Shown: in pieces, positions 1 to 64,000 of the stretch
How the letters are laid out: every line of letters begins with the position of its first letter
How positions within the stretch are numbered: position 1 is the first letter of the stretch
Assembly (NCBI RefSeq): GCF_013003915.1
Contig: NZ_JABAIV010000005.1
Span: 1-64,000 of the forward strand
Reading direction: 5' to 3'
DNA: 64,000 bases
Source: Telluria aromaticivorans
GTDB lineage: Bacteria > Pseudomonadota > Gammaproteobacteria > Burkholderiales > Burkholderiaceae_D
Position numbers and translations under genes: made by a program
Notes under the pieces: generated by a model
Database searches by the model: none
The model's input: the letters and a program-made list of their open reading frames with translations, nothing else
Told to the model about the DNA's origin: nothing

Positions 1-117
1 TCCCGGTTTCGCTCACGCTGGACCCCAAACTTTTCGGAGTCGACAGCATGAACTACATCGCAAAAGCAGACATTTCTACTTTGCCCAAACCGGACATTTC
101 TACTTTGCCCTTACACA
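1..117. mobile_element. Possible terminus of an IS21-family element (partial)
   Basis: Two direct copies of an 18-base motif (gacatttctactttgccc) lie at 69-86 and 93-110, with a 24-base period. Read on the minus strand, the end begins TGTAAGGG followed by GCAAAGTAGAAATGTCC repeats. Tandem terminal repeats of about 20 bp starting with TG are typical of IS21 (istA/istB) ends, so this is probably the right end of an element lying to the left of the window. No transposase reading frame can be confirmed in the 68 bases before the repeats. Family assignment is from memory of terminal-repeat style. Confidence 0.4.
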
Positions 118-161
118 CCCTACAAATTCTTGTTAATTAACTAGCATTAGGCCCGGAAAAA

Positions 162-416
162 TCAGCCCTTCAGTTCTTCGACCAGGTCGATGTACTGCTG
201 CATCGCCTCGTCCTGCGAGGTGCCGTTCAGGGCAGTCCAGGCGTCGAACTTGGCGCGGTTGACGAAATCGGTCATGCCTGGACGCTCGCCGGTGGCGTCG
301 CCGCTCGAACCTTGCTTGAACAGCGCGTACATCTTCAGCAAGGTCATGTTGTCCGGGCGTTCCGGCAGGTTCTTGGATTCGGCCTGGGCCTGGGCGAACT
401 GTTCTTGCAAGCTCAT
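162..416 (-). CDS. Acyl-CoA-binding protein (ACBP)
   Basis: This 84-residue protein has the size of a stand-alone ACBP. It binds long-chain acyl-CoA esters in the cytosol and buffers the acyl-CoA pool. The family signature is clear: LLKMYALFKQGSSGD around residues 26-40, then RPGMTDFVNRAKFDAW around residues 45-60, which contains the conserved Tyr, Lys and Trp of the ligand pocket. The start is ATG at 416. There is no signal peptide or membrane segment. It is transcribed leftward, as is the FKBP gene 245 bases upstream, but a two-hairpin repeat separates them, so they are probably separate units. Confidence 0.9.
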   Translation of the reverse strand: MSLQEQFAQAQAESKNLPERPDNMTLLKMYALFKQGSSGDATGERPGMTDFVNRAKFDAWTALNGTSQDEAMQQYIDLVEELKG

Positions 417-528
417 GAATACTCCTGTGGTGGTTGCGTTGGCAAATTGGTATGCCGGGGCATCTTAGCGCAGGAGGGGCGCGTCCACCGCCAAACGGGG
501 CGAACTTTAGAGGGGATGCTCGGGGGAG

Positions 529-637
529 GTAGGGTGGCCGGCTCGGCCGGCCGCGCGTCCAGCGAACGCTTGAGCAGAAACGAAGCGTCTCATCACGCCC
601 CGGTTGAACGCGCGGTCGGCGTAGCCGACCACCCTAC
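529..637. repeat. Dispersed two-hairpin (BIME-like) repeat, copy 1
   Basis: The element starts gtagggtgg and ends ccaccctac, so its outer ends are inverted. Each end is also a small hairpin (ccggctcggccgg on the left, gtcggcgtagccgac on the right). Related copies occur at 6981, 9118, 16504, 22900, 30481 and 57007, with a half copy at 48168. This copy lies between the convergently read 3' side of the FKBP gene and the ACBP gene. Confidence 0.75.
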
Positions 638-660
638 GAAACACGCGTTGCGGCGAGCTT

Positions 661-1017
661 TTAAACAGCCAGCAGTTCGACGTCGAAGATCAGGGTCGCG
701 TTCGGTGGGATCGCGCCGCCGGCGCCGCGTGCGCCGTAGCCGAGGCTGGCCGGGATGGTGAGGCGGCGCTGGCCGCCGACCTTCATGCCCTGCACGCCTT
801 CGTCCCAGCCGCGAATCACATGGCCGGCGCCCAGCGAGAACTGGAACGGGTCGTTGCGGTCCTTGCTCGAATCGAACTTGGCGCCGGCGGTGCCGTCGTC
901 GTTGCGCAGCCAGCCGGTGTAGTGGACGGTGACGTGCTGGCCGGCTTTCGCTTCGGCGCCTTCGCCAACGACGGTGTCTTCGTATTGCAGGCCGGAATCA
1001 GTGGTAGTGGTGGACAT
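661..1017 (-). CDS. FKBP-type peptidyl-prolyl cis-trans isomerase
   Basis: This 118-residue, single-domain FKBP catalyses cis-trans isomerisation of Xaa-Pro bonds. The family pattern is complete: VHYTGWL near residue 31, FDSSKDRNDPFQFSLG near 48-63, VIRGWDEGVQGMKVGG near 67-82, LGYGARGAGG near 92, then IPPNATLIFDVELL at the end. There is no signal peptide, so it is cytoplasmic. It matches the small FKBPs of about 115 residues that are common in Burkholderiales. The start at 1017 is followed by a short Thr-rich tail, MSTTTTDSGL. Confidence 0.93.
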   Translation of the reverse strand: MSTTTTDSGLQYEDTVVGEGAEAKAGQHVTVHYTGWLRNDDGTAGAKFDSSKDRNDPFQFSLGAGHVIRGWDEGVQGMKVGGQRRLTIPASLGYGARGAGGAIPPNATLIFDVELLAV

Positions 1018-1203
1018 GGTTGTTCCTGTTGTTCAAGTAGAACGACGATTGTAGTGCATCGCCCCAAGGCACGCCAATGGCCGCACTGGCGGCGATGTGC
1101 GTAGAATGGGAATCATGCCAACCAGACAAGGAGCCGCGATGCCGCCATGTTCCCAGCCGCCCCGTTCCAAGCCGGTCCTGTGCCCATCCTGCCGGGTGTC
1201 CGG

Positions 1204-2025
1204 ATGAAGGGCGTCGGCTTCGCCTACCGGCGTGCCCTGCGCGCCCAGTTCTCGCGCCGCATGCTGCTACTCTCGAGCGCGCCGCTGGCGCTGTCGCTGG
1301 TGCTGTGGGGCACGCTGCTCTGGACCGGCCTGCAGCCGCTGCTGGACTGGCTGCACGGCGCCTTCGCCGAATACGAGATCTTCCAGCAGACCGGCAGCGT
1401 GCTGGCCATGCTCGGCCTGGGCGTGCTGAAGGTAATGGTGGTGCCGCTGCTGGCCATCGCACTGCTGCTGCCCCTGATCATCGGCTCGGCGCTGCTGTTC
1501 ATGGGCGTGATCGCGATGCCGGTCATTGAACGCCACGTCGGCAACACCCAATATCCGAAACTGGAGAAGAAGCAGGGCGGCTCCTTCATCGGCAGCGTCG
1601 CCATCAACGTCGGCAGCACGGCGGTATTCGCAGTGCTGTGGCTGTTCACCTTGCCGCTGTATGCGGTGCCGCCGGTGGCCTGGCTGGTGCAGGCCTGCCT
1701 GTGGGCCTGGGTGACCTCGCGCGTGATGAGCTATGACGCCCTGGCGGCACATGCGAGCCTGGACGAACGCCGCGAGCTGATGCGCCGCCACCGCGGTGCG
1801 CTGCTGGCGATCGGCTTCGCCTCGGGCCTGGCAGGCGCGCTGCCCGGCATCGCCTGGATGGGTGGGGCGCTGCTGTCGGTAGTGCTGTTCCCCTTCCTGG
1901 CGATGCTGTCGCTGTGGCTGTACATCATGATCTTCCTGTTCGCCGGGCTGTGGTTCCAGTACTACTGCCTGGGCGCGCTGGAAGAACTGCGCAGCACCGC
2001 GCCGGCGCCTGTCGTGCAGGCCTGA
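1204..2025 (+). CDS. EI24 domain-containing inner-membrane protein
   Basis: A 273-residue polytopic membrane protein of the EI24/CysZ-like group. Hydrophobic stretches occur near residues 22-45, 75-115, 145-165, 215-235 and 240-262. The family hallmark, a conserved AMPVIERHVG segment after the second helix pair, is present. Bacterial EI24 proteins are mostly uncharacterised; CysZ relatives move sulfate, but that role cannot be assigned here. An ATG also exists at 1147. I chose 1204 because the product then begins MKGVGFAYRRAL, the usual N-terminus. Neither start has a strong ribosome-binding site. Confidence 0.82.
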   Translation: MKGVGFAYRRALRAQFSRRMLLLSSAPLALSLVLWGTLLWTGLQPLLDWLHGAFAEYEIFQQTGSVLAMLGLGVLKVMVVPLLAIALLLPLIIGSALLFMGVIAMPVIERHVGNTQYPKLEKKQGGSFIGSVAINVGSTAVFAVLWLFTLPLYAVPPVAWLVQACLWAWVTSRVMSYDALAAHASLDERRELMRRHRGALLAIGFASGLAGALPGIAWMGGALLSVVLFPFLAMLSLWLYIMIFLFAGLWFQYYCLGALEELRSTAPAPVVQA

Positions 2026-2334
2026 GCGGTGGTTCCGTAGAGCTTGTCGGGAGGTGGCGGAGTGCTTTGTAGGACAGCATGCCGCCCTGCTAACCCTACC
2101 GTTGTTTTTTTGCGAAAATAGATCCCGAGGATCAAAATTGTTAAACCGCGTCTCGCGCGTGACGTATTGATGTGGTGGAATGATACCTGTGGTGATGCAA
2201 TCTGGAGTGAGTTTGCACCGCCCGTTTTTGCGAACTGACGACGACGCAATCACTCGAACAAACCAGCAGCAACGATGGCGAGCAGGTTGGCGGGGATTGA
2301 CGGCAGCATATTGAATCAAACCGGTTGAGCCATC
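2026..2334. other. Intergenic stretch with no assigned feature
   Basis: About 309 bases between the EI24 gene and the PBP-like gene, lower in GC than its surroundings around 2100-2170. No convincing promoter, terminator, RNA or ORF could be identified. A promoter for the PBP-like gene is expected here, but I cannot place it. Confidence 0.5.
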
Positions 2335-5300
2335 ATGGAAAGTATCCGCCGTTTAGGACGGCCTAGTAATGTATTCCGCGCGGTCGGCAAGTGGCGCGGA
2401 CGTTCCGCCCCAGTTGGCGGCGCACCTGTGCTCGCATCCGCGGGCGGCAGCGGTGTCCCCTTGTACGAAGCATTCCCTCACCTGGCCGTCGCCGACGGCG
2501 CGCCGGGCGGCGAACCCCTGCCTCCTCCGGAGCCGCCGGACGGCCCGGGCTCGCCTGAAGGTACGCCCGAGCCGGCGCCGCGCAAGCGCCGCTTCAAGCT
2601 CTGGGCCTACGGCATCCTGCTGGTCCTGCTGGCGCTGATCGCCGCCTGGACCGTGCTCGAAGTGCGTACCTCCCGTATCCAGGCCAAGATCTTCGCCGGC
2701 ATCGCCGCCGACCTGAACTACCGCATGGAGAAGGGCGCAAGCCCGTCGATCCGCTTCCCCGAGGCGAGCCCCTACGACACGCGCCTGGGTTACGCCAGCA
2801 TGCCGGCCTACCTGCAAAAGCTGGAGTCGCGCGGCTACCTGGTCGATTCGCAGGCGCGCATCTCGCCCAAGATGGTCGAGATGGCCGACCGCGGCCTGTA
2901 CGCCACCTACCACGAGAAAACCAAGGTCGGCCTCGAGATCCTCGATTGCCGCGCACAGCCGCTGTTCGCCTCGCGCTTCCCCGAGCGCTTCTATCACAAG
3001 TTCGACGAGGCGCCGGCGCTGCTGGTGCAAAGCCTGCTGTTCATCGAGAACCGCGAACTGCTCGACCCGGCCTACCCGCACCGCAATCCGGCCGTCGAAT
3101 GGGACCGCTTCTCGAAGGCGGTGTTCGACAAGACCCTGAGCAGCGTCGGCCTGGGCGGCGCCGGCCGCGTGGCCGGCGGCAGCACGCTGGCCACCCAGAT
3201 CGAGAAATACCGGCACTCTGCGGAAGGCCGAACCGGTTCGCTGCACGACAAGATCATCCAGATGTCCTCGGCCACGCTGCGCGCCTACCAGGACGGCGAA
3301 GACACCACCAAGGCACGGCGCCAGATCGTGCTCGACTACCTGAACACCGTGCCGCTGTCGGCCAAGCCCGGCTACGGCGAAGTCAACGGCATCGGCGACG
3401 GCATGTGGGTCTGGTACGGCCGCGACTTCGACCAGGTCAGCCGCATGCTCAAGGGCCCGATGAACACTGCTGACGCCGTGACCGCCTACAAGGAAGCGCT
3501 GTCGCTGATGATCGCCCAGCGCCGCCCGGCCTATTACCTGGGCGCCGGCGAGAACGACCTGGAGACCCTGACCAACAGCCACCTGCGCGTGCTGGCCCAG
3601 GCCGGCGTGATTTCGCCGCAGCTGCGCGACGCCGCCCTGAACGTGCAACTGCACCCGTCCCAGGCCTCGGGCGTGGCGGCACCGGGCGCCGACGCCTTCG
3701 TGTCGCGCAAGGCCGCCAATGCAGTGCGCAACCACCTCGGCTACCTGGTGGGCGACTCGCGCCTGTACAACCTCGACCGCCTCGATTTGTCGGTCATCTC
3801 CACCCTCGACGCCCAGGTGCAGGCGGCCGTCACCGCGGCGCTGCGCCAGCTGACCGATGCCGAGCATGCGAAAGCGGCCGGCCTGACCGGCAAGGGCCTG
3901 CTCGGCAACGGCGATCCGGCCCAGGTGGTCTACAGCTTCACGCTGATGGAGCGCGGCGAGCACGTGAACTACCTGCGCGTGCAGACCGATAACTACGACC
4001 AGCCGCTCGACATCAACGAAGGCGCCAAGCTCGACCTCGGTTCGACCGCCAAGCTGCGCACCCTGGTGACCTATCTCGACATCGTCGACCAGCTGCACAA
4101 GCGCTTCGGCCCGATGGACAAGATCGGCCTGATGGGCGTGGAAGTCGACGCCAAGGACCGCATGTCGCAGTGGGCGCTGGAGTATTTCCGTACGCTGCCG
4201 GAAGGCGCCGACCGCGGCCTGCCGGCCATGCTCGCTGCCGCCATGGAGCGCAAGTATTCGGCCAACCCGGGCGAAGCCTTCTTCACCGGCGGCGGCCTGC
4301 ATACCTTCGGCAACTTCAGCAAGCTCGATAACAGCAAGATCATGACGGTGACCGAGGCGCTGCGCCAGTCGACCAACCTGGTCTTCGTGCGCATGATGCG
4401 CGACGTGGTGCGCTACTACATGTTCCAGCTGCCGGGCTCCTCGGCCCAGCTGCTGGCCGACGCCGACGATCCGCGCCGCGCCGAATACCTGGCACGCTTC
4501 GCCGATGCCGAAGGCAAGGTGTTCATGGCCAAGTTCTGGAACAAGTACAAGGGCAAGACCCCGGCCGAGGTCGAGACCCTGCTGTTCCAGACCGTGCGCC
4601 CGATGGCGTCGAAGCTGGCCGCGGCTCACCGCACCATCGCCCCGAACGCCACGCTGGCGCAGTTCGCCGAGTTCATCGACAAGTCGCTGCCGACCGCGAA
4701 AGACATGGACCCGGACCGCATCCCGAAGATGTACGAGATGTACGACCCGCGCAACATGTCGCTGGCCGACCGCGGCTACGTGGCTTCGGTGCACCCGCTC
4801 GAACTGTGGCTGGTGAGCTACCTGCGTACCCACCCGAAGGCCGGCTGGACCGAAGTCACCAATGCCAGCGTCAAGGAGCGCCAGGAAGTCTATTCCTGGC
4901 TGTTCAAGACCCACCGCAAGCATGCCCAGGACAACCGCATCGCCGGCCTGCTCGAAGTCGAAGCCTTCCTCAAGATCCACGCGCAGTGGAAGAAGATGGG
5001 CTATCCGTTCGACTCGCTGGTGCCGTCCTATGCGACCACGCTGGGCGCCTCGGCCGACCGTCCGGCCTCGCTGGCCGAGCTGATGGGCATCATCGTCAAC
5101 GGCGGCGTGCGCAAACCGGTCGAGCGCATCAACTCGCTGCACTTCGCCAAGGACACCCCTTACGAAACCCTGGTGAAGCGCGCCAAGGGCGGCGGCAAGG
5201 AGCAGGTGCTGGCGCCTGAGGTGGCACGTGCGGTCGCCGATGCGATCCAGGGCGTGGTCACCGACGGTACCGCCAAGCGCGTCAAGACCGCCTTCGTGCA

Positions 5301-5607
5301 GTCCGACGGCAGCGTCATTGCCCTGGGCGGCAAGACCGGTACCGGCGACCAGCGCTTCGAGGTGTATGCCCGTGGCGGCCGCGTGCTCGAATCGCGCTAC
5401 GTGAACCGTTCGGCCACCTTTGTCTTCAACATCGGCGAGCGCTTCTTCGGCAGCATGACCGCCTATGTTCACGGCCCGCAGTCCGGCAACTACGACTTCA
5501 CCAGCGCGCTGCCGGTGCAGCTGCTGGTCACACTCGCCCCGAGCCTGATGCCGATGATCGAACCGCCTCCGGGCAGCATCGCCGCCCAGCGACAGTGCGT
5601 CCGTTAA
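2335..5607 (+). CDS. Divergent class A penicillin-binding protein (transglycosylase plus transpeptidase)
   Basis: This 1090-residue protein has a Pro/Gly-rich cytoplasmic N-terminus (about 1-80), one transmembrane helix (about 88-108), then a GT51 transglycosylase region and a transpeptidase region. GT51 traces are FIENRELLD near 238 (catalytic Glu kept; the usual ED is EN), GGSTLATQIEKY near 281 and a YLNTV motif near 340. Transpeptidase motifs are complete: STAK near 565, STN near 680 and KTGT near 1000. It would polymerise and crosslink peptidoglycan in the periplasm. It is longer and more diverged than PBP1a, PBP1b or PBP1c. The ATG at 2335 has no good ribosome-binding site. The TAXI gene follows at once and may be co-transcribed. 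Confidence 0.85.
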   Translation: MESIRRLGRPSNVFRAVGKWRGRSAPVGGAPVLASAGGSGVPLYEAFPHLAVADGAPGGEPLPPPEPPDGPGSPEGTPEPAPRKRRFKLWAYGILLVLLALIAAWTVLEVRTSRIQAKIFAGIAADLNYRMEKGASPSIRFPEASPYDTRLGYASMPAYLQKLESRGYLVDSQARISPKMVEMADRGLYATYHEKTKVGLEILDCRAQPLFASRFPERFYHKFDEAPALLVQSLLFIENRELLDPAYPHRNPAVEWDRFSKAVFDKTLSSVGLGGAGRVAGGSTLATQIEKYRHSAEGRTGSLHDKIIQMSSATLRAYQDGEDTTKARRQIVLDYLNTVPLSAKPGYGEVNGIGDGMWVWYGRDFDQVSRMLKGPMNTADAVTAYKEALSLMIAQRRPAYYLGAGENDLETLTNSHLRVLAQAGVISPQLRDAALNVQLHPSQASGVAAPGADAFVSRKAANAVRNHLGYLVGDSRLYNLDRLDLSVISTLDAQVQAAVTAALRQLTDAEHAKAAGLTGKGLLGNGDPAQVVYSFTLMERGEHVNYLRVQTDNYDQPLDINEGAKLDLGSTAKLRTLVTYLDIVDQLHKRFGPMDKIGLMGVEVDAKDRMSQWALEYFRTLPEGADRGLPAMLAAAMERKYSANPGEAFFTGGGLHTFGNFSKLDNSKIMTVTEALRQSTNLVFVRMMRDVVRYYMFQLPGSSAQLLADADDPRRAEYLARFADAEGKVFMAKFWNKYKGKTPAEVETLLFQTVRPMASKLAAAHRTIAPNATLAQFAEFIDKSLPTAKDMDPDRIPKMYEMYDPRNMSLADRGYVASVHPLELWLVSYLRTHPKAGWTEVTNASVKERQEVYSWLFKTHRKHAQDNRIAGLLEVEAFLKIHAQWKKMGYPFDSLVPSYATTLGASADRPASLAELMGIIVNGGVRKPVERINSLHFAKDTPYETLVKRAKGGGKEQVLAPEVARAVADAIQGVVTDGTAKRVKTAFVQSDGSVIALGGKTGTGDQRFEVYARGGRVLESRYVNRSATFVFNIGERFFGSMTAYVHGPQSGNYDFTSALPVQLLVTLAPSLMPMIEPPPGSIAAQRQCVR

Positions 5608-5645
5608 AAGACGGGGGCACTGCCGTCAAGCGTGCGGTGACGCGC

Positions 5646-6998
5646 ATGCGCCAGTTCAGCATCGTGTCGCTGCGCGACCTGCTGGTGGCGTCGGGACCGA
5701 CGCTGCTGGCAGTCATCACGGTGGCGGTGCTGGCCTATCTCTGGGTCGACCCGGCCCCGCCGCGCCGCCTCACCATGGCCACCGGCCAGTTCAACAGCGC
5801 CTACGAGGGATTCGGCCGCCAGTACGTGGCGGCGCTGGGGCGCGACGAGATAGCCCTGACGCTGGCACCTTCGCTCGGCTCCCACGACAACCTGCAGCGC
5901 CTGATCGACGGCAAGGCCGACATCGCCTTCGTGCAGAGCGGTTCGACCGAAGTCGGGCAGGGCGCGCCACCGCGCGACACCACCGGCCTGGTCTCGCTCG
6001 GCAGCCTGTTCACCGAGCCGGTGTGGCTGTTCCTGCGCGAAGGCGCGCGCGTCACCCAGTTGGTCGACCTGAAAGGCAAGCGCATCAACCTGGGGCCGGA
6101 AGGCACCGGCGTGCCGCGCCTGTTCCGCCAGGTGCTCGACGCAAATGGCATCGAGCCGGGCGACCTGCGGATCGGCGCGCTGGAAAACACGCCGGCCACG
6201 ATGGAGCTGCTGGCAGGGCGCATCGATGGCCTGGTCTTCAGCTCGGCGCCGGAAGCGCCGTTGATCCAGATGCTGCTGCAGACACCGGGCATCAAGCTGT
6301 TCAACTTCACCCAGGCCGATGCCTATACCCGGCGCCTGCCTTTCCTGACCCACGTGGTGCTGCCGCGCGGGATCGTCGACCTCGGGCGCGACATCCCGGC
6401 CCAGGACTACCACCTGATCGCGCCGACCGCGACCCTGGTCGCGCGCGAAGACCTGCACCCGGCGCTGGTGGGCCTGCTGGTGAAATCGGCCGGCGAGATC
6501 CATGGCAAGGCAGGCTGGTTCCAGCAGCAGGGCCAGTTCCCGTCGCCGAAATACACCGAGATCCCGGTGGCGGTTGAGGCGGCGCGCTACTACCGCGACG
6601 GGCCGCCCTTCATGCAGCGCTACATGCGCTTCTGGCTGGCGAATTTGTTCGAACGGCTGTGGGTGGTCGCGGTGGCGCTGGCGGCGCTGCTCATTCCGCT
6701 CTCTAAGATCGTGCCGCCGATTTACGTCTGGCGCGTGCGCTCGCGCGTCTATCGCTGGTATGGCGACCTGCGCAAGGTGGAGCAGGAGCTCGAGGCGACC
6801 GCGCCGGAGGGGCGCGACGCTGCACGCGAAGGCCTCATGCAGCGCCTCGACGAGATCGAAGAAAGCGTCAACCATATCTCGATCCCGCTGGCCTATGCCG
6901 AAGAGCTGTACCGGCTGCGCAGCCACATCAACTTCGTGCGCGAGCGGGTGCGCGGCACCATCGACCAGCATGGGAAGTCGGTAGGGTGGGCGGGGTAA
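5646..6998 (+). CDS. TAXI-family TRAP-type solute-binding protein, membrane anchored
   Basis: About 450 residues. An N-terminal helix (LLVASGPTLLAVITVAVLAY) is followed by a periplasmic TAXI domain and a second helix near residue 345 (VVAVALAALLIPLS). TAXI traits include TMATGQFNSAYEGFG at the domain start, GKADIAFVQSG, and LKGKRINLGPEGTG. TAXI proteins bind organic anions for TRAP transporters, but no TRAP permease gene is nearby, so the role is uncertain. A GTG at 5595 would overlap the upstream stop; ATG 5646 gives a normal membrane-protein N-terminus, and neither has a clear ribosome-binding site. The last residues (SVGWAG) and the stop codon are encoded by the left end of a dispersed repeat, so the original C-terminus was probably replaced. 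Confidence 0.85.
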   Translation: MRQFSIVSLRDLLVASGPTLLAVITVAVLAYLWVDPAPPRRLTMATGQFNSAYEGFGRQYVAALGRDEIALTLAPSLGSHDNLQRLIDGKADIAFVQSGSTEVGQGAPPRDTTGLVSLGSLFTEPVWLFLREGARVTQLVDLKGKRINLGPEGTGVPRLFRQVLDANGIEPGDLRIGALENTPATMELLAGRIDGLVFSSAPEAPLIQMLLQTPGIKLFNFTQADAYTRRLPFLTHVVLPRGIVDLGRDIPAQDYHLIAPTATLVAREDLHPALVGLLVKSAGEIHGKAGWFQQQGQFPSPKYTEIPVAVEAARYYRDGPPFMQRYMRFWLANLFERLWVVAVALAALLIPLSKIVPPIYVWRVRSRVYRWYGDLRKVEQELEATAPEGRDAAREGLMQRLDEIEESVNHISIPLAYAEELYRLRSHINFVRERVRGTIDQHGKSVGWAG

Positions 6999-7117
6999 TT
7001 TCGGGCAATGCCCGGAATTACGAACGCCCACGCGGTGATCGTTACCGGCTCCGCTTTCGCGCCGGATGATCTCGCTGCGAACTATCACCGCGTGGGCGGC
7101 GTAGCCGCCCACCCTAC
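6981..7117. repeat. Dispersed two-hairpin repeat, copy 2 (overlaps a gene end)
   Basis: Outer ends are gtagggtgggcgg and ccgcccaccctac in inverted orientation. Inside are a gggcaatgcccg hairpin and a cgcgtgggcggc-gccgcccac hairpin. The first 18 bases code for the last residues and stop of the TAXI gene. The element then fills the gap to the CocE-type hydrolase gene. Confidence 0.8.
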
Positions 7118-7162
7118 TGTCCTATACACTGGCGGCCTTTGTTTCGAATTGCTGAGGAAGCC

Positions 7163-9121
7163 ATGATCCGTCGTCCCTTGCCCGCACTTGCGCTGGGCGT
7201 GTTGCTGGCCTGCGCCGCAGGCGCGCAAGCCACCAACCAATCCAGCGGCACTGCGGCTGCCCTTGAGGCGCCAGCGCAAAAGCGCACCCCGCGCGAGGCC
7301 TACACCAAATACGAATACCGCATCCCGATGCGCGACGGCGTGAAGCTGTTCACCACGGTCTACGTGCCGAAGGACGCTTCCAAAGCCTACCCCTTCCTGG
7401 TCCAGCGCACTCCCTACAGCGCCGGCGTGCAGGCGCAGGGCGAGCAGCGTTATGGCGTGGACTGGTTTCCCGCGGCCCTCAGTCCCACGCCCGAGCTGGA
7501 AGATTCCGGCTATATCTTCGTGACCCAGGACGTGCGCGGGCGTTTCATGTCCGAAGGCGCCTGGCAGGAGATGACCCCGCACCTCAAGGCCAGGCGCGCG
7601 CCGGGAGAAGGGCAGGAGAGCGCCGACATGCACGACACCGTCGAATGGCTGCTCAAGCACGTGCCGAACAATAACGGCCGGGTCGGCATCTGGGGCATCA
7701 GCTACCCGGGCTTCTACACCGCGGCCAGCATCATCGATTCGCACCCGGCGATCAAGGCGGCCTCGCCTCAGGCGCCGATCGCCGACCTCTACATGGGCGA
7801 CGACTCCTACCACGGCGGCGCCTTCATGCTGGCCGCGAACTTCGATTTCTACGCGTCCTTCCTGCCGATGAAGAACCCGGCGCTGCCGCTGAAGAACCGC
7901 TCCGGCTTCGACTACGGCGAAGCGGATGGCTACGACTTCTTCCTCAAGCACCTGACCCTGCCGAACATCCTCGCCACCATGAGCGCGGAGCAGCGCGAAC
8001 TGCTGGTGCCGACCATCGAGCACGATACCTATGATGAATTCTGGCGCTCGCGCGACATCACGCCGCACATGAAGAACGTCAAGGCGGCAGTGCTGACGGT
8101 CGGCGGCTGGTTCGATGCCGAAGACCCGGCCGGCCCCTTCGCCATTCATAAGGCGGTGGGAAAATACAACCCGGGCACGCCCAACGCCCTGGTGATGGGG
8201 CCGTGGGTGCATGGCGGCTGGTCGCGCAGCGACGGCGCCCGCCTCGGGAACGTGTCCTTCGATGCGAAAACGGGCGATTACTACCGGCGCGAAATCCAGT
8301 TCCCCTTCTTCGAGCAGCACCTGAAGGGCGTGAAGCCGGCGCGCAGCCTGCCTGCGGTGACTGCGTTCGAGACCGGCACCAATGTGTGGCGCACCTATGC
8401 GGCCTGGCCGCCGGCGCCCGCGAAGGCACGCACCTTGTACTTCGGCCCGAACGGCACGCTGGGCTGGCAGCAGCCGGCGGCGGGCGGCGCGGGCTATGAC
8501 GAATATGTCGCCGACCCGCGCAAGCCGGTGCCGTATATCGGTTACGCGGCCACTGGAGTGCCGCGCGAATACATGGTGTCGGACCAGCGCTTCGCCGCGA
8601 CCCGTCCGGATGTGCTGGTGTACCAGAGCGAGGTGCTGGAAGAGGACGTGACGATCACCGGGCCGGTGGTGCCGAAGCTGTTCGTGTCGACCACCGGCAC
8701 CGATGCGGACTGGGTGGTCAAGCTGGTCGACGTGTATCCGGCGGCGTATCCAACCCCTTCGGCGGAGCGCAAGGGCAATGACGTGGGGCCGCCGTCGATC
8801 AACATGGGCGGCTTCCAGCAGCTGGTGCGTGGCAATCCGCTGCGCGGCAAGTTCCGCAACAGCTACGAGAAGCCGGAGCCGTTCACGCCAGGCAAGCAGG
8901 AAGCGCTGTCCTTCGAGCTGGGGCAGGTGAACCATACCTTCCGGCGCGGGCACCGGATCATGGTGCAGGTGCAGAGCTCGTGGTTCCCGCTGGTGGATTT
9001 GAATCCGCAGACGTTTACGCACATTCCGAAAGCGAAGCCGGAGGATTTTAAAAAGGCGACGCAGCGGGTGTATCGGGGCGTGGGGGCGGCGTCGGGCGTG
9101 CAGGTGCTGGTGATGCCGTAG
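7163..9121 (+). CDS. CocE/NonD family (S15-type) secreted hydrolase
   Basis: A 652-residue alpha/beta hydrolase of the CocE/X-Pro dipeptidyl-peptidase/alpha-amino-acid ester hydrolase superfamily. The catalytic elbow is GISYPGF near residue 181, with the Asp region GGWFDAEDP near 315 and the His region GPWVHGGWSR near 350. A C-terminal jelly-roll domain follows (about 430-650). It has a signal sequence; LLAC at residues 14-17 could be a lipobox, or cleavage may follow AQA near 23. Such enzymes split esters or amides of short peptides or amino acids, and the real substrate is unknown. The ribosome-binding site gaggaag sits 4 bases before ATG 7163. The TAG stop lies inside the next repeat. Confidence 0.9.
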   Translation: MIRRPLPALALGVLLACAAGAQATNQSSGTAAALEAPAQKRTPREAYTKYEYRIPMRDGVKLFTTVYVPKDASKAYPFLVQRTPYSAGVQAQGEQRYGVDWFPAALSPTPELEDSGYIFVTQDVRGRFMSEGAWQEMTPHLKARRAPGEGQESADMHDTVEWLLKHVPNNNGRVGIWGISYPGFYTAASIIDSHPAIKAASPQAPIADLYMGDDSYHGGAFMLAANFDFYASFLPMKNPALPLKNRSGFDYGEADGYDFFLKHLTLPNILATMSAEQRELLVPTIEHDTYDEFWRSRDITPHMKNVKAAVLTVGGWFDAEDPAGPFAIHKAVGKYNPGTPNALVMGPWVHGGWSRSDGARLGNVSFDAKTGDYYRREIQFPFFEQHLKGVKPARSLPAVTAFETGTNVWRTYAAWPPAPAKARTLYFGPNGTLGWQQPAAGGAGYDEYVADPRKPVPYIGYAATGVPREYMVSDQRFAATRPDVLVYQSEVLEEDVTITGPVVPKLFVSTTGTDADWVVKLVDVYPAAYPTPSAERKGNDVGPPSINMGGFQQLVRGNPLRGKFRNSYEKPEPFTPGKQEALSFELGQVNHTFRRGHRIMVQVQSSWFPLVDLNPQTFTHIPKAKPEDFKKATQRVYRGVGAASGVQVLVMP

Positions 9122-9226
9122 CGTGGGCGGGTTTCCCGCCCACGCGGTGATAGTTAGGTTTTGAGCAGCCGCACGGGCAGCATCACCGTGATTTGAACGC
9201 GTGGGCAAGGAACTTGCCCACGCTAC
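9118..9226. repeat. Dispersed two-hairpin repeat, copy 3 (supplies a stop codon)
   Basis: Variant ends are gtagcgtgggcggg and cttgcccacgctac in inverted orientation. The left arm folds as gtgggcgggtttcccgcccac and the right arm as cgtgggcaaggaacttgcccacg. The stop codon of the CocE-type gene (TAG 9119-9121) is made by the first bases of this element. Confidence 0.8.
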
Positions 9227-9240
9227 GATGCGCGGCTACG

Positions 9241-9927
9241 CTACTTGCGTGGAAAGAGCGCAGCGCGCACCGCCCGCCGCACCGTGGTCGCTGGAATCAG
9301 GTCCACCGCCAGCTTGCGCAGGCGCGCCACTTCAGCGTGGCGCCCGCGCTGCTCGAGTACCCCGAGCACCTGGCGCACGTCGCTCGCATAGATATCGATC
9401 TGCGACGAAATATACATGGTGCGCCCATGCTGGCGGCGCCAGCGCGAAAACGCCTTCATCAGGAAGCGGCTGCGCTGGCGGATGGTGTCCTCGGGTTCCG
9501 GCAGCAGGCGTTCGGCCAGCGCGTAGTCGCCGGCGGCGATGATGGCGGGCAGGGCGATGTCGGCGCAGGCGGACATCAAGCCCGGATCGGCTCGCTCCAG
9601 GGCGACACACAGCGCATGCGTGTCTTCGGTCTTGCCCAGTTCCTCGTCGATGGCAACCACGTCATGGAACAGCTGGCGCTTGCCTGTGCCCGCCAGCAGC
9701 AGCGCCGCATCGCGCTCGCGCACGGCTTCCAGCGCGGCCAATGCCGGTGGATACTCGGCGCCCAGTTCGACCCAGGCGTACAGCGCGTACGACAGGCGCA
9801 CGCCGTACAGGGAAAGGTCTTCTTCCAGCGCATGGTCATGGAACCACTGGAACTCGCGCAGTGCTTCTTCATACTGGCCGTCGCCTGCCAGTTCGCTGGC
9901 GGCGTCGAGGCGTTCCCGTGCATCCAT
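9241..9927 (-). CDS. Hypothetical helical-repeat (TPR-like) protein
   Basis: About 228 residues, mostly alpha helical by composition, with TPR-like spacing such as ASELAGDGQYEEALREFQWF near the N-terminus and ALPAIIAAGDYALAERLLP in the middle. No enzyme motif, signal peptide or membrane helix is visible. The start ATG 9927 lies two bases after the TGA of the rhodanese gene, with GAGG just in front, so the two genes are probably translationally coupled. A longer reading from 9963 would overlap the upstream gene and is less likely. The function is unknown; a scaffold role is only a guess from the repeat pattern. Confidence 0.78.
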   Translation of the reverse strand: MDARERLDAASELAGDGQYEEALREFQWFHDHALEEDLSLYGVRLSYALYAWVELGAEYPPALAALEAVRERDAALLLAGTGKRQLFHDVVAIDEELGKTEDTHALCVALERADPGLMSACADIALPAIIAAGDYALAERLLPEPEDTIRQRSRFLMKAFSRWRRQHGRTMYISSQIDIYASDVRQVLGVLEQRGRHAEVARLRKLAVDLIPATTVRRAVRAALFPRK

Positions 9928-9929
9928 CC

Positions 9930-10388
9930 TCAGGCCCCTATCCACGGAAGTCCGGCCTTGCACCAGCCGCCGACTGTCTTGCGGTGGCCCTCGGCATCGC
10001 GGTCGCCCTCGAAGCCCTCCAGGATGTCATAGGACTCGGCAAACCCGTGCTCGGTGGCGACCCGCGCGCCGTGGCGCGAGCGCACGCCCGAGCGGCACAG
10101 GAACAGCAGCACCTCGTCCTTGCGCGCGACCTGCTCGAGCTGCGCACCGAATTCGGGATTCGGCACGCCGCCAGGGTAGGTGGCCCATTGCACCGCCACG
10201 TGTTGGGACTCGGGCACCGCGGGGCGGCCGACCCAGTCGCGCTCGGCATTGGTGCGCACGTCGACCAGCTTGGCGCGCGGGTCCTGCTGCAGCAAGGTAA
10301 ATGCTTCTTCGGGTGTGACCGCGCCGGCGTAGGGCTGGCCGGCAGCGCGGGCGCGGGCGGCGGCAAGGATGGCGTCAGGTGTGCTCAT
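9930..10388 (-). CDS. Rhodanese-like domain protein
   Basis: A 152-residue single rhodanese domain. It has the family signature LVDVRTNAERDWVG around residues 41-54 and the active loop FLCRSGVRSRHGA around residues 96-108, where the Cys would carry a persulfide. The CRSGxRS loop suggests a functional sulfurtransferase; the acceptor is unknown. It is cytoplasmic. It is transcribed divergently from glnA, and the 290-base gap between them holds NtrC-type sites, so it could also feel nitrogen control. It is coupled to the TPR-like gene downstream. Confidence 0.9.
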   Translation of the reverse strand: MSTPDAILAAARARAAGQPYAGAVTPEEAFTLLQQDPRAKLVDVRTNAERDWVGRPAVPESQHVAVQWATYPGGVPNPEFGAQLEQVARKDEVLLFLCRSGVRSRHGARVATEHGFAESYDILEGFEGDRDAEGHRKTVGGWCKAGLPWIGA

Positions 10389-10422
10389 GATTGGTTAATC
10401 CGTTTTAAACGAGAAAAAGCGT

Positions 10423-10494
10423 TGCACCAACTTGGTTCGGTGTATCCTGCGCTGCGATGGTGCAAGCCGCCATTATATGCACCATGTTGGTGCA
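10423..10494 (+). promoter_or_regulatory. Cluster of three NtrC-type enhancer sites upstream of glnA
   Basis: The NtrC consensus is TGCACCA-N3-TGGTGCA. Site 10478-10494 matches it perfectly (both 7-base arms). Site 10448-10464 has a perfect right arm and a 4/7 left arm. Site 10423-10439 has a perfect left arm and 4/7 at the right. Centres lie 30 and 25 bp apart, about 125-190 bp upstream of the predicted start of transcription. The 30-bp spacing recalls the paired enteric glnA enhancer sites. Confidence 0.88.
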
Positions 10495-10590
10495 TGATTG
10501 CGCCCGGGCTCAGGCAGTGGCTCGGAACGATTGTATGGCCAAACCTGCATGCTTCCAACGAAGCTTATGGCATTTACTCATAACGGCAAC

Positions 10591-10608
10591 TTGGCACAGT
10601 TCATGCTT
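10591..10608 (+). promoter_or_regulatory. Sigma-54 promoter of glnA
   Basis: The sequence TTGGCAC followed by TGCTT has GG at 10593-10594 and GC at 10605-10606, exactly ten bases apart as sigma-54 requires at -24/-12. Transcription would start near 10618, leaving a leader of about 62 bases before glnA. Together with the NtrC sites upstream it makes a standard nitrogen-regulated promoter. Confidence 0.85.
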
Positions 10609-10679
10609 TGAAGTAGATCACGTTGCCGCGCTACCGCAGATGTGAAGCGCGGCACCCCCTTTTCAATCAGGAGATACGA

Positions 10680-12095
10680 ATGGCAAAGACGGCTGCAGAC
10701 GTAGTGCAAATGATCAAAGACAACGAAGTCAAGTTCGTTGATTTCCGCTTCGCCGATACCCGCGGCAAAGAGCATCACGTGACCGTTCCTGTCTCGCACT
10801 TCGACGAAGACAAATTCGAGTCGGGCCACGCCTTCGACGGTTCGTCGATCGCCGGCTGGAAGGGCATCGAAGCCTCGGACATGCTCTTGATCCCGGACCC
10901 GCTGACCGCCAACATCGACCCGTTCATGGAAGAGACCACCCTGTTCATGCAGTGCGACGTGATCGAGCCGTCGGACGGCAAGGGCTATGACCGCGACCCG
11001 CGCTCGATCGCCAAGCGCGCCGAGGCCTACCTGAAGTCCTCGGGCATCGGCGACACCGCCTACTTCGGTCCCGAACCGGAATTCTTCATCTTCGATTCGA
11101 TCCGCTGGAAGATCGACATGTCGGGCTGCTTCGTCAAGATCGACTCGGACGAAGCTTCGTGGTCGACCGACAAGGAAATCGAAGGCGGCAACAGCGGCCA
11201 CCGCCCAACCGTCAAGGGCGGCTATTTCCCGGTCCCGCCGGTCGACAGCTTCCAGGACATGCGTTCGGAAATGTCGCTGATCCTCGAATCGATGGGCATC
11301 CCGGTCGAAGTGCACCACCATGAAGTTGCCGGCCCGGGCCAGAACGAAATCGGCACCAAGTTCTCGACCCTGGTCGAACGCGCCGACTGGACCCAGAACA
11401 TGAAGTACGTGATCTGGAACGTGGCCCACAGCTACGGCAAGACCGCTACCTTCATGCCCAAGCCGATCAATGGCGACAATGGCTCGGGCATGCACGTGCA
11501 CCAGTCGGTCTGGAAAGACGGCAAGAACCTGTTCGCAGGCGACGGCTATGCCGGCCTGTCGGAAACCGCGCTGTTCTACATCGGCGGCATCATCAAGCAT
11601 GCACGCGCGCTGAACGCGATCACCAACCCGGGCACCAACTCGTACAAGCGCCTGGTGCCTGGCTACGAAGCCCCGGTCAAGCTGGCCTATTCGGCCCGCA
11701 ACCGTTCGGCCTCGATCCGCATCCCGCACGTGGCGAACCCGAAGGGCCGCCGCATCGAGACCCGTTTCCCGGATCCGCTGGCCAACGTCTACCTGTGCTT
11801 CGCCGCGCTGCTGATGGCCGGCCTGGACGGTATCCAGAACAAGATCCACCCGGGCGAAGCGGCAACCAAAGACCTGTACCACCTGCCGCCGGAAGAAGAC
11901 AAGCTGATCCCGACCGTCTGCTCGTCGCTGGAAGAAGCCCTGGACGCCCTGGACAAGGACCGCGAGTTCCTGACCCGCGGCGGCGTGTTCTCCGATGCCA
12001 TGATCGACGCCTACATCGAGCTGAAGATGCAGGAAGTCCAGCGCATGCGCATGACCCCGCACCCGGCCGAGTTCGACATGTACTACTCGGCATAA
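10680..12095 (+). CDS. glnA: Glutamine synthetase type I
   Basis: A 471-residue GSI-beta. It makes glutamine from glutamate, ammonia and ATP in the cytosol as a dodecamer. Seen: the beta-grasp region [17 protein letters not shown], the catalytic motifs [20 protein letters not shown] and [17 protein letters not shown], and the adenylylation Tyr in DLYHLPPEE near residue 399, target of GlnE (also encoded in this window). The start is ATG 10680 behind caggag; in-frame codons further upstream lack a ribosome-binding site. It is driven by a sigma-54 promoter with NtrC sites and ended by a strong hairpin terminator. ntrB and ntrC follow after one small gene. Confidence 0.98.
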
Positions 12096-12151
12096 GCAAG
12101 AAAGCAAGCCTGTCGCGCCCCGGCATCAATGGGTGTAAGCGGAGGTAACAA

Positions 12152-12187
12152 ACGCGGGGAAAGCGAGGGCTTTCCCCGCGTTTTTTC
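12152..12187 (+). terminator. Rho-independent terminator of glnA
   Basis: A 12-bp stem (acgcggggaaag / ctttccccgcgt) with a short loop is followed by a run of six T. It separates glnA from the ntrBC unit, which has its own promoter just downstream. Confidence 0.92.
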
Positions 12188-12191
12188 ATGC

Positions 12192-12219
12192 TTGATGTAT
12201 AGTCGGGCCGGACTACAAT
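12192..12219 (+). promoter_or_regulatory. Sigma-70 type promoter for the DUF4124-ntrB-ntrC unit
   Basis: TTGATG (12192-12197), a 16-base spacer and TACAAT (12214-12219) place the start near 12226, 26 bases before the DUF4124 gene. This would keep ntrBC expressed independently of the nitrogen-controlled glnA promoter. Confidence 0.6.
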
Positions 12220-12251
12220 AGCTGCACGTTTATTGTGCAAACTAATTTCTG

Positions 12252-12791
12252 ATGGGAACGACAATTACTTCATTCCGCCGTTTCGCCAGCCTCCTGGCAA
12301 TGCTCGGGCTCGGCCTTGCGCTGGCGCCCACGGTGCAGGCCCAGGTCTACAAGTGCGTGGACGACCAGGGCCGCGTCGAGTTCACCGACCAGAACCGCCG
12401 CGGCTGCAAGCAGCTCGAGAGTTTTACTCCTTCGATCTCTTCGCCGCCGCCGGTGCGTGCCTCCGCGCCGATTCCGGCGGTGCGACCACCCAACCCCGGT
12501 AGCACCGGGCCTGCCGCAGCGACGACCCCGACCAGCTTCCCGCGCGTCGACACGGCCCAGCAGCGCGCGCGCGACGACGACCGCCGCGAGATCCTCAACG
12601 ACGAGCTGCGCCTGGAAGAAAAGAAGCTGGCCGACCTGCGCCGCGACTTCAATGGCGGCGAGCCGGAACGCCAGGGCAACGAGCGCAACTACGCCAAGTA
12701 CCAGGAGCGCGTGGCGAGCATGCGCGAAGAGATCGGCCGCACGGAAACAAATATCGCCTCCCTGCGGCGCGAGATCGCCAACATAAGATGA
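12252..12791 (+). CDS. DUF4124 domain-containing exported protein
   Basis: 179 residues. A Sec signal peptide (about 1-30, ending PTVQAQ) is followed at once by the DUF4124 pattern VYKCVDDQGRVEFTDQ, a Pro/Ser/Thr-rich linker, and a charged helical tail (about 100-179) that looks like a coiled coil, with heptad-like runs such as LNDELRLEEKKLADLRRDF. DUF4124 proteins are periplasmic and of unknown function. The stop overlaps the ntrB start by four bases (ATGA), so it is translationally coupled to the nitrogen sensor. Placement between glnA and ntrB is common in Burkholderiales to my knowledge, but its link to nitrogen control is unproven. Confidence 0.88.
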   Translation: MGTTITSFRRFASLLAMLGLGLALAPTVQAQVYKCVDDQGRVEFTDQNRRGCKQLESFTPSISSPPPVRASAPIPAVRPPNPGSTGPAAATTPTSFPRVDTAQQRARDDDRREILNDELRLEEKKLADLRRDFNGGEPERQGNERNYAKYQERVASMREEIGRTETNIASLRREIANIR

Positions 12792-13900
12792 GCCCGATGA
12801 GTCCGACGAGTGCAGCGAGCGACCCCGGCGTCCCGGCGCGCCCCTGCGCCCGGTTTGCAGGCCTCGACCTGCTGGCCTCCAGCGTGCTGCTGGTCGGGCC
12901 CGAGGTCGAGGTGCTATACGCGAACCCGGCGGCCGAGAACCTGCTCGAACTCTCGCTGAAGTCGCTGCAGCGCGGCCCGTTACCCGAGCTGTTCGCGAAT
13001 GGCCCGGAGCTGGCCGCCCTGTGCGCCCAGGCGCTGGCGCACCAGTATGCCGACCTGCGCCAGGACCTGACCCTGCACCGCACCGGGCGCGAGCCGCTGC
13101 ACGTGAACAGCATCGTCAGTGCACTGGGTGAGGGCGAGCTCCTGATCGAGCTGCGCGAGAACGTGCAGCAGCTGAAACTCGACCGCGAGGAGCGCATCCT
13201 CGACCAGAGCCAGGCCAACAAGGAACTGATCCGCAACCTGGCGCACGAGATCAAGAATCCCCTCGGGGGCATCCGCGGCGCGGCCCAGCTCCTGGAACTC
13301 GAGCTCCCACCCCTGCACCTGTCGGAACTCTCCGAATACACGCAGGTGATCATCAAGGAGGCCGACCGCCTCCAGACCCTGGTCGACCGCCTGCTGGCGC
13401 CGCACCGCAAGCCGCATATCGTCGGCGACGTCAACATCCACGAAGTGTGCGAGCGCGTGCGCAGCCTGATCCTGGCCGAATTCCCGGTGGGCTTGAGCAT
13501 CCGGCGCGACTACGACGCCTCGATTCCCGAATTCAGGGGCGACATGGAGCAACTGATCCAGGTGGTGCTGAACATCGCCCATAACGCCGCCCAGGCATTG
13601 AGAGGGCGCATCGCGGCGGGCGATGCCGAGATCGTGTTGCGCACCCGCGTGGCGCGCCAGGTCACCCTGGCCAAGGTCCGTTATGGGCTGGCATTAGACT
13701 TGCATATCATCGACAATGGACCGGGCATCGCACCCGAGATCCGCGACCGCATTTTCTACCCGCTCGTGTCGGGCAGGGATGGCGGCAGCGGCCTCGGGCT
13801 GACGCTGGCGCAGACCTTCGTGCAGCAGCACCTGGGTGTGATCGAGTGCGAAAGCCGGCCTGGACTGACGGATTTCCGGATACTGCTGCCCCTGCCATAA
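12788..13900 (+). CDS. ntrB: Nitrogen sensor histidine kinase NtrB (GlnL)
   Basis: A 370-residue cytoplasmic sensor kinase. A PAS domain fills about 22-130. The phosphoacceptor is His153 in RNLAHEIKNPLGG. ATPase boxes follow: the N box with VVLNIAHNAAQAL near 260, and G boxes DNGPGIAPEIRDRIFYPLVSGRDGGSGLGL near 315-340. There are no membrane helices, as expected for NtrB, which responds to PII (GlnB) and controls phosphorylation of NtrC. The start overlaps the DUF4124 stop. ntrC begins 61 bases after the stop. Confidence 0.96.
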   Translation: MSPMSPTSAASDPGVPARPCARFAGLDLLASSVLLVGPEVEVLYANPAAENLLELSLKSLQRGPLPELFANGPELAALCAQALAHQYADLRQDLTLHRTGREPLHVNSIVSALGEGELLIELRENVQQLKLDREERILDQSQANKELIRNLAHEIKNPLGGIRGAAQLLELELPPLHLSELSEYTQVIIKEADRLQTLVDRLLAPHRKPHIVGDVNIHEVCERVRSLILAEFPVGLSIRRDYDASIPEFRGDMEQLIQVVLNIAHNAAQALRGRIAAGDAEIVLRTRVARQVTLAKVRYGLALDLHIIDNGPGIAPEIRDRIFYPLVSGRDGGSGLGLTLAQTFVQQHLGVIECESRPGLTDFRILLPLP

Positions 13901-13961
13901 GCGGGCGCCCAGCATCTGCCGTGAGTCCCCATTGAATCCATATTGCGGGAAACACGACTAC

Positions 13962-15455
<1,494 letters not shown>

Positions 15456-15535
15456 GGCGAATGGTGTAAGCTGGCGCACCGGCGCTGTTGCGCCATCCTC
15501 CGCGTCAACCATCCGCGTACATTTGCCCAAGATCC

Positions 15536-16504
15536 ATGCTGATTAATTGTGTCGCCTACCAGGAAGGCAAGAAGCTGTCCGACATTCCGGTCGAGGACAT
15601 CAGCGAATACCTGAAACAGCCCGATACCTTCGTCTGGGTCGCCCTGCGCGACCCAGACAAGGCAGAAATCAGCACCATGCAGGAGGAGTTCAGCCTGCAC
15701 GAGCTGGCCGTGGAGGATGCGGAGCGGGGCCACCAGCGTCCCAAGATGGAAGAATACGGCGACTGCGTGTTCGTCGTCGTGCAGGTGGTCGAACTTGCCG
15801 ACGACGAGCTCAGTGTGGGAGAGTTGTCGGTTTTTGCGGGGCCCAACTACGTGCTGTCGGTAAGGCGCGACGCCAACCAGGGGTTTCTCGGCGTGCGCGC
15901 GCGCGCCGAGCGCGAGCCGCACCAGCTGCGCAAGGGAGCGGGCTTCGTGCTGTACGCACTGATCGACGCGGTAGTGGACCGCTACTTCCCCGTGGTCGAC
16001 ATGCTCGACTCGGAGCTGGAATCGATCGAGGACCACATCTTCGGCCAGGTTGGCGAGCAGCGCGCCAACGTCGAGCGTCTGTATGCGCTCAAGCGCAAGG
16101 CCCAAGTGCTGCGCCACGCCGTGATCCCGCTAATGGATGCCGTCGGGCGCTTGTACGGTGGGCGTGTGCCGGGCGTGGTCGTCGAGACGCAGGAGTACTT
16201 GCGCGACGTGCATGACCACCTTTTCCGTATCGCCGCGCGGCTCGACGCAATTCGCGACACCATCAACACGGCGATCCAGGTGACGCTGTCGATGGTGGCG
16301 ATCGAAGAGAACGACATCAGCAAGAAGCTCGCGGCCTATGCGGCGATCTTCGCCGTGTTCACGGCCTTTGCGGGGATCTGGGGGATGAACTTCGAGTTCA
16401 TGCCCGAGCTGAAATGGAAGTATGGGTATCCGGTGGCGCTGGCGACGATGGCCTGCGTGTGCGGTTACATGTACCGGCGGTTCAAGAAGGCGGGGTGGAT
16501 TTAG
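15536..16504 (+). CDS. corA: Magnesium/cobalt transporter CorA
   Basis: 322 residues. A large cytoplasmic alpha/beta domain (about 1-260) is followed by two C-terminal helices and the signature GMN in GIWGMNFEFMPEL near residue 285. The tail ends RRFKKAGWI. CorA forms a homopentamer for Mg2+ (and Co2+ or Ni2+) uptake. ATG 15536 (MLINCVAYQEGKK) is preferred over an upstream in-frame codon because it matches the usual CorA start. The gene lies 80 bases after ntrC with only a small hairpin between (tggcgca...tgcgcca, 15472-15495). Its stop abuts a dispersed repeat. Confidence 0.95.
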   Translation: MLINCVAYQEGKKLSDIPVEDISEYLKQPDTFVWVALRDPDKAEISTMQEEFSLHELAVEDAERGHQRPKMEEYGDCVFVVVQVVELADDELSVGELSVFAGPNYVLSVRRDANQGFLGVRARAEREPHQLRKGAGFVLYALIDAVVDRYFPVVDMLDSELESIEDHIFGQVGEQRANVERLYALKRKAQVLRHAVIPLMDAVGRLYGGRVPGVVVETQEYLRDVHDHLFRIAARLDAIRDTINTAIQVTLSMVAIEENDISKKLAAYAAIFAVFTAFAGIWGMNFEFMPELKWKYGYPVALATMACVCGYMYRRFKKAGWI

Positions 16505-16604
16505 CAGGGTGGGCGGCTCCACCTGGCATTGGGATTCATCCGCGCCGTGTGCGGCGTTGTTTACGTTGGCAGATCGGATTTTCGCGTGGAGCCGCCCACC
16601 CTAC
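16504..16604. repeat. Dispersed two-hairpin repeat, copy 4 (between convergent genes)
   Basis: Outer ends are cagggtgggcggctcc and ggagccgcccaccctac, inverted. It begins at the corA stop and runs into the 3' end of the EamA gene on the other strand, whose last 15 or so residues are encoded by the repeat. Confidence 0.75.
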
Positions 16605-17454
16605 GGGCCGTGGCTGCTGCCCCGCCACAGGCCACCACCACCAGCACGATCGCCAGCCACTGCATGCCGGTCAGCCGCTCCCCCAGCACGAGATACCCTG
16701 CCAGCGCCGCAAACGCCGGCCCCGCACTCACCAGTATCCCGAACACCCGCTGCGGCAGACGTGCGAGCGCCGCCATCTCCAGCGAATAGGGAAGGGCGCT
16801 CGACAGCACCGCCACCGCCAGCCCGCCCATCAGAACCGCGGGCGCCAGCAGCCCGGCGCCGGCATGAAACACGCCGACCGGCACTGTGAACAGCGCTGCC
16901 GCCAGCAGTCCCCAGGCCACCGCCTGGCTGCCGTTCATTCCCGACACGCGTTTACCGAACACGATATACATCGCCCAGCAAAAGGCCGCGCCCAGCGCAT
17001 ACAGCACCCCAAGCGGGTCGAGCGGCGGCACACCGTCGTGGAAAGGCGCCAGCAGCCACAGGCCGAACGCAGCCAGGGCCACCCAGGCGAAGTCGCGCGC
17101 ACGGCGCGAGGACAGCACCACGACCGCCAGCGGGCCGACTACTTCGATGGCCACCGCCACGCCGATCGGGATGCGCGCAAAGGCGCCGTAGATCAGCAGG
17201 TTCATGCAGCCCAGCATCAGGCCATAGACCAGCAGGTTGAATGCGTCGCGGCGCGCGGGGAGGGTGCGCCAGGGCCGTACGATGGCCAGCATCAGCACCG
17301 CAGCCAGGCCAACGCGCACGGCGGTGACGCCTTCGCTGCCGACCAGCGGGAACAGGCCCTTGGCCCAGGCGGCGCCGGCATTCACCGACACCATCGAGGC
17401 CAGGATCGCCAGGCCGGGGCCGAACGTCCGGGGCGTGCTTCCCGCGGCCGTCAC
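16561..17454 (-). CDS. EamA/DMT-family (RhtA-like) metabolite exporter
   Basis: 297 residues with about ten hydrophobic helices arranged as two EamA repeats. It most resembles RhtA-type threonine/homoserine exporters, for example VGSEGVTAVRVGLAAVLMLAI near 40-60 and ALPYSLEMAALARLP near 235-250. The predicted substrate is an amino acid or small metabolite, and the exact one cannot be read from the sequence. The start overlaps the stop of the upstream flavoprotein gene by four bases, so the two are translationally coupled. The last residues (VGGSTRKSDLPT) come from a dispersed repeat, so the C-terminal tail is probably not ancestral. Confidence 0.88.
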   Translation of the reverse strand: MTAAGSTPRTFGPGLAILASMVSVNAGAAWAKGLFPLVGSEGVTAVRVGLAAVLMLAIVRPWRTLPARRDAFNLLVYGLMLGCMNLLIYGAFARIPIGVAVAIEVVGPLAVVVLSSRRARDFAWVALAAFGLWLLAPFHDGVPPLDPLGVLYALGAAFCWAMYIVFGKRVSGMNGSQAVAWGLLAAALFTVPVGVFHAGAGLLAPAVLMGGLAVAVLSSALPYSLEMAALARLPQRVFGILVSAGPAFAALAGYLVLGERLTGMQWLAIVLVVVACGGAAATARRVGGSTRKSDLPT

Positions 17455-19067
17455 GCAGCCATCGCCAGCGCCACGGCTTCGGCCACGCGGATGCCGTCCA
17501 CCGCCGCCGACATGATGCCGCCGGCATAGCCCGCGCCTTCGCCGGCCGGGAACAGGCCGCGCGTGTTCAGGCTTTGCAGGTCGCCGTCGTTGCGTTTGAT
17601 GCGGATCGGCGAGGAGGTGCGCGTCTCGACCCCGGTCAGCACCGCGTCTTCCTTGTAATAGCCCTTGATCTGCTTGTCGAAAGCGACGAAGGCTTCGCGC
17701 ATGGCGACGATCGCATATTCCGGCAGCGAAGGGGCCAGGTCGGTCAGGTGCACGGCCGGGCGGAAGGACGGGATCACCGAACCGAATTCCTTCGAAGGCA
17801 CGCCGCGCACGAAGTCGCCCATCAGCTGGCCCGGTGCGTCATAGGTGCTGCCGCCCAGCAGGAAGGCGCGCGACTCGAGTTCACGCTGGAAGGCGATGCC
17901 GGCCAGCGGGTGGCCCGGATAGTCTTGCGGCGTGATGCCGACCACGATGGCGCTGTTGGCATTGCGCTCATTGCGCGAATACTGGCTCATGCCGTTGGTG
18001 ACGACGCGGCCTTCTTCTGACGATGCCGCCACTACCGTGCCGCCCGGGCACATGCAGAAGCTGTATACCGAACGGCCGTTCGAGGCGTGGTGCACGATCT
18101 TGTAGTCGGCCGCACCCAGGATCTTGTTGCCGGCGTTCGGGCCGAAGCGGCAGACGTCGATCAGCGACTGCGGGTGCTCGACCCGGAAGCCGATCGAGAA
18201 CGGCTTGGCCTCGATGTACACGCCGCGCTCGTAGAGCATCTCGAAGGTGTCGCGCGCGCTGTGGCCGATCGCCATCACCACGTGGCGGGTCGGGATTTCC
18301 TCGCCATTGGCCAAGCGCACGCCCTGGACCTGGCGCACGCCGTTTTCCTCGGCCACCAGGATGTCGTCCAATCGGGTCTCGAAGCGGATTTCGCCGCCCA
18401 GCGAGGTAATCTCGGCGCGCATCTGCTCGACCATCTTCACCAGGCGGAAGGTGCCGATGTGCGGCTTGCTGACATACATGATCTCTTCCGGCGCGCCGGA
18501 CTTGACGAACTCGGTCAGCACCTTGCGGCCGTAATGCTTCGGGTCCTTGATCTGGCTGTACAGCTTGCCGTCCGAGAAGGTGCCGGCGCCGCCTTCGCCG
18601 AACTGCACGTTCGACTCGGTGTTGAGTTTACGCTTGCGCCAGAAGCCGAAGGTGTCCACGGTGCGCTCGCGCACCACCTTGCCGCGCTCGAGCACCAGCG
18701 GGTTCAGGCCCATCTGCGCCAGGATCAGCGCCACGAACAGGCCGCAGGGGCCGGTTCCGACCACGACCGGGCGCGGCGTGCCGGCGGCCGGCCTGCCGGC
18801 GTCGACGAACTTGTAGCCGGTATCGGGCGATGGGCCGACGTACTGGTCCTTGCCGAAGCGCGCCAGCACGGCCGCTTCGTTGCGCACCTCGGCGTCGATC
18901 GAATAGATCAGCACGATCGCCGACTTCTTGCGCGCATCGTAGCTGCGCTTGAAGACCGTGAAGTCGACCAGCGCGTCGCTGTCGATGCCGAGGCGGGCCA
19001 GGATGGCCTCGCGCAGGGCAGGATCGGGATGGTTCAGGGGAAGTTTGAGGTCGCTGATTCGGAGCAT
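17451..19067 (-). CDS. FAD-dependent dehydrogenase, COG2509-like
   Basis: 538 residues. A small N-terminal domain (about 1-95) precedes the FAD-binding fold: VVVGTGPCGLFVALILAQMG at about 101-120 is the dinucleotide-binding loop, followed by LVLERG. The middle has the family mark FGEGGAGTFSDGKLYSQIKD near 157-176, and the end has GEGAGYAGGIMSAAVDG. Proteins of this group are annotated only as uncharacterised FAD-dependent dehydrogenases, and the substrate is unknown. It is cytoplasmic. It is the first gene of a two-gene unit with the EamA exporter, which might remove its product, though that is conjecture. Confidence 0.9.
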   Translation of the reverse strand: MLRISDLKLPLNHPDPALREAILARLGIDSDALVDFTVFKRSYDARKKSAIVLIYSIDAEVRNEAAVLARFGKDQYVGPSPDTGYKFVDAGRPAAGTPRPVVVGTGPCGLFVALILAQMGLNPLVLERGKVVRERTVDTFGFWRKRKLNTESNVQFGEGGAGTFSDGKLYSQIKDPKHYGRKVLTEFVKSGAPEEIMYVSKPHIGTFRLVKMVEQMRAEITSLGGEIRFETRLDDILVAEENGVRQVQGVRLANGEEIPTRHVVMAIGHSARDTFEMLYERGVYIEAKPFSIGFRVEHPQSLIDVCRFGPNAGNKILGAADYKIVHHASNGRSVYSFCMCPGGTVVAASSEEGRVVTNGMSQYSRNERNANSAIVVGITPQDYPGHPLAGIAFQRELESRAFLLGGSTYDAPGQLMGDFVRGVPSKEFGSVIPSFRPAVHLTDLAPSLPEYAIVAMREAFVAFDKQIKGYYKEDAVLTGVETRTSSPIRIKRNDGDLQSLNTRGLFPAGEGAGYAGGIMSAAVDGIRVAEAVALAMAA

Positions 19068-19604
19068 AGGTAGGGTAGGTGCTTGGTTGCTAGTGAGGCA
19101 ACAATAGGAGGACGGGCCAAATCGCTATTTTACCGAACTGCCCCGCTCTACGGTACCTGGAGGCAGGCCCGGTGCTCCTTGCCGGAACCGGGCACCGGGC
19201 CCGGCGTCGTCCAGGCATCCGCCTGGGTTCGGGGCAGCCCGGCGCCGCAGGCCGCGGGGCGGCGGCATTGCCGTGTTTTCTCCCTCTTTCGGTAGGGCAA
19301 AACCATATGTATGAAATGATAACGTTGTTTGCCTACAACGCTCGGAATGCAAATATTTAGAGCCTCCAGGTCATGCACACCGAATTATTGTTGCCCCTTT
19401 GACCAGTTCGGCTCATATACAGATATTTAACGCATAACGACGCTATCTGCGTGCAAGTCCACTGCATCGTGCCGGGTGCTGCGTGTATTTACCGTTCCTG
19501 TCCTGCAGCGGCGGCGACAGGCCTGCAATGCACGAGTTCGTTAAGTGTCCTTGAAGATTGAAGCAAATGTGTTGTTTTCGGCACTGATGGCCACAGGCGC
19601 TCAA

Positions 19605-19634
19605 TTGACACTTTCGCCAGCGATATGGTTTTAT
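19605..19634 (+). promoter_or_regulatory. Extended -10 promoter of TBDR 1
   Basis: TTGACA (19605-19610), an 18-base spacer with TG at its positions 16-17, then TTTTAT (19629-19634). The same layout precedes three other receptor genes in the window. It would give a 5' leader of about 280 bases. Confidence 0.6.
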
Positions 19635-19838
19635 GTATCAATTCAAATAACGTTTACGTTCAATTTACAGTTATTTGAGGCTAGTCGTACTAGTGGTCGG
19701 AGTACGAAAGAACGGCACCGTCGAAAAGCGGTGGATATACACATGTAGTGACTTGGCTGTACCAACAGACATCCTCCAATCCGGCCCGGGAGCGATCCGG
19801 GGCAGGGCGTGCGGTCGGCGCCCGGGTTCGATGAGACA

Positions 19839-19874
19839 GCCGGTCCCCGGATGGCATGCCATCCGGGGGCCGGT
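19839..19874. repeat. Long perfect-core palindrome in the TBDR 1 leader
   Basis: A perfect 24-bp palindrome with no loop (arms ccccggatggca / tgccatccgggg, 19845-19868) is flanked by imperfect gccggt/ccggt arms. No T run follows, so it is not a normal terminator. It ends 45 bases before the start codon and could act as an RNA structure or a DNA binding site. Confidence 0.6.
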
Positions 19875-19919
19875 AAGAAGAAAAACCACCCTAAGAAAAG
19901 CCCAGAAGGAGAAGTACTC

Positions 19920-22805
19920 ATGACGTTCAAATTGAAGTCGCTGCCGCTCGCAGTTGCAGCCGTGGTCGCCAGCGGCGCCCTGGTCGGCGCCCCGGCCTTC
20001 GCGCAGACCGCCGAAACCGCAGCACCTGCACAGCGCGTGGTCGTCACCGGCTCGCTGATCAGCCGCGCCAACACCGAAACGCCGGCCCCGGTCCAGGTGC
20101 TGACCGCAGCGGACATCCAGAAGAGCGGCAAGACCTCGGTCGCCGAACTGCTGACCGACCTGGCCGCCAACGGCGCGGGTACCCTGGGCACCGGCTTCGC
20201 CGGCGCGTTCGCCAATGGCGCATCGGGCATCTCGCTGCGCGGCCTGACCGTGGGCGCGACCCTGGTCCTGATCGACGGCCACCGCATGGCCCCGTACCCA
20301 CTGTCGGACGATGCCCAGCGCTCGTTCGTCGACGTGTCGGCCATCCCGTTCGACGCCATCGAAAGCATCGAAGTCCTGAAGTCCGGCGCATCGGCGCTGT
20401 ACGGCTCGGACGCGATCGCAGGCGTGATCAACATCAAGCTGAAGAAAAACCTGAACGGCACCCGCCTGGCTGCTGAAATCGGCGATACCCAGCACGGCGG
20501 CGGCAAGACCAAGCGCATGTCGATCAGCACCGGCATCGGCAACCTGGACGAAGACGGCTACAACGCGTTCGTGACCCTGGAAGCACGCAAGCAGGGCTCG
20601 ATCCGCGTCGCCGAGCGCGAGCAGTTCGGCTATGCGAACCGCGACTGGCGTGCCCGCGGCGGCAACAACATCAACCTGGGTGTGCCGACGACGCTGAACA
20701 ACTTCCTCACCCCGACCAACACCCCGTTCCTGTACAACCCGGCGAACCCGAACAACCCGGCTGGCGTGACCAACGTCAACAACCCGGCCAACTACGTGTT
20801 CGCAGACCCGAGCAAGTGTAACTTCGCCCTGTACCGCGCAGGCGGCTGCCAGGTGAACGACACCGAGTCGTTCATCCAGCCGGAAACTGAAAACGTCAAC
20901 CTGATGATCGGCATGACGAAGAAGCTGAGCGACAACTGGGAACTGAACCTGAAGGGTTCGATCTTCCAGCGCGAAAGCACCAACAACCGCAACGCGGCGC
21001 CAGCTGCCTACAACCCGCTGAACTTCGCCGGCTTCACCACCCTGAACAACGGCGTGCTGACCAGCCGCGTGGGCGCGATCCCGAGCACCCTGTTCGCCCC
21101 GGGCGCACAGGTCGGCACGAACCTCGTCAATCCGTTCGCCCAGCCTGCCCGCCTGTACGGCTACATCGCCGACATCGGCCCGACCCTGACCACCAACAAC
21201 AAGGCCACCAGCACCCGCTTCACGGCCGACATCGTCGGTGAAGCCATGGGTTGGGACGTGCGCGGCGGCGTTGGCGCCACCAAGGTCAAAAACGACCTCG
21301 AGTACAGCGGCTACACCAATCGCGTCAACCTGTATAACGCACTGCGCAACGGCAGCTGGAACGTGCTGGGCAATAATTCGCCAGCCTTGGTCAGCGCCGT
21401 CGCTCCGCGCTTCGACAACAAGCTGGAATCGACGCTGAACTACGCCGACCTGGTCGGTTCGCGCGAATTGATGCAGCTGGGCGCAGGTCCACTGGCACTG
21501 GCAGTCGGCGCCCACTGGCACAAGCGTGAGCAAAACGCGCCAGCATCGTCGCTGACCGCCATCGGCGCCGTGGCCAACACTTCGGCCTTCACCATTGGTG
21601 ACGAGACCAATACCGCCGTCTTCGCCGAACTCCAGGCGACCCCGATCAAGAACCTGGAACTCGGCATATCGGGCCGTTACGACCACTACGACACCTACGG
21701 CAACTCGTTCACCCCGGCTGCCAACTTCAAGTGGGCGCCGATCCAGCAGTTCGCCCTGCGCGGTACCTTCGCACGTGGCTTCCGCGCGCCGAACCCGGCC
21801 GAAGTGGGCAATGCAGGTTCGTTCTTCACCTTTAACGCGATCAACGACCCGATCCTGTGCGCCAACGGCAGCCGCACCACCGCCGGCAACGTCCCGACCG
21901 CCTGCGGCTTCGCGCCGCCGTATGTCCAGACCACCAATCCAGACCTGCAGCCAGAGAAGTCGAAGTCGTACACCCTGGGTATCATCGTCGAACCGATGCG
22001 CGGCCTGAACATGTCGCTGGACTACTACAAGATCAAGATCAACAACCTGGTCGTCACCCAGGCTGGTAACGATCCGAGCTTCGTCCCGACCTGGGTCCGC
22101 GGCCCGGCGGCACCGATCGACATCGCGACCGGCGTCGGCACGGGTACCGCGGTCGGCACCCCGTCGGTCGGCCCGATCCTGTATGGCCTGTCGCCATACA
22201 TCAACGCGGGTAGCACCGAGACCCACGGCGTGGAAGCAGACGTGCGTTACCGCTGGCGCCTGGCCAACGACATGGGCACCGTCACGGCCAACCTGAGCGC
22301 GGCGCACACCTTCGGCTACGTTACCGCCATCGGCGACACGTCCTACCAGCTGGCAGGTACGCAAGGCCCGTCGTCGGTCGGCGGCGCAACCGGCAACCCG
22401 AAAGACCGTGCACAGTTCACCCTCGGCTACAACCGTGGCCCGCTGGACGTGACCGCCACCGTGAACTACACGAGCGGCTTCTCGACCATCGACCCGGCAC
22501 TGGGCGAGACCGACTGCGCGACCACGGCGGAACACGTCGGCGGCCGTACCTACTTCTCGGGCCTGATCCAGCCTGCGAACTACTGCAACGTGTCCTCGTT
22601 CACCTCGACCAACCTGAACATCGCGTACAAGATCACCCCGAACCTCACCATTCGCGGCGCGATCCTGAACCTGTTCGACAAGGAAGCACCGTACGACGTC
22701 GCAACCTACGGCAACTCGGGTGCAGGTACTTCGTACAACGCTTCGCTGCACCAGCCTGGCGCCGTCGGCCGCTTCTTCAGCCTCGGCCTGGCCTACGCGT
22801 TCTAA
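19920..22805 (+). CDS. TonB-dependent receptor (TBDR 1)
   Basis: A 961-residue outer-membrane receptor. A signal peptide ends near residue 29 (APAFAQ). A TonB-box-like QRVVVTG follows, then the plug domain (about 45-165) with LVLIDGHRM and VLKSGASALYGSDAIAGVINIKLKK, and a 22-strand barrel ending in aromatic FFSLGLAYAF. It imports a substrate across the outer membrane using TonB energy; the ligand is unknown. ATG 19920 is preceded by aaggaga. There is no FecA-type signalling extension. A terminator follows. Of the five receptors here, it is not part of the close pair TBDR 3/4. Confidence 0.95.
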   Translation: MTFKLKSLPLAVAAVVASGALVGAPAFAQTAETAAPAQRVVVTGSLISRANTETPAPVQVLTAADIQKSGKTSVAELLTDLAANGAGTLGTGFAGAFANGASGISLRGLTVGATLVLIDGHRMAPYPLSDDAQRSFVDVSAIPFDAIESIEVLKSGASALYGSDAIAGVINIKLKKNLNGTRLAAEIGDTQHGGGKTKRMSISTGIGNLDEDGYNAFVTLEARKQGSIRVAEREQFGYANRDWRARGGNNINLGVPTTLNNFLTPTNTPFLYNPANPNNPAGVTNVNNPANYVFADPSKCNFALYRAGGCQVNDTESFIQPETENVNLMIGMTKKLSDNWELNLKGSIFQRESTNNRNAAPAAYNPLNFAGFTTLNNGVLTSRVGAIPSTLFAPGAQVGTNLVNPFAQPARLYGYIADIGPTLTTNNKATSTRFTADIVGEAMGWDVRGGVGATKVKNDLEYSGYTNRVNLYNALRNGSWNVLGNNSPALVSAVAPRFDNKLESTLNYADLVGSRELMQLGAGPLALAVGAHWHKREQNAPASSLTAIGAVANTSAFTIGDETNTAVFAELQATPIKNLELGISGRYDHYDTYGNSFTPAANFKWAPIQQFALRGTFARGFRAPNPAEVGNAGSFFTFNAINDPILCANGSRTTAGNVPTACGFAPPYVQTTNPDLQPEKSKSYTLGIIVEPMRGLNMSLDYYKIKINNLVVTQAGNDPSFVPTWVRGPAAPIDIATGVGTGTAVGTPSVGPILYGLSPYINAGSTETHGVEADVRYRWRLANDMGTVTANLSAAHTFGYVTAIGDTSYQLAGTQGPSSVGGATGNPKDRAQFTLGYNRGPLDVTATVNYTSGFSTIDPALGETDCATTAEHVGGRTYFSGLIQPANYCNVSSFTSTNLNIAYKITPNLTIRGAILNLFDKEAPYDVATYGNSGAGTSYNASLHQPGAVGRFFSLGLAYAF

Positions 22806-22853
22806 GCACGCCTGACCAGGTGGCGGCAGCGATGCCGCTGCCTGGAAAGCACA

Positions 22854-22895
22854 AAGCCCCCGCAGCAGGAACACCTGCTGCGGGGGCTTTTTTGT
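22854..22895 (+). terminator. Terminator of TBDR 1
   Basis: The stem aagcccccgcagcagg / cctgctgcgggggctt with a small loop is followed by TTTTTTG. Confidence 0.92.
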
Positions 22896-22899
22896 TCTT

Positions 22900-23004
22900 G
22901 TAGGGTGGGCGGGTCTCCCGCCCGCGCGTTCAAATCACGTATGAAAATCACGCGCGGCTGTTCTTCTGCTGGTTGAACGCGTGGGCAGAATCTGCCCACC
23001 CTAC
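22900..23004. repeat. Dispersed two-hairpin repeat, copy 5
   Basis: The left hairpin gtagggtgggcgggtctcccgcccgcgcg and the right hairpin cgcgtgggcagaatctgcccaccctac are inverted to one another. The centre carries gttcaaatcacg, which is shared with the copies at 30481 and 57007. Confidence 0.85.
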
Positions 23005-23011
23005 GAGTCCA

Positions 23012-23213
23012 TGGCAGTTCCGCTTCAGCGGCATTGTTTACATATCACCCCAGATGCCACCCAGCATCGCCAGCGGCGCCGTTTCCGTACGCAACATTCG
23101 CGGCAGTTCCGCGTCAGCGGCATTGTTTACGTATCACCCCAGATCCCACCCGGTATCGCCAGCGCCGCCGTTTCCGTGCGCAGCATTCGCGGCAGATCAG
23201 CGTTCGCGATACT
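23012..23213 (-). repeat. Decayed tandem copies of the rsmE 3' end
   Basis: Two full units (23038-23126, 89 bases; 23127-23213, 87 bases) and a partial one (23012-23037) lie directly downstream of rsmE. Read on the minus strand, each full unit encodes a version of the RsmE C-terminus: [24 protein letters not shown] and [24 protein letters not shown]. The intact gene ends [23 protein letters not shown]. The units resemble each other more than the gene. Confidence 0.85.
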
Positions 23214-23945
23214 TTACATACCACCCCAAATTCCACCCAGCATCGCCAGCGCCGCCAGCGCCGCCGTCTCCGTGCGCAGCACGCGCGGCCCGATCGACAG
23301 CGCCAGCGCGCCGCTTGCCAGCGCCGCATCTTCCTCTTCCCGCGTGAATCCGCCCTCCGGCCCCACCATCAGGGTCAGCGCCTGCGGGTCGTTCGCCTGC
23401 GCCCAGCCGGCCAGCGATTGCGTCGCACGTGGACTGAGCAGGATGCGTGGCTGCGCGGGCATGAATGGCGCGGCCAGCCAGCGCCCGAAATCAGCCACCG
23501 GCGCGAGGCCGGCAAGCCGGTTGCGCCCGCACTGCTCGGACGCGGCCTCGATCACGCCCAGCCAGTGGGCATGGCGCTTCTCGGCGCGCTCGGCGGACAG
23601 CCGCACCACGCTGCGCTGGGCCGCCAGCGGCTGGACCTTTGCTGCGCCGAGTTCCACCGCCTTCTCGATGATCCAGTCCATCTTCGAACCCTCGGGCAGG
23701 CCCTGGGCCAGGGTCACGGCATAGGGCAGTTCGAGCTCGACCGCATCGAAGGCGCCCACGGTGGCGCTCGCGCGCTTCTTGCCGATATCGGCCAGCTGCG
23801 CCGCGTACTGGCCGCCGCGGCCGTCGAACAGGGTCAGGGCCGCGCCCGGTTGCATCCTTACCACATGCAGGTGATGGGCAATGGATTCGGGCAGGTCGAT
23901 GGTGGCGCCGCTGGTGAGCGGCTGTGGCGAGTAAAAACGGGGCAT
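23214..23945 (-). CDS. rsmE: 16S rRNA (uracil1498-N3)-methyltransferase
   Basis: A 243-residue SPOUT-class methyltransferase that methylates U1498 of 16S rRNA using SAM. The family starts MPRFY, has a PUA-like N-terminal region ([19 protein letters not shown]) and a C-terminal trefoil knot with [18 protein letters not shown] near 190-207 and [15 protein letters not shown] [19 protein letters not shown] at the end. It is transcribed divergently from tkt. The coding end is unusual: it contains a short Ala duplication (AALAALA) and is followed by two degenerate copies of the same C-terminal segment, each with its own stop. Confidence 0.95.
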
Positions 23946-24069
23946 GCGGTTCCTGGGGGAGAGCGAGGCAAACCTGCATTTTAATTCGGCAGCTAGGTGC
24001 TCTGGTAAAATACCGGGTTACGGCCAGCTGTTGCGCCACCGCTTCCCAATCCAGACCCTACGTACTTTC

Positions 24070-26067
24070 ATGAAATCTACGCAAACCACCACCCTGATGG
24101 CCAACGCGATCCGCGCGCTGGCGATGGACGCTGTCCAGAAAGCCAACTCCGGCCACCCGGGCATGCCTATGGGCATGGCCGAGATCGGCGTCGCGCTGTG
24201 GGACAAGCATTACCGCCACAACCCGGCCAATCCAGGCTGGATGAACCGCGACCGCTTCCTGCTGTCGAACGGCCACGGCTCGATGCTGCACTACGCGATG
24301 CTGCACCTGTCGGGCTACGACCTGAGCATGGACGACCTGCGCGACTTCCGCCAGCTGCACTCGAAGACCGCCGGCCACCCGGAAGTGTTCGTCACCCCGG
24401 GCGTGGAAACCACCACCGGCCCGCTGGGCCAGGGCATCGCCAATTCGGTCGGCATGGCGCTGGCCGAGTGGCTGATGGGCTATGAATTCAACCGTCCGGG
24501 CTATGACGTGGTGGATCACTACACCTACGCCTTCCTGGGCGACGGCTGCCTGATGGAAGGCATCTCGCACGAAGTGGCCTCGCTGGCCGGCACCCTGCGC
24601 CTGAACAAGCTGATCTGGCTGTACGACGACAACGGCATCTCGATCGACGGCCGCGTCGAAGGCTGGTTCACCGACGACACCCAGAAGCGTTTCGAGGCCT
24701 ACGGCTGGAACGTGATCCCTGCGGTCGATGGCCACAATGTGGCTGCCGTCTCGGCAGCGATCGAAGCGGCCAAAGGTTCGGACCGTCCGACCCTGATCTG
24801 CTGCAAGACCATCATCGGCAAGGGCGCCCCGAACCTGGAAGGCGGCGACAAGGTCCACGGCGCCCCGCTGGGCGACAAGGAAATCGCGGCCGTGCGCCAG
24901 CACCTGGTCTGGGACCCGATCCCGTTCGACATCCCGGCCGAACTGTACGAGGCCTGGGACGCGAAAGCGCGCGGCGCGCAGGCGGAAGCCGAATGGACCG
25001 CCATGTTCGCCGAGTACCGCGGCAAGCACCCGGAACTGGCTGCCGAATTCGAGCGCCGCATGCTGGGCCAACTGCCGGGCAACTTCAGCGAAGTGCTGGA
25101 TGCCGCCATCGCCGCCTGCGTCGAGAAGAAGGAAACCATCGCCACCCGCAAGGCCTCGCAGAACGCGATCCAGGCGCTGGCGCCGGTCCTGCCTGAATTC
25201 CTGGGCGGCTCGGCCGACCTGACCGGCTCGAACCTGACCAACTGGAAAGAATCGGTGGCGGTGCGCTCGGGCATCCCGGGTAACCACATCAACTACGGCG
25301 TGCGCGAATTCGGCATGGCCGCGATCCAGAACGGCGTCGCCCTGCACGGCGGCTTCATCCCGTTCGGCGCGACCTTCCTGACCTTCTCGGACTACAGCCG
25401 CAATGCCCTGCGCATGGCTGCGCTGATGAAGATCCGCTCGATCTTCGTGTTCACCCACGACTCGATCGGCCTGGGCGAAGACGGCCCGACCCACCAGTCG
25501 GTCGAACACGTCTCGTCGCTGCGCCTGATCCCGAACCTGGACAACTGGCGTCCATGCGACACCGTCGAATCGCAAGTGGCATGGGGCGCGGCAGTGCAGC
25601 GCAAGGATGGCCCGTCGACCCTGATCTTCTCGCGCCAGAACCTGCCGTTCATGGAACGCGATAGCGCGACTGTGGCCAACGTGGTCAAGGGCGGCTACGT
25701 GCTGCGCGACGCGGCCAACGCACAAGTCATCCTGATCGCCACCGGTTCGGAAGTCGAACTGGCGATGAAGGCGGCCGATGCACTGGCAGGCGAGGGCGTC
25801 GCCGCCCGCGTGGTCTCGATGCCGTCGACCGACGTGTTCGAGCGCCAGGATGCGGCCTACAAGGCCAGCGTCTTGACCCGCGGCATTCCGCGTGTGGCAA
25901 TCGAAGCCGGCGTGACCGACTTCTGGTACAAGTATGTAGGCCTGGAAGGCGCCGTGGTTGGCATCGACACCTTCGGCGAATCGGCGCCGGCGCCGGTGCT
26001 GTTCAAGCACTTCGGCTTCACCGTCGAGAACGTGGTGGCAAAAGCCAAGGCCGTGATCGCGGCATAA
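24070..26067 (+). CDS. tkt: Transketolase
   Basis: A 665-residue ThDP enzyme of the pentose phosphate and Calvin-type pathways that moves two-carbon units between sugar phosphates. Features seen: N-terminal [27 protein letters not shown], the ThDP motif [18 protein letters not shown] near 154-171 with downstream NGISID, and the transketolase signature [12 protein letters not shown] near residue 470. The start ATG 24070 ([10 protein letters not shown]) is preferred; in-frame codons further upstream have no ribosome-binding site. gapA follows 82 bases after the stop with a terminator hairpin between, so the two are separable units of central carbon metabolism. Confidence 0.97.
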
Positions 26068-26077
26068 GAGTTTTCTG

Positions 26078-26103
26078 CGGGCTGCCTTCGGGCGGCCCGT
26101 TTT
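26078..26103 (+). terminator. Terminator between tkt and gapA
   Basis: The stem cgggctgcc / ggcggcccg with a TTCG tetraloop is followed by only four T, so it may be leaky. Confidence 0.8.
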
Positions 26104-26149
26104 GCATTCGCGTTACGAAAAAAGTTTTTTTCTAATCAGGAGCCAAGCA

Positions 26150-27160
26150 ATGACGATCAAAGTTGCAATCAACGGTTATGGCCGCATCGGCCGCAACATC
26201 CTGCGCGCTTTCTACGAAGGCGGCAAACAGCAAGACATCCAGATCGTGGCGATCAACGATCTCGGCAATGCCGAGTCGAACGCCCACCTGACCCGCTACG
26301 ACACCGCCCACGGCAAGTTCCCGGGTACCGTCACGGTCGAAGGCGACAACATGATCGTCAACGGGGACAAGATCCGCGTGTTCGCCACCCGTAACCCGGC
26401 CGAGATCCCATGGGGCGAGCTGGGCGTGGACGTGGTGCTCGAGTGCACCGGCTTCTTCACCACCAAAGAAAAGGCCTCGGCCCACCTGAAGGGCGGCGCC
26501 AAGAAAGTCATCATCTCCGCCCCGGGCGGCAAGGATGTCGACGCCACCATCGTGTTCGGCGTGAACCAGGACGTCCTCAAGTCGACCGACACCGTGATTT
26601 CGAACGCTTCCTGCACCACCAACTGCCTGGCCCCGCTGGTCAAGCCGCTGAACGATGCGATCGGCCTGGAAACCGGCCTGATGACCACCGTGCACGCCTA
26701 CACCAACGACCAGGTGCTGTCGGACGTGATGCACGAAGACCTGCGCCGCGCGCGTTCGGCCACGATGAGCATGATCCCGACCAAGACCGGCGCCGCCGCC
26801 GCGGTCGGCCTGGTGCTGCCTGAACTGAACGGCAAGCTGGACGGCTTCGCGATTCGCGTGCCGACCATCAACGTGTCGCTGGTCGACCTGTCCTTCATCG
26901 CCAAGCGCGACACCACGGTGGACGAAGTCAATGCCATCCTCAAGACCGCCTCGGAAGGCGCCCTGAAAGGCATCCTGACTTACCAGACCGAGCCGCTCGT
27001 CTCGATCGACTTCAACCACAACCCGGCGTCTTCGAATTTCGATTCGACCCTGACCAAGGTATCGGGCCGCCTGGTGAAAGTCTCGTCGTGGTACGACAAC
27101 GAGTGGGGCTTCTCGAACCGCATGCTCGACACCACTGTCGCCCTGATGAACGCCAAATAA
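26150..27160 (+). CDS. gapA: Type I glyceraldehyde-3-phosphate dehydrogenase
   Basis: A 336-residue glycolytic enzyme converting glyceraldehyde-3-phosphate, NAD and phosphate into 1,3-bisphosphoglycerate. The NAD fold opens with [16 protein letters not shown], the active Cys is in [13 protein letters not shown] near residue 156, and the C-terminal mark [14 protein letters not shown] is intact. ATG 26150 follows caggag. In many Burkholderiales pgk and pyk follow gapA; here a receptor gene follows instead, which suggests a rearrangement, although I cannot see the rest of the genome. Confidence 0.97.
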
Positions 27161-27191
27161 GCCGTTTTAGCAGGAGTTCCAGAAGTTTCAA

Positions 27192-27219
27192 GACGCCCCG
27201 AAAGGGGCGTTTTTTTTTT
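27192..27219 (+). terminator. Terminator of gapA
   Basis: The stem acgcccc / ggggcgt with a GAAA loop is followed by nine or more T. Confidence 0.95.
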
Positions 27220-27357
27220 GTCGATATTCGTTTTATGCAGAACAATATTTGGCGTTGAGGAAATACAACAGATCTGAAGCTTTTCCTGCTTTTCTGCACG
27301 CTACCCGTTTTCTTTCAAGCAAGGCTCTGCGAGACTCTAGCTCGTATGCATAAGTTA

Positions 27358-27435
27358 CATGCATGCCGCATGAAGTCCATGCGAGGCACATGAAATGCAT
27401 GCATCCAGCATGCAAGACATGCAGTTCGCATGAGA
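27358..27435. repeat. Helically phased CATG array ahead of TBDR 2
   Basis: CATG occurs at 27358, 27362, 27369, 27378, 27389, 27398, 27409, 27418 and 27429. From 27369 on, steps alternate 9, 11, 9, 11, 9, 11, giving an exact 20-bp period (about two helical turns). The bases between CATGs are not conserved apart from a frequent G before and C or A after. The period is not a multiple of three, so it is not coding. It ends about 30 bases before the GTG start of TBDR 2. Confidence 0.85.
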
Positions 27436-27465
27436 GATAACTAAAAATCGTAGGGACGGGAAAAC

Positions 27466-30363
27466 GTGAACAAACCACAATTGAAATACAGCGTAGTCGC
27501 AGTCGCCATGGCCATCGCGGCAGCACCATTCGCCCAGGCGCAGACCACCAGCCCGGAAGCGCCGGCCACCGTGTACGTGACGGGTTCGAACCTGAAGCGC
27601 ACCGACAAGGAAGGCACCCAGCCGATCCAGACCATCACCGCCAAGGAAATCCGCGAGTCGGGCGCCGCCACCGTGACCGAGCTGATGCGCCTGGTCCCGT
27701 CGATGGGCACCGACCAGAACCTCGACACCAATGACGGCGGCTTCTCGCGCGGCGTCTCGACCGCCTCGCTGCGCGGCCTGTCGTCGACCTCGACCCTGGT
27801 GCTGCTCAACGGCCGCCGCATGACCCCGTCGGCCTACGCCGACCCGAACAACGGCAACTCGACCCTGTACGACCTGAATTCGATCCCGCTCGCCGCCCTC
27901 GAGCGCGTCGAGATCCTGAAGGACGGCGCATCGGCCGTGTACGGCTCCGACGCCATCGGCGGCGTGATCAACTTCATCACCAAGTCGAACTACCAGGGCC
28001 GTGAAGTGTCGGCACGCATGAGCGCAAACGACAACGGCAAGTTCAAGCGCAAGGGCGTGAACTTCTTCGCCGGCACGGGCGACCTGGAAGCGGACGGCTA
28101 CAACGTCTTTGTTACCGGCGACGTGTCGGAACGCGACCGCGTGCTGCGCGCCGACGTCAAGGACATCAAGTTCGACGAGTACAAGAAGCTGCAGAACCGC
28201 TATGCGACCCCATACGGCAGCACCATCTCGAATTCGCCGATCCTCTACCGCGAATCGGCGCCGAACTCGGGTGTGTTCAGCGCCACCCAGGCCAACGCCG
28301 CCGACCGCCTGCGCGTCACCCTGGGCTGCGATCCATCGCGCGTGCTGACCGGCTCGACCGCCATGGGACTGGCAGCGACCAGCGTGTTCATCAACCGCCA
28401 GTTCTGCAACTACGACCTGAACCAGCACCTGGAAGGTATCAGCGACGGCCGTGAAGGCAGCCTGATGAGCCGCGGCGTGTTCAAGCTGGGCGCCACGACC
28501 CGTGCCTTCGCCGAAGTCGCCTACGCCCGCACCGAGCGTGCGTACGACTCGACCCCGATCACCATCAACACCACCCCGGTGACCAACTTCACCGCCACCG
28601 GTATTGCGCCGAGCTACCAGACCGTGCTGCCGATCGGCCACCCGAACAACCCGTTCCCGAACGCGCGCGCATCGGTCGCCTACCGTTTCGAGAACGCACC
28701 GCGCGGCACCGAGACCACCAATGAGAACGGCCGCCTGCTGGCCGGCCTGCAAGGCACCAACTTCAACTGGGACTGGGAAACGGCCTTCCTGTACAACGAA
28801 GCGCGCCGCCAGGACAGCTACAAGGGCCGCCTCTACCTGCCGACCCTGCGCCGCCTGAACAGCGGATCGACGCTGGCCCAGGTTGCCGCCGACCCAAGCA
28901 TCTTCCGCAGCACCGAGTCGAACGACAAGGCATCGATCGCGCAATTCGACGTCAAGGCCAACACCACCTTCGGCAGCCTGCCTGGCGGCGCGGTCGGCAT
29001 GGCGGTCGGCGCCGAAGCACGCCGCGAGAAGCTGATCATGCGTCCCGACGCAGAACTGGCTGCCGGTAACATCTACGGCCTGGCCAATACCGTCATCGAC
29101 GGCGAGCGTGACGTGAAATCGGGCTTCATCGAGATCCGTACCCCGTTCCTGAAGAACTTCGAGATGGACTTCGCGGGCCGCTGGGACAAGTATGAAGGCA
29201 TGGATACCAACTTCGTGCCGAAGGTCGGCGCCAAGTGGACCGCCACCAACACCCTGGCTTTCCGCGGCACCTATGCCGAAGGCTTCCGCGCACCGGCCCT
29301 GTCGCAGGTGACCCCGGGCGGCGCCCAGTTCTTCCTGTCGGGCCTGTACGATCCGAAGCGTTGCGAAGCCGACGAGGAAACCCCGAAGCCGAACGCCACC
29401 GAAGCAGACTGCAACAAGTCGGCATCGGGCACCGGCGGCGCCAACCCGGACCTGAAGCCGGAAACCTCGAAGAGCTATTCGTTCGGCATCCTGTTCTCGC
29501 CGAACACCAGCTGGGACTTCGGCATCGACGCCTACAAGATCCGCAAGGAAGGCGAAGTGGCACTGGGCAGCGCCTTCGACGCACTGCGTAACGAAGACAC
29601 CAACCCGGGCCTGATCGTGCGCGACCAGAACCCGGCCAACTTCGTGACCGATGCACAAGGCCGTCCAATCCCGGGCACCGGTCCGCTGCTGATGGTCCGC
29701 GAGCCATGGATCAACCAGGGCGCCGTCGAAGTGCGTGGTATCGACCTGGATGTTGCTTACCGCAAGAACCTGGGCTCGATGGGCAATTTCAGCGCCAAGC
29801 TGACCTCGGCCTACATCCATTCGTACACGCTGCAGCAGAACCCGGGCGACGCCGAGCACAACCTGGCAGGCTATAACGCCGGCCTGGTCGACTGGAACCT
29901 GTCGAGCGGCATGGACCTGCCACGCTGGAAGACCACGATCTCGGCCTCGCTGAGCCGCGGCGCCCACGCGTTCAGCGGTAACATCAACTACACCGGCCCG
30001 GTGTCGCTGGCCCGCAAGTTCGACAACAACACGACCTACGCGCAGTCGTTCTGCCACTACGCACCGGGCGTGAATGCCGGTACCGCAGTGAACTTCCCGA
30101 GCGCCAGCGCGCAGATCCCGGGTTACCTGGCAGCCTTCCCGGATTGCTCGGTCAAGGAATGGATCCGTGTCGGCGTGGGTTACACCTACACCGGCATCAA
30201 GAACCTGGCCCTGACCTTCAACATCCAGAACCTGTTCGACGAAGCCGCACCGTACGATCCACGCTACGGCGCGACCTCGGGCCAGCCACTGGCCGGCTAC
30301 AACGAAGGCCTGCACAACCCGTATGGCCGTTACTTCACGGTCAACGCGAAGTACTCGTTCTAA
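27466..30363 (+). CDS. TonB-dependent receptor (TBDR 2)
   Basis: A 965-residue outer-membrane receptor. The start codon is GTG at 27466 behind gggacggga. The signal peptide ends near residue 26 (APFAQAQ). A VYVTGSNLKR box, a plug with LVLLNGRRMTPS and ILKDGASAVYGSDAIGGVINFITKS, and a barrel ending YGRYFTVNAKYSF follow. The ligand is unknown. It lacks the TTGACA-N18 promoter that precedes the other four receptors; instead a phased CATG array lies immediately upstream. It sits directly behind gapA. A long terminator hairpin follows. Confidence 0.94.
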   Translation: MNKPQLKYSVVAVAMAIAAAPFAQAQTTSPEAPATVYVTGSNLKRTDKEGTQPIQTITAKEIRESGAATVTELMRLVPSMGTDQNLDTNDGGFSRGVSTASLRGLSSTSTLVLLNGRRMTPSAYADPNNGNSTLYDLNSIPLAALERVEILKDGASAVYGSDAIGGVINFITKSNYQGREVSARMSANDNGKFKRKGVNFFAGTGDLEADGYNVFVTGDVSERDRVLRADVKDIKFDEYKKLQNRYATPYGSTISNSPILYRESAPNSGVFSATQANAADRLRVTLGCDPSRVLTGSTAMGLAATSVFINRQFCNYDLNQHLEGISDGREGSLMSRGVFKLGATTRAFAEVAYARTERAYDSTPITINTTPVTNFTATGIAPSYQTVLPIGHPNNPFPNARASVAYRFENAPRGTETTNENGRLLAGLQGTNFNWDWETAFLYNEARRQDSYKGRLYLPTLRRLNSGSTLAQVAADPSIFRSTESNDKASIAQFDVKANTTFGSLPGGAVGMAVGAEARREKLIMRPDAELAAGNIYGLANTVIDGERDVKSGFIEIRTPFLKNFEMDFAGRWDKYEGMDTNFVPKVGAKWTATNTLAFRGTYAEGFRAPALSQVTPGGAQFFLSGLYDPKRCEADEETPKPNATEADCNKSASGTGGANPDLKPETSKSYSFGILFSPNTSWDFGIDAYKIRKEGEVALGSAFDALRNEDTNPGLIVRDQNPANFVTDAQGRPIPGTGPLLMVREPWINQGAVEVRGIDLDVAYRKNLGSMGNFSAKLTSAYIHSYTLQQNPGDAEHNLAGYNAGLVDWNLSSGMDLPRWKTTISASLSRGAHAFSGNINYTGPVSLARKFDNNTTYAQSFCHYAPGVNAGTAVNFPSASAQIPGYLAAFPDCSVKEWIRVGVGYTYTGIKNLALTFNIQNLFDEAAPYDPRYGATSGQPLAGYNEGLHNPYGRYFTVNAKYSF

Positions 30364-30382
30364 GCGTCTTTCGACCAGTAGA

Positions 30383-30450
30383 AACCCGGCTCCGGCCGTA
30401 ATGCCGTCCAGTTAAGACTGAACGGTATTACGGCCTCGGCCGGGTTTTTT
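30383..30450 (+). terminator. Long-stem terminator of TBDR 2
   Basis: The arms aacccggctccggccgtaat and attacggcctcggccgggtt enclose a loop of about 26 bases and are followed by TTTTTT. A perfect inner part (ggccgtaat / attacggcc) makes it strong. Confidence 0.9.
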
Positions 30451-30480
30451 ATTTGCCGCAGCGCGCGGCACTTCGGAATC

Positions 30481-30587
30481 GTAGGGTGGGCGGCTTCGCC
30501 GCCCGCGCGTTCAAATCACGGTACTGCAGCCCGTGCGGTCGCACATACGCCAACTATCACCGCGTGGGCGGAATCCGCCCACCCTAC
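30481..30587. repeat. Dispersed two-hairpin repeat, copy 6
   Basis: The left hairpin gtagggtgggcggcttcgccgcccgcgcg and the right hairpin cgcgtgggcggaatccgcccaccctac are inverted. The centre shares gttcaaatcacg with copies 5 and 7. It separates the convergent TBDR 2 and map genes. Confidence 0.85.
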
Positions 30588-30632
30588 AAGTGAACGATGA
30601 CGCTTGAGAGACCGGCATTGCCGGGCAGGGTC

Positions 30633-31397
30633 TCAGGCCTTCGGCCAGGGCGTCAGGATTTCGGCGCCGTCCTTCGTCACCGCGATCATGTGCTCCCACT
30701 GGGCCGAGAGCGAACCGTCGACGGTCACGACGGTCCAGCCGTCTTCCAACTGGTCGACGTCGGCGCCGCCCAGGTTGATCATCGGCTCGACGGTGAAGGT
30801 CATGCCTTCCTTGAGCAGCAGGCCGGTGTTCGGGCGGCCATAGTGCAGCACCTGCGGCTCCTCGTGGTAGACGCGGCCGATGCCGTGGCCGCAGTATTCG
30901 CGCACCACCGAATAGCCGGCGCTTTCCGCCAGCTTCTGGATCGCGTGGCCGACGTCGCCCAGGCGCGCGCCGGGGCGCACCGCGCGGATGCCGGCCATCA
31001 TGGCCTCATAGGTGGTGTCGACCAGCTTCTGCGCCTCGGGGCGCGGGGTGCCGGCGAAATACATGCGGCTGGTGTCGCCGTGCCAGCCGTCCTTGATCAC
31101 GGTGACGTCGATGTTGACGATGTCGCCGTCCTTCAGGATCTCTTTCTCGCTCGGGATGCCGTGGCAGACCACGCCATTGACCGAAGTGCACAGGGTCTTG
31201 GGAAAGCCGTGGTAGCCGACATTGGCCGGGGTGGCCTTCTGCACCTTGCGGATGTATTCGTGGCAGCGGCGGTCGAGTTCCTCGGTCGAGACGCCGGGCA
31301 CGACGTGTTCCCTGATCATGTCCAGCACCTCGGCGGCGAGGCGGCCGGCGACGCGCATCTTGGCGATGTCTTTTTCGTTCTTGAGTTTGATGGTCAT
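30633..31397 (-). CDS. map: Type I methionine aminopeptidase
   Basis: A 254-residue enzyme that removes N-terminal Met from new proteins, using two metal ions. The fold and metal ligands are visible: HGIPSEKEILKDGDIVNIDVT (first Asp) near 88-108, Asp in WHGDTSRMY, HGIGRVYHEEPQVLHYG near 168-184, the Glu in VEPMINLGG, and QWEHMIAVTKDGAEIL at the end. The start at 31397 (MTIKLKNEKDI) matches the family; an in-frame upstream start would add 37 unlikely residues. It stands alone, not beside rpsB-tsf, which is a common map location. Confidence 0.95.
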   Translation of the reverse strand: MTIKLKNEKDIAKMRVAGRLAAEVLDMIREHVVPGVSTEELDRRCHEYIRKVQKATPANVGYHGFPKTLCTSVNGVVCHGIPSEKEILKDGDIVNIDVTVIKDGWHGDTSRMYFAGTPRPEAQKLVDTTYEAMMAGIRAVRPGARLGDVGHAIQKLAESAGYSVVREYCGHGIGRVYHEEPQVLHYGRPNTGLLLKEGMTFTVEPMINLGGADVDQLEDGWTVVTVDGSLSAQWEHMIAVTKDGAEILTPWPKA

Positions 31398-31488
31398 ATG
31401 GCTAGTGCGAAAGCGGCACCGGACGGCGGATGCTGCCGGCAAAACCGCCATCATACCGCGTCGGCCACGGCGGGGCAGGGGCCGGACG

Positions 31489-31524
31489 TAAAAATGCCCG
31501 CCAGGCAAAGCCGGGCGGGCATTG
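31489..31524 (-). terminator. Terminator of TBDR 3
   Basis: On the minus strand the stem aatgcccgcc / ggcgggcatt is followed by a short T run, 40 bases after the TBDR 3 stop. Confidence 0.85.
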
Positions 31525-31563
31525 GGTCAGATCCTCAGGACAGGGCCGCGAGGCCCCGTGCCA

Positions 31564-34476
31564 TTAGAACGACTGGTTGTAGCGCACGTAGAAGAAGCGG
31601 TCCAGCAGCATGTCCGCATCAACAGCCGAAGCCGAAGCCTGGGTGCTGTAGGCGATACGCGGCTTCTTGTCGAAGGCGTTGTTCACGCCTACGCGGATGT
31701 TGCCGTTCCACGAGGTCTTGTAGCCGACGCTCAGGTCATGGATGGTGACCGAACCGAGCTTGTTGGCGCCGGTGCCGAAGCTGGCTTCGTAGTCAGGCAT
31801 GTTGCACTCGACGTCCACGTCCCAGCACTGGTCCTTGACCGGGCTGAAGTAGCGGAAGCCCCAGCTTGCCGACCAGTTGCCTTGCGACCAGTCGATGGTG
31901 TTGTTCGACTTCACGCGGTGGTAGAAGTATTCGCCTGCATACTCTTGCCAATCCGAATCCGCACCGGCGCGGGTCTTGAACGAGTCGGTGTACGAGGTTT
32001 CGCTGCGGATACCGAACTGGCCGAACGAGGTGCGTGGCAGGCGGTAGTTGATCGCCAGGTCCAGGCCTTCGGTTTCCATCTGGCCCAGGTTGGCGTTGCC
32101 GCGCGCCAGCTGGTTGATCTGTCCGGTGATCGGGTCACGCTTGATCACGGAGCAGAAGTTCGCGTTGCCTTCCTGGAAGCACTGGTTGGCGACATAGGTC
32201 GCGCTGATCGCGGTGATGCGGTTGGCAATCGCGATGTTGTACCAGTCCAGGCCGATGCTCAGGCCGCTGACGAACGACGGGCTGTACACGAAGCCGGCAG
32301 TCTTGGTGACTGCGGTTTCCGGGGTCAGGAACTGGTTGCCGGCGCCCGAGTTGAAGGCGACCAGCGACTGGGTGCCGGTGGTGCTGGTGATTGGGGCATT
32401 TGCCTGGTTCAGCTGGCGGTAGGTGGCCGTGGTGGCGCCGGTGCCGGCGAAACCGCTGGTGCAACGTGCCAGCACGGCTGGATCGCGCGCTGCTTCGCCG
32501 AAGCGGGTGTCGCATGGATCCAGGAAGGTGTCGAACGACTGCGAGCCGCCGCCGGAGACGTCGTCCACGGTCGGTGCGCGGAAGCCTTCAGCCCAGGTGC
32601 CGCGGAACAGCACGTCCTTGACCGGCTTGTACATGAAGCTGGCCTTGCTGTTGTTGGTCACGCCGAAGTTGCTGTAGTCGGAGTGGCGGGTCGCCAGGTT
32701 GAAGCTCAGCAGTTCAGCGAACGGCTTGTTCTTCAGCACAGGAATGTTCAGCTCGGCGTAGGCTTCGCGCACGCTGTACTTGCCGATGGTCGGCTGGCCC
32801 GACAGGTTGGTCGAATAGCCCGACTGCGAGAACTGGTCAGGAATGTCGTAACCCTTGACTTCGCGGTGCTCGATACCCACGGCCAGGCCCAGCGCGCCAG
32901 CAGGCAGCTGGAACAGTTCGCCGGCGATGTCGGCGTTGGCGCTGTTGATGGTCGAACCGTAGGTCTTGGCGCCCATGGTGTTGACGTAGGCCAGCGCTTC
33001 CGGGGTCGAAGCCGAAGGGCCGCCCAGGATGTCGAACGGCACGCAGTCTGCGAAGCCGATCGGTGCGCCCGGGGTGCCGCACTGCACGCGGCCGGCCGAG
33101 TTCATGAAGGACGGGCCCAGGGCGCGCTTCAGGTTCAGCAGGTTGATGTTGCCGTTGCCGGTTTCGATGCCGGAAACCTTGTTGTGGTTGTAGCTCGCGC
33201 TCCAGTTCCACGCCAGGTCACGGAAGGTGAAATCGCCTTCCAAAGCCGCATCGATGTGCAGGGTGCGGTTCTCGTTGTCGGTCACGCGCGGCATTTCGAT
33301 GGTGCGGCGGAAGAAGTACAGGTCCTGGCCACGACCGGCGCCGGCAACCTGGTTACCGTACGGGTTGTAGTAGTTGTCCTTGTCGACATAGACCTTGTAG
33401 TTGGCCTGCGAAGCGGACTGCAGCGGGTAGCCGGCGATGGTGCGGACCGACTTGCGCTGCGAGTACATCGCAGTGGTCTTCAGGCGCATGTCGTAAGGCA
33501 GGGCGATCTCGCCCTTGGTGAACAGGGTGTCCAGACGGTTAGGCGACAGCAGGTCCATGTCCTGCGACGAGTTGTAGCGGTCTTCCGGCGCGTTGGTGTA
33601 TGGATGGTAGCTGTTCGGGTCGCGCGAGTTGGCGCCGGTGCCCTTGCCGTCGAAGCTGCCGGTGTGGTTCAGGATGCGGTTGAAGCCGCCGTTAGCCACG
33701 CTGGTGTTGGCATTGCCCGCAGCGTTGACCGGGGTGATGCGACCCCAAGGCGAGGTGCCCAGGCCGTCAAACGGGTGGTCCGGACCGAAGCTGGTTGCGG
33801 TAATGGCGCGCTTTTGCGTGCCGACCTTGCCTTGTTCCGTATGCGACAGGCCGAACATCAGTGATGCCTTGTCGTTGCCGGCGCCATAGCTCAGCGAAAA
33901 GTCCTTGTTGCGACCGTCATTCTCGTCGTACTGGCCCCTGTAGATGCTCAGCTGGCCACCTTCCATGTTCTTTTTCAGGATGATGTTGATCACGCCGGCG
34001 ATTGCGTCCGAACCGTAGATCGACGAGGCACCATCCTTCAGGATTTCCATGCGCTCGATCATCGACGACGGGATGGTCGACAAGTCGGTGTAACCGGCTG
34101 CGGTCTGGGTCCAGCGCTTGCCGTCCACCAGCACCAGCAGGCGGTTCGAACCCAGGTTACGCAGGCTGACGTACTGGCCGCCGGCTTCGGCGTTCGAGGT
34201 CAGCGAGCCGCTGCGGCTGAAGTCAGGCGCGCCGGCCGACGACAGGTTGTTCAGGATGTCGCCGACGGTCACGAGACCGGTGCGCTGGATCTGTTCCTGG
34301 CTCATGATCTGGACCGGCTGGGCGGTTTCCAGGTCGACCTGGCGAATACGCGAACCGGTCACTTCGACGCGCTGCAGCGGGGCCGAAGCTTCCTGTGCGA
34401 TCGCGGTGGTCATGCCGAGGGTCATACCGCCCAGACAGATCGCGCGGATCGAACGGGACAAGAGTGTTTCCATCAT
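31564..34476 (-). CDS. TonB-dependent receptor (TBDR 3), paralogue of TBDR 4
   Basis: A 970-residue receptor. The signal peptide is about 1-28 (ATAIAQEAS), then LQRVEVTGSRIR, a plug with LLVLVDGKRWTQ and ILKDGASSIYGSDAIAGVINIILKK, and a barrel ending RFFYVRYNQSF. The start ATG 34476 has aaggag nine bases away; a second ATG follows directly. The plug is near-identical in layout to TBDR 4 next door (shared runs IRQVDLETAQPVQ, LTSN, STIPSSMIER, MEGGQLS, DFSLSYGAGN), and the barrel matches throughout, so they are a tandem duplication. The barrel loops differ most, as expected if the ligands differ. Confidence 0.95.
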   Translation of the reverse strand: MMETLLSRSIRAICLGGMTLGMTTAIAQEASAPLQRVEVTGSRIRQVDLETAQPVQIMSQEQIQRTGLVTVGDILNNLSSAGAPDFSRSGSLTSNAEAGGQYVSLRNLGSNRLLVLVDGKRWTQTAAGYTDLSTIPSSMIERMEILKDGASSIYGSDAIAGVINIILKKNMEGGQLSIYRGQYDENDGRNKDFSLSYGAGNDKASLMFGLSHTEQGKVGTQKRAITATSFGPDHPFDGLGTSPWGRITPVNAAGNANTSVANGGFNRILNHTGSFDGKGTGANSRDPNSYHPYTNAPEDRYNSSQDMDLLSPNRLDTLFTKGEIALPYDMRLKTTAMYSQRKSVRTIAGYPLQSASQANYKVYVDKDNYYNPYGNQVAGAGRGQDLYFFRRTIEMPRVTDNENRTLHIDAALEGDFTFRDLAWNWSASYNHNKVSGIETGNGNINLLNLKRALGPSFMNSAGRVQCGTPGAPIGFADCVPFDILGGPSASTPEALAYVNTMGAKTYGSTINSANADIAGELFQLPAGALGLAVGIEHREVKGYDIPDQFSQSGYSTNLSGQPTIGKYSVREAYAELNIPVLKNKPFAELLSFNLATRHSDYSNFGVTNNSKASFMYKPVKDVLFRGTWAEGFRAPTVDDVSGGGSQSFDTFLDPCDTRFGEAARDPAVLARCTSGFAGTGATTATYRQLNQANAPITSTTGTQSLVAFNSGAGNQFLTPETAVTKTAGFVYSPSFVSGLSIGLDWYNIAIANRITAISATYVANQCFQEGNANFCSVIKRDPITGQINQLARGNANLGQMETEGLDLAINYRLPRTSFGQFGIRSETSYTDSFKTRAGADSDWQEYAGEYFYHRVKSNNTIDWSQGNWSASWGFRYFSPVKDQCWDVDVECNMPDYEASFGTGANKLGSVTIHDLSVGYKTSWNGNIRVGVNNAFDKKPRIAYSTQASASAVDADMLLDRFFYVRYNQSF

Positions 34477-34599
34477 GTTGCCAAACTCCTTGGGGTTAAA
34501 ACTAGCTGGCCTGCCTTGCAGTCCAGCACTGGGAAGGGTCGCTGAGCGACTACGCAAAAATAGCCTGATGTTTCCGTCAAACTTATTTTCAAGTGGGCA

Positions 34600-34629
34600 A
34601 TAGAATCATCTGGAGCGTTTCCCTGTCAA
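34600..34629 (-). promoter_or_regulatory. Extended -10 promoter of TBDR 3
   Basis: On the minus strand TTGACA (34629-34624), an 18-base spacer with TG at positions 16-17, then TTCTAT (34605-34600). The leader is about 117 bases. Confidence 0.65.
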
Positions 34630-34730
34630 CCGTGCAGGAGTAAAACCGTTGCTTCTGTTGCTAATTTGTGTATTTACGGGCAATAATCATTTTAACTATT
34701 GACGGATGCATATAGTTCGGTTCAAACGAG

Positions 34731-34764
34731 AAAAACCCGTCCGGCTCGCGCCGAACGGGTTTTT
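34731..34764 (-). terminator. Terminator of TBDR 4
   Basis: The stem aaaaacccgt-cgg / ccg-aacgggttttt is symmetric and works on either strand. It lies 18 bases after the TBDR 4 stop. Confidence 0.9.
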
Positions 34765-34781
34765 GCAGCAATTAAATTGCG

Positions 34782-37685
34782 TTAGAACGCTTGGTTGTAA
34801 CGAACGTAGAAGAAACGATCGATCGGCAGGTCGGCATCGACGAAGGTTGCCGATGCAGCGCCCAGTACGGTAAAGCGCGGTGCCTTGTTGAACACGTTGT
34901 TCGCGCCGACACGCACATTGCCGTTCCATGGGAACTTGTAACCAACGCTGATATCGTGATAAGTCAGCGACGGCAGGCGGTTTGCACCGGCCGAAGTTGC
35001 GCCGGCACGGAAGGTACCAGGCTCGTTGCATTCCCATCCGCGCGGGATGTTCAGGCACTGGTCCAGCACAGGCGACAGGTAGCGCAGGCCCCAGTTGGCG
35101 CTCCAGTTACCCAGCGACCAGTCGACGCTGAAGTTCGACTTCCAGCGGTGGAAATCGTATTCGCCCGAGAAATCGATCCACTGGGCAGTGGCCGAGCTCT
35201 TGGTCGAGTACTCGTCCAGGTAGGTGGTTTCGCTCTTGAAGCCGAACTGGCCGAACGAGTAGCGCGGCAGGCGGTAGCGCAGTTCGAGGTCGACGCCTTC
35301 GGTCTTGATCTGGCCGAGGTTGGCGTTACCACGCGACAGGTCGATGATGCCGCCGGTAGCTGCATCACGGCGGATGCCCGAGCAGAATTCCGGCAGCGCC
35401 TGGGTGTAGCACTCGCCCAGGATGTAGTTCGCCGACACGCCCACGATGCGGTTGTCGATCTGGATGCTGTACCAGTCCAGCGCTGCCGAGAAGCCTGGCA
35501 CGAACGATGGGCTGAACACCAGGCCCAGGGTACGGGTCGTGGCGGTTTCCGGCTGCAGGAAGCTGTTGCCGGCGCCTGCATTGAACGGGACCGCGGTCTG
35601 GGTGCCGCCACTCGAGGTGATGGTCGCGCCGGTCTGGCCGCGCTGGCGGAAGCCCGCCGCGGTGCCGCCGATGCCGCCGAAACCGCTGTTGCAGCGTGCC
35701 AGCACGGCCGGGGTACGGGCAGCTTCGCCATACACGGTGTCGCACGGGTCGAGGTAGGTGTCGAAGGCTTGCTGGCCGCCGCCGAAGGTGTCGCCCACGG
35801 TCGGTGCGCGGAAGCCTTCAGCCCAGGTACCACGGGCCAGCAGGTCCTTGATCGGGCGGTAGACGAAGCTGAACTTGCTGTTGTTGGTCGAACCGAAGTT
35901 GCTGTAGTCCGAGTAGCGGGTCGCCACGTTGAAGCTCAGCGATTCCACGAACGGCAGGCCCTTCAGGACCGGGACGTTCAGCTCGGCATACGCCTCGCGC
36001 ACGGTGTAGCGGCCGGTGGTCGGGTTGCCGGCCAGGTCGGTCGAGAAGCCCGAGCGCTCGAACTGGCCCGGCAGGTCTTCACCGGTAACGGTACGGTGTT
36101 CGATGCCGGCTGCAACGCCGACCGCGCCGGCTGGCAGGGTGAACAGTTCGCCGCCGATGTCGGCGGTCGCGCTGTCGACCTTGCTGCCGAAGTTATAGCC
36201 GCTGACCGACATGACGTAGTTCAGTGCCTGCGGGGTCGCGGCCGACGGACCGCCCAGGATGTCGAACGGGACGCAATCAGCCATGGCGATCGGTGCCGCG
36301 GCGGTGCCGCACTGGACCGTGCCGGCAGCGTTGCGGAACGATGGGCCCAGGGCCTTCTTCAGGTTCAGCAGGTTCAGGTTGCCGGTACCCATGGTGCCGC
36401 CGGAAATCTTGCTGTGGTTGTAGCCTGCGCTCCAGTTCCACGGCAGGCCACGCAGCTCGAAGTCGCCTTCCAGGGTCGCGTCGATGTGCAGGGTGCGGTT
36501 GTCGTTCTCGGTCACGCGCGGCACTTCGATGGTGCGGCGGAAGAAGAACAGGTCGCGGCCCAAGCCAGCGCCGGCGACTTGATTGCCGTACGGGTTGAAG
36601 TAGTTGTCCTTGTCGATATAGACCGGGAACTTCGACTGCGAGGTCGACGACAGCGGGTAGCCGGCGGTGGTCGATACGCTCTTGCGCTGCGAGTACATGG
36701 CGGTGGTGACGAAGCGCATGTCGTACGGCAGCTCGATCTCGCCCTTGGTGAACAGGGTGTCGAGCTTGGACGGCATCGCGAACACCATGTCGCGGGTGGT
36801 GTTCCAGTTGTCGGCCGGGATCGGGGTCAGGGCCACGACGTCGTGGTAGTTGGCCGGATTGCGCGAATCCTGGCCGATGCCGGCAGCGTTCTGGTCGCCG
36901 GTGTGGTTCAGGATCTTGTCGAAGCCGGTGGCGCCGCCGGTGGCGCTGACCTGGCGGATACGGCCCCATGGACCGCCACCGAGGTTTTCGAGCGGGAAGT
37001 TCGGGCCGCGCGCAAAGCGGGTGCTTTCGCGGTCGCGTGCGAACACTGCGCCCGATTCGGTGTGCGACAGACCGAACATCAGGTTGGCTTTTTCGTTGCC
37101 GGCGCCGTAGCTCAGCGAGAAATCGCGGTTCTTGCCGTCAGCGACTTTCTCGTTGCGGCCGGCGTACAGGCTCAGCTGGCCGCCTTCCATCGACTTCTTC
37201 AGGATGACGTTGACCACGCCCGCGATCGCGTCGGAACCGTAGATCGACGAAGCGCCATCCTTCAGGATGTCGATACGCTCGATCATCGACGACGGGATGG
37301 TCGACATGTCGGTGAAGCCCGCGACCGACTGGGTCCAGCGCTTGCCGTTGACCAGCACCAGCAGGCGCTGGCTGCCCAGGTTGCGCAGGTTGACGTACTG
37401 GCCGCCGTTTTCACGGTTCGAGGTCAGGGCGCCACCCTTGCTGAAGGACGGGGAACCGGCCGACGACAGGTTGTTGATGATGTCGCCGACGGTCACCAGG
37501 CCAGTTTTCTGGATCTGTTCCTGGGTCATCACCTGGACCGGCTGGGCCGTTTCCAGATCGACCTGGCGAATACGCGAACCGGTGACTTCCACGCGCTGCA
37601 GCGGTGCTGCTGCTTCTTGCGCGACGGCGGCCATCGAGTGAACGGCAAAGGCGACTGCCAGTGCGATCTTGGTACGTTGTTGCAT
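34782..37685 (-). CDS. TonB-dependent receptor (TBDR 4), paralogue of TBDR 3
   Basis: A 967-residue receptor. The signal peptide is about 1-22 (SMAAVAQ), then LQRVEVTGSRIR, a plug with LLVLVNGKRWTQ and ILKDGASSIYGSDAIAGVVNVILKK, and a barrel ending RFFYVRYNQAF. ATG 37685 has ggag six bases upstream. It lies in tandem with TBDR 3 and reads the same way, but each copy has its own promoter and terminator, so they are regulated as separate units. Its signal peptide is unlike that of TBDR 3, although the mature proteins are alike. The ligand is unknown. Confidence 0.95.
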   Translation of the reverse strand: MQQRTKIALAVAFAVHSMAAVAQEAAAPLQRVEVTGSRIRQVDLETAQPVQVMTQEQIQKTGLVTVGDIINNLSSAGSPSFSKGGALTSNRENGGQYVNLRNLGSQRLLVLVNGKRWTQSVAGFTDMSTIPSSMIERIDILKDGASSIYGSDAIAGVVNVILKKSMEGGQLSLYAGRNEKVADGKNRDFSLSYGAGNEKANLMFGLSHTESGAVFARDRESTRFARGPNFPLENLGGGPWGRIRQVSATGGATGFDKILNHTGDQNAAGIGQDSRNPANYHDVVALTPIPADNWNTTRDMVFAMPSKLDTLFTKGEIELPYDMRFVTTAMYSQRKSVSTTAGYPLSSTSQSKFPVYIDKDNYFNPYGNQVAGAGLGRDLFFFRRTIEVPRVTENDNRTLHIDATLEGDFELRGLPWNWSAGYNHSKISGGTMGTGNLNLLNLKKALGPSFRNAAGTVQCGTAAAPIAMADCVPFDILGGPSAATPQALNYVMSVSGYNFGSKVDSATADIGGELFTLPAGAVGVAAGIEHRTVTGEDLPGQFERSGFSTDLAGNPTTGRYTVREAYAELNVPVLKGLPFVESLSFNVATRYSDYSNFGSTNNSKFSFVYRPIKDLLARGTWAEGFRAPTVGDTFGGGQQAFDTYLDPCDTVYGEAARTPAVLARCNSGFGGIGGTAAGFRQRGQTGATITSSGGTQTAVPFNAGAGNSFLQPETATTRTLGLVFSPSFVPGFSAALDWYSIQIDNRIVGVSANYILGECYTQALPEFCSGIRRDAATGGIIDLSRGNANLGQIKTEGVDLELRYRLPRYSFGQFGFKSETTYLDEYSTKSSATAQWIDFSGEYDFHRWKSNFSVDWSLGNWSANWGLRYLSPVLDQCLNIPRGWECNEPGTFRAGATSAGANRLPSLTYHDISVGYKFPWNGNVRVGANNVFNKAPRFTVLGAASATFVDADLPIDRFFYVRYNQAF

Positions 37686-37801
37686 GTGTTCTCCATCTCG
37701 CGCCAACCCGGGGTGGGGCGGCGGGCTTGTTTTAAAAAGTGGCAACCTGTGCGACCAGCACACCGCGGATAACGGTGTTGCCGAGGTACATACACATCCC
37801 T

Positions 37802-37831
37802 ATCAGATCATTCAGGATTGATATGTGTCAA
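37802..37831 (-). promoter_or_regulatory. Extended -10 promoter of TBDR 4
   Basis: On the minus strand TTGACA (37831-37826), an 18-base spacer with TG at positions 16-17, then TCTGAT (37807-37802). The leader is about 110 bases. Confidence 0.55.
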
Positions 37832-37867
37832 TATGCCCAAGAGTAATATCTGTCCGAAAAACAACAG

Positions 37868-37900
37868 TTAATAAAAAGAAATTTCTGACTGAAAAGTCAG
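37868..37900 (-). terminator. Likely terminator of glnE
   Basis: On the minus strand a ctgact-tttc-agtcag hairpin is followed by the T-rich tract aaatttcttttta. It lies 120 bases after the glnE stop. The tail is interrupted, so termination may be partial. The remaining sequence between glnE and TBDR 4 shows only the TBDR 4 promoter. Confidence 0.5.
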
Positions 37901-38018
37901 CAGGGTATGCATGCGCGATCAGGGAGCGTGCGGGAGGAGAGATGGGTGGCCGTGGTGCGTATGCACCACGGCGGTGCGGACGGGATCGGGTGGCGCCTGG
38001 CGCCCCCGAAGGCTGGGG

Positions 38019-40784
38019 TCAGTCGCTGGAAGGGTCGCCGAAGCAGGCCTGCCACAGGAGCAGTACGCTGTCCGGGTGGCCACCGAGCAGGGCGGGATCG
38101 ACCCGGGCTTGTTCCTGGCCCTGCAGGCGCACCTGGTGCTGCAGCTTGCGCATCGCGCGATAGGCCCCCGCCACCGCAGCGGCGAGGTCCGGGTCGATCA
38201 GACCGAGCTCGCCGCACAAGCGCAGCAGGGCGATATTGCCGACGTTGGCGGTCAGCTGCGGGTAGCTGGCCGCATGGCGCAGCACCAGGTACTGGACGAT
38301 GAACTCGATGTCGATCATGCCGCCGGGGGCGCCCTTCAGGTCGAACAGCTCGCCGCGGCTGCTGCCTGCGTCGCGCATGCGCTTGCGCATGGCCCGCACC
38401 TCGTCCTTGAGCCGGTCCTCGTCGGCGCTCCTGTCCTTGCGCAGCACTTCTTCGCGGATTGCTTCGAAGCGCGCGCCGATGGCGGCGTCGCCGGCGCAGA
38501 AGCGTGCCCGCGTGAGCGCCTGGTGTTCCCAGATCCAGGCACTGCTTGCCTGGTAGCGTTCGAACGCGGCGCTTGATGACACCAGCATGCCGCTGGCGCC
38601 GTCGGGGCGCAGGGCGGTGTCGATGTCGAACAGGATGCCGGCCGCCGTGTGCGCCGTGTTCCAGGTGATGAAGCGCTGCGCCAGCTTCGCGTAGTTGGAC
38701 GGCGCCATGTCGTCGTCGTCGTCGAACAGGAAGATCACGTCCAGGTCGGATACGTAGCCGAGTTCCTTGCCCCCCAGCTTGCCATAGGCGATGACGGCAA
38801 AGCGCGGTTCTTCGCGGTGGCGGGTGGCGACCGCGCGCCAGGCGTGCTTGACGGTCGCGCCGACCATGGTGTCGGCCAGCGCCGACAAGTGGTCGGCCAG
38901 GCGCTCGACCGAGAGTTCGCCGGCAAGGTCCAGCGCCAGCAGGCGGAACAGCTGGGCGTGGTGGGTCTCGCGCAGGATGTCGAGCTGGCGCTCGGTGTCG
39001 CCGGCCGCCTCCAGCAGCTGGGCGTCGAGCCCCAGGGCCAGCTGGGCCAGCTGGCCGGGGTCGCCGGCGCCCTCGTTGCGGTCGTCGAGCAGTTCGTCGA
39101 GCAGGATCGGGTGGCCGGTGAGGAAGGTGGCGGCCCAGCCGCTGGCATTGATCATCCGGATCACACGCTCGAGCGTATGCGGGTATTCGGTCAGCAGCGA
39201 GAGGTAGGCCGAGCGGCGCGCGATGGCTTCGAAGAAGTCGAGCAGGCGCCCGAGGGTGGCGGCGTGGCTGCCGATGCCGGCTTCCTGCACCACGGTGGCG
39301 ATTTGGCCGAGCGCGGCGTCACCCAGGGCCAGCAGGCGGGCGCGGCTGGCATCGGGCAGGGCGGCCAGGCGTGGCCCCTGCAGGGTGGCCACCAGGCGGG
39401 TGGCCGCCCCCACCGGGTCGTCGTAGCCGAGCTCGAGCAGGCGGGCGGCAATGGCGTCGCGGTTCTCGGGGTCGTCGGCCAGCAGCGGCACGTCCGGGGC
39501 AGCGGTCTCTACCTTGTCGGCGAAGATCGCGTCGAACTGGGCGGCGACATAGCTGCGCTGCTCGTCGAGGCGCACCAGGAGCGTGGCGACGTCGGGCAGG
39601 CCCATCATGCGGGCGACAATCGCGCGGTCTTCCTCGCTGGCGGGCAAGGTATGGGTCTGGGCGTCTTCCAGGTATTGCAGGCGGTGTTCGAGGTTGCGCA
39701 GGAAAGCATAGGCCTCCAGCAGGCGCTCGACGGCGTCCTGCGGCAGCAGCTCGCGTTCGGCAAGCAGGCGCAGGGTCGCCCGCGTCGAGCGCTCGCGCAG
39801 CGCCGGGTCGCGCCCGCCGCGGATCAGCTGGAAGACCTGGGCCAGGAATTCGATCTCGCGGATCCCGCCGCGCCCGAGCTTGACGTTATGGCTGCGCTCG
39901 GGGTGCAGGCGTTCCTGGCGCTTGACCTCGGTGCGGATCTGGGCATGCATGTTGCGGATCGCATCGATCACGCCGAAATCGAGGTAGCGGCGGTACACGA
40001 AGGGGCGCACGATCGCGTCCAGCGCCGCGATGTCGTCAAGCTCGCCGGTGACTGCGCGCGCCTTGACCCAGGCATAGCGCTCCCATTCCCGGCCCTGCAC
40101 AATGAGGTATTCCTCGACCATGTTGAGGCTGGCGGCGAGCGGCCCGGAGTTGCCGTTGGGGCGCAGCGCCATGTCGACCCGGAACGTGAAGCCGTCCTCG
40201 ATGACTTCCGACAGGGCGGCAATCAGCTTGCGCCCCAGACGCACGAAGAATTCGTGGTTGGACAGCTGGCGCTGCCCTGGGCCGGCGGCGGTATCGCCAT
40301 CTTCCGGATAGACGAAGATCAGGTCGATGTCGGACGAGACATTCAGTTCGCCGCCGCCGCCCTTGCCCATGGACAACACTATCAGGTGCTGGGGCCGGCC
40401 GGAATCGTCCCCGGTCGGCATGCCGTGGATGGCGACCAGTTCCCCGGTCAGGGCCGCGACATGGGTGCGGATGGCGAAGTCGGCAAAGGTCGTCATGGCG
40501 GTGACCACCTCGTCCAGGGTGGCCCGGCCGTCGAGGTCGCGCCGGATGATGGCGGAGACCAGCAAGTTGCGCAGGCGGCGCATCGCCCGCGGCAGCGGCA
40601 GGCCGGCGTCGAGCTCGCGCGCCAATGCCGCGCCGAGGTCGGCGTCGGCCAGCGATAATCGGGCAAAGTCCTCGAGCAGGGCGGGGCGGGCCGGATCGGC
40701 ATCGAGCCAGCGCTGGAGGAAGCGCGAGCCGTCCGGCGCTCCGGAGGCGGCCGGCGTTCCGGGGGCGGGTGCAGCTGGGGTCAT
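38019..40784 (-). CDS. glnE: Glutamine synthetase adenylyltransferase/deadenylase
   Basis: A 921-residue, two-headed enzyme that adds AMP to the GlnA tyrosine or removes it, in response to PII and glutamine. Both nucleotidyltransferase heads are present: GKGGGGELNVSSDIDLIFVY near 135-154 (deadenylase half) and GKLGGKELGYVSDLDVIFLF near 675 (adenylyltransferase half). The C-terminal helical region ends in a conserved QHQVRLQGQEQARV. The start MTPAAPAPG at 40784 is preferred; a longer reading would add 40 low-complexity residues. It is divergent from yhdP. With glnA, ntrB and ntrC also in the window, most of the glutamine synthetase control circuit is present here. Confidence 0.96.
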   Translation of the reverse strand: MTPAAPAPGTPAASGAPDGSRFLQRWLDADPARPALLEDFARLSLADADLGAALARELDAGLPLPRAMRRLRNLLVSAIIRRDLDGRATLDEVVTAMTTFADFAIRTHVAALTGELVAIHGMPTGDDSGRPQHLIVLSMGKGGGGELNVSSDIDLIFVYPEDGDTAAGPGQRQLSNHEFFVRLGRKLIAALSEVIEDGFTFRVDMALRPNGNSGPLAASLNMVEEYLIVQGREWERYAWVKARAVTGELDDIAALDAIVRPFVYRRYLDFGVIDAIRNMHAQIRTEVKRQERLHPERSHNVKLGRGGIREIEFLAQVFQLIRGGRDPALRERSTRATLRLLAERELLPQDAVERLLEAYAFLRNLEHRLQYLEDAQTHTLPASEEDRAIVARMMGLPDVATLLVRLDEQRSYVAAQFDAIFADKVETAAPDVPLLADDPENRDAIAARLLELGYDDPVGAATRLVATLQGPRLAALPDASRARLLALGDAALGQIATVVQEAGIGSHAATLGRLLDFFEAIARRSAYLSLLTEYPHTLERVIRMINASGWAATFLTGHPILLDELLDDRNEGAGDPGQLAQLALGLDAQLLEAAGDTERQLDILRETHHAQLFRLLALDLAGELSVERLADHLSALADTMVGATVKHAWRAVATRHREEPRFAVIAYGKLGGKELGYVSDLDVIFLFDDDDDMAPSNYAKLAQRFITWNTAHTAAGILFDIDTALRPDGASGMLVSSSAAFERYQASSAWIWEHQALTRARFCAGDAAIGARFEAIREEVLRKDRSADEDRLKDEVRAMRKRMRDAGSSRGELFDLKGAPGGMIDIEFIVQYLVLRHAASYPQLTANVGNIALLRLCGELGLIDPDLAAAVAGAYRAMRKLQHQVRLQGQEQARVDPALLGGHPDSVLLLWQACFGDPSSD

Positions 40785-40986
40785 GGTGTGCGATCCAATA
40801 GTTGTTGTACCGTCGGGTAGCACCGTCCGCCCGCGCCGCCCGGTTTTGCCGTCCGGCAGGCGTTCGTGCGGTAGAATTGCCCGCCGTGCTGCCCCGGTCA
40901 GCATGATGGTAAGGTAGACGCCGCAACCCTTGCAAGCGATCTGTTATCAAAGTTTTAATTTACGGCGGCCTTTGTTGAGCACCTTG

Positions 40987-43900
40987 ATGGACAATCCGGA
41001 ACCGCAGGCGGCGCACGCACAGGGCGGACACCTGCCGCTGGCCGTGCGCTGGCAGCGCATGCGCGCGGCCTATCGCTATGCGAACCTGGCCTCGCACCAC
41101 GTCCTCGGCTTCACCATCAAGCTGGTGCTGTTCATCTATTTTGCGCTGGCCGTGCTGTTCCTGGTGCTGCGCTACGCCATCCTCCCGAACATCGGTCTAT
41201 ATAAAGGCGACATCGAAGCCGCCGCCGGCCGTGTGCTCGGCAACCGGGTCACCATTTCGCAATTGTCGGCCTCGTGGCAGGGCATCCATCCGGCCCTGAG
41301 CCTGGCCGACGTGCGCCTGATCGATGCCAGGGGCCGCCAGGTGCTGGCGCTGCCGCAGGTGTCGGCCACGCTGTCGTGGTGGAGCCTGGCCGCCTTCGAG
41401 CCGCGCCTGCATGCGCTCGAGGTCCACCGTCCGCAGCTGGATGTGCGGCGCGGCCTGGATGGCGTGCTGACGGTGGCCGGCGTGCGGCTCGACCCGAATA
41501 AAAAAGACGACGGCCGCGGCGCCGACTGGCTGCTGCGCCAGCGCGAGATCGTGATCCGCGACGGGCGGGTCGACTGGACCGACGAGCTGCGCGGCCGGCC
41601 GACCCTGGCCCTGACCGAGGTCACGATGGCGCTGCTGAACCGCTTCGGCGGCGGCCACCAGTTCGCCCTGCGCGCCACCCCGCCGCGTGCGCTCGGCCGC
41701 CCGCTCGACCTGCGCGCGCGCTTCCGCCACCGTTTCGGCGCGCGTCCGTCGGATGTCAAGCGCTGGAAGGGCGAGCTGTACGCCGACCTGCGCGGCGCCG
41801 ACCTGGCAGCGTGGAAGCGCCACGTGGACATGCCTTTCGAACTGGCCAGCGGGCGCGGTTCGGTGCGCGCCTGGCTCAGCTTCGATCACGCCCGGGTAGC
41901 CGGTTTCACCGCCGACCTGGCGTTGGCCGACGTCAACGCCCGCCTGGGCGCGGCGCTGGCGCCACTCCAGCTGGCGCAAGTGCGGGGACGGCTGGCGGCG
42001 CGCGAAGAAATGCTGCCCGGGACCGAGGACGGCAAGCCGACCTTTGGCGCCCACGGCCACACGGTCAGCCTGACCGGCTTCTCGGTGACGACCCGCGACG
42101 GGCGCACGCTGCCGCCGGCTACGCTCGAACAGAGCTGGCGTCCGGCCCGTGGCGGCCGTCCCGAGCACGGCGAGCTGAAAGCGCGCCAGCTCGATATCGG
42201 AGCGCTGTCTGCGCTGGCCGGGTATTTGCCGCTGCCGCCGCAGCAGCGCCAGATGCTGGCCGACTACGCGCCGCGCGGGCGCGTGCTCGACCTGTCGGCC
42301 AACTGGGAAGGACGCTATCCGTCGCTGCGCTCGTTCCGGGTGCGCGGCGACGTGGCCGGGCTGGCAGTCAATGCGCGCGCGGAGCGTCCCGCCCAGCCGG
42401 CCCGCGCCGGCCAGCCTGCGCTGCCGGCGCGCCCGGCCACCCCCGGTTTCCAGAACCTGAGCGGCAGCATCGATGCCAGCGAACGCAGCGGCAGCGTGAC
42501 GGTCGATTCCCAGGCCGCGGTGCTGCTGCTGCCGGCCTGGTTCGCCGAGCCGATGATGCCGCTCGACCGGCTGGGGCTGAAAGCACGATGGACCTATGAC
42601 CCGGGCCAGCAGCTGCTGGTCGAAGTGGAGAACCTGCAGTTCGCGCAGGGCGCCCTGAATGGCTCGCTCTCCGGGCGCCACACGCTGCCGCTCCAGCCGG
42701 GGCGCGGCCCGGGCGTCGCCGATTTTACCGGCAAGATCGACGGCTTCGCGATCGGCCAGGTTGGGCGCTTCCTGCCGCTGGCCACGCCCGAAGGCCTGCG
42801 CGGCTGGCTGACCGGTGCGCTGCAGGGTGGCCTGCTTCGCGACGCCACGCTGCGCCTGCGCGGCGACCTGGCCGACTTCCCCTTCCGTGCCACGGGTTTG
42901 ACAAATAAGGTACTGGAGCGCGCGCGCGGCGAGTTCCGCGCCGCCGGCCGCCTCGAGGATGCGCGCCTTGAATACGCACCGGGCCACCGCCACCCCGACG
43001 GTACTCCCCTGTGGCCGCTGGCCGAAAACATCAACGGCCGCATCGAGTTCGACCGCGCCCGCATGGAAATCCGCGGCGACACCCTGCGCACGATGGGAGT
43101 GGCGCTATCGAACGTGAAGGCGGTGATTCCCGACCTCGGTGCGCACGACCTCAAAATGCTGGAGATCGACGGCACCGCCGCCGGCCCGCTGCAGGAATTC
43201 CTGCACTACGTGGCAGCCAGCCCGGTGCCTGGATGGATCGGCCACTTCACCGATGAAACCCATGCCGGCGGCAATGCGCGCCTTGGCCTGAAGCTGCGCA
43301 TGCCGCTTGCACACCTAGGGGACACCAAGGTGCTGGGCAGCCTGCAACTGCTGGGTAACGACATCAGCCTGTTCCCGGAACTGCCGCCGCTGCAGGCGGC
43401 ACTGGGCCGGATCGATTTCTGGGAGCGCGGCGTCAACCTGAACGGCGTAGGCGCCAGTTTCCTCGGCGGGCCGCTGGCGCTGTCGGGCGGCACCCAGAAG
43501 GACGGCAGCATCGCGATCCGCCTCGGCGGCACCCTGTCGGCCGACGGCATGCGCCGCACCGCGCCGGTGCCGGCGCTGCAGCGCCTGGGCGCGCGCCTGT
43601 CCGGCAGCACGCCTTATACCGGCGCAGTGGTAGTGCGCGAAGGGCGGCGAACCGTGACGCTCGAATCGAACCTGGCGGGCCTGGGCCTGGAGCTGCCGGC
43701 GCCGTTAAACAAGCCGCAGGCGAATGCGCTGCCGCTGCGTTTCACGCTGGCCGGCGAGCCGACCGTCAACGGCGTGGCACGCGACGAAATCCGCGTGGCG
43801 CTGGGAGATGATTTGGCGGCGCGCTACCTGCGCGAGAAGCAGGGGCGCGGCCCGTGGCTGGTGCAGCGCGGCGGCATCGGCGTGAACGTGCCGGCGCCGG

Positions 43901-45195
43901 AACCGGACAGCGGCACCATGATCCATGTGAACATGCGCGCGCTGAACGTGGATGGATGGATTGCGGCGGGCAAGGCGATTGCGGGCACGGGTGGCGAAGC
44001 GAGTGGCGGAGCAGGTGCCGGTACTCCTGCGACCGGTGGCGAATTCGCGCAATACGTGGTGCCGGACGTGATCGCGGGGCGCGTGTCCGAACTGACGGTC
44101 GGAGAGCGGCGCCTGGCCGACGTAGTGCTGGGCGCGACCCACCTGAAGGACACCTGGCAGGCCAACCTGAATTCGCGCCAGGTCAGCGGCTATGTGACCT
44201 GGGCCGAATCGGGCAGCGGCCAGGGCCTGGGCAAGGTCACCGCGCGCCTGGCTTCGCTCGTGATTCCCGAATCGGACGAGGCCGAGGTGAAGAACCTGCT
44301 GGAATCGAACCAGGGTGTCTCCGCGACCATCCCCTCGCTCGACATCGTGGCCGAGAACTTCCAGCTGTTCGACAAACGGCTCGGCCGCCTCGAACTGCAA
44401 GCGAGCAACGTGCAGGCGCTGGCGGGGCGCGAATGGCGCATCAACCGTCTCGCCCTCGACAGTCCGGAGGGCCAGCTCAAGGCCAACGGGCGCTGGCTGA
44501 CCAAGGATGGCAAGAGCAATACCAGCCTGAATTTCATGCTCGACATCGATGATGCGGGCAAGCTGCTCGACCGCCTCGGCTTCCCCGAGACCCTGCGCCG
44601 CGGCAAGGGCAAGCTGTCCGGCGATATTTCGTGGAGCGGGCTGCCGTATGCGATGGACATCCCGAGCCTGTCGGGCCAGGTCGAGCTGAATGTCGAATCC
44701 GGCCAGTTCCTGAAGCAGGACCCGGGCGCGGCCAAGCTGCTGGGCGTACTGAGCCTGCAGGCGCTGCCGCGCCTGCTCAAGCTCGACTTCCACGACGTGT
44801 TCTCGCAAGGCCTGGCGTTTGATGGCATCAGCGCCAACGCCATGATCCAGCGCGGCGTGCTGCGCACCGACAACCTCAAGATGCACGGGGTGGCGGCCAC
44901 CATCCTGATGGACGGCAGCGCCGACATCGCCAACGAAACCACCAACCTGCGCGTGGTCGTGATCCCGGAATTCAACCTCGGCACCGGGCCGCTGGTCTAC
45001 GGCCTGGCGGTCAACCCGGTGATCGGCCTGGGCAGCTTCCTGGCGCAGCTGTTCCTGCGCGCACCGGTGATGAAGGCGCTGACCTACCAGATGCAGATTT
45101 CGGGACCGTGGAAATCCCCGGTCATCACCAAGCTCGACAACCCGCCGCCGGTGCCCCTTTCCCCGACGGCGCGCGCCAACGCAAGGAAGGATTGA
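40987..45195 (+). CDS. yhdP: YhdP family AsmA-like protein (DUF3971)
   Basis: A 1402-residue, membrane-anchored protein. One N-terminal helix near residues 42-65 (FTIKLVLFIYFALAVLFLVL) is followed by a very long periplasmic region of beta-rich repeats, ending in the AsmA-like C-terminal domain (FNLGTGPLVYGLAVNPVIGLGSFLAQLF near 1335-1362). YhdP-type proteins span the periplasm and help carry phospholipids to the outer membrane with TamB and YdbH. ATG 40987 (MDNPEPQAA) is chosen over an in-frame codon 57 bases upstream. The nitrilase gene begins one base after the stop, so the pair is an operon. Confidence 0.93.
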   Translation: MDNPEPQAAHAQGGHLPLAVRWQRMRAAYRYANLASHHVLGFTIKLVLFIYFALAVLFLVLRYAILPNIGLYKGDIEAAAGRVLGNRVTISQLSASWQGIHPALSLADVRLIDARGRQVLALPQVSATLSWWSLAAFEPRLHALEVHRPQLDVRRGLDGVLTVAGVRLDPNKKDDGRGADWLLRQREIVIRDGRVDWTDELRGRPTLALTEVTMALLNRFGGGHQFALRATPPRALGRPLDLRARFRHRFGARPSDVKRWKGELYADLRGADLAAWKRHVDMPFELASGRGSVRAWLSFDHARVAGFTADLALADVNARLGAALAPLQLAQVRGRLAAREEMLPGTEDGKPTFGAHGHTVSLTGFSVTTRDGRTLPPATLEQSWRPARGGRPEHGELKARQLDIGALSALAGYLPLPPQQRQMLADYAPRGRVLDLSANWEGRYPSLRSFRVRGDVAGLAVNARAERPAQPARAGQPALPARPATPGFQNLSGSIDASERSGSVTVDSQAAVLLLPAWFAEPMMPLDRLGLKARWTYDPGQQLLVEVENLQFAQGALNGSLSGRHTLPLQPGRGPGVADFTGKIDGFAIGQVGRFLPLATPEGLRGWLTGALQGGLLRDATLRLRGDLADFPFRATGLTNKVLERARGEFRAAGRLEDARLEYAPGHRHPDGTPLWPLAENINGRIEFDRARMEIRGDTLRTMGVALSNVKAVIPDLGAHDLKMLEIDGTAAGPLQEFLHYVAASPVPGWIGHFTDETHAGGNARLGLKLRMPLAHLGDTKVLGSLQLLGNDISLFPELPPLQAALGRIDFWERGVNLNGVGASFLGGPLALSGGTQKDGSIAIRLGGTLSADGMRRTAPVPALQRLGARLSGSTPYTGAVVVREGRRTVTLESNLAGLGLELPAPLNKPQANALPLRFTLAGEPTVNGVARDEIRVALGDDLAARYLREKQGRGPWLVQRGGIGVNVPAPEPDSGTMIHVNMRALNVDGWIAAGKAIAGTGGEASGGAGAGTPATGGEFAQYVVPDVIAGRVSELTVGERRLADVVLGATHLKDTWQANLNSRQVSGYVTWAESGSGQGLGKVTARLASLVIPESDEAEVKNLLESNQGVSATIPSLDIVAENFQLFDKRLGRLELQASNVQALAGREWRINRLALDSPEGQLKANGRWLTKDGKSNTSLNFMLDIDDAGKLLDRLGFPETLRRGKGKLSGDISWSGLPYAMDIPSLSGQVELNVESGQFLKQDPGAAKLLGVLSLQALPRLLKLDFHDVFSQGLAFDGISANAMIQRGVLRTDNLKMHGVAATILMDGSADIANETTNLRVVVIPEFNLGTGPLVYGLAVNPVIGLGSFLAQLFLRAPVMKALTYQMQISGPWKSPVITKLDNPPPVPLSPTARANARKD

Positions 45196-45196
45196 C

Positions 45197-45994
<798 letters not shown>

Positions 45995-46060
45995 GGGAGC
46001 TGCCCATATCGCTTTGCACATCCCGTCCTGTGCGGTCCCTCCTGCCTCTGTGAATAATTA

Positions 46061-46172
46061 GGGTCAGAGTAGAATTATTTGCCAAGAGCCTGATATCAAC
46101 TGGCTTTCCGCCATTTTTCGTAAGTAGGTGCAACGGAACCTGAAATCTTGGTCAACAATTCGACTCTGACCC
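46061..46172. repeat. 112-bp palindrome-ended repeat, copy A
   Basis: The left end is gggtcagagtagaattattt and the right end is the inverted form, ending gactctgaccc. There are about 27 bp of imperfect terminal inversion, including gccaaga/tcttggt. Ends of the type gggtcagagt...actctgaccc are, to my knowledge, widely found at REP-type elements mobilised by Y1 (RAYT) transposases. No transposase is present here. Confidence 0.8.
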
Positions 46173-46323
46173 TAATTAATTGGCGCCCGTTCTCAGTTCG
46201 AATGGCCGCTCAATGGCGACGAAATCGTCTCAAACGCGTCTTCCTGGAAACGAGTCATGGCATCGAGCGGCTTTGGCTGGTACTTGGGCGCCGTTATGTG
46301 TCAACCGAGGCCAAAAATAAATA
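46173..46323. other. Non-coding spacer between the two 112-bp repeats
   Basis: 151 bases. On the minus strand a short open stretch reads PKYQPKPLDAMTRFQEDAF and ends at a stop; it has no start or ribosome-binding site. It may be a remnant of a gene split by the repeats, but I do not recognise it. Confidence 0.35.
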
Positions 46324-46435
46324 GGGTCAGAGTTGAATTATTTGCCAAGAGATGGACATCAAGTGGTCTAAAACCATTTTTCGTAATTTGCTGCAATAGA
46401 TCCTGAGATCTTGGCAAACAATTTGACTCTGACCC
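46324..46435. repeat. 112-bp palindrome-ended repeat, copy B
   Basis: Same length and orientation as the copy at 46061, about 80 percent alike, with ends gggtcagagttgaattattt and gactctgaccc. It lies about 95 bases before tldD, so it is in or near its promoter region. Confidence 0.8.
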
Positions 46436-46530
46436 TCATTGTTTGGGAAGTGCGGCGGGCGGGCTGCGTACCGCTACGAAGCGCGGGGATATGGCACAAT
46501 GCTTTCTCTATCTGAACGACCGAACGCAAA

Positions 46531-47991
46531 ATGAAACCATTCGAACCGAACCTTTCCTCCCTGGCGGTTGCGCGCGACGTGCTGCTGACACCATTCGGCC
46601 TCGACGAGGGCAAGCTGCTGAGCGCGCTGGGGTCGATGTTCACGCACAAGGTCGATTACGCCGACCTCTATTTCCAGTTCACCAAGAGCGAGGGCTGGAG
46701 CCTGGAAGAGGGCATCGTCAAGACCGGCAGCTTCTCGATCGACCAGGGCGTCGGCGTGCGCGCCATTTCCGGCGACCGCACGGCGTTCTCGTATTCAGAC
46801 GATATTTCGGAAGCGGCGCTGCTCGATGCGGCAGCGGCGACCCGCACGATCGCCCGCGCCGGTTCCGGCAAGATCAAGATCGCTACCGCGGCACGCCCGA
46901 CCGGCGGCCGCTCGCTTTACCTGCCGCACGATCCGCTGGCTTCGCTCGATGCGACCGCGAAAGTGAAGCTGCTTGAGCGCGTCGAGAAGATGGCCCGTGC
47001 CAAGGATCCGCGCGTGGTGCAGGTGATGGCCGGCCTGGCCGGTGAATACGACGTGGTGCTGGTGGTGCGCAGCGATGGCGTGCTGGCGGCCGATATCCGT
47101 CCGCTGGTGCGCGTGTCGGTCACCGTTATCGCGGAGCAGAATGGCCGGCGCGAAGTCGGTTCGTCCGGCGGCGGCGGGCGCTACGACTACGGCTATTTCA
47201 GCGACGAGCTGCTCGACCAGTATGCGACCGAGGCGGTGAAATCGGCTTGCGTCAACCTGGAGGCGCGTCCGGCGCCGGCCGGCCCGATGACCATCGTGCT
47301 CGGCCCGGGCTGGCCCGGCGTGTTGCTGCACGAGGCGGTGGGCCACGGCCTGGAAGGCGACTTCAACCGCAAGGGCTCGTCGGCCTACGCCGGCCGTATC
47401 GGCGAACGCGTCGCGGCCAAGGGCGTGACTGTGGTCGATGACGGCACCCTGCAGGACCGCCGTGGTTCGCTCAACATGGACGACGAAGGCAACCCGACCC
47501 AGTGCACCACGCTGATCGAAGACGGCATCCTGAAAGGCTATATCCAGGACACGATGAACGCGCGCCTGATGAAGATGCCGGTCACCGGTAACGCGCGCCG
47601 CGAATCCTTCGCCCACCTGCCGATGCCGCGTATGACGAATACCTACATGCTGGCCGGTGACAAGGATCCGGAAGAAATCCTGGCCTCGGTCAAGAACGGC
47701 CTGTATGCGGTCAATTTCGGTGGCGGCCAGGTCGACATCACCAACGGCAAGTTCGTGTTCTCGGCCAGCGAAGCCTACATGATCGAGAACGGCAAGATCA
47801 GCTACCCGGTCAAGGGCGCGACCCTGATCGGCAATGGTCCGGAAGTGATGAACAACATCTCGATGATCGGCAACGACATGCGCCTGGATTCTGGCGTGGG
47901 CGTATGCGGCAAGGAAGGCCAGAGCGTGCCGGTGGGCGTTGGACAGCCGACCTTGCGCATCGATGGCGTGACCGTGGGCGGGACGGGCTGA
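46531..47991 (+). CDS. tldD: Metalloprotease TldD
   Basis: A 486-residue subunit of the TldD/TldE heterodimer, which degrades unfolded peptides and processes microcin B17 and the CcdA antitoxin in enteric bacteria. The zinc motif [16 protein letters not shown] is at about residue 267, in the form HExxxH with downstream ligands in the C-terminal half ([25 protein letters not shown]). The start ATG 46531 gives the usual N-terminus. No tldE (pmbA) is nearby; it is usually elsewhere in Burkholderiales. A terminator follows. Two small mobile-type repeats sit just upstream. Confidence 0.95.
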
Positions 47992-48011
47992 GGTCTTGTC
48001 TGGCCAGCTTT

Positions 48012-48045
48012 AACACAACGCCCGGTTTTCCGGGCGTTGTTGTTT
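48012..48045 (+). terminator. Terminator of tldD
   Basis: The stem acaacgcccgg / ccgggcgttgt is followed by TGTTT. The T run is weak, but the stem is strong. Confidence 0.8.
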
Positions 48046-48167
48046 CCAAGAGCGATCAGGACTGATCGAATGGGAAGGTCTCGAGGTCCACACTCTCTAG
48101 TAAAGCTAAGATTCGCGCACGCGTTTAGTTGCTAACGAATAGCCGCGCGGCTACGCGTCAGCTGCTT

Positions 48168-48220
48168 GAACGCATGGGCAGGTAAAACAGTCCAGTGGAC
48201 TGTTTTACGCCCACCCTACG
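48168..48220. repeat. Half copy of the dispersed repeat with a long internal hairpin
   Basis: It begins gaacgcatgggcag and ends gcccaccctac, as in the right arm of the full repeats. Between these is a 13-bp perfect hairpin (gtaaaacagtcca / tggactgttttac, 48182-48208). Only the right arm is present. Confidence 0.6.
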
Positions 48221-48229
48221 GTTTGGTGC

Positions 48230-48626
48230 CTAACTGAATTTATAGGTCTCCCGCATGTACACCGTCAGGCCGAGCGGGTCCGTGTCGCGCGGATCGTAGT
48301 CAAGCTGGAAGTTGGTGAGCTAGTTGGTAAAGGGCGGCTCCTTGTCGAACAGGTTCTTGATGTCCGCAGTGAACTCCGCCCGCTTGGTCGCCGGTATAGG
48401 TGCCGGAGAGCGACCAGGTCGAGTGATGGCCGACCGTGTTGAAGAACTCGGGCTCCACCGCCGAATTCTGGTCGGTGTAGTGCGACATGTAGCGCTTGGC
48501 CAGGTTGACCGTCCAGTCGCCGCGGCTCAGCGAGAACAGCAGGTTGTGGCGCGCAAGATGCTGTAGGATTCGCGCAACCGCTTGCCAAACCCGGTGGCCG
48601 CAGGCGACCGAGAAGTAGCTTGCCAA
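48230..48626 (-). pseudogene. Remnant C-terminus of a TonB-dependent receptor
   Basis: On the minus strand one frame gives NLLFSLSRGDWTVNLAKRYM and then SHYTDQNSAVEPEFF, typical of late receptor barrel strands. The match then shifts frame and continues as FTADIKNLFDKEPPFTN, an in-frame stop, LTNFQLDYDPRDTD, and the C-terminus MRETYKFS-stop with its terminal aromatic residue. One frameshift and one nonsense codon are therefore visible, and everything upstream of the last 120 or so residues is missing. It lies between tldD and aroG. It shows receptor genes are being lost as well as duplicated in this region. Confidence 0.8.
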
Positions 48627-48649
48627 TCTTCATGCTATATTGTTATAGT
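48620..48649 (+). promoter_or_regulatory. Promoter of the aroG leader
   Basis: TTGCCA (48620-48625), an 18-base spacer and TATAGT (48644-48649) give a start near 48656. This leaves a leader of about 220 bases before aroG, enough for the leader peptide and attenuator described next. Confidence 0.6.
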
Positions 48650-48686
48650 CAAACCAGACATAGCCAACCGGGCCAGATCGACTCCC

Positions 48687-48755
48687 ATGCGCCAGCACGT
48701 TTTCTTTACCTGCTATTTTTACTTTAGCCATTCCAGCCCCTTGGCGGTGGAGTAG
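48687..48755 (+). CDS. aroG leader peptide rich in Phe and Tyr
   Basis: A 22-codon open frame whose core is FFTCYFYF: six aromatic residues in eight codons (48702-48725), four Phe and two Tyr. Such composition marks attenuation leader peptides like PheL. A stalled ribosome at these codons would leave 48741-48748 free; a ribosome reaching the TAG at 48753-48755 would cover it. The weak point is the lack of a clear ribosome-binding site before ATG 48687. Low Phe or Tyr charging would then raise aroG expression. Confidence 0.7.
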   Translation: MRQHVFFTCYFYFSHSSPLAVE

Positions 48756-48826
48756 CGGCAGGTTCACGCGACAGCAGAACAGTCCGACGCAATCCAGACA
48801 AACCGCCAGCGATGGCGGTTTTTTGT
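48741..48826 (+). terminator. Attenuator ahead of aroG: terminator with competing antiterminator
   Basis: The terminator is aaccgcca-gcga-tggcggtt (48801-48820) with a GNRA loop, followed by six T at 48819-48824. The segment tggcggt at 48742-48748, inside the leader peptide end, equals the 3' arm and can pair with accgcca at 48802-48808, which prevents the terminator. This is the arrangement needed for ribosome-controlled attenuation. Confidence 0.72.
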
Positions 48827-48875
48827 TTTCAGCCCCCCGGCTCTTAGCCCAGACACACACACCACGGAGTACAGC

Positions 48876-49934
48876 ATGCCTCGCACCGACGACCTACGCA
48901 TCCGCGAAATGAAGGAACTGACGCCGCCCTCGCACCTGATCCGCGAGTTCCCGGTCACCCCGGCGGCCGAGCAGACCGCGGCCGGCGCGCGCGTGGCGCT
49001 GCACCGCATCCTGCACGGCCAGGACGACCGCGTGATGGTCGTGGTCGGCCCCTGCTCGATCCACGACCCGCAGGCCGCGCTCGAGTACGCGCGCCGCCTG
49101 GCGCCGCTGCGCCAGCGCCTGGCCGGCGAGCTTGAGATCGTGATGCGGGTGTATTTCGAGAAGCCGCGCACCACGGTCGGCTGGAAGGGCATGATCAACG
49201 ATCCGTACATGGACAACAGCTTCCGCATCAATGACGGCCTGCGCATGGCGCGCGAGCTGCTGCGTAGCATTAACGAGCTGGGCCTGCCGGCCGGCACCGA
49301 ATTCCTCGACGTGATCAGCCCGCAGTACATCGCCGATTTGATCAGCTGGGGCGCGATCGGGGCGCGGACCACCGAGTCGCAGGTGCACCGCGAGCTGGCC
49401 TCGGGCCTGTCCTGTCCGGTCGGCTTCAAGAACGGCACCGACGGCAACATCAAGATTGCGGCCGACGCGATGAAGGCGGCTTCGCAGCCGCACCATTTCC
49501 TGTCGGTGACCAAGGGCGGGCATTCGGCGATCGTGTCGACCGCGGGCAACGAGGATTGCCACATCATCCTGCGCGGCGGCAAGGCGCCGAACTACGATGC
49601 GGCCAGCGTCGAGGACGCCTGCAAACAGCTGGCCGCCAACGGGCTGGCAAGCCGCCTGATGATCGACGCTTCGCATGCAAACAGCAGCAAGAACCCGCAG
49701 AACCAGGTACCGGTATGCGCCGACATCGCGGCCCAGATCGCGGGCGGGGACGACCGCATCGTGGGCGTGATGATCGAATCGCACCTGGTAGCGGGGCGGC
49801 AGGACCTGGTGCCAGGCAAGGAACTGGTCTACGGGCAATCGGTGACCGATGGCTGCATCGACTGGGACACCAGCATCGGGGTGCTGGAGGGGCTGGCGGC
49901 GGCGGTTGTACAGCGCCGGCTGCGCCGCGAATAA
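48876..49934 (+). CDS. aroG: 3-deoxy-7-phosphoheptulonate (DAHP) synthase, class I
   Basis: A 352-residue, type I-alpha DAHP synthase, the first step of the shikimate pathway, joining phosphoenolpyruvate and erythrose-4-phosphate. Seen: MVVVGPCSIHDPQAALEYA near 53-71, RVYFEKPRTTVGWKGMINDP near 90-110, GARTTESQVHRELASGL near 160-176, GFKNGTDGN, and the metal/substrate residues in DASHANSSKN and ESHLVAG. Feedback specificity (Phe, Tyr or Trp) cannot be read safely; the aroG name follows overall type. The ribosome-binding site cggag precedes ATG 48876. The upstream leader suggests control by Phe and Tyr supply. A terminator shared with TBDR 5 follows. Confidence 0.94.
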   Translation: MPRTDDLRIREMKELTPPSHLIREFPVTPAAEQTAAGARVALHRILHGQDDRVMVVVGPCSIHDPQAALEYARRLAPLRQRLAGELEIVMRVYFEKPRTTVGWKGMINDPYMDNSFRINDGLRMARELLRSINELGLPAGTEFLDVISPQYIADLISWGAIGARTTESQVHRELASGLSCPVGFKNGTDGNIKIAADAMKAASQPHHFLSVTKGGHSAIVSTAGNEDCHIILRGGKAPNYDAASVEDACKQLAANGLASRLMIDASHANSSKNPQNQVPVCADIAAQIAGGDDRIVGVMIESHLVAGRQDLVPGKELVYGQSVTDGCIDWDTSIGVLEGLAAAVVQRRLRRE

Positions 49935-49966
49935 GGCCGGCGTGGGAACAGCAGGTTTGGCGGCAT

Positions 49967-50008
49967 AAAAAAACGGCGCACCCAGTTCAACCTGGGTGCG
50001 CCGTTTTC
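49967..50008. terminator. Bidirectional terminator between aroG and TBDR 5
   Basis: The stem aaaacggcgcacccag / ctgggtgcgccgtttt has A and T runs on both sides. It serves the convergent aroG (plus) and TBDR 5 (minus) genes. Confidence 0.93.
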
Positions 50009-50023
50009 ATGTGACTCGCCGGA

Positions 50024-52945
50024 TTAGAACTTGGCGGTCAGGTTCAGGAACACATGACGGCCCATGGCGTCATACACCTGCGGGTAGGTGTTACCGTTAC
50101 CCAGGACTGCGGCGACGACACCGGTGACTGGCGGATCCTTGTCCAGCGAGTTGTTCACGCCAACGCGCAGGGTCAGGTTCTTGTTGATGGCCCACGAGCC
50201 CACCAGGTCCAGGTAGCTGCGCGCGGCAAGGCGTTCGTCGGCCGGCTCAAACTCGGTGCTGATCAGCGGGTTGTCGCTGGTAGCGTCGAGCTTCACGCCG
50301 CGGATGTAGCGCCAGGTCACGCCCACTTCCAGGCCCTGCCATGGGGTGCCCCACACGGCGCGGATCTTGTGGCGGTACTTCGGCAGCGGGGTGCCGCAGG
50401 TGGTGCCGTGCAGTCCCGCGCAGTCATACTCGCCCGAACCCGGGAAGTCTTCCTGCTTGAACTCCTTCAGGAAGGTGCCGATGTACGACAGGTCCAGGTT
50501 GCCGTAGCCGCCCATCTTGTAGCCGTAGTTCGCGCCCAGGTCGATGCCCTTGGTCGAAATCGAACCCAGGTTCTGGTTGGTCGCGACGATACGGCCGGCG
50601 TTCAGTGCCCACAGGGTACCGAGGCGGTCACGCTGGATCAGGCCGCAGAACTTCGCATCGCCGGTCTGCAAGCACTGGGTCAGGGTGGTCGATGCTGGCA
50701 AGCCGCCGATCGCGCCTTCGACACGCATGTCGAATGCATCGATTGTCATGCTCAGGTTGCGCATCGGGGTCAGCACCAGGCCCAGGGTGTACGAATCCGA
50801 CTCCTCCGGCGCCAGGCCGGTGTTGCCGCCGGTGATCTGGTTGTACTGCTGTGCCGGGCTGTCTTCGATACGGCCGTACTGGGCCGCGGTGACGCCGGTC
50901 AGCGCGCACTGTGCCAGGGTAGCCGACGGGGTGGCGCCGGCGCATGGGTCGGACGACATGCCGAACAGGCTCAGGCCTTGCGGCGTGAACAGTTCGACCA
51001 CGTTGGCGGCGCGGGCAGCGCGCTGGTAGCTGAAGCGCAGCTTGGCGGCTGCAATCGGCGACCATTCGGCGCCGGCGCCGTAGGAGCTGGTCTTCTGGCC
51101 GGTCGAGTAGTCCGACTTGCGGTAGGACGCGTTCAGGGTCAGCGACTCGGCGAACGGCATTTTTTCCAGCACCGGGATACGGGCTTCGGCGTAGTAGTCG
51201 CGTACGCTGAACTGGCCGGCCACGCCCAGGGTCGGGCCGCCCTGGCCGGCGAGGTCGCCGGTTTCGAAGGCGGTGTCGGTTGCCAGGTCGAGCTTTTCGG
51301 TGCGGTGTTCCCAGCCGAATGCAACGCCGATGCCGCGGTTGGTGGTCGGCAGCTTGATGCCGTATTCGCCCAGGTCGCTCGACAGGTTGATGCCCTGCAC
51401 GGTCTGCGAGGTGCTGCCCTTCTGGAAGCCAGGGGTCTGCAGGTATTTCAGTGCTTCAGGCGTGACGCCGCCCAGCGACCAGATGTTGTACGGGACGCAG
51501 TTGGTGTCGGTGCCGTCGATCACGCTCTGGCAGGTCGGCACGCCGTTCGGGCCCGCGACCACGTTCAGTGCGCGGCCGATGCGCTGGTTCGAGAAGTCGT
51601 TGAAATAGGTTTCCGAGTACAGCACCTTGCCGGCTTGCAGGAAGGCGTCGTAGGTCCAGTTGCCGACGTCGCCCTTCATGCCGATCACGCCGCGGTAGGA
51701 GGTGTGGCGCTGGTCGTCGCGGCGGCCGCCGCCTTCCACGTTGCGGCGGAAGATCAGTGCGTCGGCGGTATCGCCAGGGCCGGTCAGGCCCAGGTCGCGG
51801 CGCCATGCCGGCGACAGGAACGGGTTCTCGAAGCGGATCGCGTTCGAGCCCGAGGCGTCGAAGCCGAACAGGCCCGATGGAGCGATCTGGGCGACGGTGC
51901 TGTCATCGTGGAAGCTGGCTTCCGTGTACAGGCGCATCTGCTCGTTGATGTCGAAGTGCGTGAAGCTGCTAAAGGTGTAGCGCTCCGACGGACGGCGGAA
52001 ATAGTTCAGCGGGCCGTAGTTGTACTGGTCGGTGGCAGCCACGTACGGACGGGTGTTGCCGGCCGCATCGGCGACGGTGCGCTGGCCGGCGTCGGTGAAG
52101 AAGCGGCCTGGGAAGCTGGTGCCCGAACCGCCGCAATTGAAGGTGTTGCCCGAGCTGAAGCCATCCAGCGAGCAGGCGGTGAAGTCGCGCTCGGACTGCA
52201 GCAGCGCGTCTTCTTTCTTGTAGCCGAAGAAAGCGACGGCGTTACCGCGGCCATCGGCGAAGTTACCGCCCAGCAGCAGGTTGGCGTCCTTGATCTTGCC
52301 GTCGGCGCCCTTGTCGCCTGCGACCGGGAAATTACGGCGGCGTGCGGCGTCGGCAGCCATGCCACCGTTCTGCTGGTGATTGTAGAACGCGTAGTTGGTT
52401 TCCAGTTGCACGCCCTGGAAATTGTCGTTCATGATGAAGTTGACGACACCTGCGACCGCGTCCGAGCCGTAGATGGCCGAGGCGCCGCCGGTCAGCACTT
52501 CGACGCGCTTGATCAGCGCTGCCGGAATCTGGTTCAAGTCGGCTGCGGTGTTGCGCGGCGAACCTGCCGGCAAGCGGCGGCCGTTGACCAGCACCAGGGT
52601 GCGGTCGGCGCCGAAGTTGCGCAGGTTGACGGTTGCGGTGCCGGACGAGCCGTTCGAGATCGAACCACCCTGGTCGGCGAAGACCTGGGGCAGGTTGTTC
52701 AGCAGGTTTTCCACCGAACGCGTGCCTTCCAGCTTGATGTCCTTGGCGCCCACCACGGTCACCGGGCTCACGCTTTCGAGGTTGGCGGTTGCGATACGCG
52801 AACCGGTCACTTCCACGCGTTGCAGGTTCTGGCCTTCGCCAGCTGGAGCCTGTTGCGCTTCCTGCGCATAGGCGGTAGCGGCAAATGCCATGCCGCCTGC
52901 GAACATCAATCGAACCGAACGAGATATTACTGTTTCAACCATCAT
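50024..52945 (-). CDS. TonB-dependent receptor (TBDR 5)
   Basis: A 973-residue receptor. The signal peptide is about 1-28 (ATAYAQEA), then LQRVEVTGSRI, a plug with LVLVNGRRLPAGS and VLTGGASAIYGSDAVAGVVNFIMND, and a barrel ending HVFLNLTAKF. Two consecutive ATGs (52945, 52942) lie behind a ctggga ribosome-binding site. The first residues (MVETVISRSVR) resemble TBDR 3 (METLLSRSIRA), but the plug and barrel are of another subgroup. It is divergent from an Opp/Yej-like ABC importer, 376 bases away, which suggests they may handle the same ligand class, perhaps peptides; this is inference from position only. Confidence 0.95.
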   Translation of the reverse strand: MMVETVISRSVRLMFAGGMAFAATAYAQEAQQAPAGEGQNLQRVEVTGSRIATANLESVSPVTVVGAKDIKLEGTRSVENLLNNLPQVFADQGGSISNGSSGTATVNLRNFGADRTLVLVNGRRLPAGSPRNTAADLNQIPAALIKRVEVLTGGASAIYGSDAVAGVVNFIMNDNFQGVQLETNYAFYNHQQNGGMAADAARRRNFPVAGDKGADGKIKDANLLLGGNFADGRGNAVAFFGYKKEDALLQSERDFTACSLDGFSSGNTFNCGGSGTSFPGRFFTDAGQRTVADAAGNTRPYVAATDQYNYGPLNYFRRPSERYTFSSFTHFDINEQMRLYTEASFHDDSTVAQIAPSGLFGFDASGSNAIRFENPFLSPAWRRDLGLTGPGDTADALIFRRNVEGGGRRDDQRHTSYRGVIGMKGDVGNWTYDAFLQAGKVLYSETYFNDFSNQRIGRALNVVAGPNGVPTCQSVIDGTDTNCVPYNIWSLGGVTPEALKYLQTPGFQKGSTSQTVQGINLSSDLGEYGIKLPTTNRGIGVAFGWEHRTEKLDLATDTAFETGDLAGQGGPTLGVAGQFSVRDYYAEARIPVLEKMPFAESLTLNASYRKSDYSTGQKTSSYGAGAEWSPIAAAKLRFSYQRAARAANVVELFTPQGLSLFGMSSDPCAGATPSATLAQCALTGVTAAQYGRIEDSPAQQYNQITGGNTGLAPEESDSYTLGLVLTPMRNLSMTIDAFDMRVEGAIGGLPASTTLTQCLQTGDAKFCGLIQRDRLGTLWALNAGRIVATNQNLGSISTKGIDLGANYGYKMGGYGNLDLSYIGTFLKEFKQEDFPGSGEYDCAGLHGTTCGTPLPKYRHKIRAVWGTPWQGLEVGVTWRYIRGVKLDATSDNPLISTEFEPADERLAARSYLDLVGSWAINKNLTLRVGVNNSLDKDPPVTGVVAAVLGNGNTYPQVYDAMGRHVFLNLTAKF

Positions 52946-53321
52946 GTCGAAAATTCCCAGGTAAGCCCTGCGGCTCTTTTTTTGACGACGTCCGCAGAGG
53001 TGCATCGATCACGTTGCCGCACAAAATACAAAAACGGCATCTTTTACTACCTGGCAATAAAAACATTCGTGTGCATACGTTGTCAATTGGAATGTCTGTA
53101 CAAGATATAAATACAACTATTGTCGAAAAGTATTTACAAAAAATCGATTTGGCCTTATACGCGGGAAACAAAAAGGAATGGGCTGATGGCATCCTGGCCA
53201 CCTGTCAACCCGGCGGAATATGCGCTATCGTTACGCCTCTTCGGCCCGCCTCTTCGACCGCCTTCACGCGGCGCCAGACGCGCGCAACCGGTGCCGATCT
53301 TTCTGGACCTTCAGGAAACCT
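52946..53321. other. AT-rich divergent control region between TBDR 5 and the ABC importer
   Basis: The centre (about 53020-53170) is strikingly AT-rich. It holds the TBDR 5 promoter on the minus strand. A promoter for the ABC genes must also be here, but no single choice is convincing. No RNA gene or ORF with a ribosome-binding site is seen. Confidence 0.55.
53057..53086 (-). promoter_or_regulatory. Extended -10 promoter of TBDR 5
   Basis: On the minus strand TTGACA (53086-53081), an 18-base spacer with TG at positions 16-17, then TTTTAT (53062-53057). The leader is about 105 bases. The -10 hexamer is identical to that of TBDR 1. Confidence 0.65.
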
Positions 53322-54260
53322 ATGCTGAGTTTTATCCTGCGGCGGCTGTGGCAGATGCTGCCGACCATGCTCGGGGTCGTGGTGCTGGTGTTCGTGCTGT
53401 TCAACTGGGTCGGCGGCGATCCGGCCTACCTGCTGGCAGGGAAGATGGCCGATACCGCCGCGATCGAGAATATCCGGCGCCAGCTCGGCACCGACCAGCC
53501 CTATACCGTGCAGCTGTGGATCTTCATCCAGCAGATCCTGACCTTTGATTTCGGCAATGCCTGGAGCACCGGCGAACCGGTGTCGCAGATCATTGCGAGC
53601 CGCCTTGGACCGTCGCTCACGGTGCTGGTGCCGCTGACCATCCTCGAAACCCTGTTCGGCATCGCGCTGGCGCTGGCCATCGCGTTTGTCCGCGGCTCGC
53701 TGACCGACCGCGCCGTGATGGTCGCGTGCACGATCGGCATGTCGGTCTCGATCCTGGTCTACATCATCGTGTTCCAGTATGTCTTCGCCTACCAGCTGGG
53801 GATGTTCCCGGTGCAGGGCTGGGGGAGTAGCCTGGGCGAGAACCTGCTGCGCTATGCGCTGCTGCCGATCATCATCGGCCTGGCGGTGTCGATCGCCCCG
53901 ACCCTGCGCCTGTACCGCAGCTTCGTGCTGGACGAAGTGGGGCAGGACTACGTGCGCACCGCGCGCGCCAAGGGATTGAGCGAGCGGCGCATCGTCTGGG
54001 TCCACGTGCTGCGCAACGCGGCGATCCCGATCATCACCCACGTCATGGCCAACCTGCCGGCGCTGCTGATCGGCGCCTTCCTGCTCGAGCGCTTCTTCGG
54101 CATTCCCGGCATCGGGCGCGAAGTCATCCTGGCCGTCGAGCGCAGCGACTTCCCGGTGATCAAGGCGATCACGGTCTATGTGGCCGTGGCCACCATGGTG
54201 TTCAACCTGCTGGCCGACCTGCTGTACCAGGCGGTCGATCCACGGGTGCGCCTCACATGA
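53322..54260 (+). CDS. ABC transporter permease, OppB/YejB-like
   Basis: A 312-residue permease of the peptide/opine/nickel importer class. It opens MLSFILRRLWQMLPTMLGVVV, the usual DppB/OppB first helix, then NWVGGDPAYLLAGK. Six helices follow. The EAA loop reads YVRTARAKGLSERRIVWVHVLRNA near 210-233, where the ATPase docks. ATG 53322 behind caggaa gives the standard N-terminus. The stop overlaps the next permease start by four bases. Opp, Dpp and Yej permeases import peptides. No substrate-binding protein gene is in the operon, so the substrate is uncertain. Confidence 0.93.
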   Translation: MLSFILRRLWQMLPTMLGVVVLVFVLFNWVGGDPAYLLAGKMADTAAIENIRRQLGTDQPYTVQLWIFIQQILTFDFGNAWSTGEPVSQIIASRLGPSLTVLVPLTILETLFGIALALAIAFVRGSLTDRAVMVACTIGMSVSILVYIIVFQYVFAYQLGMFPVQGWGSSLGENLLRYALLPIIIGLAVSIAPTLRLYRSFVLDEVGQDYVRTARAKGLSERRIVWVHVLRNAAIPIITHVMANLPALLIGAFLLERFFGIPGIGREVILAVERSDFPVIKAITVYVAVATMVFNLLADLLYQAVDPRVRLT

Positions 54261-55291
54261 CTGCGATGACCAGCAAGATCGGGGTGGCGGCCCGCAGTTC
54301 GCCCGGACTGTGGGCGCTGGCCTGGCGCCGCCTGCGCGCCGACCGCATCGCCATGGCCGCGCTGGCAGTGGTGGCAGCCTTCCTGCTGATGCTGCTGCTG
54401 TCCGCGGCGGGCCTGGTCGCGGGCGACTGGGAAGACGAGGTCGCGGTCAACTACGCGCCGCCGTCCTTTATCGGCGCCGATGCCGGTACCCGCGCCCTCG
54501 CCGCGGCCCAGCTGCCGCGCGAGACGCCGCCGAATGCCTTCGATCCGCTGGCCGCCGAGCTGGCGGAACTCAAGGCGCAGGTCCGCGCGACACACCCGCC
54601 GCGCGAAAAAGCCCTGACGCTGCCTTTTGGGGCCGACAAGTGGGGCCATGACGTCATCAAGAAGACCATCAAGGGTGGCGAGACCTCGATCGTGGTCGGC
54701 CTGGTGGCGGCGCTGGTGGCGGTGACACTGGGCACGCTGTTCGGCGCGCTGTCGGGCTTTTACGGCGGGATCGTGGACGATCTGTTCAACTGGTTCTACA
54801 GCATCTTCACCTCGATCCCGTCGATCCTGATGATCCTGACCGTGGCCGCGGTGCTGCAGCAGAAAGGGGTCATGACCATCGTGCTGATCCTGGGCCTGAC
54901 CGGCTGGACCGGGCCTTACCGCCTGATGCGCGCCGAATACATCAAGCACAAGGCGCGCGAATACGTGATGGCGGCCGACGCCATCGGGGCGTCGAGCTTG
55001 CGCAGGATGTTCAGCCACATCCTGCCGAACGTCTCGCACGTGGCGCTGGTGCAGATGTCGATCCTGGTGGTGGGCTTCATCAAGGCCGAGGTGATCCTGT
55101 CTTTCCTCGGCTTCGGGGTGCCGGTCGGCACCGTGTCCTGGGGCAGCATGCTGAACGAGGCGCAGAATGAACTCATCCTGGGCAAGTGGTGGCAACTGGC
55201 GGCGGCGGCCAGCGCAATGGCGCTGCTGGTGACGGCCTTCTCGCTGTTCGCGGATGCCTTGCGCGACGCACTCGATCCGAAACTCAAATGA
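54257..55291 (+). CDS. ABC transporter permease, OppC/YejE-like
   Basis: 344 residues. After the first helix (about 32-54) there is a long periplasmic insert (about 60-120), as in YejE and OppC, then LPFGADKWGHDVIKKTIKGG, the typical LGTDxxGRD-like motif, and five further helices. The EAA loop is EYVMAADAIGASSLRRMFSHILPN near 234-257. It overlaps both neighbours by four bases, so the three genes form one tightly coupled operon. It partners the OppB-like protein to form the membrane channel. Confidence 0.93.
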   Translation: MTAMTSKIGVAARSSPGLWALAWRRLRADRIAMAALAVVAAFLLMLLLSAAGLVAGDWEDEVAVNYAPPSFIGADAGTRALAAAQLPRETPPNAFDPLAAELAELKAQVRATHPPREKALTLPFGADKWGHDVIKKTIKGGETSIVVGLVAALVAVTLGTLFGALSGFYGGIVDDLFNWFYSIFTSIPSILMILTVAAVLQQKGVMTIVLILGLTGWTGPYRLMRAEYIKHKAREYVMAADAIGASSLRRMFSHILPNVSHVALVQMSILVVGFIKAEVILSFLGFGVPVGTVSWGSMLNEAQNELILGKWWQLAAAASAMALLVTAFSLFADALRDALDPKLK

Positions 55292-56982
55292 CCGCCCACG
55301 ACCCCAAGCTGTTGCTGCAGGTACGCGAGCTGCGCATCTCCTTCCGCACCGACAAGAAGAACAGCGTCGAAGCGGTCAAGGGCATCTCCTTCGACGTGCC
55401 GAGGAATAGCACCGTGGCGCTGGTGGGCGAATCGGGCAGCGGCAAGTCGGTCAGCTCGCTGGCCGTGATGGGCCTGCTGCCGGAAGAAACGACCATCATC
55501 CATCCCGGATCGAGCGTACGCTTCGATGGCCGCGAACTGTTCGACTTGCCGCGCAGCGAGCGGCGCAGGCTGTGCGGCAAGGAGATCGCCATGATCTTCC
55601 AGGAGCCGATGTCTTCGCTGAACCCGGTGTTCACCGTGGGTTTTCAGATAGGCGAGGTGCTGCGCCGGCACATGGGAATGAACGCGAAGCAGGCGCGGGA
55701 GCGCACGCTGGCGCTGCTGGCCGAGGTCGGGATTCCTGACCCTCTGGCAAAAATCGACGCCTATCCCGGCCAGATGTCCGGCGGCCAGCAGCAGCGGGTG
55801 ATGATCGCGATGGCGATCGCCTGCGAACCCAAGCTGCTGATTGCCGACGAGCCGACCACGGCGCTCGACGTGACGATCCAGAAGCAGATCATGGAGCTGA
55901 TCGCCGGCCTGCAAAAAAAGCACCAGATGTCGGTGCTCTTCATTACCCACGACCTCGGGCTGGTGGGCGAGATCGCCGACCGCGTGATCGTGATGCGCCA
56001 TGGCGAAGTGCGGGAGGAGGGCGCCGCCGCCCAGGTCTTCGGCGCGCCGCAAGATGCCTACACCCGCGCGCTGCTGCACTGCCGCCCGAAGCTGGATGAA
56101 CGTCCTGTGCGCCTGCCGGTCATCGACGATTATCTCGGCGAGCACGTCCAGGCTGGACTGATCCTGCCGCAGCGTACGCGCGGCAGCGCGCCGGGCGACG
56201 AGCCGCTGCTGGTGGTGCAGAACCTCGCCAAGAGTTTCTACCTGCGCGAGGGGTTGTTCAAGAAGCGCGAGTTCAGGGCGGTGAAGGACGTGTCGTTCAC
56301 GCTGGCGCGCGGCAAGACCCTGGGCGTGGTGGGGGAGTCCGGCTCGGGCAAGACCACCGTCGGATTGACCCTGCTGCGCCTGCACCGCGCCACCGGCGGC
56401 AGCGCGCTGTTCGAGGGCCGCGACCTGCTGGCGATGTCCGACCGCGACTATCAAAGCTACAAGCGGCGCATCCAGATCATCTTCCAGAACCCGTACGCCT
56501 CGCTGAACCCGCGCTTCACAGTCGGGCAGATCCTGGTGGAGCCGATGCGCATCCACCGCATCGGCGCCAACGATGGCGAGCGCGTGGCGATGGCCTATGA
56601 ATTATTGAAGCGCGTCGGCCTGCCCGAGCAGGCTTTCCATCGCTATCCGCACGAGTTCTCCGGCGGCCAGCGCCAGCGCATCGCGATCGCGCGCTGCCTG
56701 ACCATGAAGCCCGAGATCCTGGTCTGCGACGAATCGGTATCGGCGCTGGACGTGTCGGTGCAGGCCCAGGTGCTGAATCTGCTGCAGGACCTGCAGGACG
56801 AATACAAGATGAGCTATATCTTCATTTCGCACGATTTGTCGGTGGTGAAATACATCGCCGACCAGGTGATGGTGATGCACCACGGGAGCGTGGTGGAGAT
56901 GGCGGATTCGGACGAGTTGTACCGTAATCCGCAGCATGAATACACGCGGGCCTTGCTGGCGGCGATACCGCGGGGTGCATGA
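55288..56982 (+). CDS. ABC transporter with two fused ATPase domains (OppD-OppF/YejF type)
   Basis: 564 residues with two complete ATP-binding cassettes. The first has Walker A GESGSGKSVSS near 45, signature MSGGQQQR near 165 and Walker B LLIADEPTTALD near 185. The second has Walker A GESGSGKTTVG near 350, signature FSGGQRQR near 460 and Walker B ILVCDESVSALDVS near 480. The two are joined through the Opp/Dpp-type extension around residue 265-300. Such double cassettes occur in YejF and GsiA importers. The start overlaps the permease stop. The operon therefore has two permeases and a double ATPase but no binding protein. Confidence 0.93.
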   Translation: MTAHDPKLLLQVRELRISFRTDKKNSVEAVKGISFDVPRNSTVALVGESGSGKSVSSLAVMGLLPEETTIIHPGSSVRFDGRELFDLPRSERRRLCGKEIAMIFQEPMSSLNPVFTVGFQIGEVLRRHMGMNAKQARERTLALLAEVGIPDPLAKIDAYPGQMSGGQQQRVMIAMAIACEPKLLIADEPTTALDVTIQKQIMELIAGLQKKHQMSVLFITHDLGLVGEIADRVIVMRHGEVREEGAAAQVFGAPQDAYTRALLHCRPKLDERPVRLPVIDDYLGEHVQAGLILPQRTRGSAPGDEPLLVVQNLAKSFYLREGLFKKREFRAVKDVSFTLARGKTLGVVGESGSGKTTVGLTLLRLHRATGGSALFEGRDLLAMSDRDYQSYKRRIQIIFQNPYASLNPRFTVGQILVEPMRIHRIGANDGERVAMAYELLKRVGLPEQAFHRYPHEFSGGQRQRIAIARCLTMKPEILVCDESVSALDVSVQAQVLNLLQDLQDEYKMSYIFISHDLSVVKYIADQVMVMHHGSVVEMADSDELYRNPQHEYTRALLAAIPRGA

Positions 56983-57006
56983 CCACGATCGCCGCCGGTG
57001 ATTGTC

Positions 57007-57137
57007 GTAGGGCGGGCGGGTTTCCCGCCCGCGCGTTCAAATCACATGTGCATTTATGCGTCGCGTCCATTCAACCGCATGTTGAACGCGCGGGGTAATC
57101 CGGGCCAGTGGCCCGGATTACAAGCCGCCCACCCTAC
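57007..57137. repeat. Dispersed two-hairpin repeat, copy 7
   Basis: The left end gtagggcgggcgggtttcccgcccgcgcg with gttcaaatcac is joined to a right end with ccgggccagtggcccgg and ccgcccaccctac. It lies between the ABC operon and the DedA-rhodanese gene. Confidence 0.85.
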
Positions 57138-57189
57138 AACGGCGAAAGGCGCCCGGGCGACAGCAAGGGAATTCAGATAAACTAATGCG

Positions 57190-58143
57190 ATGCCCCAGCT
57201 AGTCGACCTGCTCCAGACTTATGGTGTGCTGATCGTGTTCGGCATCGTCCTTGTCGAGCAGTTCGGCCTGCCGATTCCTGCCTTTCCGGTGCTGGTGGTG
57301 GCCGGCGCGCTGTCGGTCGACGGCAACGTCAGCTGGCCGCTGTGCCTGCTGGCGGCAATGTTTGCCTGCCTGATCTGCGACGTGTTCTGGTTCCGCGCCG
57401 GGCGCTTCTACGGCAAGCGCATCCTGCGGCTGCTCTGCAAAATCTCGCTGTCCCCCGATTCCTGCGTCAACCAGACTGAAGACCGCTTCCGCCGTTTCGG
57501 CGTCAAATCACTTCTGGTGTCGAAATTCGTCCCCGGCTTCAATACCATCGCGGCGCCGCTGTCGGGAGCCATCGGCACCCACGCGCGCCCCTTCCTTGCC
57601 TTTGCGGTGACCGGCGCCATGCTGTGGAGCGGCACCGGCATCGTGCTCGGCATCCTGTTCCACGACAGCGTCGAGGGTCTGCTCGGCCTGCTCGAGACCA
57701 TGGGCGGCACCGCGCTGTCGGTGCTGGCCGTCCTGCTGGCGCTGTTCATCGGCGTCAAGTTCGTCGAGCGGCGCCGTCACCGCGCCCGGGTGGCGGTGCC
57801 GCGCATCGGCATCGCGGAACTGAAGGCGCTGATCGACGGCGGCCACGACCCGCTCATCATCGACGCCCGCAGCCTCACCGCGCAGGAACTGGAAACCGCG
57901 ATTCCCGGCGCCCTGGTGTTCCAGTCCTGCGCCCCCGGCCAGCTGATGGCCACACTCGACAAGGACCGCCACATCGTCGTCTATTGCAGCTGCCCGGGCG
58001 ACGTCACGGCCGCCGAGGTCGCGCAGCAATTCCTCGCGAATGGTTTCCACCGCACGCGGCCGCTGCAAGGCGGCCTCGATGCCTGGCATCTCCACCACCG
58101 TGGCAGACCGGTGATTGAGCCAGACCGTCGCCATGCTAGATAG
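57190..58143 (+). CDS. DedA-family membrane protein fused to a rhodanese domain
   Basis: 317 residues. The N-terminal part (about 1-200) is a DedA/SNARE-associated membrane domain with FGLPIPAFPVLVVAGAL near 25-41 and RFGVKSLLVSKFVPGFNTIAAPLSGAIG near 102-129, typical of lipid-flippase-related DedA proteins. The C-terminal part (about 205-310) is a rhodanese domain with IIDARS near 223 and active loop VVYCSCPGDVTAA, catalytic Cys266. The sulfurtransferase would face the cytoplasm. The fusion implies coupling of thiol chemistry to the membrane domain, but no function is established from sequence. It stands alone. Confidence 0.9.
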   Translation: MPQLVDLLQTYGVLIVFGIVLVEQFGLPIPAFPVLVVAGALSVDGNVSWPLCLLAAMFACLICDVFWFRAGRFYGKRILRLLCKISLSPDSCVNQTEDRFRRFGVKSLLVSKFVPGFNTIAAPLSGAIGTHARPFLAFAVTGAMLWSGTGIVLGILFHDSVEGLLGLLETMGGTALSVLAVLLALFIGVKFVERRRHRARVAVPRIGIAELKALIDGGHDPLIIDARSLTAQELETAIPGALVFQSCAPGQLMATLDKDRHIVVYCSCPGDVTAAEVAQQFLANGFHRTRPLQGGLDAWHLHHRGRPVIEPDRRHAR

Positions 58144-58232
58144 GTAGTTCGACTACTTTTATCGATCAGGGATGCTGCGCTGCACAGGATCCAACGAATG
58201 CGACGTACATGTACCTAAACTACAGAAATAAC

Positions 58233-58249
58233 TTGTAATAGCGTTACAA
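58233..58249. promoter_or_regulatory. HexR-like operator upstream of glk
   Basis: TTGTAAT-AGC-GTTACAA is a 17-bp dyad whose outer seven and six bases match the HexR consensus TTGTAATTAAATTACAA. HexR controls glucose and Entner-Doudoroff genes, including glk, in many proteobacteria. It lies 40 bases before the glk start, near the expected promoter. No hexR gene is in the window. Confidence 0.6.
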
Positions 58250-58289
58250 AGTTTAGTAAGCTCAGGTCATCGCATCCTGACTTGCTGCA

Positions 58290-59318
58290 ATGACCGCTTT
58301 CGCTTCCAGCCCTGCCTCCCCGACGCCTGCCCATGCCGGCGGCGTGCGCCTGCTTGCCGATATCGGCGGCACCAACGCCCGCTTCGCGCTGGAGCCCGGA
58401 CCCGGCCGGTTCGAAGCAATCGAAGTCTTGTCCTGTCACGACCACGCCACGCTGGCCGACGCCATACGCGCCTACCTGGCGCTGCCCCAGGTCGCCGTCT
58501 TGCATGGCGGTATCCGCCACGCTGCCATTGCGATCGCCAACCCGGTGGTCGGCGACCAGGTGCGCATGACCAACCACCACTGGGCCTTCTCGATCGAGGC
58601 GCTGCGCCTGGAGTGCGGCTTCGACACGCTGCTGGTGGTGAACGATTTTTCCGCGCTGGCGCGCTCGCTGCCGCACCTGGGCGACCAGAAGCTGCAGGTG
58701 GGTGGGGGCGCGCCGGAGCCCGGTGCGGCCATCGGCCTGCTCGGCGCCGGCACCGGCCTGGGTGTGTCCGGCTTGATCCCGGCGACCAACGGCAAGCCCG
58801 GCTGGACCGCGCTGCGCAGCGAAGGCGGGCACGTCAGCTTCTCGCCGGTCAACGAGATGGAAGTCGCGATCCTGCAATACGCCTGGCGCGAATTCGAGCA
58901 CGTATCCAGCGAGCGCCTGCTGTCGGGCGCCGGCGTTGAGCTGATCTACCGCGCACTAAGCGACCGTGCCGGCCGCCCGGGCGAACAGCTCACGGCACCG
59001 GAAATCTCGCGCCGCGCGCTCAGCGGCGAATGCGCGCTCTGCGACCAGGTGCTGGAAGCCTTCTGCGGCATGCTCGGCACCGCCGCCGGCAACCTGGCGA
59101 TCACCCTCGGCGCCCAGGGCGGCGTGTATATCGGCGGCGGCATCGTGCCGCGCCTGGGCCAGCGCTTTATCGACTCGTCCTTCCGCAGCCGCTTCGAGCA
59201 GCGCGGGCGCTTTTCCGGCTACATGGCGCAGATCCCCACCTATGTCATCACGGCCGAGTACCCGGCCTTTGTCGGCGTGTCGGCGATTTTGTCGGAAAAA
59301 TTGTCGCCTGCTTCGTAA
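58290..59318 (+). CDS. glk: Glucokinase (ROK-unrelated, bacterial Glk type)
   Basis: 342 residues, ATP-dependent glucose phosphorylation in the cytosol. The phosphate loop LLADIGGTNARFALE is at 21-35. The catalytic Asp119 lies in LLVVNDFSALARSLPHL. The adenosine-side motif GAGTGLGVSGL is near 160, and VYIGGGIVPR is near the C-terminus. The first 18 residues (to GGV) are a short extra Ala/Ser/Pro-rich tail. It lies alone in this region, not beside zwf or edd, but a HexR-like operator just upstream suggests it is part of that regulon. Confidence 0.94.
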   Translation: MTAFASSPASPTPAHAGGVRLLADIGGTNARFALEPGPGRFEAIEVLSCHDHATLADAIRAYLALPQVAVLHGGIRHAAIAIANPVVGDQVRMTNHHWAFSIEALRLECGFDTLLVVNDFSALARSLPHLGDQKLQVGGGAPEPGAAIGLLGAGTGLGVSGLIPATNGKPGWTALRSEGGHVSFSPVNEMEVAILQYAWREFEHVSSERLLSGAGVELIYRALSDRAGRPGEQLTAPEISRRALSGECALCDQVLEAFCGMLGTAAGNLAITLGAQGGVYIGGGIVPRLGQRFIDSSFRSRFEQRGRFSGYMAQIPTYVITAEYPAFVGVSAILSEKLSPAS

Positions 59319-59751
59319 CCAACGCACATAAGACGGCAAATAAGGCACATCCTGCACGGCGCCGCGCCGGGCCTTGTCCGTTTGCCGGTTTTATCGGGTA
59401 CAATGGCCGCCAATTGTCAGAAACGCTGTAGTTCACTCGCCTTTGTCCGCTCGTGCCGAGCGCCGGGAAGCCTGGCCTTCCCGCTCTGCCCCAGGTAATG
59501 CGAGAGTCCGTTTCGGCCGAAAGACCAACAGCTATCCGCCCGCCTGGCAAGCGGGCAGTCGTGGCGGGCGCCAAGCCTGCCACCTTTGTCAGCCCGGCGC
59601 ATCCAGCCCGGGCCCCCAGGATTCCAGTTTTTTTGCGCGTTTAGCTTCGCACCGCAGCTTATCGGGCCGGCGGCTGGCATCCGTGGTGGCACCCCGGATT
59701 AGCACTCATTTTTTTGATTTTCTTGCATTCGAAGCGTGACGACACCGCGAC
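59319..59751. other. Long structured leader region ahead of scpB
   Basis: 433 bases without a credible gene. A possible promoter has a good -10 (TACAAT, 59399-59404) and a poor -35 (TTGTCC, 59374, spacer 19). If used, the scpB mRNA would have a leader of about 340 bases containing stems such as cccgc-gcggg (about 59540-59556), gtggcgggc/gcctgccac (about 59563-59585) and gcccgg/ccgggc (about 59595-59616), with a T7 run near 59628-59634. This could be a structured regulatory RNA or a small RNA. It does not match the conserved cores of SRP RNA, RNase P RNA, tmRNA or 6S RNA that I looked for. Confidence 0.4.
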
Positions 59752-60505
<754 letters not shown>

Positions 60506-60522
<17 letters not shown>

Positions 60523-62455
60523 ACCGAACCAGACCATCCCTGCCGACGCAGGCGAAGGCGTCGCCGCCAAGCCGAAGCGCACCCGCAAGCCCGCCGCAAC
60601 CGCTGCCGCCCCCGAGGGCGCGGTGGCAGCCGCGCCGGAAGCGGCCGCCAAGCCGAAGCGCACCCGCAAGCCTGTTGTAGCGGACGCCGCCGCACCGGGC
60701 GAAGCCGCCGCGCCTGACGCGCCTGCGATCAAGCCGGCCGCCAAGCCGCCCAAGGCGCGCGCCGCCCGGGCTGCCGCAGCCGAAGTCCAGCCAGCGGTAG
60801 AGGCACCAGCAGCCGCGCCGGCAGCAGCCGCGCCGCAAGCCGACGCAGCCCAGGGCGAACGCAAGCCGCGCGGCCCGCGCCAGATGCGCGAAAAGCGCCA
60901 GGAACGCGAACTGCGCCAGATGGAAAACGCGCCGGCGATCGAGGCGTCAAGCGAAACCGGTGTTGATGCGCCCGCCGACGGCGAGCAGCCACAGGCCGGC
61001 GGCCAGCGCGAAGGGCGCGGCCGCAATGGTCAAAAGCCAGGCAAGCGCGGCCAGCCAAACCAGCCGAATCAGCCAGGTGCGCAGCAGGCCGGCCGCCAGG
61101 GTAAACCGCAAGGCAAGGGCCAGGCCCAGGGCCGCCCGCAGCAGGGCAAGGGCGGCAAGCCGGGCGGCGCTCCGTCAAGCGACGCGGATGCCGTGTTCTC
61201 CTTCGTCACCTCGGACGATTTCGATACGAGCGAAGGCGGCCGTGGCCAGGCGCAGCCTAAGGCCGTGCGCCGCGACCTGACCTCGGACGACGACGCGCCG
61301 AAGCTGCACAAGGTGCTGGCCGAAGCCGGCCTGGGTTCGCGCCGCGATATGGAAGACCTGATCGTTGCCGGCCGCGTGTCGGTGAACGGCGAGCCGGCCC
61401 ACATCGGCCAGCGCATCCTGCCGACCGATGCCGTGCGCATCAACGGCAAGCAGATCCAGCGCCGCGTCAACACCAGCAAGCCGCCGCGCGTGCTGGTGTA
61501 CCACAAGCCGGCCGGCGAGATCGTCAGCCATGACGATCCGGAAGGCCGTCCATCGGTGTTCGACCGCCTGCCGACCATGAAGACCGGCAAGTGGCTGGCC
61601 GTGGGCCGCCTCGACTTCAATACCGAAGGCCTGTTGCTGTTCACGACCTCCGGCGACCTCGCGAACCGCCTGATGCACCCGCGCTACAACATCGACCGCG
61701 AATACGCGGTGCGCACCCTGGGCGAACTCGAAGAAGGCATGCGCCAGAAGCTGCTGGCCGGCGTCGAGCTCGACGATGGCGTGGCCTCGTTCTCGAAAGT
61801 CCAGGACGGCGGCGGCGAAGGTATCAACAAGTGGTACCGCGTGGTGATCGGCGAAGGCCGCAACCGCGAAGTGCGGCGCATGTTCGAAGCGGTCGGCCTG
61901 ACCGTCTCGCGCCTGATCCGTACCCGCTACGGCGCCATGACCCTGCCGACCGCACTCAAGCGCGGCCGCTGGGAAGAGCTGGAAGAAAACGACGTGCGTT
62001 CGCTGATGAACGCGTTCGGGGTCGAAAAGAAGGCCGCTCCCGCCGAGCAGGGCAAGGGCCGCGGCGGCAAGCCGCAGGCCGGCCCCCGAGGCGACGAAGC
62101 CCGCCGCAGCGACGGCAACCGCATCGACCGCGCCGACGCCAACCGCAACGTCGACCCTTACGGCCCGCAGGCAGCCCGCGTCGGTTCCGGCCGTCCGGCC
62201 GCGCCTGGCGTGGCCCCTGGTGGCCGGGGCCAGGGCGGCCGTCCGCAAGGCGGTGGCCAGGGCGGCGCCAAGGGTGCTGGCGGCAAGCCGGGCAGCTTCG
62301 GTGCTGCCCAGCAGCGCGGCAGCAGCCGTCCGAAGCAGCCGGATCCGTTGCAGACCACCTTCGGCTTTGCCGGCACCGGTGGCGGTGGCCGTCGCGGTGG
62401 CCAGGGTCCGCGCGGCTCCGAGCACGGCATGCCGCGCCGCGGCAAGCGCGGCTGA
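60506..62455 (+). CDS. rluB: 23S rRNA pseudouridine synthase RluB with long disordered ends
   Basis: 649 residues, more than twice the core family length. An N-terminal Ala/Lys/Pro/Gln-rich tail (about 1-260), with repeated KPKRTRKP blocks, precedes the S4 RNA-binding domain ([20 protein letters not shown], about 265-310). The synthase domain (about 325-495) has catalytic Asp in [12 protein letters not shown] near 369. A Gly/Gln/Arg-rich tail (about 510-649) ends the protein. It converts U2605 of 23S rRNA to pseudouridine in the RluB family. The Lys- and Arg-rich tails probably bind RNA. The start is 60506 or 60509, inside the scpB end, so the two are coupled. Confidence 0.9.
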
Positions 62456-62605
62456 TGCAGGAGTAATGTCCTGGTGACGAAATATGGTTCGCGTCGCCGG
62501 GCATATGATTTCGCAATGCCGTAGAATGCGACGCAGGCCCCGATGTGGTCACCCTGCCAACTGTTGCTTTTTGCTCTATTCTGCTAGTCACTGCTACCCG
62601 GGTGA

Positions 62606-62634
62606 TTGCGGGAGGAGCAGTAAAGCTGTATAAT
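62606..62634 (+). promoter_or_regulatory. Promoter of the rimP-nusA unit
   Basis: TTGCGG (62606-62611), a 17-base spacer and a perfect TATAAT (62629-62634) set the start near 62641. Confidence 0.75.
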
Positions 62635-62711
62635 TTGCAGCCTAATCAAAGTTCTTCCCATTATTTTTTGGTGCAAGTGCTTTCATCTGGTTGGGTTGCA
62701 AATACAAAAAG

Positions 62712-62736
62712 ATGGGCAGATGCCCATTTTTTTTTT
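62712..62736 (+). terminator. Leader terminator ahead of rimP
   Basis: The stem atgggc-agat-gcccat is followed by a run of ten T. It lies between the promoter at 62606 and rimP, so a terminated RNA of about 95 bases would form unless it is read through. The upstream leader (62641-62711) is AT-rich and could hold alternative folds, for example cccat (about 62656) against atggg. Confidence 0.8.
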
Positions 62737-62780
62737 GGAAAATCGTTTGGTAAATCGTTTTAACGCCCTGGAGAAGTGCC

Positions 62781-64000
<1,220 letters not shown>

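Follow-up and report, generated by a model that had tools for sequence, protein, structure and literature searches.

An aromatic leader frame, a terminator and an antiterminator copy precede the DAHP synthase gene aroG in Telluria aromaticivorans and probably form a transcription attenuator

Many gammaproteobacterial groups have conserved the regulators TrpR and TyrR, which are absent in other classes, as stated in the accessible part of a regulon study (PMC5343134). This leaves open how betaproteobacteria tune the first step of the shikimate pathway. Is this step controlled in Telluria aromaticivorans by a translated leader ahead of the DAHP synthase gene aroG? The question was raised by a sequence-only reading of a 64,000-nucleotide stretch of the genome (contig NZ_JABAIV010000005.1, positions 1 to 64,000 of the forward strand), called the window below. 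It claimed a sigma-70 promoter, a 22-codon frame with the core FFTCYFYF between this promoter and aroG, a GNRA-looped terminator with a T run and a seven-base copy of the terminator 3' arm behind the aromatic codons. We could confirm that the aromatic leader frame, the terminator and the antiterminator copy ahead of aroG are real, with all named features present. In the 260 bases 5' of aroG a promoter match, the leader frame, a terminator hairpin with T-rich tail, a GGAG motif and the aroG start follow each other in this order (window coordinates):

48620..48649, plus strand: sigma-70 type promoter match TTGCCA-18-TATAGT (sequence motif)
48687..48755, plus strand: leader peptide MRQHVFFTCYFYFSHSSPLAVE-stop, 22 codons, ATG start, TAG stop (sequence; kept upstream of aroG in relatives)
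48702..48725, plus strand: aromatic codon run FFTCYFYF, codons 6-13, presumed sensor (sequence; selection for aromatic residues)
48708..48713, plus strand: region 1 outer arm ACCTGC, pairs with 48758-48763, GCAGGT (alignment pairing, fold)
48727..48735, plus strand: region 1 inner arm, pairs with 48748-48756 (alignment pairing, fold)
48742..48748, plus strand: region 2, antiterminator arm TGGCGGT, repeats the terminator 3' arm (sequence; GGCGG core in 129/129 distinct leader segments)
48758..48763, plus strand: 3' arm of the outer protector helix, directly after the stop codon (alignment pairing)
48800..48821, plus strand: intrinsic terminator hairpin, regions 3 and 4 (98.9% of cells paired; -14.2 kcal/mol, z -4.0)
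48802..48808, plus strand: region 3, ACCGCCA, common to antiterminator and terminator (alignment pairing)
48866..48869, plus strand: GGAG, likely aroG ribosome-binding site, 3' of the terminator (sequence)
48876..49934, plus strand: aroG, class I DAHP synthase, 352 aa (NCBIfam and structure matches)

With a probability of about 0.9 we consider that a ribosome-mediated transcription attenuator controls aroG via the supply of Phe and Tyr, in half of the relatives also of Trp. The parts, their conservation, the selection on aromatic codons and the retention of the antiterminator core as RNA are observed; leader translation, ribosome stalling and read-through upon starvation are predicted from them.

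The terminator consists of a 9-bp stem with a GCGA loop followed by TTTGTTTT, its T-rich tail extending to about 48829, and lies between leader and structural gene. Upstream of it is a short frame with many codons for end products of the pathway that would be controlled. As judged by sequence and folding, the antiterminator uses the 5' arm of the terminator as well and reaches into the end of the leader. The promoter match was the sole promoter-like site in 48300-49000, where 0.2 are expected per shuffle. As a raw pattern count, 117 of 139 leaders had a similar TTG[CT]CA-N16-19-TATA-type match not more than 100 bases on their 5' side. The ribosome-binding site of the leader had been called poor, and rightly so. 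It is weak in the window and in the relatives too, where 33 of 139 leaders have no SD-like triplet and 63 have GGA only. The aroG product exceeded the cutoff of NCBIfam NF006723 AroG (584.5 bits, cutoff 568), and the closest solved structures were those of E. coli AroG (DAHP synthase 1n8f, E 2.3e-152). In the structure-match alignment D146, P150 and S180 of the E. coli enzyme are kept, which we take to be residues marking inhibition by Phe.

The surroundings of the locus had features of their own. On the minus strand between tldD and the leader (48265-48633) the two longest frames had no Pfam match; the stretch may be the decaying remnant of a gene end. An inverted repeat, strong and with A and T runs on its sides (49970-50007), separates aroG from a convergent gene, a TonB-dependent receptor according to Pfam (50024-53005, minus strand), and is probably a terminator shared by both. 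Elsewhere in the genome there is a second DAHP synthase with 50% identity to AroG (L002, G000:C12:666812-667849), which has no aromatic leader.

The aromatic leader frame is unlikely to be a product of chance. Of the 594 ATG frames with 8-45 codons that the window has on its two strands, a single one, the leader, had at least six F, Y or W in nine residues, and none of 5000 dinucleotide shuffles of 48656-48875 yielded such a frame. Between run and terminator, 72 of 5000 shuffles reached a complement of the terminator arm as long as the 7 bases observed. Folding of 48656-48830 had been suggested as a check. The region as a whole was not unusually stable (z -0.99); the terminator scored -4.0, the protector region -2.3, the antiterminator region -1.9 and regions 2 to 4 -1.2. 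Folding of a single sequence by itself would not convince.

Relatives were compared as well. AroG was used to search 62 genomes of the same genus; one of them (G043) had no AroG proper, its only match being 51% identical. All 61 genus genomes whose upstream region was readable had leader and terminator ahead of aroG. Loss of the aromatic run or of the hairpins in close relatives, named beforehand as an outcome that would speak against attenuation, was looked for and not encountered in these genomes. A second, contig-end copy without leader in one genome (L139 in G030) and the paralogue L002 were excluded from the counts. Among titled records, of which the best 80 of at least 594 stretches encoding a relative were taken, 78 loci had leader and terminator; the exceptions were L065, which has no leader, and L078, in which no stop codon interrupts the frame ahead of the terminator. 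The two sets overlap, and their 138 upstream segments correspond to 129 distinct ones.

Three of the titled records had peculiarities. In L065, an Oxalobacteraceae MAG (the same genome as L145), aroG is close behind tldD and there is no leader, which is a natural loss or absence. In Candidatus Burkholderia humilis (L078) the leader frame runs through the terminator, perhaps as decay of the switch. Undibacterium sp. TS12 (L093, 2403-3000) has an intact leader and terminator at a distance of 458 bases from aroG, far beyond other leaders; the leader start is 598 bases before aroG.

For the order as a whole 120 genomes were drawn, of which 92 had a DAHP synthase match at E <= 1e-60. Sixty upstream regions were picked by hand with a preference for the closest AroG per family; two were from the window's own family, and L145 is from the genome of L065. 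Leader and terminator were present in 22 of these 60 regions, i.e. in 13 of 32 families, and absent from 38. The positives were recognized by script in 16 cases and by reading in six (L169, L178, L182, L194, L195, L198). An exact GGCGG followed within 45 bases after the run in 20 of the 22, the exceptions being L151 and L186. In addition, a covariance model (R1) was built from an alignment of 40 diverse representatives, mainly Oxalobacteraceae (A1), the building sequences of which match by construction. In the 5.2 Mb genome of the window R1 recognized a single strong place, at aroG (E 4.3e-27); weaker matches were the same terminator read backwards (0.15) and a next one at 3.7. In 46 of 60 family genomes R1 matched at E <= 1.9e-16, at one place each, and in 57 of 60 at E <= 0.1, matches being counted irrespective of adjoining genes. 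By these comparisons the aroG leader element looks widespread in the bacterial order.

Is the leader kept for its aromatic codons? A plain count in the 22-codon leaders had shown no synonymous excess (25 synonymous vs 73 nonsynonymous; 30:73 and 22:80 in the other frames), partly because exchanges between F, Y and W count as nonsynonymous. After this outcome a test of aromatic preservation was chosen, using 84 nearest-neighbour pairs and an expectation from single-base changes. Of 105 differing aromatic codons 56 stayed aromatic (40 of them synonymous) against 25% expected. In the other two frames 7/68 and 4/68 were preserved against 19% and 28% expected. The binomial test gave p = 8e-10 on the assumption that the pairs are independent; being related, they are so only in part. 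Exchanges between F, Y and W accounted for 16 of the 105 codons. The run of the 129 distinct leaders contained Phe and Tyr in 65, Phe, Tyr and Trp in 58, and Phe and Trp in six. Thus Phe was in all 129, Tyr in 123 and Trp in 64; the window's own leader has no Trp, and a Leu codon was found in the run of none of the 129. The pheA-type logic with a Phe/Tyr run, as initially proposed, is supported by this conservation; the sensor had to be refined, and Trp, being in the run of half of the distinct leaders, may belong to it.

Within attenuation, a variant would be that the leader senses Phe alone or the general speed of translation, with the Tyr and Trp codons as passengers. Phe is the one aromatic residue in every distinct leader, and the AroG enzyme keeps the three residues which we presume to be linked to Phe inhibition. 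In Corynebacterium glutamicum the aroR leader has Phe-Tyr-Phe, yet availability of Tyr was without effect according to the part of the review at hand (PMC11802643). On the other side are the retention of Tyr in 123 of 129 leaders and the F-Y-W exchanges (16/105), which suggest a sensor for the aromatic amino acids as a group and are not decisive. We give the variant less than even odds.

Past the aromatic run the peptide sequence is not kept, unlike the GGCGG core of region 2, which was present in all 129 distinct leaders. Its first copy is in frame 2 in 114 leaders, in frame 1 in 13 and in frame 0 in two, apparently due to several separate small indels. Conservation in three reading frames indicated that the core is kept as RNA and not as protein. 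The leader as a whole is kept as both, as a peptide in its aromatic codons and as RNA past the run.

These data bear on a rival explanation in which the terminator merely ends transcription from the tldD side, the aromatic frame is accidental and aroG is transcribed constitutively past a leaky terminator. The terminator does sit between tldD and aroG, and in L065, where the element is missing, aroG is close behind tldD. However, aromatic frame and terminator are kept together across families, the aromatic codons are under selection, the antiterminator core is kept in three frames, and 117 of 139 leaders have a promoter-like site at their 5' side. We regard this explanation as very improbable and continue with attenuation of aroG by its leader.

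Do the RNA helices vary in a compensatory manner? This had been proposed for both hairpins, and changes on both sides were seen in the terminator and in the outer protector helix. In A1 98.9% of the terminator cells were paired, with changes on both sides at two pairs. The six core pairs of the antiterminator were invariant in 40 of 40 sequences and thus uninformative; covariation is not scorable because the core never varies in A1. The seventh pair seen in the window is broken in 33 of the 40, so that the full seven-base match does not hold generally. The outer protector helix is ACCTGC/GCAGGT in the window and has the forms ACCGGC/GCCGGT and ACCCGC/GCGGGT elsewhere. In A1 69.6% of its cells were paired vs 61.3% in shuffles; 16 cells were changed on both sides vs 6.5 in shuffles, a value equalled or passed by two slid versions of the helix (16 and 17). 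In the inner protector helix 90.5% of the cells were paired with little covariation. RNAalifold on A1 recovered the terminator and did not predict the protector hairpin. In A1 region 1 lies within and after the codon run. In 12 Burkholderiaceae representatives (A2) it is UCCGCCA in codons 2-4, before the run, so that the element reads CCGCC - GGCGG - CCGCC - GGCGG. With regions 1 and 4 omitted, every one of the 52 representatives folded into the 2:3 antiterminator; compared with shuffled spacers, the whole 2:3 fold was only mildly lower in energy (mean z -1.05, n = 40; -0.49, n = 12). Once region 4 was transcribed the terminator fold won.

After the stop codon, 48757-48768 (GGCAGGTTCACG) is well kept in A1. 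It fits the RNA polymerase pause consensus GG-N8-CG, 11 bases 3' of the inner protector hairpin, and is a candidate pause motif.

Ribosome-mediated attenuation is a textbook mechanism, and for the trp attenuator of E. coli (trpL) a four-region scheme is established. The aroG leader has the same 1:2 / 2:3 / 3:4 logic. It differs from trpL, which uses Trp codons, and its region 1 is in or after the run (A1) or in codons 2-4 before it (A2). Going by the promoter match, RNA polymerase would start about 30 bases before the leader frame. When charged tRNA-Phe or tRNA-Tyr is short, in about half of the relatives also that for Trp, the ribosome would stall at codons 6-13. Its footprint would cover the outer arm of region 1, from the later codons on also the inner arm, and leave region 2 (48742-48748) free. 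Region 2 then would pair with region 3 (48802-48808), no terminator would form and aroG would be transcribed. With good supply the ribosome would proceed to the TAG codon and cover region 2. Region 3 would pair with region 4 and transcription would end after about 170 bases.

The stall model took a ribosome footprint from -14 to +15 relative to the P site and ended the transcript before region 4. In the window the antiterminator probability stayed at 0.71-0.72 whichever of codons 6-13 occupied the A site; it was down to 0.31 at codon 16, reached 0.11 at the stop codon and amounted to 0.65 without ribosome. Thus, in silico, the antiterminator is freed by stalling in the run and blocked once the ribosome is at the stop codon. 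The A1 averages (n = 40) were 0.53 before the run, 0.56 in the run, 0.23 after it, 0.30 at the stop and 0.21 without ribosome. For A2 (n = 12) the respective values were 0.70, 0.67, 0.35, 0.48 and 0.69, i.e. the contrast between run and stop is weak (0.67 vs 0.48). In both sets codons before the run scored about as high as the run itself. In this model the drop in antiterminator probability after the run fits attenuation. Without ribosome the protector hairpin does not beat the antiterminator thermodynamically in the window or in A2. The high ribosome-free values of window and A2 do not show the protector hairpin at work; kinetic folding may be needed to account for it.

Could the terminated RNA itself be the active product? 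The Sinorhizobium trp leader is described as acting in trans, and the terminated leader RNA or the leader peptide of aroG might do so as well. In its favour, the RNA predicted to be terminated would have a discrete size of about 170 bases, and the element is old. However, frame shifts alter the C-terminus of the peptide, the RNA outside the hairpins varies, and nothing examined supports a trans role. Such an action is highly unlikely in our view, and control in cis, by attenuation of aroG, is preferred.

How does the aroG leader compare with known systems? In E. coli, pheA (pheL) and pheST have a Phe leader and transcription attenuation by the supply of charged tRNA-Phe, as summarized in the accessible part of PMC11802643. 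The likeness is the Phe leader and attenuation of transcription; those attenuators control pheA and the Phe-tRNA synthetase, whereas here aroG is concerned and the run mixes Phe, Tyr and often Trp. In C. glutamicum the aroR leader (Phe-Tyr-Phe) precedes aroF, a DAHP synthase gene, acts by ribosome stalling and responds to limitation of Phe, not of Tyr (Neshat et al. 2014, as cited in the part of the review PMC11802643 at hand). By description both are leader controls of a DAHP synthase; C. glutamicum belongs to a different phylum and its leader precedes aroF. The uORFC-13-1 motif before aroF in Acholeplasma, with a predicted Phe-coding upstream frame and a terminator (PMC8632094, accessible part), also combines an aromatic-type frame and a terminator before a DAHP synthase gene. 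According to the same part of that source it is a prediction with 24 representatives, from Acholeplasma and environmental DNA only. The reading that attenuation would act at the first shikimate step, aroG being a DAHP synthase gene, has these precedents in PMC11802643 and PMC8632094. Because they exist, the kind of switch is known; new is the aroG instance with its wide, unlisted distribution.

In Rfam 15 (4227 families, those of leaders among them) the window and six loci had no match at gathering; at E <= 1 the only match in 48600-48900 was RNAI with 19.4 bits against a gathering score of 47. Four leader peptides had no match in NCBIfam and Pfam, so short a peptide being a weak query. The freely accessible literature searched contained no report of an aroG leader in betaproteobacteria; a comparison of attenuators in proteobacteria from 2004 is a subscription paper, and the supplementary tables of PMC2965389 might list the site. 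The accessible parts of the main text of this survey of premature terminators and of PMC5343134 do not mention the element. PMC1173090, in its accessible part, took putative attenuators from a public database for tyrA operons only. The Bordetella small RNA S17 was considered as a counterpart of the leader and rejected since it lies elsewhere (PMC11722255, accessible part).

More tentatively, a single leader might read the supply of Phe, Tyr and Trp together and gate entry into the shikimate pathway, with order and position of the codons weighting each amino acid. Between families the protector arm would have shifted its place with respect to the codon run, the GGCGG/CCGCC ladder remaining where it was, and the leaders would constitute an undescribed family over much of the order. 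The aroG leader would add an RNA family which is missing from Rfam 15. The different arrangements of Phe, Tyr and Trp codons in the leaders are a natural series for measuring how an attenuator weighs several amino acids. With its presence in 13 of the 32 families sampled from the order, the aroG leader attenuator would be a direct and testable answer to the question of how betaproteobacteria control the shikimate pathway.
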